IMG/VR virus record: IMGVR_UViG_3300025087_000622
Coordinates: 1 to 32,266 of that record
Direction: 5' to 3' (one strand)
Length of the DNA: 32,266 nt
Source of the DNA: a virus
Shown here one piece after another: positions 1 to 32,266 of the stretch (positions within the stretch are counted from its first letter, which is position 1; each line of letters opens with the position of its first letter). The notes under the pieces were generated by a model that did no database searches, was not told where the DNA came from, and saw only the letters and a program-made list of their open reading frames with translations. The translations under genes and the position numbers were made by a program.

Positions 1-2
1 GC

Positions 3-962
3 AATTATGTCGGTTGGTGGGACGGGGCGACTTGGGACGCTGATGCTTTAGTGCTACCCGCCGGACTCAACGTGCGTTCCCTTGAGATCATTGACGAATT
101 CGTTGTAATAGGCACTTGGCGTGGAACGAACATCACGGCGAACGAAGAAGCGTATTTGTTTTTCTGGGACGGAGTATCTTCAACTTTTAATTATTTTATT
201 TCCTTGCCAGAGGGGGCTTGTAACGCTTTGGTCAACTCTAAAAACCGGCTTTTCAGCATACTTGGCTCTTCCGGCAATCTATACTTGAATTATCGCCCCA
301 CGCAAAAAGTGCAACAAATACCGAAAATGACGATAGATAAATATTTAGAGATTTTACCTGGGGCTATAACAAATTGGCAAAACAGAGTGCATATTGGAGT
401 TTCGGGCAATACCGACTCAACCTCGGTCATTCAGGGAGTTTACGAGTGGGGATCAAAAAGCGATCAATATCCCGAAGTTTTAAATTACGCTTATACTATT
501 TCTACTGGTACGGAAACTGGTACGACCTTGAAAATAGGAGCGTTGAAAGGGATAGGGAACGATCTGTATATTGCTTGGCGAGACAATACCACATATGGTG
601 TTGATAAAGTTACAAACTCCGGAAATCCGGCTGATACTGCGATCTGCGAGGGTTTAATCTTCGACAACGGGCAGATATACCACGACAAACAAACGTTGAC
701 AATAAAAGCGTACCACTCCGCACTGGCTACCGGCGAAAGCATACAACTCGGCTACAAAACGAACAGGGCGACAAGTTACACCACTGGCACAGCAAACGAT
801 ACAGTCGGTTCCACCGAAACCTTGCTACCCGTACCAGCCTCTGCGGCGAGATTTAAAGAGTTCCAAGTGGAGTGTATTTTAGCCCAAACCAACGATACAA
901 GTCCGACTGTATATTATATCGGATTCGAGTTTGAGGATTTGGAGGATGAAGATATTTTTTAG
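3..962 (+). CDS. virion/tail protein, 5' partial
   Basis: The reading frame is open from the left window edge (Asn-Tyr-Val-Gly-Trp-Trp-Asp-Gly at bases 3-26) through the possible GTG at 51, so the gene begins outside the window. About 319 codons are visible, ending in TAG at 960. The product is rich in Trp, Gly, Thr and beta-strand-like segments such as VVIGTWRG and LFFWDG, which repeat roughly like blades of a propeller, and it ends in an acidic tail (EDLEDEDIF). No enzyme motif is visible. Its position before small tail-domain proteins suggests a tail, baseplate or adhesin component. The family is not recognised; the structural role is inferred from context and composition. Confidence 0.75.
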   Translation, partial: NYVGWWDGATWDADALVLPAGLNVRSLEIIDEFVVIGTWRGTNITANEEAYLFFWDGVSSTFNYFISLPEGACNALVNSKNRLFSILGSSGNLYLNYRPTQKVQQIPKMTIDKYLEILPGAITNWQNRVHIGVSGNTDSTSVIQGVYEWGSKSDQYPEVLNYAYTISTGTETGTTLKIGALKGIGNDLYIAWRDNTTYGVDKVTNSGNPADTAICEGLIFDNGQIYHDKQTLTIKAYHSALATGESIQLGYKTNRATSYTTGTANDTVGSTETLLPVPASAARFKEFQVECILAQTNDTSPTVYYIGFEFEDLEDEDIF

Positions 963-976
963 GAATCGAGGAATTA

Positions 977-1216
977 ATGTCTACTAAAGTAAAAGATATT
1001 TCATATCCTATGTTGGCTATAACGGCGAGCAGTTATTCTGAACCCCAAGAGGACAGAGTAGCCGCTAGGAGTATTTTGACGGGCTTGCTCAAAGGCACTA
1101 CCACTATCAGCTTGGGGGATAAAAATATTAAATTAGATGCGGCTAACCGAAGGATCACTATTTCGGACGGAACGAATGATCGTGTTTTACTCGGCTTTGA
1201 CGCAGGAGGGTTTTAA
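977..1216 (+). CDS. small virion/tail-associated protein
   Basis: This 79-aa protein starts at ATG 977 after a GAGG-like site, 14 nt behind the upstream virion gene. Its C-terminal half (NRRITISDGTNDRVLLGF) is the kind of short beta motif common near the ends of phage tail-fibre and adhesin modules ('I.DGTNDRVLIG'). It ends at 1216, two bases before the next start codon, so it is probably co-translated with the following tail-domain genes. No catalytic residues are seen. Function beyond probable tail-fibre accessory is unknown. Confidence 0.65.
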   Translation: MSTKVKDISYPMLAITASSYSEPQEDRVAARSILTGLLKGTTTISLGDKNIKLDAANRRITISDGTNDRVLLGFDAGGF

Positions 1217-1218
1217 TT

Positions 1219-1596
1219 ATGGGCGACTGGGGCATCAGAGCTTCTGCACCTGGCACAGATATCGCAACAGCCGAAAGCAAAGATCTGGTTATAGATAGCA
1301 CTAAAAAATGTTTGAAAATGAACTCAGTTGTGGCGGATACTATAACTACAAGTGCTGGGGGAGTAGCAGAAGAAACCATAGCACACGGTTTGACATTTAG
1401 GCCAGTGGCGATATTGGCAATCAATTATGACGGAGCATATTATTTCGCACCGTTTCACGGACAAATACTAGTGCCTATTTGGTTTTACTGCACAATAGAT
1501 GCCACAAATATTAATATACAATTATCGGCTTTTTCAGATCCAAGCACGACTTTTGATATATATTATTGGGTTTCTGAAAGCGAAAGTGCGAGTTAG
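1219..1596 (+). CDS. tail-domain repeat protein, single domain
   Basis: This 125-aa protein begins at ATG 1219 with a strong GGAGGG site 8 nt upstream. It is one copy of a domain that occurs twice more in the next gene: it starts (D/W)(Y/W)GI+.S..G.(D/V)..TA...(D/E)LV..S.K, continues through a Thr-rich linker, then has a 'HGL.(F/Y).P' turn and aromatic beta strands. The pattern resembles small phage fibre-tip or receptor-binding domains I associate with metagenomic siphophages, but I cannot name a family. Gene order (single-domain gene followed by double-domain gene) suggests duplication in place. Confidence 0.65.
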   Translation: MGDWGIRASAPGTDIATAESKDLVIDSTKKCLKMNSVVADTITTSAGGVAEETIAHGLTFRPVAILAINYDGAYYFAPFHGQILVPIWFYCTIDATNINIQLSAFSDPSTTFDIYYWVSESESAS

Positions 1597-1605
1597 GGGT
1601 TGGCT

Positions 1606-2424
1606 ATGGCAGATTATGGTATCAAGGTTTCTAATACTGGAGTAGATGTTAAAACTGCCTTACCGACAGAGTTGGTTTACTCTTCTAAATATACTAACTT
1701 CAAGATACACTCTGTTGTTACCAAAACCGTTGTAACCGCTTCTGGTGCTCACACCACCACCGATAGTGTTGACAACCCGATAGGTTATGCACCTTTCTAT
1801 CTGCCCTTTGTTCAGGACTCAAATCAAACTGGAAAATGGTATGATGCTTCTGGTTACAACGGAATAGTTGACGATACTGGTGCAGGGGTTTTGTTTGTTG
1901 TGGCTTATAATCCCACAAGCAACCAATTCGATATTAGTGTAAAGACTCTTGCTAACTGGGATGGTGGGACGTTTACTTTCAAGATCGTAGTGTTTATAGA
2001 CAAAGTTTTTGGAGAAAGCACTGAGATCGAAACTATTGAAGATTATGGAATGAAGATCAGCAAAGACGGGAATGAAGTGGCGACAGCAAACGATGCCGAA
2101 CTTTCGATGTCCACCAAGTATCACAATTTGACGGTTAAGGCAGAGGGAGATGCCGCTACCACCCACGCTGGAGGCGATACTATTAGCGTAATTCACGAAC
2201 TAGATTATGTGCCAATAGTAATGATCTGGCAGGAAACTCCGGCAGACACATCAAGGTATATGCGAATCACGGGTCTTTATCAGGCCACTCCGGCAGATGT
2301 GGATTTGGCATATTTTTACATAACAAACACTCGAGTATATATTTTCGATGGAAGTTACACTCCAGGCAATCCAGATATAAATTACCACTATATTATTTTC
2401 AACGAGCAACTCACGACAGTTTAA
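1606..2424 (+). CDS. tandem tail-domain protein (two repeats)
   Basis: The ATG at 1606 is preferred over the TTG at 1600 because AGGGG at 1595-1599 is then well spaced. The 272-aa product contains two diverged copies of the domain seen in the upstream gene: one starts DYGIKVSNTGVDVKTA near residue 3, the second DYGMKISKDGNEVATA near residue 147. Both continue with EL..S(S/T)KY.N and a beta-rich region with HELDYVPIVMIW-type strands. It is the last gene before an extended -10 promoter and a terminator hairpin, so it probably closes the left structural operon. A tail-tip or fibre role is inferred. Confidence 0.65.
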   Translation: MADYGIKVSNTGVDVKTALPTELVYSSKYTNFKIHSVVTKTVVTASGAHTTTDSVDNPIGYAPFYLPFVQDSNQTGKWYDASGYNGIVDDTGAGVLFVVAYNPTSNQFDISVKTLANWDGGTFTFKIVVFIDKVFGESTEIETIEDYGMKISKDGNEVATANDAELSMSTKYHNLTVKAEGDAATTHAGGDTISVIHELDYVPIVMIWQETPADTSRYMRITGLYQATPADVDLAYFYITNTRVYIFDGSYTPGNPDINYHYIIFNEQLTTV

Positions 2425-2430
2425 TATAAC

Positions 2431-2455
2431 TTGATTTTTCAATTTGTGGTATAAT
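2431..2455 (+). promoter_or_regulatory. extended -10 promoter before DUF4214 gene
   Basis: TATAAT at 2450-2455 is preceded by TG one base upstream (TGG-TATAAT), an extended -10 element. The best -35-like hexamer, TTGATT at 2431-2436, is only 13 bp away, so the TG element probably carries recognition. Transcription would start near 2462 and run straight into the hairpin at 2471-2498. Confidence 0.6.
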
Positions 2456-2470
2456 TACATTAGAGGCTCT

Positions 2471-2498
2471 AGCAGACCCTACTTGGTTTGCTGTTTTT
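2471..2498 (+). terminator. intrinsic terminator or attenuator hairpin
   Basis: AGCAGACC (2471-2478) pairs with GGTTTGCT (2485-2492), including one G-U pair, around a 6-nt loop, followed by GTTTTT. It lies between a promoter and the start codon at 2517, so it either ends read-through from upstream genes or attenuates transcription from the promoter at 2450. Confidence 0.65.
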
Positions 2499-2516
2499 AA
2501 TAAATAGGAGCGATAT

Positions 2517-3629
2517 ATGGCATCTAAAGCAGAAGTGATCGGAACGTATAAAAGTGTTTTGGGACGCGACCCCTACGAAAGCGAACTCGCCCCTGGCGGG
2601 TGGGTTGATAAATGGTCTAAGTCTGGTTTGTCGGCAAGTCAACTGGCAAACAAGTTTTACGGTTCAGACGAATACAAATCTAAAACTTCCAGCGGGGGGG
2701 GATCTGCCACCGGTCAAGATCAAGGTTACGGAACGATGTCAGATTTTGTTTCGGACTACAATGCTAAATATCAAGCATTATTGGAAAAACAAAAAGCCGA
2801 ACAAGAGGGCAAGTTCAAAGAGTACAAAGGGGCAATAGCCGGTCAAGAAAGTATGGGATCGGCATACGCCAGACTTTCGGGAGAAGCAGGTATACCTGGT
2901 CTAAAAGAGGAATCGGGCATTTTCAAAGGTGAAATGTATAAAATCAAAGACCTTATAGACCAACTTGAGGAGGATATATACTCGCGTACAAAAGGATCGT
3001 TTACCACAGAAGCACAATCAAGAAGTATGCTGGCTAAAGAGGGTTCAAACCTTGAAAATCAACTGGGCAGGTTGGGGACGGCATATACTCCAATCAGGGA
3101 ACAACTAATGAGTGCCGAAGAAGAAGTTACAAAACGTCTAGGATTTTTAAGTGATGAACAGCAAAAACAACTCCGACCGCTTGAACTTGAAATCTCGATG
3201 ACTTCGGACAGATTTGCAAGGGAGATAACCGGATTTACAGAAAGCAAACAGGTACAATTAACCGGTATTTTAGATAAAATACAAAGGCAAAGAGAGTTAG
3301 ACGACCGAGAGTGGGAACTTGCACAAACGTTAGCGGCTGAAGAGAGAGCTTGGGCTCAAGAAAAAGAAAGAATGGCGATAGAACAAAGAAACTCTGCGGC
3401 AAACTCTGGTTTGGTTTCGCAACAACTAGCCGACCTTATCAACAAGCGATCATCAGCGTATTCTACTACCTCCGCCACAAGTTCCGCAAGCGGGAAATCC
3501 GCAGAAGATTTGTTTGGGATAAGTGATACCGGATCAACAAACTGGTGGGACTATATGAGTGGTACTCCAGGGCAAAACCTCGGGACTCTCAAAACTGGTT
3601 TAAACGTTTTAAAGAAAAGATTTTTTTAG
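2517..3629 (+). CDS. DUF4214-containing coiled-coil virion protein
   Basis: This 370-aa protein starts at ATG 2517 after AGGAG. Residues 4-55 (IGTYKSVLGRDPYESEL through FYGSDEYKS) match the DUF4214 pattern: a 'LGR..' loop, a conserved Trp and an '(S/N)..EY' end. This small helical domain is often found in secreted and surface proteins. A Gly/Ser linker follows, then about 250 residues of long charged helices (many E, K, Q) that look like coiled coil, and a basic end (LKKRFF). Placed just before the 630-aa internal protein, it may be a tail or internal virion protein. The DUF4214 call is from memory of the family; the virion role is inferred. Confidence 0.65.
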   Translation: MASKAEVIGTYKSVLGRDPYESELAPGGWVDKWSKSGLSASQLANKFYGSDEYKSKTSSGGGSATGQDQGYGTMSDFVSDYNAKYQALLEKQKAEQEGKFKEYKGAIAGQESMGSAYARLSGEAGIPGLKEESGIFKGEMYKIKDLIDQLEEDIYSRTKGSFTTEAQSRSMLAKEGSNLENQLGRLGTAYTPIREQLMSAEEEVTKRLGFLSDEQQKQLRPLELEISMTSDRFAREITGFTESKQVQLTGILDKIQRQRELDDREWELAQTLAAEERAWAQEKERMAIEQRNSAANSGLVSQQLADLINKRSSAYSTTSATSSASGKSAEDLFGISDTGSTNWWDYMSGTPGQNLGTLKTGLNVLKKRFF

Positions 3630-3641
3630 ACAAAGAACAAT

Positions 3642-5534
3642 ATGCCTAATTTAATGACAGAAGATCAACTGAAAAAGAAAATGCAGTTGGCAAAAGCCTC
3701 CGGTTGGAGCGATGAAGATATACAATCGGCTGTTTCTGATGCTCAATCAAAAGGACTGATCAAAACTGGTGGCGGAGGCATTTCGGATTGGCTACCGGCT
3801 GTCGGCGGTGTCGCTGGTGGGCTTTTGGGTTCTGCTGTCGCACCCGGCGTCGGGACTGCTATCGGTGCTACTGCTGGATCGGCGGCTTTTGAAGCCTTGC
3901 GGGAGAGAATGACCGGCGAGGACTTATCTGCAAAAAAGATAGCCACACAGGGGGCTTGGGGTTTAGCTGGTGAAGTGGGCGGGGCGGCTTTGGGCAAGAT
4001 AGGCGGTAAATTGTTAGGAAAAGTTGGAAGCAAAATAGCTGGTACAGCAGATGAAACCGCCGAGGGGATATTGAAAAGTACGGGCAAATCTTTGAAAAAA
4101 TCAGTAGTGAAACCGAAAGTACAGGCTTCCCCTTGGGCGGCGACCAAAGAGGATGAGATCGTCAAAGTCCTTGATGATTTGGGATTCAAAGGCGGGGCGA
4201 AAGCACAATACGAAATGATGCCGAAAAAATACAACGAGTTGACTGCAAAGATAAGTGAGATACTCAAAAAAGAAGCAAAACCAGTTGACAGGGAGTCTTT
4301 GAAAAAAATGATTCAGAATAATTTCGAAAAAGACATAAATATAGGATTAGACTCCCCAGCTAAGGTCAAAGCTACGGATAATATCATCAATGAGATATTC
4401 GGCACCAAAACTGGAGAAACTGGTAAGTTTAGAAAATTATCCACAGAAGACGCTTTTAATTACAAAAAAGAACTCAACGGAAGATTATCTGGGGCATTCG
4501 ACAAAAAAGCCAGAGGGGTTGATCCTAGTCCCAATGAACATATTTATATGAACGTTCGTAATGCCCTTGACGAGTATTTGACAAAGGCACACCCCGATAT
4601 CAAGAACTTGACCAAAACGCAATCAATACTACACGAAGCGTCAGCTGGTTTGCAATCATCGTCCAAGGAGGAAATCAATATTATGAGTACGAAAATACCA
4701 GTGCTTTCCGAAGCCGGTGCGGATTTAATGAAAACCGCCACCGACCTCACCGGCAGAAAAATCAATAGTTTAGCGGACTTGAGCCAAAACGAACTGGTAA
4801 AACTAATCGCTGGGCAAGCCGCAAAACAGGGCGGGATTAGGACGGCTGGGAGTTACCTATTCGGCGGGAACGGGGCGGAACAAGATCAGGGATATTTGCC
4901 AGAAACCCCAGAATCTGCCCTAAGCGATTATGGCGAGCAATTCGGGGGACTGGGGGCAACCAGTCCAGAAACCGCTATGGACGGTGCTATGGGTAAAACT
5001 GGTGCCGGGATAACAAAACAGGATCTAGCAAAAATATATTTACAGGACTTGCAGGCGACTGGTGGTAAAAACTTCGAAGAGATTGAAACGATCGCAAATT
5101 TGCTGTTGCCCAGTGAAGAAGAAACTAAAAAAATGTCGGAAGGAGATAAAAAGTTTGCTTTAGCAGAACAAGAAGCATCTAAGGCTTTATCTTTAGTCGA
5201 AGCTGGGGTGCCAACGGGCAAAATTCCTGCTTTTACTGGCAAATTCAAAGAATATTTTGGCACGCAAGACCCACAAACAACCGCCTTGAGATCACAAATA
5301 GCTACAGCCAGGACAGCCGCTAGGAATGCTTTGCTGGGTGCTAATATGAGTGATAAAGAATTGGAAAGTTATCTCGATTCTATATTTGACTATTCAGATC
5401 AACCGAATATAATAAGGCAGAAATTGGCGACATTTATTCAATCTATGCAAGATTATAAACAAAGCGTAAGCGGTACAACAAGTGAAGCCTTGCCAGACGA
5501 CATCACACAATTATATAGTATGTTAGGTTATTAA
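3642..5534 (+). CDS. large internal virion/ejection-like protein
   Basis: This 630-aa protein has ATG at 3642, 12 nt after the upstream gene. Residues 1-40 form a charged helix region with a short SHOCT-like 'WSDEDIQSAVSDAQSKGLI'. Residues about 45-85 are a Gly/Ala-rich hydrophobic stretch (LPAVGGVAGGLLGSAVAPGVG) that could insert in a membrane, and residues about 95-135 repeat Gly-Lys-Ile/Leu motifs. The remainder is Lys/Glu-rich helix. Such glycine-rich amphipathic segments are typical of phage internal or DNA-ejection proteins. No lysozyme or peptidase motif is visible. It could also be a short tape-measure-like protein; the exact role is inferred. Confidence 0.6.
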   Translation: MPNLMTEDQLKKKMQLAKASGWSDEDIQSAVSDAQSKGLIKTGGGGISDWLPAVGGVAGGLLGSAVAPGVGTAIGATAGSAAFEALRERMTGEDLSAKKIATQGAWGLAGEVGGAALGKIGGKLLGKVGSKIAGTADETAEGILKSTGKSLKKSVVKPKVQASPWAATKEDEIVKVLDDLGFKGGAKAQYEMMPKKYNELTAKISEILKKEAKPVDRESLKKMIQNNFEKDINIGLDSPAKVKATDNIINEIFGTKTGETGKFRKLSTEDAFNYKKELNGRLSGAFDKKARGVDPSPNEHIYMNVRNALDEYLTKAHPDIKNLTKTQSILHEASAGLQSSSKEEINIMSTKIPVLSEAGADLMKTATDLTGRKINSLADLSQNELVKLIAGQAAKQGGIRTAGSYLFGGNGAEQDQGYLPETPESALSDYGEQFGGLGATSPETAMDGAMGKTGAGITKQDLAKIYLQDLQATGGKNFEEIETIANLLLPSEEETKKMSEGDKKFALAEQEASKALSLVEAGVPTGKIPAFTGKFKEYFGTQDPQTTALRSQIATARTAARNALLGANMSDKELESYLDSIFDYSDQPNIIRQKLATFIQSMQDYKQSVSGTTSEALPDDITQLYSMLGY

Positions 5535-5547
5535 AGAAAGGAAATAT

Positions 5548-5865
5548 ATGCCAATACCTGCTAATATTTCAATGGATCTGATTCGCGAAGCTCTTTCAAG
5601 GCGAGAGGGCGGTAATATTGGTGGTGGTGGAATGCCTATGGCAAGCCAAACGACAATGCCAACCGGCGAAACGCCTACCGGCGGTCCCAACACCCCGATA
5701 CAACCAACCGCTACTGCCCCCGTTCCAGGTGGAGGTTCTGCTGTTCCACCTCAAGCCGGTGCGGAAATGAAAAAAACAGCCCAGCAAGGTCAATCCGCAC
5801 AATTTGACGATGATACAAGGATAGCGGCTAAAACTTTATTGCAGAAATTATTAAAATATCTTTGA
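5548..5865 (+). CDS. Pro/Gly/Thr-rich small virion protein
   Basis: This 105-aa protein begins at ATG 5548 after AAAGGAAA. Residues 1-18 are a short helix (ANISMDLIREALSRR). Residues 19-75 are low-complexity Gly, Pro and Thr (repeated TPTGG and PVPGGG-type turns), followed by a helical end (AAKTLLQKLLKYL). Composition suggests a flexible virion or linker protein accompanying the large ejection-like protein. No family is recognised. Confidence 0.6.
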   Translation: MPIPANISMDLIREALSRREGGNIGGGGMPMASQTTMPTGETPTGGPNTPIQPTATAPVPGGGSAVPPQAGAEMKKTAQQGQSAQFDDDTRIAAKTLLQKLLKYL

Positions 5866-5869
5866 TTAT

Positions 5870-6181
5870 ATGGAACAAACAAGAACTAAAATCCACGAAG
5901 AAGACGAATCGCAAGTCAAAAGTTTAAGTGTCGCCCTTGAGAAACACTGCGAACAAAACGAAAAAAGCGATAAGCGGATTAGGGGAGACTTGAAAAAACT
6001 CTCTTGGCTCGCAGAGCCGGAGTTTAAGGACACTATTATCAGAATTGTAAAAGACGAAAATAATAGGACTTGGCTTATGATTAAAGTGGCCGCTTTTCTT
6101 AAATACGCAGGCATGGTAGTCGGTATAGTCGGTGGTATATTTGCTATCATATGGGCGGTGTGGCGAGAATTACGCAAGTAA
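5870..6181 (+). CDS. holin-like membrane protein
   Basis: This 103-aa protein starts 4 nt after the preceding stop. Residues 1-70 are charged and coiled-coil-like, followed by one transmembrane segment near residues 79-97 (YAGMVVGIVGGIFAIIWAVW) and a basic end (RELRK). A charged helix followed by a C-terminal membrane anchor matches the XhlA/haemolysin-type accessory or holin-like proteins of lysis cassettes. It precedes the M23 endopeptidase and a second small membrane protein, which supports a lysis role. There is no strong Shine-Dalgarno site, so it may be translationally coupled. Confidence 0.6.
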   Translation: MEQTRTKIHEEDESQVKSLSVALEKHCEQNEKSDKRIRGDLKKLSWLAEPEFKDTIIRIVKDENNRTWLMIKVAAFLKYAGMVVGIVGGIFAIIWAVWRELRK

Positions 6182-6188
6182 AAAAAAA

Positions 6189-6217
6189 TTGATGAGAAGG
6201 GAAGAATGTGGTATGAT
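6189..6217 (+). promoter_or_regulatory. promoter for HNH gene, nearly leaderless
   Basis: TTGATG (6189-6194) and TATGAT (6212-6217) are 17 bp apart, with TG one base before the -10. The ATG of the HNH gene is at 6225, 7 nt after the -10 box, so the transcript would have almost no leader. Confidence 0.55.
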
Positions 6218-6224
6218 GTAAGGT

Positions 6225-6812
6225 ATGAGAAACAAAAAAGGACAGTTTGTTAAGGGACATATTGGTTATAAAGCTATGCTGGGGAGATATTTTTCGGCAG
6301 AAACCAGAAAAAAGATAAGCATAGCGAGTAGCGGTAGAAAATTGTCCGAAGAAGCAAAAAAGAAGTTAAGCGAACTTTGGACAGGCAGAAAACTTTCCGA
6401 AGAAACTAAAAAGAAAATAGGTAAAGCCCACAAGGGCAAGAAGTTATCAGAAGAACACAAGAGAAAGTTGAGTGTATCTCATAAAGGACAAAATTCGGGT
6501 GCTAACAGTCGTTTTTGGAAAGGCGGGATCACACCAGAAAATGTAAAAATAAGAACTTCGTTTGAGTATAATTTATGGAGAAGGAAGGTTTTCAAAAAAG
6601 ATCGATTCGTCTGCCAGAAATGTCATCGTAATAATAAAAAATTGCGAGTACACCATATCAATAACTTCGCGAGATTCCCAGAATTACGATTTGAAGTAAA
6701 CAACGGAATAACATTTTGTGAAGATCATCATAACGAATTTCATAAACTATATGGCAAGAAAAATAATACAAAAGAACAAATAAAAGAATTTTTAGTGGGA
6801 TATTCGGCGTAA
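6225..6812 (+). CDS. HNH homing endonuclease with NUMOD3 repeats
   Basis: This 195-aa protein has four NUMOD3-like DNA-binding repeats between residues 20 and 90, each built on 'GRKLSEE.KKK(L/I)S'. An HNH nuclease domain follows at about residues 120-180: CQKC near the start, then HHINNF, and the histidine-rich CEDHHNEFHK near the end, so both zinc ligands and catalytic His are present. NUMOD3-HNH proteins are mobile homing endonucleases of phages and introns. The gene has its own promoter and sits in the lysis cassette, directly before an M23 gene that lacks its expected N-terminal half, which suggests the insertion reshaped the endolysin. It appears intact. Confidence 0.88.
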   Translation: MRNKKGQFVKGHIGYKAMLGRYFSAETRKKISIASSGRKLSEEAKKKLSELWTGRKLSEETKKKIGKAHKGKKLSEEHKRKLSVSHKGQNSGANSRFWKGGITPENVKIRTSFEYNLWRRKVFKKDRFVCQKCHRNNKKLRVHHINNFARFPELRFEVNNGITFCEDHHNEFHKLYGKKNNTKEQIKEFLVGYSA

Positions 6813-6840
6813 TCTATGCGATATATAGGGAGATGAGAAG

Positions 6841-7629
6841 ATGAGGTACCATTTAGCACATCTGAATACGATATTAAAAAGTGTAGGGGATACGGTTAAA
6901 AAGAACGATCCCCTGGCCGCCATCGGTAAATCTGGTACACAGTACGCACATTGCCACTTCGAAATACAAAAAAAGTTCCGAACTTGGACGGCTTACACTC
7001 AAGGACTTTCACGTTCGCAAGTTTTAGAACATTATCAAGATCCCAGACCGCTTCGCAATGTAGTGTTCCCAGAGTTTGACCATTACGGTTGGGATTGGTT
7101 GTCGGACATCAAAGACGGGCAACTGCATCCTGGTATTGATTTAAATGGCAAGGGAAGCGGAGATGCTGATTTTGGCAAATTGTTGTATTCTCCGGTTTAT
7201 GGTAAAATTATATATATCGGCAGAAACGAGGGTGGTTGGGGCAATCATATATTTATTGAGGAATTGGTGGACGAAATGATACCAGAAGAAAAAGTCAGAG
7301 GCAATGTATTCAGGTTCACAAATTACAGACCCGATGATATTTTCTTCCACATTCCGGACGCACCAACGGGAGACAAATATATCGAAAATTGGGGCAGGAA
7401 CATACAGGAAGTTAACATACCATTGCCAGTAAGGGAAATCATTAAAGAAATTGAAAAAATAATCGAAGTGAAGATACCGGTTGAAGTTATAAAAGAAGTC
7501 GAAAAGATTATTTACAAAGATAAAGAACTCACAGAAAAAGAAAAAGGCAACATCGCCCTAAACTATATTAAAAAGATGCTACAGAATATTCTGGAGTCTT
7601 TTGGGGATATATTTAAAAAGAAAGGATAG
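6841..7629 (+). CDS. M23-type peptidoglycan endopeptidase, rearranged
   Basis: This 262-aa protein has split M23 (LytM-like) metallopeptidase motifs. Residues 3-42 are the C-terminal half of an M23 domain: YHLAHL, VGDTVKKND, IGKSG and the HxH motif at H37/H39 (AHCHFEI). Residues 75-150 then hold an N-terminal half: H96 and D100 in HPGIDLN, SPVYGKIIYIG and GWGNHIFIEE. Thus the zinc ligands occur in permuted order. Residues about 190-225 are a charged amphipathic helix (repeats of IEK and VEK). It would cut peptide cross-links at lysis. A frame stop at 6826-6828 rules out extension upstream. It could be a circular permutation, or two domains each missing half. Confidence 0.7.
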   Translation: MRYHLAHLNTILKSVGDTVKKNDPLAAIGKSGTQYAHCHFEIQKKFRTWTAYTQGLSRSQVLEHYQDPRPLRNVVFPEFDHYGWDWLSDIKDGQLHPGIDLNGKGSGDADFGKLLYSPVYGKIIYIGRNEGGWGNHIFIEELVDEMIPEEKVRGNVFRFTNYRPDDIFFHIPDAPTGDKYIENWGRNIQEVNIPLPVREIIKEIEKIIEVKIPVEVIKEVEKIIYKDKELTEKEKGNIALNYIKKMLQNILESFGDIFKKKG

Positions 7630-7633
7630 TGCT

Positions 7634-7813
7634 ATGGAAAAAATCAAAGTTATGCTTGGTTCGGTACGGTTTTGGTATGCCGTGTTGATGTCTATCGCCC
7701 TGTTACTTGATCAGTTGGACATTGTACCCGGTGCTTACGCAAAGGCAATAGAGTTGTTTACCTCTTTGGGTATAGGAATTAGAACAGTTGAAAAAGTAGC
7801 CGAGAAAATATAA
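7634..7813 (+). CDS. small holin-like membrane protein
   Basis: The ATG at 7634 (59 aa) is preferred to upstream in-frame starts because AAAGGA is placed 9 nt before it. One hydrophobic segment spans about residues 10-27 (VRFWYAVLMSIALLLDQL), followed by a weaker amphipathic one (AIELFTSLGIGIRTVEKVAEKI). Size, topology and position immediately after an endolysin fit a class II/III-like phage holin, which would form lesions in the inner membrane. The family assignment is by context; no conserved residues are diagnostic. Confidence 0.6.
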   Translation: MEKIKVMLGSVRFWYAVLMSIALLLDQLDIVPGAYAKAIELFTSLGIGIRTVEKVAEKI

Positions 7814-7820
7814 AAAATAA

Positions 7821-8328
7821 CCATTGCTGGAGTAATAAATAGGGGGCGGTGGAAAAATGTACGAGCTTTTTCTGCTTGTTTACGCCATAATGGTTGTATG
7901 AGACGAGAAACTGTATTACAATGTAATTACCCGTTTAAAAGGACAAATTATGTCCTTTCGGGTTACAGTTTGTTTCTCATCCAAACTTAGTTCGGCTTCG
8001 GCTGGGCTATTTTTGGTATATGCCAAGGTGCCTAGACGTAAACGACGTCCCCTAACCTTGGGGAAGATCGGCTTAATTGTGGGATAATCGTTTGGTGATG
8101 CCTACTCTCGGCTATCGGAAGAGAGTGTGCTGGCGTAACCACTTTTGGGAACGGCTTGTATTAAAGCGAGGGCAACGTTTCCAAACTTCACCCCGTCAGA
8201 TTAACTCGGCGAAGATATGAGCCGTGGCTGTCGGAGAGAGACCTTCCGCGAGATCAGTTTACATCTGATTAAATCTCGTTTCACCCCATTATAAGGGTGA
8301 ACTGTGCCAGCGTTTTAGTCTCTTTTTT
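7821..8328 (+). ncRNA. large structured RNA (~500 nt), ROOL/GOLLD-class candidate
   Basis: No supported gene lies here, but the + strand is packed with helices. CCATT (7821) pairs with AATGG (7889) around an ACGAGC/GCTTGT hairpin. ATGAGA (7898) pairs with TCTCAT (7975), enclosing a junction with TTAC/GTAA, ACCCG/CGGGT and AAAGGAC/GTCCTTT. CGGC-TTCG-GCTG has a UUCG tetraloop. CCAAGG pairs with CCTTGG around GACGT/ACGTC. ACTCTC pairs with GAGAGT, and TTGGGAACG with CGTTTCCAA. GCGAGAT (8248) pairs with ATCTCGT, and TTCACCC with GGGTGAA. GAGAC near 8238 pairs with GTCTC at 8318, followed by six T. Length, density and phage location resemble the large ornate phage RNAs ROOL and GOLLD; I cannot confirm either consensus. 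A weak promoter is TTGAAA 7788/TATAAA 7809. Confidence 0.72.
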
Positions 8329-8330
8329 AT
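8318..8330 (+). terminator. terminator at 3' end of structured RNA
   Basis: GTCTC followed by TTTTTT closes a helix with GAGAC near 8238-8242 that encloses two hairpins (8248-8279 and 8280-8301). The U tract directly after a helix is what an intrinsic terminator needs, although the closing helix is long-range rather than a simple hairpin. Confidence 0.55.
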
Positions 8331-8380
8331 TTATTTTATCTCAAATATCAGTTACAGTACTAGATAAATACTCACATCAC

Positions 8381-8431
8381 GACAAACACCGACCATAGTC
8401 TATTGACAAACACCGACAAAGGGACTATACT
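8381..8431 (+). promoter_or_regulatory. early promoter with repeated operator box
   Basis: TTGACA (8403-8408) and TATACT (8426-8431) are 17 bp apart. The 13-mer GACAAACACCGAC occurs at 8381-8393 and again at 8405-8417, where it overlaps the -35 box and spacer. The same 13-mer overlaps the promoter at 9728. Repetition of the box at promoters points to a common phage regulator binding there. About 80 nt of leader follows before the first start codon. Confidence 0.7.
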
Positions 8432-8512
8432 TAAGTTGTGATGATAACAGTCCGCCAATCTAAAAAATATCAAAACGGAGGGGCATAAAACAGAAACATC
8501 ACTCTCAAAACT

Positions 8513-8611
8513 ATGAAAAACAATGAAGTATTAAAATTCATAATCGAAGCCGGTGCCTTGTTCCTTTTTGTTTACCTTGGGACTATGCTGGCTTACGTTT
8601 TGGGAGGTTAG
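8513..8611 (+). CDS. 32-aa single-span membrane protein
   Basis: ATG 8513 to TAG 8609-8611 encodes 32 residues with one hydrophobic segment (about residues 9-30, FIIEAGALFLFVYLGTMLAYVL) and a charged MKNNEVLK start. No well-spaced Shine-Dalgarno site precedes it; GGAGGGG lies about 30 nt upstream. It is the first gene after the 8403 promoter, and its end overlaps the GGAGG site of the next gene. Function unknown; tiny membrane proteins are common in early phage operons. Confidence 0.5.
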   Translation: MKNNEVLKFIIEAGALFLFVYLGTMLAYVLGG

Positions 8612-8612
8612 G

Positions 8613-8819
8613 ATGAAAAAAACTATTCCAACTATTGTTAAAATAAAAAAGATATTAGAGGAAAATATGGATATAATTTGTGTAAAAATTAAGGAAAAAG
8701 GTTACAGAACAACATGGAAAATCAATCCTTCTGGAGATACGACAATACTTATAAGAGATAAAAATAATAAATATATAGGTTATACTGCCATTACAACTAT
8801 TCAAGCAGACTATAGTTAG
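8613..8819 (+). CDS. hypothetical 68-aa early protein
   Basis: The ATG at 8613 follows GGGAGGTTAGG directly, an optimal site, so it is chosen over an earlier frame opening. The 68-aa product is basic at the N-terminus (MKKTIPTIVKIKKIL) with two predicted beta strands (TTILIRDKNNKYIGYTAI). No family is recognised. Genes on both sides use the same 14-nt stop-ribosome-site-start block (8603-8616 and 8819-8832), which suggests a shared ancestry of these small-gene cassettes. Confidence 0.6.
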   Translation: MKKTIPTIVKIKKILEENMDIICVKIKEKGYRTTWKINPSGDTTILIRDKNNKYIGYTAITTIQADYS

Positions 8820-8828
8820 GAGGTTAGG

Positions 8829-8969
8829 ATGACAAGCATTATGGGGATTGAACTTTCGGAGGACGAAGTAATGGAAGCAGAAGATATGGGGTTGCAGGAG
8901 TATTTAGAAGAGGAGAATTATCAAGCCGGTAAGTTTGCGGATAGGAATGTAGATAACGAAAGGAAATAA
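8829..8969 (+). CDS. 46-aa acidic protein
   Basis: ATG 8829 follows GGAGGTTAGG; the stop TAA (8967-8969) overlaps the next ATG as TAATG. The 46-residue product is strongly acidic (LSEDEVMEAEDMGLQEYLEEENY), like some phage DNA-mimic or adaptor peptides. With no motif to test, the role is unknown. Confidence 0.6.
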   Translation: MTSIMGIELSEDEVMEAEDMGLQEYLEEENYQAGKFADRNVDNERK

Positions 8970-9106
8970 TGAAAAGATTTAATGATTGGCAAGACGCAAT
9001 GATCTGGGGGGTGGGGTTCATAGTCTCGATAATGGTTATTTCAGCAGGTATGTTCTCGGCACTTTACTTTGGGCTGAAGCATATAATTAATATAGTTGGA
9101 GGGTAG
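8969..9106 (+). CDS. 45-aa single-span membrane protein
   Basis: The start overlaps the upstream stop (TAATG). The 45-aa product has a membrane segment at about residues 12-36 (IWGVGFIVSIMVISAGMFSALYFGL). Its stop region supplies the GGAGGG site for the next gene. It is the second small early membrane protein in this operon; superinfection or envelope functions are possible but not shown. Confidence 0.55.
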   Translation: MKRFNDWQDAMIWGVGFIVSIMVISAGMFSALYFGLKHIINIVGG

Positions 9107-9107
9107 C

Positions 9108-9479
9108 GTGGAAAAAGAAAAGACGATACAGGAACAAACCAACGAAAGTTGGGAACAATGTAAAAAGGAAATAGACAAACAGATCAAGGTGTTGATGGGC
9201 AAAGATTGCAAAAAGGCTGATGAGATGAGGGAGACCATAACCCAAGAGCCGTTAGAAATAAAGACCAGAACGCATTTTAGCGGAGACAAAGAGTATATGA
9301 TTTTACTCGGCACCGGCGGTCCCGCTATGAGGATATTCGGAGGTTTGGACGAATACGACGAACCGTATACAGCAGAGTATCAATTCCAGAATTGGTTTAC
9401 GGAATGGACTACCGCACCAGCTAGCGTAAATGATGAAAACTTAATAGAATCTGCACGTTGCTTTTATTTTGGAGAATAA
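9108..9479 (+). CDS. hypothetical early protein, 123 aa
   Basis: GTG 9108 is chosen because GGAGGG lies 5 nt upstream. The first 55 residues are a charged helix (EKEKTIQEQTNESWEQCKKEIDKQIK). The rest is a mixed alpha/beta segment with GTGGPAMRIFGGLDEYDEPYTAEYQFQNWFTEW, rich in aromatics. I do not recognise the family. The stop overlaps the ribosome site of the following HTH gene. Confidence 0.6.
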   Translation: MEKEKTIQEQTNESWEQCKKEIDKQIKVLMGKDCKKADEMRETITQEPLEIKTRTHFSGDKEYMILLGTGGPAMRIFGGLDEYDEPYTAEYQFQNWFTEWTTAPASVNDENLIESARCFYFGE

Positions 9480-9483
9480 CATT

Positions 9484-9711
9484 ATGAGACTATTTCAAGA
9501 CAACAAAATCTACGATTTGAACGAGGCGAGTTCTGTTTTAAAAGTTAGCAAAAGAACCCTCGAGAGGCGGGTGGCAAGCGGAGACATTATAAGGTTAAGC
9601 GATAGCGGTAACAAAGTAAAAATAGCAGGTTACCGGCTCAATCAATACCTCCAAAAAATGGAAAAGCAGGCGACCGAAAAAGCGTATGCACGAGCCACAA
9701 AAAAGGAATAA
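9484..9711 (+). CDS. excisionase-like / MerR-type HTH DNA-binding protein
   Basis: ATG 9484, with GGAG 9 nt upstream, gives 75 residues. Residues 7-55 (IYDLNEASSVLKVSKRTLERRVASGDIIRLSDSGNKVKIAGYRLNQYL) fit the HTH_17/excisionase winged-helix pattern: a helix-turn-helix 'EASSVLKVSKRTLERRVASG', then a beta wing and an 'L..YL' helix. These bind DNA as Xis or small regulators. It directly precedes the second promoter with the GACAAACACCGAC box, so it is a reasonable candidate for the protein that binds that box, though no sequence evidence ties them. No integrase is seen in the window. Confidence 0.7.
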   Translation: MRLFQDNKIYDLNEASSVLKVSKRTLERRVASGDIIRLSDSGNKVKIAGYRLNQYLQKMEKQATEKAYARATKKE

Positions 9712-9727
9712 TAAACTGCTCCAGATA

Positions 9728-9757
9728 TTGACAAACACCGACAAGATATGATATAAT
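9728..9757 (+). promoter_or_regulatory. second promoter with GACAAACACCGAC box
   Basis: TTGACA (9728-9733) and TATAAT (9752-9757) have an 18-bp spacer, with TG one base before the -10. The 13-mer at 9730-9742 is identical to those at 8381 and 8405 and again overlaps the -35 box. It drives the transglycosylase and probably the recT operon. Confidence 0.75.
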
Positions 9758-9796
9758 GGATGTAGGATAGAAAAAATATTAATCAAGGAAATTGCT

Positions 9797-10381
9797 ATGA
9801 AATTCAGAATCCGAGATTACAAAACAAAAAGTAGAAAAGTGTACAGAGATGACCACTCGCAGAAGATTTTTGAACGTAGGGTGCGATGCTTACTTTTGAT
9901 CCCGCTAGTGATATCTTTTCTGTGGTGTTTGATTACGGACGCTCACAAAAAATATGAAGCTAAAAGCGAAACGGTGCAGGAGACACCGGCGGTTGAAGAT
10001 TCCGAGCCTCCCAGTATCGAACCGGTAGAAACACCGGCAGAAGTACAAAGAGAAATGACAGTTGACGAGTATGTTGACGGGATAATATACAAATATTTCC
10101 CAGATGATTACCAGACGGCGAGAGCAGTATTTATGGCAGAAAACTGCTACTATCAAGAGCCGGTGGGCTGGAAACCATTGCAGGTAGGCGATGAAAATAC
10201 TGCACACATATCGGTAGGTATAGCACAGATCAGAATGCTACCGGAGAGGAACTTAAACTTTGATTGGTTGGTGCAACCGGAAAACAATATCAGTTATGCC
10301 AGAACGCTTTACAATAAATCCGGTTGGAAACCTTGGAGTGCGTATAACAATGGTTCTTATATAAAGTATTTAGGAAAATAA
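9797..10381 (+). CDS. membrane-anchored lytic transglycosylase-like protein
   Basis: This 194-aa protein starts at ATG 9797 after AAGGAAA. It has a basic cytoplasmic start, one membrane segment at residues 31-48 (CLLLIPLVISFLWCLITD), a Pro/Glu linker (55-85), then an SLT/lysozyme-like domain at 88-194. The domain shows probable catalytic E115 in AVFMAENCYY, SVGIAQIR, NISYARTLYNKSGWKPWSAYNNGSY and a C-terminal YLGK, which match the phage transglycosylase pattern in which 'W.PW.AY..G.Y' closes the fold. It would cleave peptidoglycan from the outer face of the membrane. It sits in the early region, away from the lysis cassette, so a role other than final lysis is possible. Confidence 0.75.
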   Translation: MKFRIRDYKTKSRKVYRDDHSQKIFERRVRCLLLIPLVISFLWCLITDAHKKYEAKSETVQETPAVEDSEPPSIEPVETPAEVQREMTVDEYVDGIIYKYFPDDYQTARAVFMAENCYYQEPVGWKPLQVGDENTAHISVGIAQIRMLPERNLNFDWLVQPENNISYARTLYNKSGWKPWSAYNNGSYIKYLGK

Positions 10382-10395
10382 AGAAAGGAGTCAGA

Positions 10396-11154
10396 GTGGC
10401 AAACTTAATTGAGAGTTACGGCGAAAGCAAAGTCAAGGAGTTGGCAGGACTAATTCCAAAAGAACAAGACGCCAAAATGTATGTGTATCTGGTTACAGAT
10501 CAGATACTGGGCAGGGACAAACGGGGGGAGTTGCGACCTTACGGCGATTTGGCAATGTTACTTTATCAAGCCAAACGCACAGGTCTTGATCCGATTGCGA
10601 AGCAGATCTACGGAGTGTACCGCTGGGATTCCAACCTTGGAAGAGAAAAGATGACAATTCAGGTTGGGATTGACGGATTGAGAGCGATAGCACAACGGAC
10701 AGGAATGTACGCTGGATCAGATGAAGCGGTGTATGAAGAAAAGGACGGGAAGCCACTCAAGGCCACGGTTAGCGTAAACAAGATATTACCGCAGGGCGGA
10801 CAGATCGTAAAGACGACAGCATCGGCACGTTGGTCAGAGTACTCACAAACTTACAAGACAAAGGACGGGACAAAACTGATGGGAATGTGGGGCAAAATGC
10901 CATACCTTATGCTGGGGAAATGTGCGGAAGCCCTAGCACTTCGCAAGGCGTTTCCTGCTGAAACTTCTGGACTTTATATCCACGAGGAAATCAGCGAAAA
11001 CAAATCAAAGATTGATGAATTGAAGTTGCCGGAACCGAAAAAGGCAGAAGACAAAAAAGAACTTCCAAAGCCCAAAAAAGCAAAGACGGCGGGGGATTTG
11101 AAGATTGATAAAAATGTATTAAAGAAGTTGGAGGGCAAAAAAGATGAAAATTGA
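10396..11154 (+). CDS. recT: RecT-family single-strand annealing protein
   Basis: This 252-aa protein starts at GTG 10396 with AAAGGAG 6 nt upstream. Residues about 20-200 match RecT/Bet annealases: 'LLYQAKRTGLDPIAKQIYGVYRWDS', 'KMTIQVGIDGLRAIAQRTGMYAG', and 'W.KMPYLMLGKCAEALALRKAFP', the conserved C-terminal helix. A Lys/Pro-rich tail (residues 210-252) is probably disordered. RecT anneals complementary strands during phage recombination and pairs with an exonuclease; a PD-(D/E)XK nuclease gene lies two genes downstream. The family call is firm; the tail is not conserved. Confidence 0.93.
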   Translation: MANLIESYGESKVKELAGLIPKEQDAKMYVYLVTDQILGRDKRGELRPYGDLAMLLYQAKRTGLDPIAKQIYGVYRWDSNLGREKMTIQVGIDGLRAIAQRTGMYAGSDEAVYEEKDGKPLKATVSVNKILPQGGQIVKTTASARWSEYSQTYKTKDGTKLMGMWGKMPYLMLGKCAEALALRKAFPAETSGLYIHEEISENKSKIDELKLPEPKKAEDKKELPKPKKAKTAGDLKIDKNVLKKLEGKKDEN

Positions 11155-11575
11155 CATTGAAAAGATCGAGGAGATCGTAAAAAAAGGAGATGAGATATTT
11201 CTCTCCGCAGAGGGCGAGAAAGCCCTAATTGACCTCCTCAAAATTGAAGAGCAACTAGAGAAAGCAAAAACAGCAATCCGCGAGAAGCTGGAAGTCAAAG
11301 CCTTGAGCCTTGATAAGAACTTTAAAAAAATACAGGGCGAAAAGATCAAAGTTTACTACCGGACTTTCGGTTCAAAGTATTACATTGATGAATCCTACCT
11401 CGATGAGATACCGGAGGACTTATATAGAGTTCACAAAAGGATTGTAGCCGACACCAAGAATATCGAGGATTACAGCAAACAGAACGGAAGCCTACCCATC
11501 GGAGTAAAAACAGCCGATAGAAAAAAGTCGATAAGCATCAGTTACAAGAGTGAAAGCGAGGGCGAAAATGATTAA
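11144..11575 (+). CDS. hypothetical protein of the recT operon
   Basis: This 143-aa protein starts at ATG 11144, 11 nt inside the end of recT, so it is translationally coupled. Residues 1-60 form a long charged helix (IEKIEEIVKKGDEIFLSAEGEKALIDLLKIEEQLEKAKTAI), and the rest has beta strands such as KIKVYYRTFGSKYYI. Small proteins of this shape commonly sit between RecT and its nuclease in phages and are often annotated as unknown. A host-nuclease inhibitor or nuclease accessory role is possible but not supported by a motif. Confidence 0.65.
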   Translation: MKIDIEKIEEIVKKGDEIFLSAEGEKALIDLLKIEEQLEKAKTAIREKLEVKALSLDKNFKKIQGEKIKVYYRTFGSKYYIDESYLDEIPEDLYRVHKRIVADTKNIEDYSKQNGSLPIGVKTADRKKSISISYKSESEGEND

Positions 11576-12137
11576 CCCAAAAACCTTCAGGGCGTCCTAC
11601 AGCGTACTTTCGCAATGGAGTCAGGGCAACTGGCAAGATGCTATTAAAATGTACTTTAAAATGCCTACCCCAACCTATCAAGCTATGGCAGAGGGCAAGG
11701 CTTGGCACGAAAAATGGGCGAACTTCATTGATAAAGTGAAAATGTTACCGGTGGAGTTTACGAATCAAAAACTTATAGCCCCGCAGACAGAATTAAAAAT
11801 AGTGGTGCATCTGGCGGACTGGCTCGATCTGGTGGGTGTGATAGACTGCTACGATGAAAAAACTATCTACGAGTTCAAGACCGGCTCGACCAATTCCACA
11901 GCTAACTATTACGAAACTCAAGCGGGAGTGTATGGAATACTGGCGAAGCTGACAGACAGAGAAGCAGAGAAGTGCCACATTATGCACTACAACCAGCACA
12001 CAAAAGAAGCCGATACAACCATCATCTGGCTCACAGACAAAATGCTCGAAGGCACCTTGGAATGGATACAGGGCAACGCCGCCGAGATGCATAGTTATTT
12101 AGTGGATAATAATTTATACGAGGAACTGGGGAAATAA
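11568..12137 (+). CDS. PD-(D/E)XK exonuclease, RecT partner
   Basis: ATG 11568 is preferred over GTG 11550 because GAGGG sits 6 nt before it. The 189-aa product carries the PD-(D/E)XK core: 'LADWLDLVGVIDCYDEKTIYEFKTG' has the acidic Asp in GVID and the E-x-K of EFKTG, as in Cas4/RecB/lambda-type nucleases, followed by a helix with ETQAGVYGIL (the conserved Gln/Tyr region). N-terminal 'FRASYSVLSQW' resembles the usual start of this group. It would resect double-strand ends for RecT. It overlaps the upstream gene and ends with TAATG into the next gene. Confidence 0.82.
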   Translation: MINPKTFRASYSVLSQWSQGNWQDAIKMYFKMPTPTYQAMAEGKAWHEKWANFIDKVKMLPVEFTNQKLIAPQTELKIVVHLADWLDLVGVIDCYDEKTIYEFKTGSTNSTANYYETQAGVYGILAKLTDREAEKCHIMHYNQHTKEADTTIIWLTDKMLEGTLEWIQGNAAEMHSYLVDNNLYEELGK

Positions 12138-12427
12138 TGGACCCTATATTTGTCAGAGAACCGATCTGGAGGGACAGGAGCGTAGGCATCGCAGAGGACA
12201 AGATAAACCCCAAAGATTATTTATTGGTTAAGATAGAATATCGGGACAGAAACGGTAATGAATTGTATCCTTATTACTTGATGATGGGCGGTAGCAAAGC
12301 ATTAAAATATCCTATTCGATATATACGTGGCTCGGTAAAGTTAAGAATTATTCCTATAAAAGATTTCAAGAAAATGAAATTGAAAAGCAAGATATTGGCT
12401 GGATGCAAATTAAATAAGGAGGTCTAA
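12137..12427 (+). CDS. hypothetical 96-aa protein
   Basis: The start overlaps the nuclease stop (TAATG). The 96-residue basic product has beta strands (DYLLVKIEYRDRNGNELYPYYLMMGG, RGSVKLRIIPIKDFKKM) and no known motif. By position it belongs to the recombination operon. It could be a small DNA-binding protein, but nothing specific supports that. Confidence 0.6.
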   Translation: MDPIFVREPIWRDRSVGIAEDKINPKDYLLVKIEYRDRNGNELYPYYLMMGGSKALKYPIRYIRGSVKLRIIPIKDFKKMKLKSKILAGCKLNKEV

Positions 12428-12428
12428 T

Positions 12429-12866
12429 ATGAAAACTAAAAAGAGTTGGGTTGAACAGTTTGATAAAGAGTTCATTCAAGACAGAAAACAAATGACGGTC
12501 TTTGCTTTAGAAAATGAGATCAAGTTTTTTATTGGAGACTTATTGGACAAAAACACAAAATCATTCGGCGGTTGTACTAACTGTTATGGAAAAGGTTTTT
12601 CAACCGAAAAGACCTCAATCACTGCTTTCGCCGACTTTGAGGGTGATAAAGACCACCGAACAGAACTTATGAACTATAATCTTTGTTCTTGCGACAGAGG
12701 AAAACAAATTTCAAGGGTTTTGGACTCCCAGAGAAAAGAACTCTTATCTAAATTGCCGAAGGAAATGTCAGAGAGGATTGAAGTAAACCCAGATTTTGTT
12801 AGAACTGGCTACAACCAATGCCTCTCCGAAGTCCGAGATATAATAACTAAGAAGGAAAATAAATGA
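12429..12866 (+). CDS. CxxCxGKG zinc-ribbon-like protein
   Basis: This 145-aa protein starts at ATG 12429 after AGGAGGT. Residues 48-60 read GGCTNCYGKGFST, a CxxCxGxG motif like one DnaJ zinc repeat, and LCSCDRGKQ near residue 87 could supply the other cysteines. The ends are charged helices. Its last codons contain EVRDI, encoded by a 15-nt block that is repeated near the end of the next gene. Function unknown. Confidence 0.6.
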   Translation: MKTKKSWVEQFDKEFIQDRKQMTVFALENEIKFFIGDLLDKNTKSFGGCTNCYGKGFSTEKTSITAFADFEGDKDHRTELMNYNLCSCDRGKQISRVLDSQRKELLSKLPKEMSERIEVNPDFVRTGYNQCLSEVRDIITKKENK

Positions 12867-13423
12867 AGATGAATAGAGTTTGGGCGATGCCGAGTAAAGA
12901 CACTTTTACAATTAAGCCGATTAAGGAATTACTTAACAGATATGTTGGGGAGAATACCTTATTGTATAAGGTGAATGGTAACTGGATTGACCCTTTTGCT
13001 GGAGAAAATAGTCCTGCTCAAACAACAAATGACCATAACCCAGAAAAACCAACAACTCATCACTTAGAAGCCATAGATTTTGTCAATTTGTTTGATGACC
13101 AATCTTTTGACGGAGCGTTGTTTGACCCACCATACTCTTACAGGCAAGTTTCAGAGCATTATAAGGTTTTAGGAAAGAAAGCAACGCAGTTAGACACAAG
13201 CACAAACTTCTATAACAGAGTGTTAAATCCATTAGCTAATAAAATAAAGGTCGGCGGTTATTGTATAAGTTTTGGTTGGAACAGTAATGCTATGGGGATA
13301 AATAGAGGATTTGAGATAGTAGAGATATTGTTAGTCGCTCACGGAGGACATCACAACGACACGATAGTAACTGTAGAAAGAAAATTAACCCAAGAAGTCC
13401 GAGATATACTGGAGGGGGAGTAG
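12863..13423 (+). CDS. DNA methyltransferase-like protein (DPPY)
   Basis: This 186-aa protein overlaps the upstream gene as ATGA. It has motif IV, FDPPYSYRQ, near residue 87, and a short motif I region, IDPFAGENS, near residue 42, the layout of small phage N6-adenine/N4-cytosine amino-methyltransferases. GGYCISFGWNSNAMG near residue 130 fits the 'GG' turn after motif V/VI. It would methylate phage DNA, possibly to escape restriction. At 186 aa, any target-recognition domain is small or absent, so the specificity cannot be read. C-terminal EVRDIL is shared with the neighbour upstream. Confidence 0.78.
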   Translation: MKMNRVWAMPSKDTFTIKPIKELLNRYVGENTLLYKVNGNWIDPFAGENSPAQTTNDHNPEKPTTHHLEAIDFVNLFDDQSFDGALFDPPYSYRQVSEHYKVLGKKATQLDTSTNFYNRVLNPLANKIKVGGYCISFGWNSNAMGINRGFEIVEILLVAHGGHHNDTIVTVERKLTQEVRDILEGE

Positions 13424-13738
13424 ATGAAAAAAACAATAGACCAAGAGCAATTATTAGAAGCTGTTTTTTGTGGGATTAAGGAATATCTGAATACAGACAC
13501 CACTGATTATGACAACTTCTGCGGTATTAGAGAAATGGGGAGATTTATTTGGCGTAATTTGGATAAAAGGGTGAAATGCCACAAAAAAAAGTTAACTCTA
13601 AAATCTACTCGTAAAATAGATGAAATCATTCAATCCAAGTTGGACGAACGAGATAAAGATTATAAACAAATCATAGGAAGATTGTATTTTAAGAACCCCA
13701 CCCCCAAAGGGGAGCAATTAGATAAACAGGAGGAGTGA
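13424..13738 (+). CDS. hypothetical 104-aa protein
   Basis: It starts one base after the methyltransferase stop, using GGAGGGGG at 13411-13420. The 104-aa product is helical and basic (KRVKCHKKKLTLKSTRKIDEIIQSKLDERDKDYKQIIG). Its last residues GEQLDKQEE share a 21-nt perfect repeat with the end of the gene at 13913. No family recognised. Confidence 0.55.
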   Translation: MKKTIDQEQLLEAVFCGIKEYLNTDTTDYDNFCGIREMGRFIWRNLDKRVKCHKKKLTLKSTRKIDEIIQSKLDERDKDYKQIIGRLYFKNPTPKGEQLDKQEE

Positions 13739-13739
13739 T

Positions 13740-13895
13740 ATGAAGACAGAAGATGATTTGACACCAGAAGAAGAACTAAAAATTGCTAAACTTCTTGAAA
13801 AAATGATTGACTTAAAGTGGTGGCAACTACTTGATAAGTGGCGCTTGGGGCAAAAAATACTTGAAATAAATCCTAATTTTTACAATGAAGATTAA
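13740..13895 (+). CDS. 51-aa acidic/aromatic small protein
   Basis: ATG 13740 follows AGGAGGAGTG. The product is 51 aa: an acidic start (MKTEDDLTPEEELK), then a helix rich in Leu, Lys and Trp (KMIDLKWWQLLDKWRLGQKIL). It was too short to be picked up by a simple length cut, but the ribosome site and tight packing support it. Function unknown. Confidence 0.55.
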   Translation: MKTEDDLTPEEELKIAKLLEKMIDLKWWQLLDKWRLGQKILEINPNFYNED

Positions 13896-13912
13896 CCAAA
13901 TAAAGGAGTGAT

Positions 13913-14185
13913 ATGTTGACAATAGAAATTAAGGTAAATGGCAAAGAAGTTTTTTCTACTACTGCGACAAATGTGGGAGTGCCAAAGAGTAATAATTTTG
14001 ACCCAGATTGCAGAGAATATGAAGTTAACAATCATACAAGGATTTGGCATAGCAGAAAAGATGGAATTTTGTCTTTAGCAAAGAAGGTTTTAATGCAATA
14101 CAGAGATGAAGATTACAAAGAAGGGGAGCAATTAGATAAACTAACTAAGAAAGAAGGAATAACTAAACTAGAGATAGGAGGATAG
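13913..14185 (+). CDS. hypothetical 90-aa protein
   Basis: ATG 13913 follows AAAGGAG. The 90-aa protein begins with two beta strands (MLTIEIKVNGKEVFSTTATNVG), has a central CREYEVNNHTRIWHSRKDGILSLAKKVLMQ segment, a pattern I associate with uncharacterised small phage proteins, and ends with a GEQLDK tail shared with 13424-13738. Function unknown. Confidence 0.6.
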   Translation: MLTIEIKVNGKEVFSTTATNVGVPKSNNFDPDCREYEVNNHTRIWHSRKDGILSLAKKVLMQYRDEDYKEGEQLDKLTKKEGITKLEIGG

Positions 14186-14186
14186 G

Positions 14187-14309
14187 ATGAAAAATATGGA
14201 AATAAGTGGTTTTATCTGCACGAAATGTGGTCAATATGTTTATTCCAATGGGTTGTATATAGTCCATAAATGTTCTAGTGAGAACATAGAGATAATCCCA
14301 CCTCACTAA
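14187..14309 (+). CDS. 40-aa zinc-binding-like protein
   Basis: ATG 14187 follows AGGAGGATAGG at the end of the upstream gene. The 40-aa product has CTKCG (residues 11-15) and HKC (27-29), a possible CxxC...HxC zinc site. It is one of several tiny zinc-ribbon-like proteins in this region. Role unknown. Confidence 0.55.
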   Translation: MKNMEISGFICTKCGQYVYSNGLYIVHKCSSENIEIIPPH

Positions 14310-14328
14310 ATAATAAGAAGGGAAGACA

Positions 14329-14397
14329 ATGAAATGGATTTATAAAAAAGTTTATTTACCTAGCGGAATTGTGTTTGAATATTTAGAATTAGTTTAG
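14329..14397 (+). CDS. possible 22-aa peptide
   Basis: AAGAAGGGAAG lies upstream of ATG 14329, and the frame encodes 22 residues (MKWIYKKVYLPSGIVFEYL...) before TAG. The ribosome site and spacing between neighbours suggest translation, but the length gives no statistical support. Confidence 0.3.
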   Translation: MKWIYKKVYLPSGIVFEYLELV

Positions 14398-14421
14398 TTT
14401 TAATAATTAAGGAGTTAAGAG

Positions 14422-14568
14422 ATGGAAGACAAATTAAAATGTAATGTATGTAACTTTGTTCTGACTGGAAGTGCTAAAGGGACGAAAAAACCAGAGGAAG
14501 GCGATGTTTGTCTGTGGTGTAGTAAGGGTCATTTAATTTTAAAATTCTTTGAAGACATTAAAGATTAG
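14422..14568 (+). CDS. 48-aa zinc-ribbon protein
   Basis: ATG 14422 follows AAGGAG. The 48-aa product has CNVC (residues 7-10) and CLWC (30-33), a two-knuckle CxxC/CxxC zinc ribbon, then a hydrophobic helix (GHLILKFFEDI). It precedes a gene-free structured segment. Probably a small nucleic-acid- or protein-binding factor; no specific function can be read. Confidence 0.6.
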   Translation: MEDKLKCNVCNFVLTGSAKGTKKPEEGDVCLWCSKGHLILKFFEDIKD

Positions 14569-14578
14569 TTTCTGAATT

Positions 14579-14686
14579 GGTGAGTGCAAAGGTATACCAG
14601 GTGTCGAGGCAGAACGAGATGTCTGGAGAGGCACTGTGGCGGAAGGTGAATAATCTCTAACTTACTGCCTAACACAATCCCTCACC
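14579..14686 (+). ncRNA. candidate structured RNA, ~108 nt
   Basis: GGTGAG (14579-14584) pairs with CTCACC (14681-14686). Inside, CCAGGTGTC (14597-14605) pairs with GATGTCTGG (14618-14626, three G-U pairs), and AGGCA (14629-14633) can pair with TGCCT (14666-14670), or GGCGGAAGGT with ACTTACTGCC. The segment between genes 14422-14568 and 14712 has no convincing ORF. Closed multi-helix shape suggests a small ncRNA or a cis element for the downstream gene; no known family recognised. Confidence 0.45.
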
Positions 14687-14711
14687 TACTTAGCAACTAA
14701 TAAAGGATAAG

Positions 14712-14972
14712 ATGAAAAAACAAAAACCCCAAAGCGAAGAAATATCTTTCTGCAAAAAGTGCTACACAATGACAAAGCGTGTGTGTGCTAGGTGTACTGA
14801 AGACGAAACCAAGTCAAGATTATTCGAAGCCTTTGAACACGGCAAAACTATCGGGGCAGAAAAGGAACTACGATTCTGGAAAGCGAGAGTGAGGAAATTG
14901 GAAAAACGAATTGCTGTTTTAACTGAAATAAAAGTAAATATTAAAGACGAGGTGTTTGATGAACCGAAATAG
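14712..14972 (+). CDS. zinc-ribbon coiled-coil protein
   Basis: This 86-aa protein (ATG 14712 after AAAGGA) has CKKC (residues 14-17) and CARC (25-28), a compact zinc ribbon, followed by a long charged helix (KELRFWKARVRKLEKRIAVLTEIK) that could be coiled coil. It overlaps the start of the next gene. It may dimerise through the helix and bind nucleic acid through the zinc ribbon, but this is inference only. Confidence 0.6.
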   Translation: MKKQKPQSEEISFCKKCYTMTKRVCARCTEDETKSRLFEAFEHGKTIGAEKELRFWKARVRKLEKRIAVLTEIKVNIKDEVFDEPK

Positions 14973-15162
14973 ACTAAATGAAATAAGCTTTGGTAAACTA
15001 CAAGAAAGGGTTGATAGATTATATGGTAAAAAAATCTTGGTAATGAATATAGACGATACAAAACTTGATATAATGGCCGATCTGATAGAGCGAGTTGAAG
15101 TGTTAGAGGCAAGAATGAAAGTTATAGAGGCGGTGTACAGCAAGAACTTGACACAAAAATAA
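14959..15162 (+). CDS. hypothetical 67-aa helical protein
   Basis: ATG 14959 is chosen over the in-frame TTG 14956; it overlaps the previous gene by 14 nt. The product is mostly helical (LQERVDRLYGKK, MADLIERVEVLEARMKVIEAVY) and may coil with the preceding zinc-ribbon protein. The TTGACA of the next promoter lies inside its final codons. Function unknown. Confidence 0.55.
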   Translation: MNRNRLNEISFGKLQERVDRLYGKKILVMNIDDTKLDIMADLIERVEVLEARMKVIEAVYSKNLTQK

Positions 15163-15176
15163 GTAAGATTTATAAT
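15148..15176 (+). promoter_or_regulatory. consensus sigma70 promoter
   Basis: TTGACA (15148-15153) and TATAAT (15171-15176) match consensus with an ideal 17-bp spacer. A transcript starting near 15183 would encode a 17-aa peptide (15192-15245) and meet a terminator at 15235-15267, before the GC-richer genes. Confidence 0.8.
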
Positions 15177-15191
15177 AACTTCGAGGGATAA

Positions 15192-15245
15192 ATGAATATT
15201 AAAGACAAAAACATAGTAGGTTGTTGGGGCAACCATATCGCCTAG
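15192..15245 (+). CDS. 17-aa leader peptide candidate
   Basis: ATG 15192, with CGAGGG upstream, encodes MNIKDKNIVGCWGNHIA and a stop that lies inside the 5' arm of the terminator hairpin (15235-15242). A ribosome terminating here would disrupt the hairpin, the geometry of a translation-controlled attenuator. No run of one regulatory codon is present, so the signal, if any, is unknown. Confidence 0.4.
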   Translation: MNIKDKNIVGCWGNHIA

Positions 15246-15267
15246 TTTTCGTGGCGATATTTTTGTT
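15235..15267 (+). terminator. intrinsic terminator/attenuator
   Basis: ATATCGCC (15235-15242) pairs perfectly with GGCGATAT (15253-15260) around a 10-nt loop, followed by TTTTGTTT. It separates the 15148 promoter from the genes at 15335 and 15544. Confidence 0.75.
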
Positions 15268-15334
15268 TCCGACAGATCGGGTGTGTTCGCCCCTCCTTGC
15301 ACATCTGATCTATCGGGAGCGAAAGGAGAAGCCG

Positions 15335-15547
15335 ATGCAAAAGGTGGACATCCCCGCCAACGAAATCTCGGCTGTGACGACCATCAACATCGACCACAAC
15401 AACTTCTACTGGCTGGGACAGAGGAGAGACACCTACTACATCATCTGTGGAAGTTCGGTGATAGAGGTAGGCACGGAGTTGGAGAACGCACAGCGGTTGT
15501 TCCTAGCGGGACTGAACCGAACCCTGCGGAAACGCTGGGGCAGATGA
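15335..15547 (+). CDS. hypothetical 70-aa protein in GC-rich island
   Basis: ATG 15335 follows AAAGGAGAAG, so it is chosen over the earlier frame opening. The 70-aa product (MQKVDIPANEISAVTTINIDHNNFYWLGQRRDTYYIICG...) looks like a small beta-rich domain with a basic helical end (RLFLAGLNRTLRKRWGR). Codons use C and G at third positions (ATC, CTG, CTC, GAG) far more than surrounding genes, which suggests recent acquisition. It overlaps the next gene as ATGA. Family not recognised. Confidence 0.6.
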   Translation: MQKVDIPANEISAVTTINIDHNNFYWLGQRRDTYYIICGSSVIEVGTELENAQRLFLAGLNRTLRKRWGR

Positions 15548-15654
15548 AAACCCTGCTCATCCTGCTAGGGGCAGGAATCCTCTGGTACATCCTCGACAAG
15601 CTAGACACTCCCCGTCAGGTCGTCTCAGACGATGAGACGACATACGGAGCGTGA
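15544..15654 (+). CDS. 36-aa membrane peptide
   Basis: The start overlaps the upstream stop as ATGA. The 36-aa product has a hydrophobic segment at about residues 3-16 (TLLILLGAGILWYIL) followed by a polar tail (DKLDTPRQVVSDDETTYGA). It shares the C/G-ending codon use of its neighbour. Its last codons overlap the first hairpin of the RNA-structured segment. Function unknown. Confidence 0.5.
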   Translation: MKTLLILLGAGILWYILDKLDTPRQVVSDDETTYGA

Positions 15655-15772
15655 GAGCATAGCGTGAAAACGCATTCACCATTAGATGGACGGCTCTTAA
15701 CCGCTCCGAACCGAGAGGGGGCTGAAGCAGACATTTGGGGAATAGTCTCCAGATGTGAGTGCTTGCCCCCTC
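15621..15772 (+). ncRNA. stacked-hairpin RNA element
   Basis: Consecutive helices fill this stretch. CGTCTCA (15621) pairs with TGAGACG (15633). CGGAGCG (15645) pairs with CGCTCCG (15702) as a 7-bp closing stem around GAGAGC/GCTCTT, a GCGT-GAAA-ACGC tetraloop hairpin and CCAT-TAG-ATGG. Then comes a long rod: GAGGGGGC (15715), AAGCA and ACATTTGGGGA pair with TCTCCAGATGT, TGCTT and GCCCCCTC (ending 15772) around an ATAG loop, about 24 bp. The first hairpin overlaps the end of the 36-aa gene. No T-arm consensus or anticodon stem supports a tRNA. It may be an ncRNA or a recombination/packaging structure. Confidence 0.55.
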
Positions 15773-15810
15773 GACCATACCAATAGAATGTCGATAGAAT
15801 AAGGATAATT

Positions 15811-16008
15811 ATGTTTAAATGTGCCATTTGTGACACAAAGGTAAATGATGACGGGATGAAGCTATTTATCACTCACGAGTTGATTAGTGTTATGTGTATG
15901 GACAAAAAGAAACACCGAGAGGACTGGGTATCTAGTGGAAATTGTACTACACAAATAAGACTCTGTGAGAAATGCAGGAAACTTAATGATTTGGAGATAA
16001 GATTATGA
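15811..16008 (+). CDS. zinc-finger-like 65-aa protein
   Basis: ATG 15811, with AAGGATAA upstream, gives 65 residues. CAIC (residues 4-7) and CEKC (52-55) form two CxxC knuckles, and C29 and C45 are additional cysteines. The pattern fits a small treble-clef or zinc-ribbon protein. It overlaps the next gene as ATGA. Function unknown. Confidence 0.6.
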   Translation: MFKCAICDTKVNDDGMKLFITHELISVMCMDKKKHREDWVSSGNCTTQIRLCEKCRKLNDLEIRL

Positions 16009-16340
16009 GTAAAAACACAAAAAGAGAATGGATGGAATACTTTTCCAAAGACATAGATTTTGCTTTTGATGATGCGAACCCGTGGACTGCTTATAATCAG
16101 GGTGCGGAATGTTGTGCCGACAAACACCCGACTTTTTATGGTACGATTATGAAAAGTCCTCAATGGAAAGCGTGGTATGGGGAGCAGATGAAAAGATTTA
16201 GAGAATCTACCGTAAACGAGAAAACCAAAAAGATGGAAGGTGAACCAGTATTCGATATGGATGAATGTGTCGGGATCGGAGCCATAGGAGATGAGCATAT
16301 GCAAGAGTTTTTCAAATTCGTTATAACTTCCTCAAGGTAA
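16005..16340 (+). CDS. hypothetical 111-aa protein
   Basis: This starts by ATGA overlap with the zinc-finger-like gene. The product is rich in aromatics (REWMEYFSKDIDFAFDDANPWTAYNQG, SPQWKAWYGEQMKRF) with an acidic centre and several Cys. No motif recognised. A gap with a GC-rich hairpin (GGCGAGAC/GTCTTGCC, 16368-16387) follows it. Confidence 0.55.
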   Translation: MSKNTKREWMEYFSKDIDFAFDDANPWTAYNQGAECCADKHPTFYGTIMKSPQWKAWYGEQMKRFRESTVNEKTKKMEGEPVFDMDECVGIGAIGDEHMQEFFKFVITSSR

Positions 16341-16415
16341 GCCGAAAGGTTTATAGCTTAACGAGCGGGCGAGACCTTGTGTCTTGCCTTGAGAGAGATT
16401 AAACTAGGGAGAAGT

Positions 16416-16631
16416 GTGATTAGATTTAGAAAACTATACGAGGAGTTGAGCGAAGGTCAGGCAGTGAATTCTATTATTGCCTTCCGCAAAGAACCATTTA
16501 AACAAAAGATACGTGGGTCAAAAATATTGGTTATATCGTGGCAAAAAACATTGATGATTGATTTATGGCTCATATGCGTAAGGATTGAATGGACAAGCGA
16601 GAATGCATTAATAAATAAGGGAGAGGGATGA
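16416..16631 (+). CDS. possible 71-aa protein, start uncertain
   Basis: GTG 16416 has AGGGAG just upstream and is favoured over TTG 16377. The 71-aa product (MIRFRKLYEELSEGQAVNSIIAFRKEPFKQ...) has a plausible helical start but an uncharacteristic hydrophobic/Trp stretch later (TLMIDLWLICVRIEW). Its end overlaps the next ATG as ATGA, which supports translation. Real coding is likely but not certain. Confidence 0.4.
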   Translation: MIRFRKLYEELSEGQAVNSIIAFRKEPFKQKIRGSKILVISWQKTLMIDLWLICVRIEWTSENALINKGEG

Positions 16632-16726
16632 GTGAACAAATGAATACTTGGTTCGGTGGTTTTTTAGTAGGAATCAGCGTCGTGCTTATAGTTCAGTTTA
16701 TTATTCGACATCTACTATTTAAATAA
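16628..16726 (+). CDS. 32-aa membrane peptide
   Basis: ATG 16628 follows GGGAGAGGG and overlaps the upstream stop. Residues 8-27 (WFGGFLVGISVVLIVQFIIR) form a single transmembrane segment. It is the fourth very small membrane protein in the window. Function unknown. Confidence 0.55.
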   Translation: MSEQMNTWFGGFLVGISVVLIVQFIIRHLLFK

Positions 16727-16772
16727 TTTAGTTATTCATCAGGGTGGTTGTGCTTGTTCTGGCAGAGAGATT

Positions 16773-16997
16773 ATGCAACAACAAGTTTACAGATTCAAAG
16801 TCAACGAAGTCGATGATAAAGGTAAAAAGTATTTTATCGCTCGTTTGTATTATGATGATAATGAGTGTGTCGGAATATCGGAAGGCAAGGACAAGCACGA
16901 ATTATTTGAAATGGTTGCAGACGCCTATTGTTGTATCGAGGATGTCAGGGTGAGTTGGTGGGATAAACTGATTCACAAGATATTTAGAGTGATGTAA
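16773..16997 (+). CDS. hypothetical 74-aa protein, HicB-like shape
   Basis: ATG 16773 follows GAGAGA. The 74-aa protein has strand-strand-helix order: MQQQVYRFKVNEVDDKGKKYFIARLYYDDNECVGISEGKDKHELFEMVADAYCCIED. The 'YF(I/V)A.......C.G.SEG.....L..MV.DA' arrangement loosely resembles HicB-type partial RNase-H folds, but no HicA toxin is adjacent, so I leave it as hypothetical. The C-terminus is basic and aromatic (WWDKLIHKIFRVM). Confidence 0.55.
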   Translation: MQQQVYRFKVNEVDDKGKKYFIARLYYDDNECVGISEGKDKHELFEMVADAYCCIEDVRVSWWDKLIHKIFRVM

Positions 16998-17005
16998 ACA
17001 AGGAC

Positions 17006-17033
17006 TTGCGATTTGAAAACCATCTGATATAAT
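17006..17033 (+). promoter_or_regulatory. promoter for the nuclease-chaperonin operon
   Basis: TTGCGA (17006-17011) and TATAAT (17028-17033) are 16 bp apart, and TGA-TATAAT is an extended -10. A short ACCG/CGGT hairpin lies in the leader near 17050, before GGAGG and the ATG at 17099. It probably transcribes the DUF1064-like gene, groES, groEL and following genes. Confidence 0.75.
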
Positions 17034-17098
17034 TGATATATATAAAAAGAACCGCTAGACGGTCAGCACTATGAAAAAACAATATTGGAGGGTAAAAA

Positions 17099-17560
17099 AT
17101 GTTTTATCAGTTGGAACCCCAGAAAATGGAGTATTTTTGCGGTTTTCATAACTTCTGGCACAATTTGCGGAAACCCTGCAAGTACGGAGTTCCCAAAAAA
17201 GCTAAATTGCGACCGGATAAAAGCAACCGGAAATACAAAAGCAGAGAGACAGAGTATAACGGCATTAGATATCATAGTGGACTTGAGGCGAACGATGCTA
17301 GGTGGTTAGACACGCTACTCAAGCAGGGCAAGATCAAAAAGATCGAACGGCAACACCGGATTGATCTAAAAGTTAAGGGGAAGCACATAGCGTATCACAT
17401 AGTGGATTTTCTAATCACCTTGAATGATGGCAGAAAAAAGTATGTGGAAACAAAAGGTTTTCCAACCGATATGTGGGTACGCAACCGGAAACACTGCCAA
17501 GCACAATACCCGAAAATAGAATATTTGACCAATCCGAAAGAAAAAGAATTATTAAACTGA
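17099..17560 (+). CDS. DUF1064/VSR-like endonuclease
   Basis: This 153-aa protein starts at ATG 17099 after GGAGGG. Residues about 47-140 match phage DUF1064: 'YHSGLEANDARWLDTLLKQGKIKKIERQHRIDL', 'YHIVDFLI' and 'KYVETKG', giving the E, D and ExK of a PD-(D/E)XK nuclease fold, then the 'K..CQAQYPKIEYL' C-terminal segment. The N-terminus (about 45 residues, Cys and Trp-rich) is unusual and may be an extra domain. Such proteins are thought to act as Holliday-junction-type or nicking endonucleases in phage replication. Heading an operon with chaperonin genes is unusual. Confidence 0.75.
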   Translation: MFYQLEPQKMEYFCGFHNFWHNLRKPCKYGVPKKAKLRPDKSNRKYKSRETEYNGIRYHSGLEANDARWLDTLLKQGKIKKIERQHRIDLKVKGKHIAYHIVDFLITLNDGRKKYVETKGFPTDMWVRNRKHCQAQYPKIEYLTNPKEKELLN

Positions 17561-17572
17561 AAGGAACAAAGA

Positions 17573-17884
17573 ATGAAAAAACTGTTTGGACTTGACGAGC
17601 CATTAGTAAACGTCAAGGGAGAAGCGTACCAAGATGTTAAAACGAGAAGAGACTTGATGGCGTATCTCTTTTTCGATTCGAAAGTAGAAAATAAAAACGC
17701 CTTGCGTATATCTAGCGTAATAATACCGAAACTCATCCAGACAAAAGAAAACGAATTTGAAGACGGGGATATAGAAATTATGAAAACAACCCTAGATTCA
17801 AATTGCAATACGCAATCAGCGGGAATAATGGGGCAGTTATTGAGCGTTTTTGAAAACATAAAAGAACAAGGAGAAAAGAAATGA
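17573..17884 (+). CDS. hypothetical 103-aa protein
   Basis: ATG 17573 follows AAAGGAAC. The product starts MKKLFGLDEPLVNVKGEAY and has a helical middle (RRDLMAYLFFDSKVENKNALRISSVIIPKLIQ), like small phage proteins that pair a short N-terminal motif with a helical bundle. It overlaps groES as ATGA, so it is co-translated with the chaperonin. Function unknown; a substrate adaptor for the chaperonin is a speculation only. Confidence 0.55.
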   Translation: MKKLFGLDEPLVNVKGEAYQDVKTRRDLMAYLFFDSKVENKNALRISSVIIPKLIQTKENEFEDGDIEIMKTTLDSNCNTQSAGIMGQLLSVFENIKEQGEKK

Positions 17885-18177
17885 AAAAGATTGTACCGGC
17901 GAATGGTTATGTTGTAGTGAAAAGCAAAGAAGCGGTGAGTGAAGTTTTGTTAGCAAGGACGGGCGACGAGAGGCAGGAGACGGGAGAAATTATCGCTATT
18001 GGTGGCGATGCATATACCAATGAGAACGGAGTTGTATTTGGTGCCGCAGAACTTAAGATAGGCGACGAGATCATTTACAAAATGTACGCAGATCAAAAAG
18101 TGGAGCTAGATGGTACAGATTACTATTTGATCAAGTTCCCCGACATTATCGGAAAGGTTGTCGAAGATGCGGGGTAA
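17881..18177 (+). CDS. groES: GroES-like co-chaperonin (Cpn10)
   Basis: The 98-aa product aligns by eye along the length of GroES: KIVPANGYVVVKSKE for the N-terminal strand (E. coli NIRPLHDRVIVKRKE), a mobile-loop region VSEVLLARTGD, TGEIIAIGGD for 'RGEVLAVG', LKIGDEIIYK for 'VKVGDIVIF', and YYLIKFPDIIGKVV at the end. The mobile loop is shorter and lacks a clear Ile-Val-Leu tripeptide, having VLL instead. GroES caps the GroEL cage during folding. It lies directly before groEL, separated only by a small basic gene; all three overlap for coupled translation. Confidence 0.85.
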   Translation: MKKIVPANGYVVVKSKEAVSEVLLARTGDERQETGEIIAIGGDAYTNENGVVFGAAELKIGDEIIYKMYADQKVELDGTDYYLIKFPDIIGKVVEDAG

Positions 18178-18319
18178 GGTAGCCAGAAAATTAAGAAGGT
18201 TGGCATTTAAAACACACGAGAAGTTTGCGAAATTGAACAGGAACTTGAGGTTTAAAAAACATTATCAATTATTAAAACAAGCGTGGGCGGTTACCCAGCA
18301 TAACAAAAGGAACAAGTAA
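18167..18319 (+). CDS. 50-aa basic protein between groES and groEL
   Basis: ATG 18167 lies 11 nt inside groES, and the stop TAA overlaps the groEL ATG as TAATG. The 50-residue product is highly basic (MRGKVARKLRRLAFKTHEKF, then KLNRNLRFKKHYQLLKQAW). It resembles small Arg/Lys-rich phage proteins that start 'MRGK.A+.LR+'. Its position means the ribosome must pass it between the two chaperonin genes, so it may couple their ratio or be a chaperonin client or nucleic-acid binder. No motif settles this. Confidence 0.65.
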   Translation: MRGKVARKLRRLAFKTHEKFAKLNRNLRFKKHYQLLKQAWAVTQHNKRNK

Positions 18320-19938
18320 TGGCAAAAGATCTACTATTCGGCTTAGAAGCCAAAGAGAAATTGATCGCTGGTATTAGCAAAGTTAGCGAAGCAGTGTCGA
18401 GTACCCTTGGACCGAAAGGCAACAACGTTGCCATAGAGCGGAAGTGGGGATCGCCCTCGGTAATCCACGACGGAGTATCGGTAGCCAAAGAGATCGACCT
18501 TGTGGATAAGTACGAAAATATGGGGGCCCAACTTATCAAAGAAGCGGCTCAAAAAACCAACGACAAAGCTGGAGACGGCACAACAACCGCCACCATACTC
18601 ACAGAAGCGATAGTCAAAGAAAGCTTGAAAGCGATCAATGCCGGTGCCAACCCGATGATGCTCCGCAAGGGAATAGAAAAGGCTGTGGACAAGATTGTGG
18701 AGTGGTTAGACAAGACCTCTTCAAAGGTTAAGAACGGCGACGAGATCAAAAACATAGCCACCATTTCGGCTCAAGATGAGGAGATCGGGGGGATTATATC
18801 CGATGCAATTAAAAAGCTCGGCAGGGACGCTGTGATAGCTGTTGAGGAGGGCAAATCTTCACATATGAGTGTAGAGTACAAAGAGGGTTTCAGTTTCGAC
18901 AAAGGATTTGTAGCCCCGCATTTTATTACTGATGAAAAAACTCAGGAGTGCGTGATCGAACGACCATATATACTGATCACAGACCGCAAAATTAACTCGC
19001 CGCTAGAGTTTAACCCATTCATACAAAAGTTCGCGAGTGAAGCAAAAACGGACGGGGGCAATGGGCTAGTAATCATCGCAGAGGAGATATCTGGCAATCC
19101 CCTAGCCACTATGATATTGAACAAAATGCAGAACAACTTCCCGATAGTGGCTATCGAAGCACCGGTATACGGCGGAAAAAGGGAAGATATATTAAAAGAT
19201 ATGGCTTTCGCCACCGGCGGGGTAGTATACAGCCAGAACAACGGCAAGAAACTAGCAGAATACGATATCGAGGACTTCGGCAGGGCTGAAAAGATCATAG
19301 TATCAAAGAACAGCACGGTTATAGTGGGCGGGGTTAACGATGAAAAATCTCTCAAGGAATGGGTGGAGGTTCTAGGAGAACAAATAGAAAAGAGCGAGAA
19401 CGAATTCGACACCGAGAAATTGATAGAACGCCGAGCCAAACTCACCTCCGGAATGGCAATTATAAATGTCGGGGCTAACTCTGAAATGGAAGTTAAGGAG
19501 AAAAAGGAACGTTGCATTGACGCCGTGTCCGCTACGCAAGCGGCTATTGCGGAGGGCATAGTGCCAGGCGGCGAAGTAACGCTATTAAAAGCACACGATA
19601 CTTTCGAGGACGAAGTAAAAGACTTTACGACAGATGAAAACTTGGGATTTATGGTAGTGCTTCGGGCTTGTTGCAAACCCTTTGAGGTACTGATGACAAA
19701 CTCTGGCTACAACGCCGGTCAAATGAGTGAAAGGTTGTGCCGATCTGATATTCTTCACGCCGGAGTGAACGTTATCACCGGCGAAATTGAAGATATGATC
19801 GAAGCGGGAATTATAGATCCGGTCAAAGTAACAAAGTCAGCCTTAGCATACGCCGCTTCGACAGCCACAATGATAATGACAACCAACACCTTGATAGTAG
19901 AAAGTAAAGAATCACAGGAGCCGACCAATGCCACTTGA
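18319..19938 (+). CDS. groL: GroEL chaperonin (Cpn60)
   Basis: The 539-aa product is a full group I chaperonin. It has D86 in DGTTTAT (nucleotide binding), the equatorial 'STLGPKGNNV', the apical 'EGFSFDKGFVAPHF' and 'PLATMILNKMQNNFPIVAIEAPVYGGKRE', the catalytic Asp D401 in 'CIDAVSAT', GG417-418 in GIVPGGEV (one Gly of the usual triplet is Glu), and D500 in GIIDPVKVTKSALAYA. The C-terminus lacks the Gly-Gly-Met repeats and ends KESQEPTNAT. With groES beside it, this is a self-contained folding machine, probably for capsid or other phage proteins. It ends inside the next gene. Residue numbering was counted by eye. Confidence 0.93.
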   Translation: MAKDLLFGLEAKEKLIAGISKVSEAVSSTLGPKGNNVAIERKWGSPSVIHDGVSVAKEIDLVDKYENMGAQLIKEAAQKTNDKAGDGTTTATILTEAIVKESLKAINAGANPMMLRKGIEKAVDKIVEWLDKTSSKVKNGDEIKNIATISAQDEEIGGIISDAIKKLGRDAVIAVEEGKSSHMSVEYKEGFSFDKGFVAPHFITDEKTQECVIERPYILITDRKINSPLEFNPFIQKFASEAKTDGGNGLVIIAEEISGNPLATMILNKMQNNFPIVAIEAPVYGGKREDILKDMAFATGGVVYSQNNGKKLAEYDIEDFGRAEKIIVSKNSTVIVGGVNDEKSLKEWVEVLGEQIEKSENEFDTEKLIERRAKLTSGMAIINVGANSEMEVKEKKERCIDAVSATQAAIAEGIVPGGEVTLLKAHDTFEDEVKDFTTDENLGFMVVLRACCKPFEVLMTNSGYNAGQMSERLCRSDILHAGVNVITGEIEDMIEAGIIDPVKVTKSALAYAASTATMIMTTNTLIVESKESQEPTNAT

Positions 19939-20143
19939 TAGGGAAGCACAAGAAACGCTAGACCGGTACGAAAAGGAACGCAACCAAGGCAAAACCCACA
20001 AGGTTGTTAGGTTGCCTTGCTGTGGGAACAAGATAGAGATCACCAAACCTGGAGATCAATATATCAAGTGTGCGGATTGCAACCATAGTTTTTTATTAAC
20101 TTGGTCGAAATTGGGAAATCATAAAATCAAGGGAGGTGCGTAA
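19928..20143 (+). CDS. zinc-ribbon protein after groEL
   Basis: This 71-aa protein starts 11 nt inside groEL. Residues 29-55 contain LPCCGNKIEI and IKCADCNHSFLL, a CC...CxxC zinc ribbon, on a charged helix (EAQETLDRYEKERNQG). Its stop TAA overlaps the next start. It is one of several phage zinc ribbons here; a chaperonin-associated role cannot be read from sequence. Confidence 0.6.
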   Translation: MPLDREAQETLDRYEKERNQGKTHKVVRLPCCGNKIEITKPGDQYIKCADCNHSFLLTWSKLGNHKIKGGA

Positions 20144-20271
20144 TGATGCCAAAAGATCCAGTGGACGATTTCTTTGAGAATATGGGTTGCTTGTTTTTAT
20201 TGGCTTTCAGTGCGGCTGTGTTGTATGTGGCGTTCAAGGCTTTCGTGGGCTACCTAACGGGGATTTTCTAA
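20143..20271 (+). CDS. 42-aa membrane protein
   Basis: Overlapping ATG codons at 20143 and 20146 follow GGGAGGTG. The 42-aa product has one strong transmembrane segment at about residues 15-37 (MGCLFLLAFSAAVLYVAFKAF). Start overlaps the zinc-ribbon stop and the stop overlaps the next ATG (TAATGG). Function unknown. Confidence 0.6.
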   Translation: MMPKDPVDDFFENMGCLFLLAFSAAVLYVAFKAFVGYLTGIF

Positions 20272-20558
20272 TGGGAACATTAGCGATGACAATAATAACA
20301 TTATCAGCGTGTAGTTTTCTTGGTTTTGTCGTCGGGCTTATATACGGTGGTAAAAAAACAGTCGGCTCGAGCCAAAGCGAAGTAAAACTTGACACTAGTG
20401 GAACGCACCAGTTTATGCCAAAAGAAAATATGTCGGCGGGACCGGTGAAGTTTATGAGCAAAAAGGAAACGAAGCGGATCGAGGAAGCCAAACTAGGAGA
20501 TGAGATATACGCTAGGGCTGTGAATGTCAAAGAAAGGCAGAAACCAGATGAAATGTGA
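20271..20558 (+). CDS. membrane-anchored small protein
   Basis: ATG 20271 is chosen because it overlaps the upstream TAA; longer frames lack a ribosome site. The 95-aa product has an N-terminal membrane segment (residues 3-26, TLAMTIITLSACSFLGFVVGLIY) followed by a polar, lysine-rich cytoplasmic or periplasmic part (KKTVGSSQSEVKLDTSGTHQFMPKEN). No motif recognised. Confidence 0.55.
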   Translation: MGTLAMTIITLSACSFLGFVVGLIYGGKKTVGSSQSEVKLDTSGTHQFMPKENMSAGPVKFMSKKETKRIEEAKLGDEIYARAVNVKERQKPDEM

Positions 20559-20889
20559 TGGTTGCGGGAACCCGAAAGCGGTGCGAGTGATAAATTACGG
20601 CGGGGTTGAAGTATGCGAGAAGTGCGGAGGTTTTAGGGCAACCGGCGGAACTAGCAGGGACGGGATAATGTCTCGCCAGAGCCTACGAGTACGCACCGAC
20701 AGCCACAAGAACGAAGTTGACACCCTGCCCCCGCACAGATTTGATAAGGCAAGTAGAGAGTGGGTAGCCAACGAGGATTTTGTCAAGAACAACCCCGAAA
20801 CTGTGCATAACTTTCTCGACGATGACGAATTAAGTAAAGCAGGATTCAGTAAATTGGCGAAAGGCAAGAATGGAAACAAGAAAAATTGA
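20548..20889 (+). CDS. zinc-ribbon protein
   Basis: ATG 20548, inside the previous gene, is preferred to 20524 because AAAGG lies upstream and the protein then begins MKCDGCGN. Residues 3-6 (CDGC) and 21-24 (CEKC) form a zinc ribbon; the remaining 90 residues are polar with a DDDELSKAGFSKL helix near the end. It overlaps the ParB-like gene by 20 nt. Function unknown. Confidence 0.6.
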   Translation: MKCDGCGNPKAVRVINYGGVEVCEKCGGFRATGGTSRDGIMSRQSLRVRTDSHKNEVDTLPPHRFDKASREWVANEDFVKNNPETVHNFLDDDELSKAGFSKLAKGKNGNKKN

Positions 20890-21445
20890 GGAGTTAAAGT
20901 TCGCAGACTACAACCCCCGCAAGATAGGCAAAGAGGAGTTTCAGAAACTAGTCAACAGCGTCAAAGAGTTCGGAATGGTAGAACCGATAGTTATCAACAA
21001 GGACAACACTATCATAGGCGGACATCAAAGAGTACGAGCGGCACAGGAATTAAAGTATAAAGAGTTGCCGGTCGTTATTGTGGAGCTAGACAAGGTCAAG
21101 GAAAAGCAGTTAAACATAGCCCTGAACAAAATACAGGGCGAATGGGATCACGAAAAACTGTCGGAGATATTGCACTCCTTTGACGACATAGAGATCACCG
21201 GTTTTAGCGACACAGAGTTAAGTTTCGTAGAGGATATAGCAGGATTCGGAAGCGGCGGGCAACTCGACGAGGAACAGTACAAAGATATGCAGGGGGAAAT
21301 GTCAGACCAAAGAATGAAATTGACTTTTTATTTCAGCGATGTAAAAGAATACGAGGAGTTGCATAAGTTCTTCGGTGGAAAATCAGATCACGATAAAAAG
21401 ATACTATGGGAGTGCATAAATGCTTTTAAGCAAAGACAAGTATAA
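20870..21445 (+). CDS. ParB-like nuclease/sulfiredoxin-fold protein
   Basis: This 191-aa protein has the ParB N-terminal domain at residues 3-90: 'YNPRKI', 'LVNSVKEFGMVEPIVIN', 'IIGGHQRVRAAQELKYKELPVVIV' with the GGHQR motif, and a later helix 'KEKQLNIALNKIQGEWDHEKLSEIL'. In phages this module often precedes an N6-adenine methyltransferase; here the methyltransferase domain is absent and the C-terminal 60 residues are acidic and uncharacterised. It may be a small DNA-binding or nuclease protein near the packaging genes. Whether it cuts DNA is unknown. Confidence 0.82.
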   Translation: METRKIEELKFADYNPRKIGKEEFQKLVNSVKEFGMVEPIVINKDNTIIGGHQRVRAAQELKYKELPVVIVELDKVKEKQLNIALNKIQGEWDHEKLSEILHSFDDIEITGFSDTELSFVEDIAGFGSGGQLDEEQYKDMQGEMSDQRMKLTFYFSDVKEYEELHKFFGGKSDHDKKILWECINAFKQRQV

Positions 21446-21447
21446 TA

Positions 21448-21696
21448 ATGCACAACACGCCTCACACAATAAAAGCGAAATTGAAAATTAGTCATAACAG
21501 AAAAGGTAAAGGATTGGGATATGGATGCCAAGTTTACAGAAATCCCGAAACAAGCAAAAAGGCGGCGATGGAATTAAAATCTAAATATGGGAGATATGCG
21601 AAAGTATTTTTTAATCAAACGCACGGTCAATGGGAAGTTCAACCTCAATGGTCTAAATTAAGAAAGTTCTATGAAATTAAATATGGTCTTTTATGA
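21448..21696 (+). CDS. hypothetical 82-aa basic protein
   Basis: ATG 21448 is two bases after the ParB-like stop. The basic 82-aa product (GYGCQVYRNPETSKKAAMELKSKYGRYAKVFFNQTHGQWEVQPQW) looks like a small alpha/beta domain. It overlaps the TerS start as ATGA. Function unknown. Confidence 0.55.
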   Translation: MHNTPHTIKAKLKISHNRKGKGLGYGCQVYRNPETSKKAAMELKSKYGRYAKVFFNQTHGQWEVQPQWSKLRKFYEIKYGLL

Positions 21697-22172
21697 AGAA
21701 GAAGTACAACAAGAAAATAGCAGAGGAGTTTTGCAAACACATAGCCAGCGGCAACACGGTGCTTGATGTTTGTGCTATGACGGGACTTTCCCACGAAAGT
21801 TATTATAGTTGGCAGAGACCAGAGATCCCCGACAAAAAAAATGAGGGGAAAGTCAAAAATCCTCAATACCACCCTGAATTTGTTGATATGGTTAAAAAAG
21901 CAGAGGCGCAGTTCAAACTAACTCACCTCTCAATTATCAATAGAGCCGCCGCCGGAACGAAAGGAATAAGGAAAACAACGAAGCCCAACGGAGACGTCGT
22001 AGAGGAGGGGTATTGGATTGAACGCCCCATTTGGTACGCTTCCGCTTGGGTACTTGAGCGAAAGTTCAAAAAAGAATACGCAATACGCAGGGAAATCGGG
22101 GGAGATGACGGCAAGCCGATAGAAGTATTGCATATTTATAAACCAGAGAAAAAACCAGAAGGGGCGGAATGA
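21693..22172 (+). CDS. terS: terminase small subunit
   Basis: This 159-aa protein overlaps the preceding gene by ATGA. Residues 7-35 (IAEEFCKHIASGNTVLDVCAMTGLSHESYYSW) are the helix-turn-helix typical of TerS, followed by a central helix (VKKAEAQFKLTHLSIINRAAAG), and 'WIERPIWYASAWVLERKFKKEY', the conserved AWWLERR..-type segment. TerS binds packaging sites and guides TerL. Directly upstream of TerL, as expected. Confidence 0.85.
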   Translation: MKKKYNKKIAEEFCKHIASGNTVLDVCAMTGLSHESYYSWQRPEIPDKKNEGKVKNPQYHPEFVDMVKKAEAQFKLTHLSIINRAAAGTKGIRKTTKPNGDVVEEGYWIERPIWYASAWVLERKFKKEYAIRREIGGDDGKPIEVLHIYKPEKKPEGAE

Positions 22173-22220
22173 ATATTAAACCGAACATCCACAAAAGATG
22201 GATTAGGGGAGGTGATGCCA

Positions 22221-24349
22221 ATGCCCATACAGAATAGTTGGATACCACATCCTGGACCGCAAGAAGAAGCTCTCAGCCGAAGTGAGTACGAGATTTTGTA
22301 TGGGGGCTGATTGGTGCTCGGGGTGGCGGCAAGACTGAAGCTGGTTTAGTTTGGGAGACAGACCACGTTGACAAGCCACACTATAGGGGTTTGGTAATCA
22401 GAAAAAACGCTGATGACCTTTCGGACTGGAGAGACAGAGCTAGGAGATTTTATACCGGCTTGGGGGCAGAGTTTGTTGGACACCCTGGCGTGATACGCTT
22501 TCCTAGCGGGGCTATAATCAGAATGGGGCACCTCAAAGACGATCAAGCGTACACAAAGTATCAAGGACACGAATATCAAAGAATATTGATCGAAGAGTTG
22601 ACGCAGATACCAGATGAAAAACGATATTTACAGTTGATAGGCTCTTGCCGGTCGGTTCACCAAGACATCAAACCCCAGATATTTACAACAACAAATCCAG
22701 GTGGCGTGGGACACGCTTGGGTGAAAAAAAGATGGAACATAGCAACTCAAAAGGATTGGGGAAAGGCATTTTTAGCAGACGATACGGGCAGGTACCGGAT
22801 ATTTATACCGGCTAAGATTGACGACAACCCTACGCTGATGAAGAACGACCCAGGTTATGTTAAAACGCTTGAGGGCTACAAAAAAGTTGATAACGAGTTG
22901 TATATGGCTTGGCGGTGGGGTTCTTGGGATGTGTTTAGCGGGCAGGTGTTCAGGGAGTTCAATTACGCAAGGCACGTTACCGACAATTTCGAGTTCCACC
23001 TTGACCAATGCAAAAAGATCATAGCTTTCGACTGGGGTTATAACGCACCAGGTTGTGCTGTTTGGCTTGCGGTAGCACCGGAAAATAGGTTTGGCACAAA
23101 TCACATATATATCTATCGAGAAATATATCAAAACGAAAAGACGCCGGAAGAGTGGGGAAAGCAGATCGGGTTGTTCACAAGGATTGAGGAGACAGACTTT
23201 ATGGTACTCCCACACGACTGCTTTAGCAGAGATAGGAGCGGAAAGCGAACAATCGCCGATGTCTTCAAAAAAATGATCTCTACCCGCATTGTGGCCGGAA
23301 ACACACTGGCAAAAGGGGCGAGGTTAAATCGCTTGGCGGCTATGCACGACTTGTTGGCTGATGCGGGGGACGGAGTACCGTACTTGCGGATACACCCGAA
23401 AAACGAGAATCTGATCAGGACATTGCCGGAGCTGGTTTATGATGACGTTAAAATAGAAGACGTTGACAGCAGTTCAGAGGATCACTGTTTATCTGGAGAC
23501 ACTCTAGTACTAACGAATAAGGGTTGGATTAAGATTGAGGAATTACCGTTTGCAAAGATCACTGGTTATGATACAATAGTTATGGAATTAATAACTATTG
23601 ACGGAGACAGATTGCAATGTACGCCAAACCACAAAATATTAACACCAAAGGGATGGAAACAAGCAAGAGAATTAAAAGCGGGGGAATCGGTGTTGTCATT
23701 ATCTCTGAAACAATACAAGAATTTAGAGGAATTAGATATTATAAATGCGGAAAATATTATAGCAGACAAACAAAAAAAGCATCTGGTTCAAAAAGATTGC
23801 ACAGAGTCATTTGGGAATTTGTTAACGGCAAAATACCAAAAACCCATAACCTCCACCACAAAAACTGGGACAGATCAGACAACAGAATCTCAAACCTTGA
23901 ACTCACTGAAAAAGCAGAGCATCTTGCTTTTCATTCCTCTAACCCAACTGAAAAACAAAGAGAAGCTAGACGAAAAAATGCACTCGGAGCTTGTAGAAAG
24001 GGTAATCTCAAGATGTCTAAAAAACAAAGAAGTAAAGCGTCTAAAATCGGTTGGTTACGCAGGAAAAAGAGAGAAAGTTTATGATATCGGGATTAATCAT
24101 AGTGCTCACAGTTTTATTGTAAACGGTGGATTTGTGGTTCACAATTGTTACGATGCCGCCTCGCTGGGACTTATGGCTATATCGGTGAAGTACAAACTAT
24201 CAGCCGGTGCGATCAAGGGTCGCGTGCTAAAAGAAACTGAAGCCAGAATTAAGACAGACCCCAAGACCGGCGAAAGTTACACATACGATTTTGCAAAAGA
24301 AATAAAAGAGAAAATGAAAAGAAAAAGTAAAGATTGGAGGTACATTTGA
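22221..24349 (+). CDS. terL: terminase large subunit, frame-broken, intein-containing
   Basis: The N-terminus begins at ATG 22221 after GGAGG (MPIQNSWIPHPGPQEEAL..EILYGG) and is stopped by TGA at 22308-22310. The rest continues in another frame as GARGGGKTEAGLVW (Walker A), ILIEEL (Walker B, residues counted after the break), TTTNPGG (coupling), 'IIAFDWGYNAPG', 'PHDCFSRDRSGKRT' (nuclease motifs) and SEDH|CYDAASLG. Skipping 8 nt between GGC (22305) and GGT (22313) would give the usual YGGARGGGKT; a -1 slip would instead insert LIG. The 220-aa intein (23486-24145) is inserted between the His and Cys at nuclease motif III. TerL is the ATPase/nuclease motor. Expression of full protein therefore needs recoding or the break is an assembly or real mutation. 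Confidence 0.85.
22302..22315 (+). other. frame break at TerL Walker A
   Basis: TAT GGG GGC is followed by TGA in the N-terminal frame, while the Walker A codons GGT GCT CGG GGT GGC GGC AAG ACT begin at 22313 in a different frame. The GGGGG run and the matched Gly codons GGC/GGT 8 nt apart are the visible features. Options are a homopolymer error, an 8-nt insertion, -1 frameshifting, or a short translational hop. Confidence 0.7.
23486..24145 (+). other. intein in TerL (220 aa)
   Basis: The insertion starts with Cys1 (CLSGDTLVLTNKGWIKIEEL, block A), has block B 'LQCTPNHKILTPKGWKQARELKAGESV' with the TxxH signature, and ends with 'VYDIGINHSAHSFIVNGG' (block F) and VVHN (block G: penultimate His, terminal Asn), followed by Cys+1 of the extein. 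All residues needed for class 1 splicing are present. The 118-residue stretch between block B and block F has no recognisable endonuclease in the splicing frame; an HNH gene is read there in another frame. It interrupts a highly conserved active-site motif, the favoured site for inteins. Confidence 0.92.
23617..24084 (+). CDS. HNH homing endonuclease nested out-of-frame in intein
   Basis: A 155-aa ORF lies wholly inside the intein but in a different reading frame. Residues about 35-105 match the HNH_3-type homing nuclease: 'RGIRYYKCGKYYSRQTKKASG.KRLHRVIWEFVNGKIPKTHNLHHKNWDRSDNRISNLELTEKAEHLAFH', with the LHH and N..N motifs; the basic C-terminus (MSKKQRSKASKIGWLRRKKRESL) could bind DNA. ATG 23617 has GGAG at 23603-23606, about 10 nt upstream, so it can be translated by itself. 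The conserved block lies between the intein's splicing blocks, so both frames are used. This would make a homing enzyme separate from the splicing protein. A ribosomal -1 slip near the GGGGG at 23681 could alternatively join them. Confidence 0.82.
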   Translation: MYAKPQNINTKGMETSKRIKSGGIGVVIISETIQEFRGIRYYKCGKYYSRQTKKASGSKRLHRVIWEFVNGKIPKTHNLHHKNWDRSDNRISNLELTEKAEHLAFHSSNPTEKQREARRKNALGACRKGNLKMSKKQRSKASKIGWLRRKKRESL

Positions 24350-24456
24350 TCATTGTTTACAAATGCACAACTTGCAAAAGGATCGTAAACTCGTTGTCAG
24401 GGATAAAGAAGTGCGATATCTGTGGCAAGTTTTTGGTGAAGATCACGAGGATATAA
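24346..24456 (+). CDS. 36-aa zinc-ribbon protein, TTG start
   Basis: TTG 24346 overlaps the TerL stop (TTGA) and follows GGAGG at 24336-24340 with good spacing. The 36-residue product has CTTC (residues 7-10) and CDIC (23-26), a small zinc ribbon, and a basic remainder. It is too short to be found by a length cut. Function unknown; it is followed by two back-to-back hairpins without a U tract. Confidence 0.55.
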   Translation: MIIVYKCTTCKRIVNSLSGIKKCDICGKFLVKITRI

Positions 24457-24461
24457 AAAAG

Positions 24462-24510
24462 CACGCAAAATACGTTGCGTGGCTAACTCTGTCTTAACCT
24501 AGACAGTTAG
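24462..24510 (+). other. two adjacent hairpins downstream of TerL
   Basis: CACGCAA (24462) pairs with TTGCGTG (24475-24481) around a 6-nt loop; CTAA plus CTGTCT (24483-24494) pairs with AGACAG plus TTAG (to 24510) with a 2-nt bulge. There is no U tract, so this is not a classic terminator. It may be an RNA processing or stability element between the terminase and portal operons. Confidence 0.45.
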
Positions 24511-24551
24511 GTAAAACTAGTTATTCAGAATATAACATATTGCAAGGCGGG

Positions 24552-24578
24552 TTGTCAAGTGGCAGTTTATGATATAAT
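24552..24578 (+). promoter_or_regulatory. extended -10 promoter, near-leaderless gene
   Basis: TTGTCA (24552) and TATAAT (24573-24578), 15 bp apart, with TGA before the -10. The next ATG (24593) is 14 nt after the -10, so the RNA has an 8-nt or shorter leader and no Shine-Dalgarno site. Confidence 0.6.
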
Positions 24579-24592
24579 AGAGATGGAACATT

Positions 24593-24865
24593 ATGCTACC
24601 GAGCAGACTACAATCAAATGATGAGGCGATCATTACGGTTTGGCTGGACGAGAACGAAAACCACGCAAAAATACTGAAGCAATTTAGGTGCTGTGTTTGT
24701 GGTAGAATAGTATTTGAGTACTATGGTTCAGTCAGAATGATATTGCCAAGCGGACATACCATTAGCAAACCAAAGGTGGTACAATGTAAGGGTAGAATAT
24801 CCGGCAACAACCGGTGCGGTCAATGGGAAAATGTCGCTTGTAACATTAAATATTATATAGTTTGA
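24593..24865 (+). CDS. zinc-ribbon protein upstream of portal
   Basis: The 90-aa product has CCVC (residues 28-31) and two further Cys (CKGRISGNNRCG near residues 63-74) likely to complete a zinc site, and beta-strand-rich ends. The start has no ribosome site but lies close to a promoter start. Its stop is 16 nt before the portal ATG. It may be a head-assembly accessory; that is inference only. Confidence 0.55.
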   Translation: MLPSRLQSNDEAIITVWLDENENHAKILKQFRCCVCGRIVFEYYGSVRMILPSGHTISKPKVVQCKGRISGNNRCGQWENVACNIKYYIV

Positions 24866-24881
24866 ACGAAAGGCGAATATT

Positions 24882-26912
24882 ATGCCAGACGGATTTGAAA
24901 CTCGCGGACTGGACGATCAAAACGAGAGTTTGATTGTTGACGAAACGCCTCCTATGCAATTCCCGATTGAGGACGCAGAACTATTGCAGATATTTCGGGA
25001 CAAAAAATCACAAACGGAAAAGTACTACAGCGATATCGGTCTTAAGGAACGCCGAGAGAAGTTTAATAATTTCTACAAAGGCAAACACCTAGACACAGAC
25101 AAAATGGACGATTATCAGGTGCCGTATGTGGATAATCTGATTTGGCGGGACCTTGAAACTAGAGTATCTATCGCCGCCGGTAGAATGCCAGATATTGTGG
25201 CGACACCCGCTAATCGCTCCGAGCAGTCGGTGAGTTTATCCAAGGAGATAGAAAAATCCCTAGATTACAGAATAAATAGCGACTTCGCACAGAGGTTACT
25301 CAAGGACGGGTTGCGTCTCAACCACTTGAACCTTTTGGCGGCGATCAAGGTACGCTGGGACAAAAACGAGGGCAAGGATGGGGACTATAAATATGACCTA
25401 GTGCGACCAAGCAAACTCGGAGTAGACCCGAACGCAACAATACCACAGGACGGGTTCACCGCCGACAATATGAATTATATTTACGAGTACATAGACGAGC
25501 CGGTCAATCTGGTTATGTCGAAGTTTCCGAAAGCAAAAGAAAAGATCAGGGCTTTGTTCTCTGTCAAAAACCCGACCGGTAAAATAAGTGCTTCCAGCAT
25601 AAGATATGTTGAGTTTTGGTTTTCTTATTACAGCGAACAGGGCGAGAAAAAAGAGGGTGTAGCTTGGCTTTACGACAACATTGTTTTGGACAAAAACCTC
25701 AACCCGTATTGGGATTGGGAAGGTGTAGAAAAAGTATCAGAGAATATGAACGATCAGGGCGAATACGATGTCAGCGAGACCTTTCAGAACTTCTTCAACA
25801 AACCCCGAAAACCGTACATTTTCTTGAGCCACCAGAACTTGGGAGAAGGTCCCGTTGACACAACTTCGCCGGTGGAACAGGCCATACCAACCCAAGAGGT
25901 AATCAACAAACGTGGACGCCAGATCACCGAGATAGCGGACAGAGCTATACCGAAATTAGTGTTTTCAACGCAATACATATCAAAAGATGACATAGCCAGA
26001 ATTACACAAGACCCCTCCGAACACATCGCATTAGACGCACAGGACATCAAGCAGGCTTTTGCTATCATACCGGCGACTCCGCCCAACCCGATACTTTACA
26101 ACGACTTGGTGAGCAACCGGTCGGAAGTTGATAGTATGTTTTCAACCCACGGCACAACGCGAGGCGAGGTGCAACCCCAAGAGAGCGGGATATCTAAACA
26201 GATCACGCGAGAGGGCGACCTCACCATAGCAGATGACCTTGTAAACATTGTTGTAGAGCGAACGGTTTACGAAATGGCAAACTGGGCTTTGCAGATGATG
26301 AAGATGTTTTACGATAAATCTCACTATGTCCGACATATGGGAAAGGACGGCGAGATCGTAGAGGTTGAATTGACTCAAGACAAGATCGAGGACGGGATAG
26401 AAGTGTCGGTAAAAGCCTCCTCGACCGACAAGACAGAGCGAAAAACTCTCGCGGTAGAACTTGCCAAGTTGAAGTTTACCGATCCTCTGACGATGCTTGA
26501 AGACCTTGACGTACCCAATCCAAAGGAACGGGCAGAACGTTTGATGACTTTCCTGATGGGCGAACAGGACGGGTTTGCGACCTACCTAGCGGCTATTGGT
26601 ATTGATATAGCCAAAATACAGGGAAAGGGACAGGGGGGCGGTGGCGGAGCGGCAACCGGTGGGGCTGAAAAAGCACAGCAGGACATAGAAGCGATTTTGA
26701 GTGGTGAAGACGTACAACCGGAGGGCATACCGGACGAGGAGTATTTGCAGACGGTTATGGCTTACGTTAAAAGCCCAGACTTCGAACAAATTGATGACGG
26801 GGCAAAGCAGAAATTATTAGCGTATGTTCAGGGCTTGAAACAAATACTAGAACAAACCGCAGGGGAAACTCCACCGGCGGAGGCGGAGCCACAAAATGCT
26901 AATATCGGATGA
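24882..26912 (+). CDS. portal protein
   Basis: This 676-aa protein starts at ATG 24882 after AAAGG. Position after terminase and before scaffold and capsid, length, and content fit a portal: N-terminal 'FNNFYKGKHLDTDKMDDYQVPYVDNLIWRDLETRVSIAAGRMPDIVATPA' (P22/podovirus-like lead), a long helix 'SLSKEIEKSLDYRINSDFAQRLLKDGL', 'EFWFSYYSEQGEKKEGVAWLYD', and a Gly-rich, acidic C-terminus (GKGQGGGGGAATGGAEKAQQDIEAI). Portals form the dodecameric DNA gate at one capsid vertex. The assignment is by context and shape; no single residue is diagnostic. Confidence 0.8.
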   Translation: MPDGFETRGLDDQNESLIVDETPPMQFPIEDAELLQIFRDKKSQTEKYYSDIGLKERREKFNNFYKGKHLDTDKMDDYQVPYVDNLIWRDLETRVSIAAGRMPDIVATPANRSEQSVSLSKEIEKSLDYRINSDFAQRLLKDGLRLNHLNLLAAIKVRWDKNEGKDGDYKYDLVRPSKLGVDPNATIPQDGFTADNMNYIYEYIDEPVNLVMSKFPKAKEKIRALFSVKNPTGKISASSIRYVEFWFSYYSEQGEKKEGVAWLYDNIVLDKNLNPYWDWEGVEKVSENMNDQGEYDVSETFQNFFNKPRKPYIFLSHQNLGEGPVDTTSPVEQAIPTQEVINKRGRQITEIADRAIPKLVFSTQYISKDDIARITQDPSEHIALDAQDIKQAFAIIPATPPNPILYNDLVSNRSEVDSMFSTHGTTRGEVQPQESGISKQITREGDLTIADDLVNIVVERTVYEMANWALQMMKMFYDKSHYVRHMGKDGEIVEVELTQDKIEDGIEVSVKASSTDKTERKTLAVELAKLKFTDPLTMLEDLDVPNPKERAERLMTFLMGEQDGFATYLAAIGIDIAKIQGKGQGGGGGAATGGAEKAQQDIEAILSGEDVQPEGIPDEEYLQTVMAYVKSPDFEQIDDGAKQKLLAYVQGLKQILEQTAGETPPAEAEPQNANIG

Positions 26913-27795
26913 AGAAAAAGAGAAATGGTTAAATAGAGCCAAAAATGTCGGCAGTAAATTATTACCGAATTATTACAAGAATGCGGAGAACGCCAAGAAG
27001 TTTTACTCTGGGGCTGGTAAAATGCTGGTTGACACACTTCGAGCCGGTCCGAGAACAGGGGCTCAAATAGCGATGACTCGAACGGGGCAAAAAGAATACC
27101 AACCTGGGGCAACGGGAAACGTATTGCCGTCAGTTGAAAAAGCATTACTGGGAAATGATAAATTGGGCGATTTGCAATCAAGATACGAAAGTAACAAAGA
27201 ATTCGCACAAGGGGCAGGTTTGGGTAAGGCTAGTGCTTCTTTGGCTGGTGCTGGGACATTGGCGGGGGTTGCTCTCGACGTCATTCCCAGCACCGGTTCA
27301 GGGGGCAAAGCAGTAGTCAAAGAGGGTGCGGAAACATTGTTGAAAAAAGAAAGTAAAGATGTTATAAAAAGGGCAGTAAAAGCTGGAATACCGAAAGCAA
27401 AGGTGAATTGGTACAAAAAGGGAATGGAAGAAACTTTGAGGATAGCCGAAAGCAGAAGCAAATCAATATCAAAAGCAGTGGCTAACGGGATTGAGGATAG
27501 CGTATTGCAGATAGTTGATGAAAAAACCAAAGAAACAATTTACAAGATGATCCCCAAGGGAGATCTAAAAAAGTTTCACGATGCGATAGACAATCCACAG
27601 ATTGGGGATATGGCTGGTTTGCTCATCAAAGGCAAACGTTATCACATAACAGCCCATAATCCCGATTGGATGGAGTCCAGAGGTGCGATACCTGCGGGGA
27701 TAGCAACGATAGAGGAAATACCGAAAATCCCGAGATGGATAAAAGATCAATTTGGAAAGTTTGAGGGGAGTTTAAAAAGAAAAACTATGATATAA
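26896..27795 (+). CDS. head internal/minor structural protein
   Basis: This 299-aa protein starts 17 nt inside the portal gene. It has a charged helical start (EEKEKWLNRAKNVGSKLL), a Gly/Ala-rich hydrophobic stretch (residues about 110-135, GLGKASASLAGAGTLAGVALDVIP), then Lys-rich helices and a C-terminal beta region (MAGLLIKGKRYHITAHNPDW). The combination resembles minor head or injected proteins encoded beside portals. No enzyme motif visible. Family not recognised. Confidence 0.55.
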   Translation: MLISDEEKEKWLNRAKNVGSKLLPNYYKNAENAKKFYSGAGKMLVDTLRAGPRTGAQIAMTRTGQKEYQPGATGNVLPSVEKALLGNDKLGDLQSRYESNKEFAQGAGLGKASASLAGAGTLAGVALDVIPSTGSGGKAVVKEGAETLLKKESKDVIKRAVKAGIPKAKVNWYKKGMEETLRIAESRSKSISKAVANGIEDSVLQIVDEKTKETIYKMIPKGDLKKFHDAIDNPQIGDMAGLLIKGKRYHITAHNPDWMESRGAIPAGIATIEEIPKIPRWIKDQFGKFEGSLKRKTMI

Positions 27796-27796
27796 T
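27788..27796 (+). promoter_or_regulatory. extended -10 (TGATATAAT) promoter
   Basis: TATAAT at 27791-27796 has TG at -1 spacing; the -35 region is weak. The following ATG (27806) is 10 nt from the -10, again close to leaderless. It overlaps the stop region of the upstream gene. Confidence 0.5.
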
Positions 27797-27805
27797 GGAA
27801 ATAAT

Positions 27806-28117
27806 ATGGAAAAAGAATCAACAAAAGGTGTATCTGCGGAAAAGTCTAGGCAAATGGTAACTTTTGACGAAAAGGAATTGCCAGCCATTGAGGGTTGGCG
27901 TGTTAACGAGGAGTACACCATTGAATTGAAAGTTAAAGAAGTTTCGCAAAAGATCGGAGACGAATACTTTATGAGTGCCGAGGGCAAACGGGGCAAACCC
28001 ACAATGTCGGCGACTTTCGAGATCATTTCAGCGACAGCACGGGGAAACAATATGAAAAGCAAAATGGCGAACAGTCCCAAAATGGCGACTTTAAAAGAAA
28101 AATTAGATAAGTATTAG
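27806..28117 (+). CDS. hypothetical 103-aa head-region protein
   Basis: This protein begins with a charged helix and then a beta-rich segment (INGWR-type 'IEGWRVNEEYTIELKVKEVSQKIGDEYFMSAEGKRGKPTMSATFEI'), like a small beta-sandwich. Between minor head and scaffold genes, it may be a head completion or accessory protein. No recognised family. Confidence 0.55.
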   Translation: MEKESTKGVSAEKSRQMVTFDEKELPAIEGWRVNEEYTIELKVKEVSQKIGDEYFMSAEGKRGKPTMSATFEIISATARGNNMKSKMANSPKMATLKEKLDKY

Positions 28118-28152
28118 ATTGATAAAATATAATATCGAAAGGAGCATTTAAA

Positions 28153-28887
28153 ATGCCAAGCGAAGACGGAACTCAAAAACCAGAAGATGTTAAGATTGAG
28201 GGTGCTATCAAACCAGACGAAACAGCAGGGGGTGCTGGCGATGCTGACGGCGGCGAGAAAAAGGATAAAGACCCCGTTATGGAGGCACTTGAGGCGTTGC
28301 AGGGATCGATAAAAGGTATTGACGATAGAATATCGAACCTTGAAAAACCCGTAGAGCCTGGGGCAGAACCGGAGAAAAAAGAGGGAGAGGAGAAACCGGA
28401 GGGTTGGAAGCCTAAAACTTGGGACGACATACCGGCTAAATCTGAAGAAGTAGCTAAAAAGGTTTACGAGGAAGAGGAAAAGAAAAAGGAAGCAGATCAG
28501 ATTGAGGCGGAAGAGAAAAAGAAAGCATTTAACGAGGAGTTTGACCGGCAATTAGCAGAGGCGGAAACTAATGGCTTCATACCGGCGATGAAGAATGCAG
28601 AGGACGAAAACGACCCTGGCAGAGTGGCTAGGCGTGAGGTCGTGTCTATGGCAGTATCAATGGAAACCCTTAACCTCAAAAATGTTTCCGAAATGTGGAA
28701 AAGTCTAGCAGATCAAGGCATACACTTTGACGTGAAGTCTCGCAAATATATCAGATCCGAAAGGACTATGGACGGCAAGTCGGCACCGGTGGCATCATCA
28801 AACACCGCAACGGGCGAAAGCAAACCCCAGACCAAGTATGACGAGATCCACAACGCCAGAGATTTGCATTCATTGGTCAGGGAGTAA
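28153..28887 (+). CDS. scaffolding protein
   Basis: ATG 28153 follows AAAGGAG. The 244-aa product is acidic and helical, with Glu/Lys-rich coiled coil at about residues 90-155 (EEEKKKEADQIEAEEKKKAFNEEFD), Pro/Gly-rich N-terminal low complexity and a C-terminal basic/helical end (KYDEIHNARDLHSLVRE). This shape and position just before the capsid gene are typical of phage scaffold proteins that shape procapsids and are later lost. Assigned by context and composition. Confidence 0.75.
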   Translation: MPSEDGTQKPEDVKIEGAIKPDETAGGAGDADGGEKKDKDPVMEALEALQGSIKGIDDRISNLEKPVEPGAEPEKKEGEEKPEGWKPKTWDDIPAKSEEVAKKVYEEEEKKKEADQIEAEEKKKAFNEEFDRQLAEAETNGFIPAMKNAEDENDPGRVARREVVSMAVSMETLNLKNVSEMWKSLADQGIHFDVKSRKYIRSERTMDGKSAPVASSNTATGESKPQTKYDEIHNARDLHSLVRE

Positions 28888-28899
28888 ATAGCCCAAGTC

Positions 28900-28929
28900 T
28901 TGACAAGCCGAAACAACTGAAAGTATAAT
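28900..28929 (+). promoter_or_regulatory. major capsid promoter
   Basis: TTGACA (28900-28905) and TATAAT (28924-28929) have an 18-bp spacer. Start near 28936, then a hairpin and terminator (28953-28973) before the capsid gene. Confidence 0.75.
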
Positions 28930-28952
28930 ATAAGCAGAACGCTTTAAGCTGT

Positions 28953-28973
28953 CCGCCATTTTGGCGGTTTTTT
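28953..28973 (+). terminator. terminator/attenuator ahead of capsid gene
   Basis: CCGCC (28953-28957) pairs with GGCGG (28963-28967) around ATTTT and is followed by six T. An AAGC/GCTT hairpin precedes it. It sits between the capsid promoter and the ATG at 29002. Confidence 0.7.
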
Positions 28974-29001
28974 ATTAGAAAGTTATTAAGAAAGGACTAT
29001 T

Positions 29002-30081
29002 ATGACCTTCTCAGAGAGAGTGTTATCGTTGACACAGGACAAACTTTTGCCAAAGGTTACAGACAACGTTTTGAACAGTAACGTTGTTGCTCTGCGACTT
29101 ATGGGAAACGCCAAAAAGGGAGTGGGCGAATCCATTAAGAAAGCGATCAAGTACCAAAGTTCCAGCACGGCTGTTGCTTTTTCGGCTCTTGATACATTTT
29201 CGGCTTCACAACTCACGACTAAAGTTCGTATGTCTTACGATATGAGAGCCAACAGAATACCCGTTGCAGTAGGCGGTATGGAAGCGGTAGCAAACGGAGT
29301 TAGCGAAACCCAAGTAACTGATATGGTTATCGAGGCTTTGGAGGAGTGCGAGGCAGAATTGGTTGACTTCGTCGGAGATCAGATTTACGGCGATGGTACT
29401 GGTTCCGGCAACAAGGAGTTTATCGGACTTGACGCTATCGTTGACGACGGGACATCGGTTGGAACTATCGGCGGACTTTCAAGAACAACTTATCCGGTAT
29501 TGAACAGCACAAGGACAGCTTCCGGCGGAACATTGACTCTCACGAAACTTGCCACTCTTTACTCTGCGATTTCTTCGGGTGGTTTGAAGTCAAGCCCATC
29601 GCTAACCCCCGTGACTGAAACGATATTTGATCTTTACGAATCGTTGTTAAGCCCGACGGTTCGCGAGAGTTATTCGGCTGAGGGTTATTACTCGGTTGGC
29701 AAAGAGGGCAAAGCTACAAGGGTAGCGGCTTTGTCGGGTAGAGCTGGGTTCGATGCACTTTCGTACAGGGGCATCCCGCTTGTTAGAGACGAAAAAGCTA
29801 CAAGCCAAACCCTCTGGATGTTGAACGAAAATACGATTGATTGGTATGGCTGGGACGCAAGTGGTAAAGTCCCAGGGTATAGCAAGATTTCACTTGGACA
29901 AAGTACCATTGAGGGTACATACAATGATGCCCCGATGAGCCAATTCTCCGGCTTCAACTGGTCCGGTTGGATTAAACCATCAAATCAGTTCGCAATGGTC
30001 GGCGAGGTAATAATACTCGGTAATATGGTCAGCTTTGAGCCAAGACGAAACGGAAGATTAACAGGAATCACCGGTGTATAG
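29002..30081 (+). CDS. major capsid protein (HK97-fold candidate)
   Basis: This 359-aa protein starts at ATG 29002 after AAAGGA. It has the layout of HK97-type capsids: N-terminal helix (FSERVLSLTQDKLLPKVTDNVLNSN), an E-loop-like region, 'EALEECEAELVDFVGDQIYGDGTGSG' spine helix, 'RGIPLVRDEKATSQTLWMLNENTIDW' and C-terminal 'GEVIILGNMVSFEPRRNGRLTG'. Preceded by scaffold and followed by a decoration-like gene. It forms the icosahedral shell. The family call is by context and overall pattern. Confidence 0.82.
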   Translation: MTFSERVLSLTQDKLLPKVTDNVLNSNVVALRLMGNAKKGVGESIKKAIKYQSSSTAVAFSALDTFSASQLTTKVRMSYDMRANRIPVAVGGMEAVANGVSETQVTDMVIEALEECEAELVDFVGDQIYGDGTGSGNKEFIGLDAIVDDGTSVGTIGGLSRTTYPVLNSTRTASGGTLTLTKLATLYSAISSGGLKSSPSLTPVTETIFDLYESLLSPTVRESYSAEGYYSVGKEGKATRVAALSGRAGFDALSYRGIPLVRDEKATSQTLWMLNENTIDWYGWDASGKVPGYSKISLGQSTIEGTYNDAPMSQFSGFNWSGWIKPSNQFAMVGEVIILGNMVSFEPRRNGRLTGITGV

Positions 30082-30120
30082 AACTTTAAATAATAATTTA
30101 ATATCAAAGAAAGGTTTATT

Positions 30121-30846
30121 ATGAGACTGGAATCTGACGCAACGATATTAGACTTCAACCCTTATGAGATAAGGACTGAAGCTGATAGTACACACAATAT
30201 CGCAGAGAAAGTGGTGACTTCTGATCGAGTTTTCCGCTACGCAAAAGCAGGAGAAGCATTGACGGCTGGTTATTTGGCGGTCCAAGATACCATAGCAACT
30301 GAAATCACAATGGCGGTTATCGCTGGAGCAAAGGGAGAAAAACACATTCACTTCACTAACGCCGCTAATACGACTACGGCTGGTGATTACGATGGTGGTT
30401 ATGCGATAGTTTCTTATGGTACGGGAATCGGTCAAACTTACAAGATCGAGAGAATGGCGGCTTTGACTTCCGGCGGAACAAGCGTGGTATATCTTGACCA
30501 CCCGATTGTTACAGCACTAGACACTACTTCGAAACTTGACCTAGTGAAAAATCTGTATATGGATGTAATGATGACCGCTACCGCCACCCTGCAACCAGCT
30601 GGAGTACCGCTTGTGGCTGTTACGGCTGATAATGATTATTGCTGGTTACAGACTAGAGGAATATGCGGAGTTTATTCAGACGGAACGATTGCCGCTGGTT
30701 CTGGTGCTGAAAATGACGGCTCGGCTGCTGGTGCAGTTGATGTCATCGTAGAAGCCGACTATGTGGTTAATCCGTTGGTTGGTAGAGCATTCTGGCACCC
30801 AGCTGCTCAAGCCTACGCTCACCCAATATTCTTGATGATAGATTGA
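30121..30846 (+). CDS. capsid decoration-like protein
   Basis: The 241-aa product (ATG 30121 after AAGGTTT) is beta-rich and small-residue-rich: 'DRVFRYAKAGEALTAGYLAVQDT' near residue 35, a repeated 'GGTSVVYLDHPIV' and 'NPLVGRAFWHPAAQAYAHPIFLMID' end. Position after the major capsid protein suggests a head decoration or head-fibre protein. No specific family is recalled with confidence. Confidence 0.6.
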   Translation: MRLESDATILDFNPYEIRTEADSTHNIAEKVVTSDRVFRYAKAGEALTAGYLAVQDTIATEITMAVIAGAKGEKHIHFTNAANTTTAGDYDGGYAIVSYGTGIGQTYKIERMAALTSGGTSVVYLDHPIVTALDTTSKLDLVKNLYMDVMMTATATLQPAGVPLVAVTADNDYCWLQTRGICGVYSDGTIAAGSGAENDGSAAGAVDVIVEADYVVNPLVGRAFWHPAAQAYAHPIFLMID

Positions 30847-30888
30847 CCTTTGTAGTTAAAAGTATAGGAAAGTGATTAATTTAATAAC

Positions 30889-30950
30889 GCACATTGACGA
30901 GCTAATTCAGGATGTGCAAAGGAAAAACACCTCCTTTGCGGGGTGTTTTT
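30889..30950 (+). terminator. intrinsic terminator after capsid operon
   Basis: AAAAACACCTC (30923-30933) pairs with GGGGTGTTTTT (30940-30950) around CTTTGC, 11 bp, ending in T5. A second hairpin, GCACAT/ATGTGC (30889-30917), lies just before it. Together they separate the head operon from the following small gene. Confidence 0.75.
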
Positions 30951-30963
30951 CAGAAAGGCAAGT

Positions 30964-31077
30964 ATGGAAATTGATGACAGCGACTATGGAGTCTATCTAA
31001 AAACAAAAGCAGAAGTAGAAAAAGAAGTGGTCGAGAAACCTAAAAACAAAGTTAAGAAACAAGTAGAAAAAGAATAA
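30964..31077 (+). CDS. 37-aa lysine/glutamate-rich peptide
   Basis: ATG 30964 follows AGAAAGG. The 37-aa product is charged (MEIDDSDYGVYLKTKAEVEKEVVEKPKNKVKKQVEKE), with no hydrophobic core. It precedes the beta-helix gene by 23 nt. Likely a small linker or regulatory peptide; unknown. Confidence 0.5.
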   Translation: MEIDDSDYGVYLKTKAEVEKEVVEKPKNKVKKQVEKE

Positions 31078-31100
31078 TAATTATTTGAGAAAGGAAAACT

Positions 31101-32120
31101 ATGGCAAGAGCAAGAGATTTTATTCCAGCGTTGAAATACGGACACAAAATATATCCGGAAGATTTGGTTGACGGAGGAGGTTTGCCACTTTCCAATGGTA
31201 ATGTTTTGTTCGTGGACGGAGATGCTAGCGGGGACGGTAGCGGTTCGACTTGGGCTGACGCTTTCAATGACATTCAAAGTGCGGTTACTGCGGCTTCGGC
31301 TGGGGACGTAATTTATATTGCAGAACGGACTGTCGGAGTGACGGGGACAGACCCAGTGAGTTACGCAGAAACTATTATAATACCCAACACTAAACCGCAT
31401 TTGTCTTTGATTGGCGTGAGCAGAGGTTTAACCCAGGGCGGATTGCCACAGATTAAGATCGGAGCTGGTTCGACTGCTATGATTACGGTCAGAGCTCCGG
31501 GTTGTCTTATTGCTAACCTCGGCATCAATGGGGCGAGTTCAACCGGCGGTGGGATAAAATTAGAAGATAATGGGACTACTTACGTAGCTTTTGGTACCAC
31601 TATAGCAAATTGCCACTTCAAGAACTGTGTATCTTCCGGTCACGCATCTACTGGGGGAGCTGTATACTCGACAGGTAGCCCTTGGCAGATAAGAATATCG
31701 AGGTGCAGATTTTATAAGAATATCGGTGGAATTGTTATGGTAAACACCAGTTACTCCGTACCTCAAGATTGGATTATAGAAGATTGCGAGTTTGGTTCAT
31801 CGGTTGCAACGGACGTAGACGCAGATATCGTTGCCCTTGCGGATGGGATTCTTGGATTAATCATAAGACGATGCGACTTCTCTACGGTAGATGTTCCCTC
31901 ACACGGATCAGGGGATTACGGCAAGTACATCCAACTCGGTGCGGGTAATTTTGGGATGATATCTGACTGTAATTTCGCTTGTCTGGTCAATCCAACGGCT
32001 ACAGAAGTAACGTTCGGTGCGGCTGGCACGGCGGCTATAATTCCGACCACAGTTAGAATTGCTAATTGCTGGGGCGAAACATCATCTACGACTGAACGTG
32101 GTTGGGTAAACCGAGTATAA
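31101..32120 (+). CDS. parallel beta-helix surface protein
   Basis: ATG 31101 follows AAGGAAA. The 339-aa product has a short N-terminal anchor-like segment (residues 1-25, MARARDFIPALKYGHKIYPE), then 'VLFVDGDASGDGSGSTWADAFNDIQSAVTAASAGDVIYIAE', the classic lead of pectate-lyase/tailspike-like right-handed beta helices, and coils such as ANCHFKNCVSS, SRCRFYKNIG and IEDCEFGSS. Cys recur at coil positions. It may bind or degrade polysaccharide, or decorate the head. Location beside capsid genes rather than tail genes is unusual. Confidence 0.75.
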   Translation: MARARDFIPALKYGHKIYPEDLVDGGGLPLSNGNVLFVDGDASGDGSGSTWADAFNDIQSAVTAASAGDVIYIAERTVGVTGTDPVSYAETIIIPNTKPHLSLIGVSRGLTQGGLPQIKIGAGSTAMITVRAPGCLIANLGINGASSTGGGIKLEDNGTTYVAFGTTIANCHFKNCVSSGHASTGGAVYSTGSPWQIRISRCRFYKNIGGIVMVNTSYSVPQDWIIEDCEFGSSVATDVDADIVALADGILGLIIRRCDFSTVDVPSHGSGDYGKYIQLGAGNFGMISDCNFACLVNPTATEVTFGAAGTAAIIPTTVRIANCWGETSSTTERGWVNRV

Positions 32121-32127
32121 CGGGATA

Positions 32128-32228
32128 TTGACAAGTGTTCAGGAGGTTGCTATAATGTATGTGAAGTTCTTCTCGAACTTAGAAAGGATCAAAGCACAGG
32201 TTCCCCCTCCGCCTGTGCTTCCTTTTTT
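32128..32228 (+). promoter_or_regulatory. consensus promoter with short RNA and terminator
   Basis: TTGACA (32128-32133) and TATAAT (32151-32156) have an ideal 17-bp spacer. The transcript would contain AAGTTC/GAACTT (32164-32180) and a terminator AAGCACAGG/CCTGTGCTT (32192-32220) followed by CCTTTTTTT. No ORF of note lies within, so a small RNA of about 65-70 nt is predicted. Confidence 0.7.
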
Positions 32229-32233
32229 TGTTG

Positions 32234-32260
32234 TTGACAGCATAAATAATGTGATATAAT
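32234..32260 (+). promoter_or_regulatory. extended -10 promoter at right edge
   Basis: TTGACA (32234) and TATAAT (32255-32260) are 15 bp apart, with TGA before the -10. It faces off the window, so the next operon starts just beyond. Confidence 0.6.
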
Positions 32261-32266
32261 AAGGAA

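What the first reader, a model, noticed from the sequence alone, without database searches (positions are those of the whole stretch)
23486..24145. Homing endonuclease overprinted out-of-frame inside the TerL intein
The intein's splicing blocks A, B, F and G are all in the TerL frame, while a clear HNH domain (LHRVIWEFVNG..., LHH, N..N motifs) lies between them in another frame, with its own ATG and GGAG site. The splicing frame across the HNH has no recognisable domain yet no stop. Inteins normally carry the endonuclease in frame, so this looks like a different architecture: intein and homing enzyme made as separate proteins from one DNA.
Basis: partly seen in the sequence, partly recalled or inferred. 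Interest (0 to 1): 0.92.

Follow-up and report, generated by a model that had tools for sequence, protein, structure and literature searches.

The report
Endonuclease gene hidden inside intein, out-of-frame
Inside the DNA-packaging gene of this phage sits a self-splicing protein insert whose DNA, read one base back, also encodes a DNA-cutting enzyme, and the same two-genes-in-one-stretch design turns up in at least 72 distinct phage sequences, including cultured phages, so many 'enzyme-free' inserts may be mobile elements with a hidden enzyme.

Summary
The finding is real and general. In the window the TerL ORF carries a 220-aa intein (23486-24145). An intact 155-aa HNH ORF (23617-24084; HNH_3 E=6.7e-16) lies in the -1 frame, where an intein endonuclease normally sits. 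Homologues gave 96 loci in 72 clusters with the same layout. All but one contiguous HNH-containing intein use the -1 frame; none is in-frame. Splicing residues are invariant (67/67 C1, TxxH, last N). Across the overlap, substitutions switch from intein codon position 3 to HNH position 3 (12 pairs; chi-square p ~ 5e-50). The intein frame has no stop in any of 72 clusters, against 2.4 expected per gene after synonymous shuffling. HNH starts have Shine-Dalgarno sites in 45% of cases (background 8.5%), and 25 loci rule out simple frameshift expression. A second family, Endonuclease VII, is overprinted in the same way at another TerL site in mycobacteriophage and Gordonia phages. One of these inteins (Chandler TerL6-f) was shown by others to splice, and exact intein-less alleles exist. 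Best model: a mobile intein with a separately initiated, overprinted homing endonuclease. The only precedent I could read is the ShiLan methylase element (not an intein); a 2025 preprint on 'non-canonical' phage inteins was unreadable.

The parts
22286..23485 (+). TerL N-extein (ATPase domain and part of nuclease domain), open frame from 22286; true start unsure because of an apparent frame break at ~22300-22310
   Evidence: phrog_979 E=9.9e-34, Terminase_6N E=8.8e-8
23486..24145 (+). TerL intein, 220 aa, same frame as TerL; Cys1 ... Asn220, Cys+1
   Evidence: PF14890, TIGR01445, TIGR01443; AlphaFold model matches solved inteins
23486..23710 (+). intein N-terminal splicing region (blocks A and B; TPNH at 23621-23632)
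   Evidence: pLDDT 93-98 over residues 1-70; TxxH in 67/67 relatives
23603..23606 (+). GGAG, candidate Shine-Dalgarno of the HNH ORF, 10 nt before ATG 23617
   Evidence: sequence; enriched in relatives, 45% vs 8.5%
23617..24084 (+). HNH endonuclease ORF, 155 aa, -1 frame relative to TerL/intein, entirely inside the intein
   Evidence: PF13392 6.7e-16, phrog_15471 2.2e-17; AlphaFold pLDDT >90 over most of the core, best PDB match I-HmuI
23794..23925 (+). HNH_3 core (LHRVIWEF...LHH...N..N)
   Evidence: residues 60-103; H80, H81, N89, N93, H102 invariant among 62 homologues
23783..23932 (+). overlap seen from the intein frame: linker residues 100-149, predicted disordered
   Evidence: pLDDT <50
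24050..24145 (+). intein C-terminal splicing region (blocks F and G, ...VYDIGINHSAHSFIVNGGFVVHN)
   Evidence: TIGR01443; pLDDT 81-97 over residues 181-220
24146..24349 (+). TerL C-extein, begins with Cys+1 (CYDAASLGLMAI...), and stop

Best explanation
It is a mobile intein with a dual-coding centre. The TerL frame is translated as TerL-N, intein, TerL-C, and the intein (Hint fold with class-1 type residues: Cys1, TxxH, Asn-last, Cys+1) splices itself out. The DNA between its two splicing halves is read a second time, one base back, from an internal start codon with its own ribosome-binding site, giving a separate HNH endonuclease. In the intein frame that stretch is only a flexible linker. The HNH is expected to cut intein-less TerL alleles so that the whole unit (splicing halves plus hidden enzyme) is copied in by recombination. 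Shown here: the architecture, its conservation, purifying selection on the HNH frame, maintained openness and splicing residues of the intein frame, the initiation signals, and the presence/absence pattern of a sister group. Shown by others: splicing of one sister intein (Chandler TerL6-f; PMC5050341). Inferred: translation of the HNH as a separate protein, its cleavage of the TerL site, and activity of this particular copy.
For: Pfam/PHROG hits to both frames. 96 loci in 72 clusters with HNH in the -1 frame inside one open intein ORF; one locus in the other frame (L110), none in-frame. TerL PHROG families match up to 55 of 60 outer ORFs each. C1, TxxH and last N in 67/67; +1 C 62 or S 5. In 12 non-overlapping pairs the most variable position moves from intein pos3 (0.49-0.56) to HNH pos3 (0.37-0.39) inside the overlap (p ~ 5e-50). 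Zero stops in the intein frame in 72/72 vs 2.45 expected; free-standing relatives have 1-14 stops. SD at 32/71 HNH starts vs 360/4238 background, p=8e-16; 25 loci have a stop in the HNH frame within 15 nt upstream. Hint fold with a disordered linker exactly over the overlap. HNH model and profile point to I-HmuI. Endonuclease VII in the same -1 frame in TerL inteins of Phlyer, Chandler, AlanGrant, Sedona and IMG/VR L153. Exact 265-codon intein-less allele in Gordonia phage Bibwit, flanks 97-98.5% identical, and a 65%-identical intein in a 97%-identical TerL.
Against: No protein, ribosome-profiling or cleavage data for any HNH of this kind. This window's HNH lacks the C-terminal zinc-ribbon cysteines that at least 90% of homologues have, so this copy may be weakened. 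In the window itself a -1 frameshift origin cannot be excluded: the HNH frame is open for 96 nt upstream of the domain and the SD spacing of 10 is at the long end. The window's TerL shows an apparent frame break in its Walker A region, so the host gene of this copy may be damaged or the contig may hold an indel error. About half of the HNH starts have no recognisable SD.
Confidence: 0.85

Rival explanations
1. The endonuclease is made by -1 ribosomal frameshifting from the TerL/intein frame, giving a TerL-N/intein-N/HNH fusion, not by internal initiation.
For: The relative frame is -1 in all but one contiguous case, the usual direction of bacterial programmed frameshifting; 13 of 72 loci have a slippery heptamer in register upstream or near the start.
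Against: 25 loci have a stop in the HNH frame within 15 nt upstream of the domain, leaving almost no overlap in which to shift; start codons with SD sites are strongly enriched; most loci, the window included, have no in-register slippery site. The frame bias has another explanation: that frame of an HNH gene has about 2.4 expected stops against 20 in the other.
Confidence: 0.1
2. The HNH is a decaying relic and the element is now an immobile mini-intein.
For: This copy lacks the zinc-ribbon tail; its HNH is only ~41% identical to the nearest homologue; BL3 shows a clearly degraded version.
Against: The ORF is intact with all HNH core residues; homologue pairs show position-3 periodicity and keep 53-81% HNH aa identity at 61-85% nt identity; empty sites and allele swapping in the Endonuclease VII sister group point to recent mobility.
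Confidence: 0.2
3. Sequencing or assembly indels moved an ordinary in-frame HNH out of frame.
For: The same TerL gene has an apparent frame break at a G run near 22302.
Against: 72 clusters, including cultured phages (TJE1, Highwayman), and the Endonuclease VII cases Chandler, Phlyer and Sedona, have the same frame relation; no in-frame relative was found.
Confidence: 0.02
4. The insert is removed at RNA level (group I intron with an HNH ORF) and the open intein frame is incidental.
For: HNH enzymes are common in phage group I introns (established knowledge).
Against: No intron family found in 22100-24700; intein splicing residues invariant in 67/67; intein fold predicted; intein frame never closed.
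Confidence: 0.01

Closest known systems
[quoted passage not shown] PMC11855218, 2025)
   Same: HNH endonuclease in a different frame from a host phage gene whose frame stays open; patchy distribution; translation from an internal start proposed.
   Different: ShiLan has no intein splicing motifs and is thought to stay in the methylase. Here the host insert is a true intein (blocks A, B, F, G, Hint fold). ShiLan uses a GTG without SD; here SD sites are enriched.
Canonical mobile inteins with nested endonuclease (e.g. PI-SceI; discussed in PMC6801210)
   Same: Endonuclease coding DNA sits at the standard site between blocks B and F.
   Different: Canonical endonucleases are in frame and part of the excised intein; here the enzyme is in the -1 frame and is a separate product.
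Mycobacteriophage TerL inteins, sites a-g (Kelley et al. 2016, PMC5050341)
   Same: TerL hosts; TerL6-f (Chandler gp6) splices readily and is shown here to carry an out-of-frame Endonuclease VII.
   Different: They linked activity to identifiable HEN domains in TerL1-b and -c; the passages read mention no endonuclease for TerL6-f. The window intein is at a nuclease-domain site, not in the ATPase domain.
Fractured genes: split inteins with a free-standing endonuclease between the halves (Dassa et al. 2009; not held, seen here only as a citation in PMC10448857, content from own knowledge)
   Same: Same HNH family found between split TerL intein halves in phage CL2 and several contigs.
   Different: There the gene is broken into separate ORFs needing trans-splicing; here one open ORF remains and the HNH overlaps it.
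Free-standing HNH genes beside terL (phages SN1, PAE1, vB_EauM-23, Shemara)
   Same: Homologous HNH proteins, adjacent to the presumed target gene.
   Different: No intein, no overlap; the intein-frame equivalent contains 1-14 stops.

Membership tests
Intein (class-1 type) | Cys/Ser at position 1, block B TxxH, C-terminal Asn, Cys/Ser/Thr at +1 | tested here: met
   window sequence; 67/67 relatives have C1, TxxH and last N, +1 C or S
Intein (class-1 type) | Hint fold | tested here: met
   AlphaFold model matches 35 PDB chains at E<=0.001, all inteins
Intein (class-1 type) | protein splicing | not testable with these tools
   shown by others for the sister intein Chandler TerL6-f (PMC5050341)
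Canonical endonuclease-bearing intein | endonuclease in frame with the splicing blocks | tested here: not met
   HNH in -1 frame
HNH homing endonuclease | HNH core with conserved His-His...Asn...His | tested here: met
   PF13392 6.7e-16; invariant H80 H81 N89 N93 H102; only sequence match in PDB is I-HmuI, E=0.0024
HNH homing endonuclease | cleaves an allele lacking the element | not testable with these tools
   no assay; intein-less alleles shown only for the Endonuclease VII sister group
HNH homing endonuclease | C-terminal zinc-ribbon cysteines typical of this HNH family | tested here: not met
   window HNH ends before the cysteines present in at least 90% of 62 homologues
ShiLan-type out-of-frame HNH insertion | insert without self-splicing domain | tested here: not met
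   the window insert is an intein
Fractured gene / split intein | intein halves in separate ORFs | tested here: not met
   both halves in one open ORF
Group I intron with HEG | catalytic intron RNA | tested here: not met
   no Rfam intron family in 22100-24700

The most novel reading that the evidence does not exclude
Out-of-frame, overprinted homing endonucleases are a major, previously unrecognised way for phage inteins to be mobile. At least two unrelated endonuclease families (HNH_3 and Endonuclease VII) independently overprint inteins at several TerL sites, sometimes two per gene, and many inteins classed as endonuclease-free are in fact mobile.
Probability: 0.6. Interest if true: 0.9.

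Novelty: new variant of a known kind. Interest (0 to 1): 0.82.

Why it matters
Inteins are sorted into mobile and endonuclease-free by looking only in their own frame; that misses this class entirely. It shows that a parasite's parasite can be stored in the second frame of a splicing element, which separates when and how much enzyme is made from production of the host protein. It gives a clean natural system for dual-frame selection, and a cultured test case exists in which splicing is already demonstrated (Chandler TerL6-f).

Tried and rejected
A mixed six-member HNH alignment gave no searchable motif, so tighter alignments A3 and A4 were used. The A3 scan of bacterial/archaeal genome contigs found no relative. 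Chance: rejected by Pfam scores, the shuffle test and the relatives. Assembly indels: rejected. Group I intron: rejected. A single ancestral overprinting event was considered: the quick HNH tree needs 14 label changes for the -1 class, at least 4 forced by well-supported branches, so one origin is not supported, but the tree is weak and losses count too. Relatives of the window's own TerL (L144-L150) match only its ATPase part and were not used as empty-site evidence. The Gosselin et al. 2025 preprint and Dassa et al. 2009 are not held, so novelty against them is unchecked.

Full report
OBSERVATION. The window is a 32,266-base IMG/VR virus record. ORF 22391-24349 encodes TerL (phrog_979, Terminase_6N) interrupted by a 220-aa intein at exactly 23486-24145 (PF14890 E=1.2e-13; TIGR01445; TIGR01443). 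An intact ORF 23617-24084 in the -1 frame encodes an HNH endonuclease (PF13392 E=6.7e-16; phrog_15471 E=2.2e-17). It lies between block B and block F, where endonuclease domains sit in canonical inteins (PMC6801210). Two further contigs (L002, L003) are 100% identical over 5 kb; they may not be independent samples.

IS IT MORE THAN ONE CONTIG? tblastn of the HNH in annotated phages hit three TerL genes, and in all three the HNH was in the -1 frame inside an uninterrupted TerL-intein ORF: Tetrasphaera phage TJE1, Rhodobacteraceae phage LS06-2018-MD07 and Acinetobacter phage Highwayman. Using their HNHs, and then alignments A3 and A4, against IMG/VR gave about 110 more loci. Profiles for the HNH, the intein N-part and the intein C-part classified them. 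Leaving out four copies of the window locus, 96 loci, or 72 clusters at 95% identity, have the HNH in the -1 frame inside one open ORF; most show both intein halves and a few show only the N half, where the C half is missed by the profile or cut off by the contig end. One locus (L110) uses the other frame. None has it in frame. About ten have TerL broken into separate ORFs with the HNH between split intein halves, and the rest are HNH genes without intein blocks, several of them free-standing next to terL. TerL PHROG families matched up to 55 of the 60 outer ORFs each; a complete per-member check was not made.

BOTH FRAMES ARE MAINTAINED. Intein side: Cys1, TxxH and the last Asn are present in 67/67 and the +1 residue is Cys (62) or Ser (5). 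Synonymous permutation of each HNH gene predicts 2.45 stops per locus in the intein frame; 0 are seen in 72 (geometric mean probability of being open 0.026). Homologous free-standing HNH genes have 1-14 stops there. HNH side: in 12 non-overlapping pairs the per-site change in intein-frame positions 1, 2 and 3 is 0.26, 0.21, 0.49 before the overlap and 0.32, 0.25, 0.56 after it. Inside the overlap it is 0.22, 0.37, 0.26, i.e. position 3 of the HNH frame is now the free one (p ~ 5e-50 for the switch). The same DNA gives 66% aa identity in the HNH frame and 51% in the intein frame. The free position in the overlap (0.39) changes less than in the extein (0.56), as dual coding predicts.

WHY THAT FRAME? 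The expected number of stops is 2.4 in the frame used and 20 in the alternative, so composition alone makes the -1 arrangement far easier to open. This can explain the frame bias without programmed frameshifting.

HOW THE ENZYME IS MADE. A start codon close to the HNH domain is present in 71 of 72 loci (62 ATG); 32 of 71 have an SD-like site at proper distance against 360 of 4,238 background start codons (p=8e-16). In 25 loci the HNH frame is closed by a stop within 15 nt upstream, which leaves essentially only internal initiation. In the window ATG 23617 has GGAG 10 nt upstream; a frameshift is not excluded for this copy, but there is no in-register slippery heptamer.

STRUCTURE. AlphaFold of the window intein gives a confident Hint fold for the two ends (pLDDT 93-98 over residues 1-70, 81-97 over 181-220) and disorder for residues 100-149, the overlap; Foldseek returns only inteins among its significant matches. 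The HNH model is confident over its core; the only sequence match in PDB and the top fold match is I-HmuI (fold E=0.018, weak).

A SECOND FAMILY. Locus L118 carries two inteins in one TerL, one with the HNH and one with an Endonuclease VII (PF02945 E=1.1e-20), both in the -1 frame; L046 has two with HNH_3. Searching with the Endonuclease VII found Mycobacterium and Gordonia phage TerL genes. In Phlyer, Chandler, AlanGrant, Sedona and contig L153 the Endonuclease VII frame is -1 inside the open intein frame. 36 GenBank records carry close relatives, all lying under a feature annotated only as terminase or intein; I checked the frame in four of these phages plus Nordenberg. Kelley et al. (PMC5050341) showed that the Chandler gp6 (TerL6-f) intein splices readily; they linked endonuclease activity to identifiable domains in TerL1-b and -c, and the passages I read mention none for TerL6-f.

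MOBILITY. Gordonia phage Bibwit has an intein-less terL allele lacking exactly the 265 codons of the Sedona intein, with flanks 97-98.5% identical. Nordenberg and Sedona have about 97% identical exteins but only 65% identical inteins. This is the pattern of homing and replacement. I did not find an empty-site pair for the window's own allele.

COMPARISON AND NOVELTY. The nearest published case is the ShiLan domain, an out-of-frame HNH in a phage methylase that is not an intein (PMC11855218). Nothing found in the readable library describes an out-of-frame endonuclease inside an intein. A 2025 preprint from the same group, with 'Non-Canonical Architecture' in its title, could not be read and may overlap. 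I therefore call it a new variant of a known kind: inteins and homing endonucleases are known, the overprinted coupling is new or very recent.

LIMITS. No expression or activity data. The window's HNH lacks the family's zinc-ribbon tail. The window's TerL has an apparent frame break near its Walker A motif. The tree of HNHs is weakly supported. The surveys started from two endonuclease families and say nothing about how common the layout is among all inteins.

Noticed in passing
window 22215-22310: TerL start (MPMPIQNSWIPHPGPQEEALSRSEYEILYGG) lies in a different frame from the rest of TerL; the break falls at a run of five G next to the Walker A motif. Sequencing error, mutation or frameshift not resolved; identical in L003.
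   Followed up: partly
L030 1670-2684 (Lactobacillus phage CL2), L007 (Brochothrix phage BL3), L099, L102, L106, L120, L125, L131, L134, L136: TerL broken into separate ORFs carrying split-intein halves with a same-family HNH ORF (degraded in BL3) between them: a 'fractured gene' variant of the same element.
   Followed up: partly
L118 260-3832; L046 584-3736: One TerL gene with two inteins, each hiding an out-of-frame endonuclease in the same -1 frame.
   Followed up: partly
L159, L160, L161, L163 (Phlyer, AlanGrant, Sedona, Chandler TerL): Unannotated out-of-frame Endonuclease VII inside TerL inteins of cultured actinobacteriophages.
   Followed up: yes
L110 537-3713: Only contiguous case with the HNH in the other frame (+1), in a 143-kb contig; the host protein was not identified beyond its intein.
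   Followed up: no
L057 108-2381: Same HNH overprint at a different TerL site: the intein lies before the Terminase_6N match, in the ATPase half.
   Followed up: no
L015 1267-2840 (Pectobacterium phage Amona): Intein N-half in one frame followed by a LAGLIDADG endonuclease ORF overlapping it in another frame, then a helicase ORF: possibly a further out-of-frame or split arrangement with a third endonuclease family.
   Followed up: no
window 20870-21445: ParB-like protein (METRKIEELKFADYNPRKIG...) just upstream of the probable small terminase gene, as in several terminase modules; identified by eye only.
   Followed up: no
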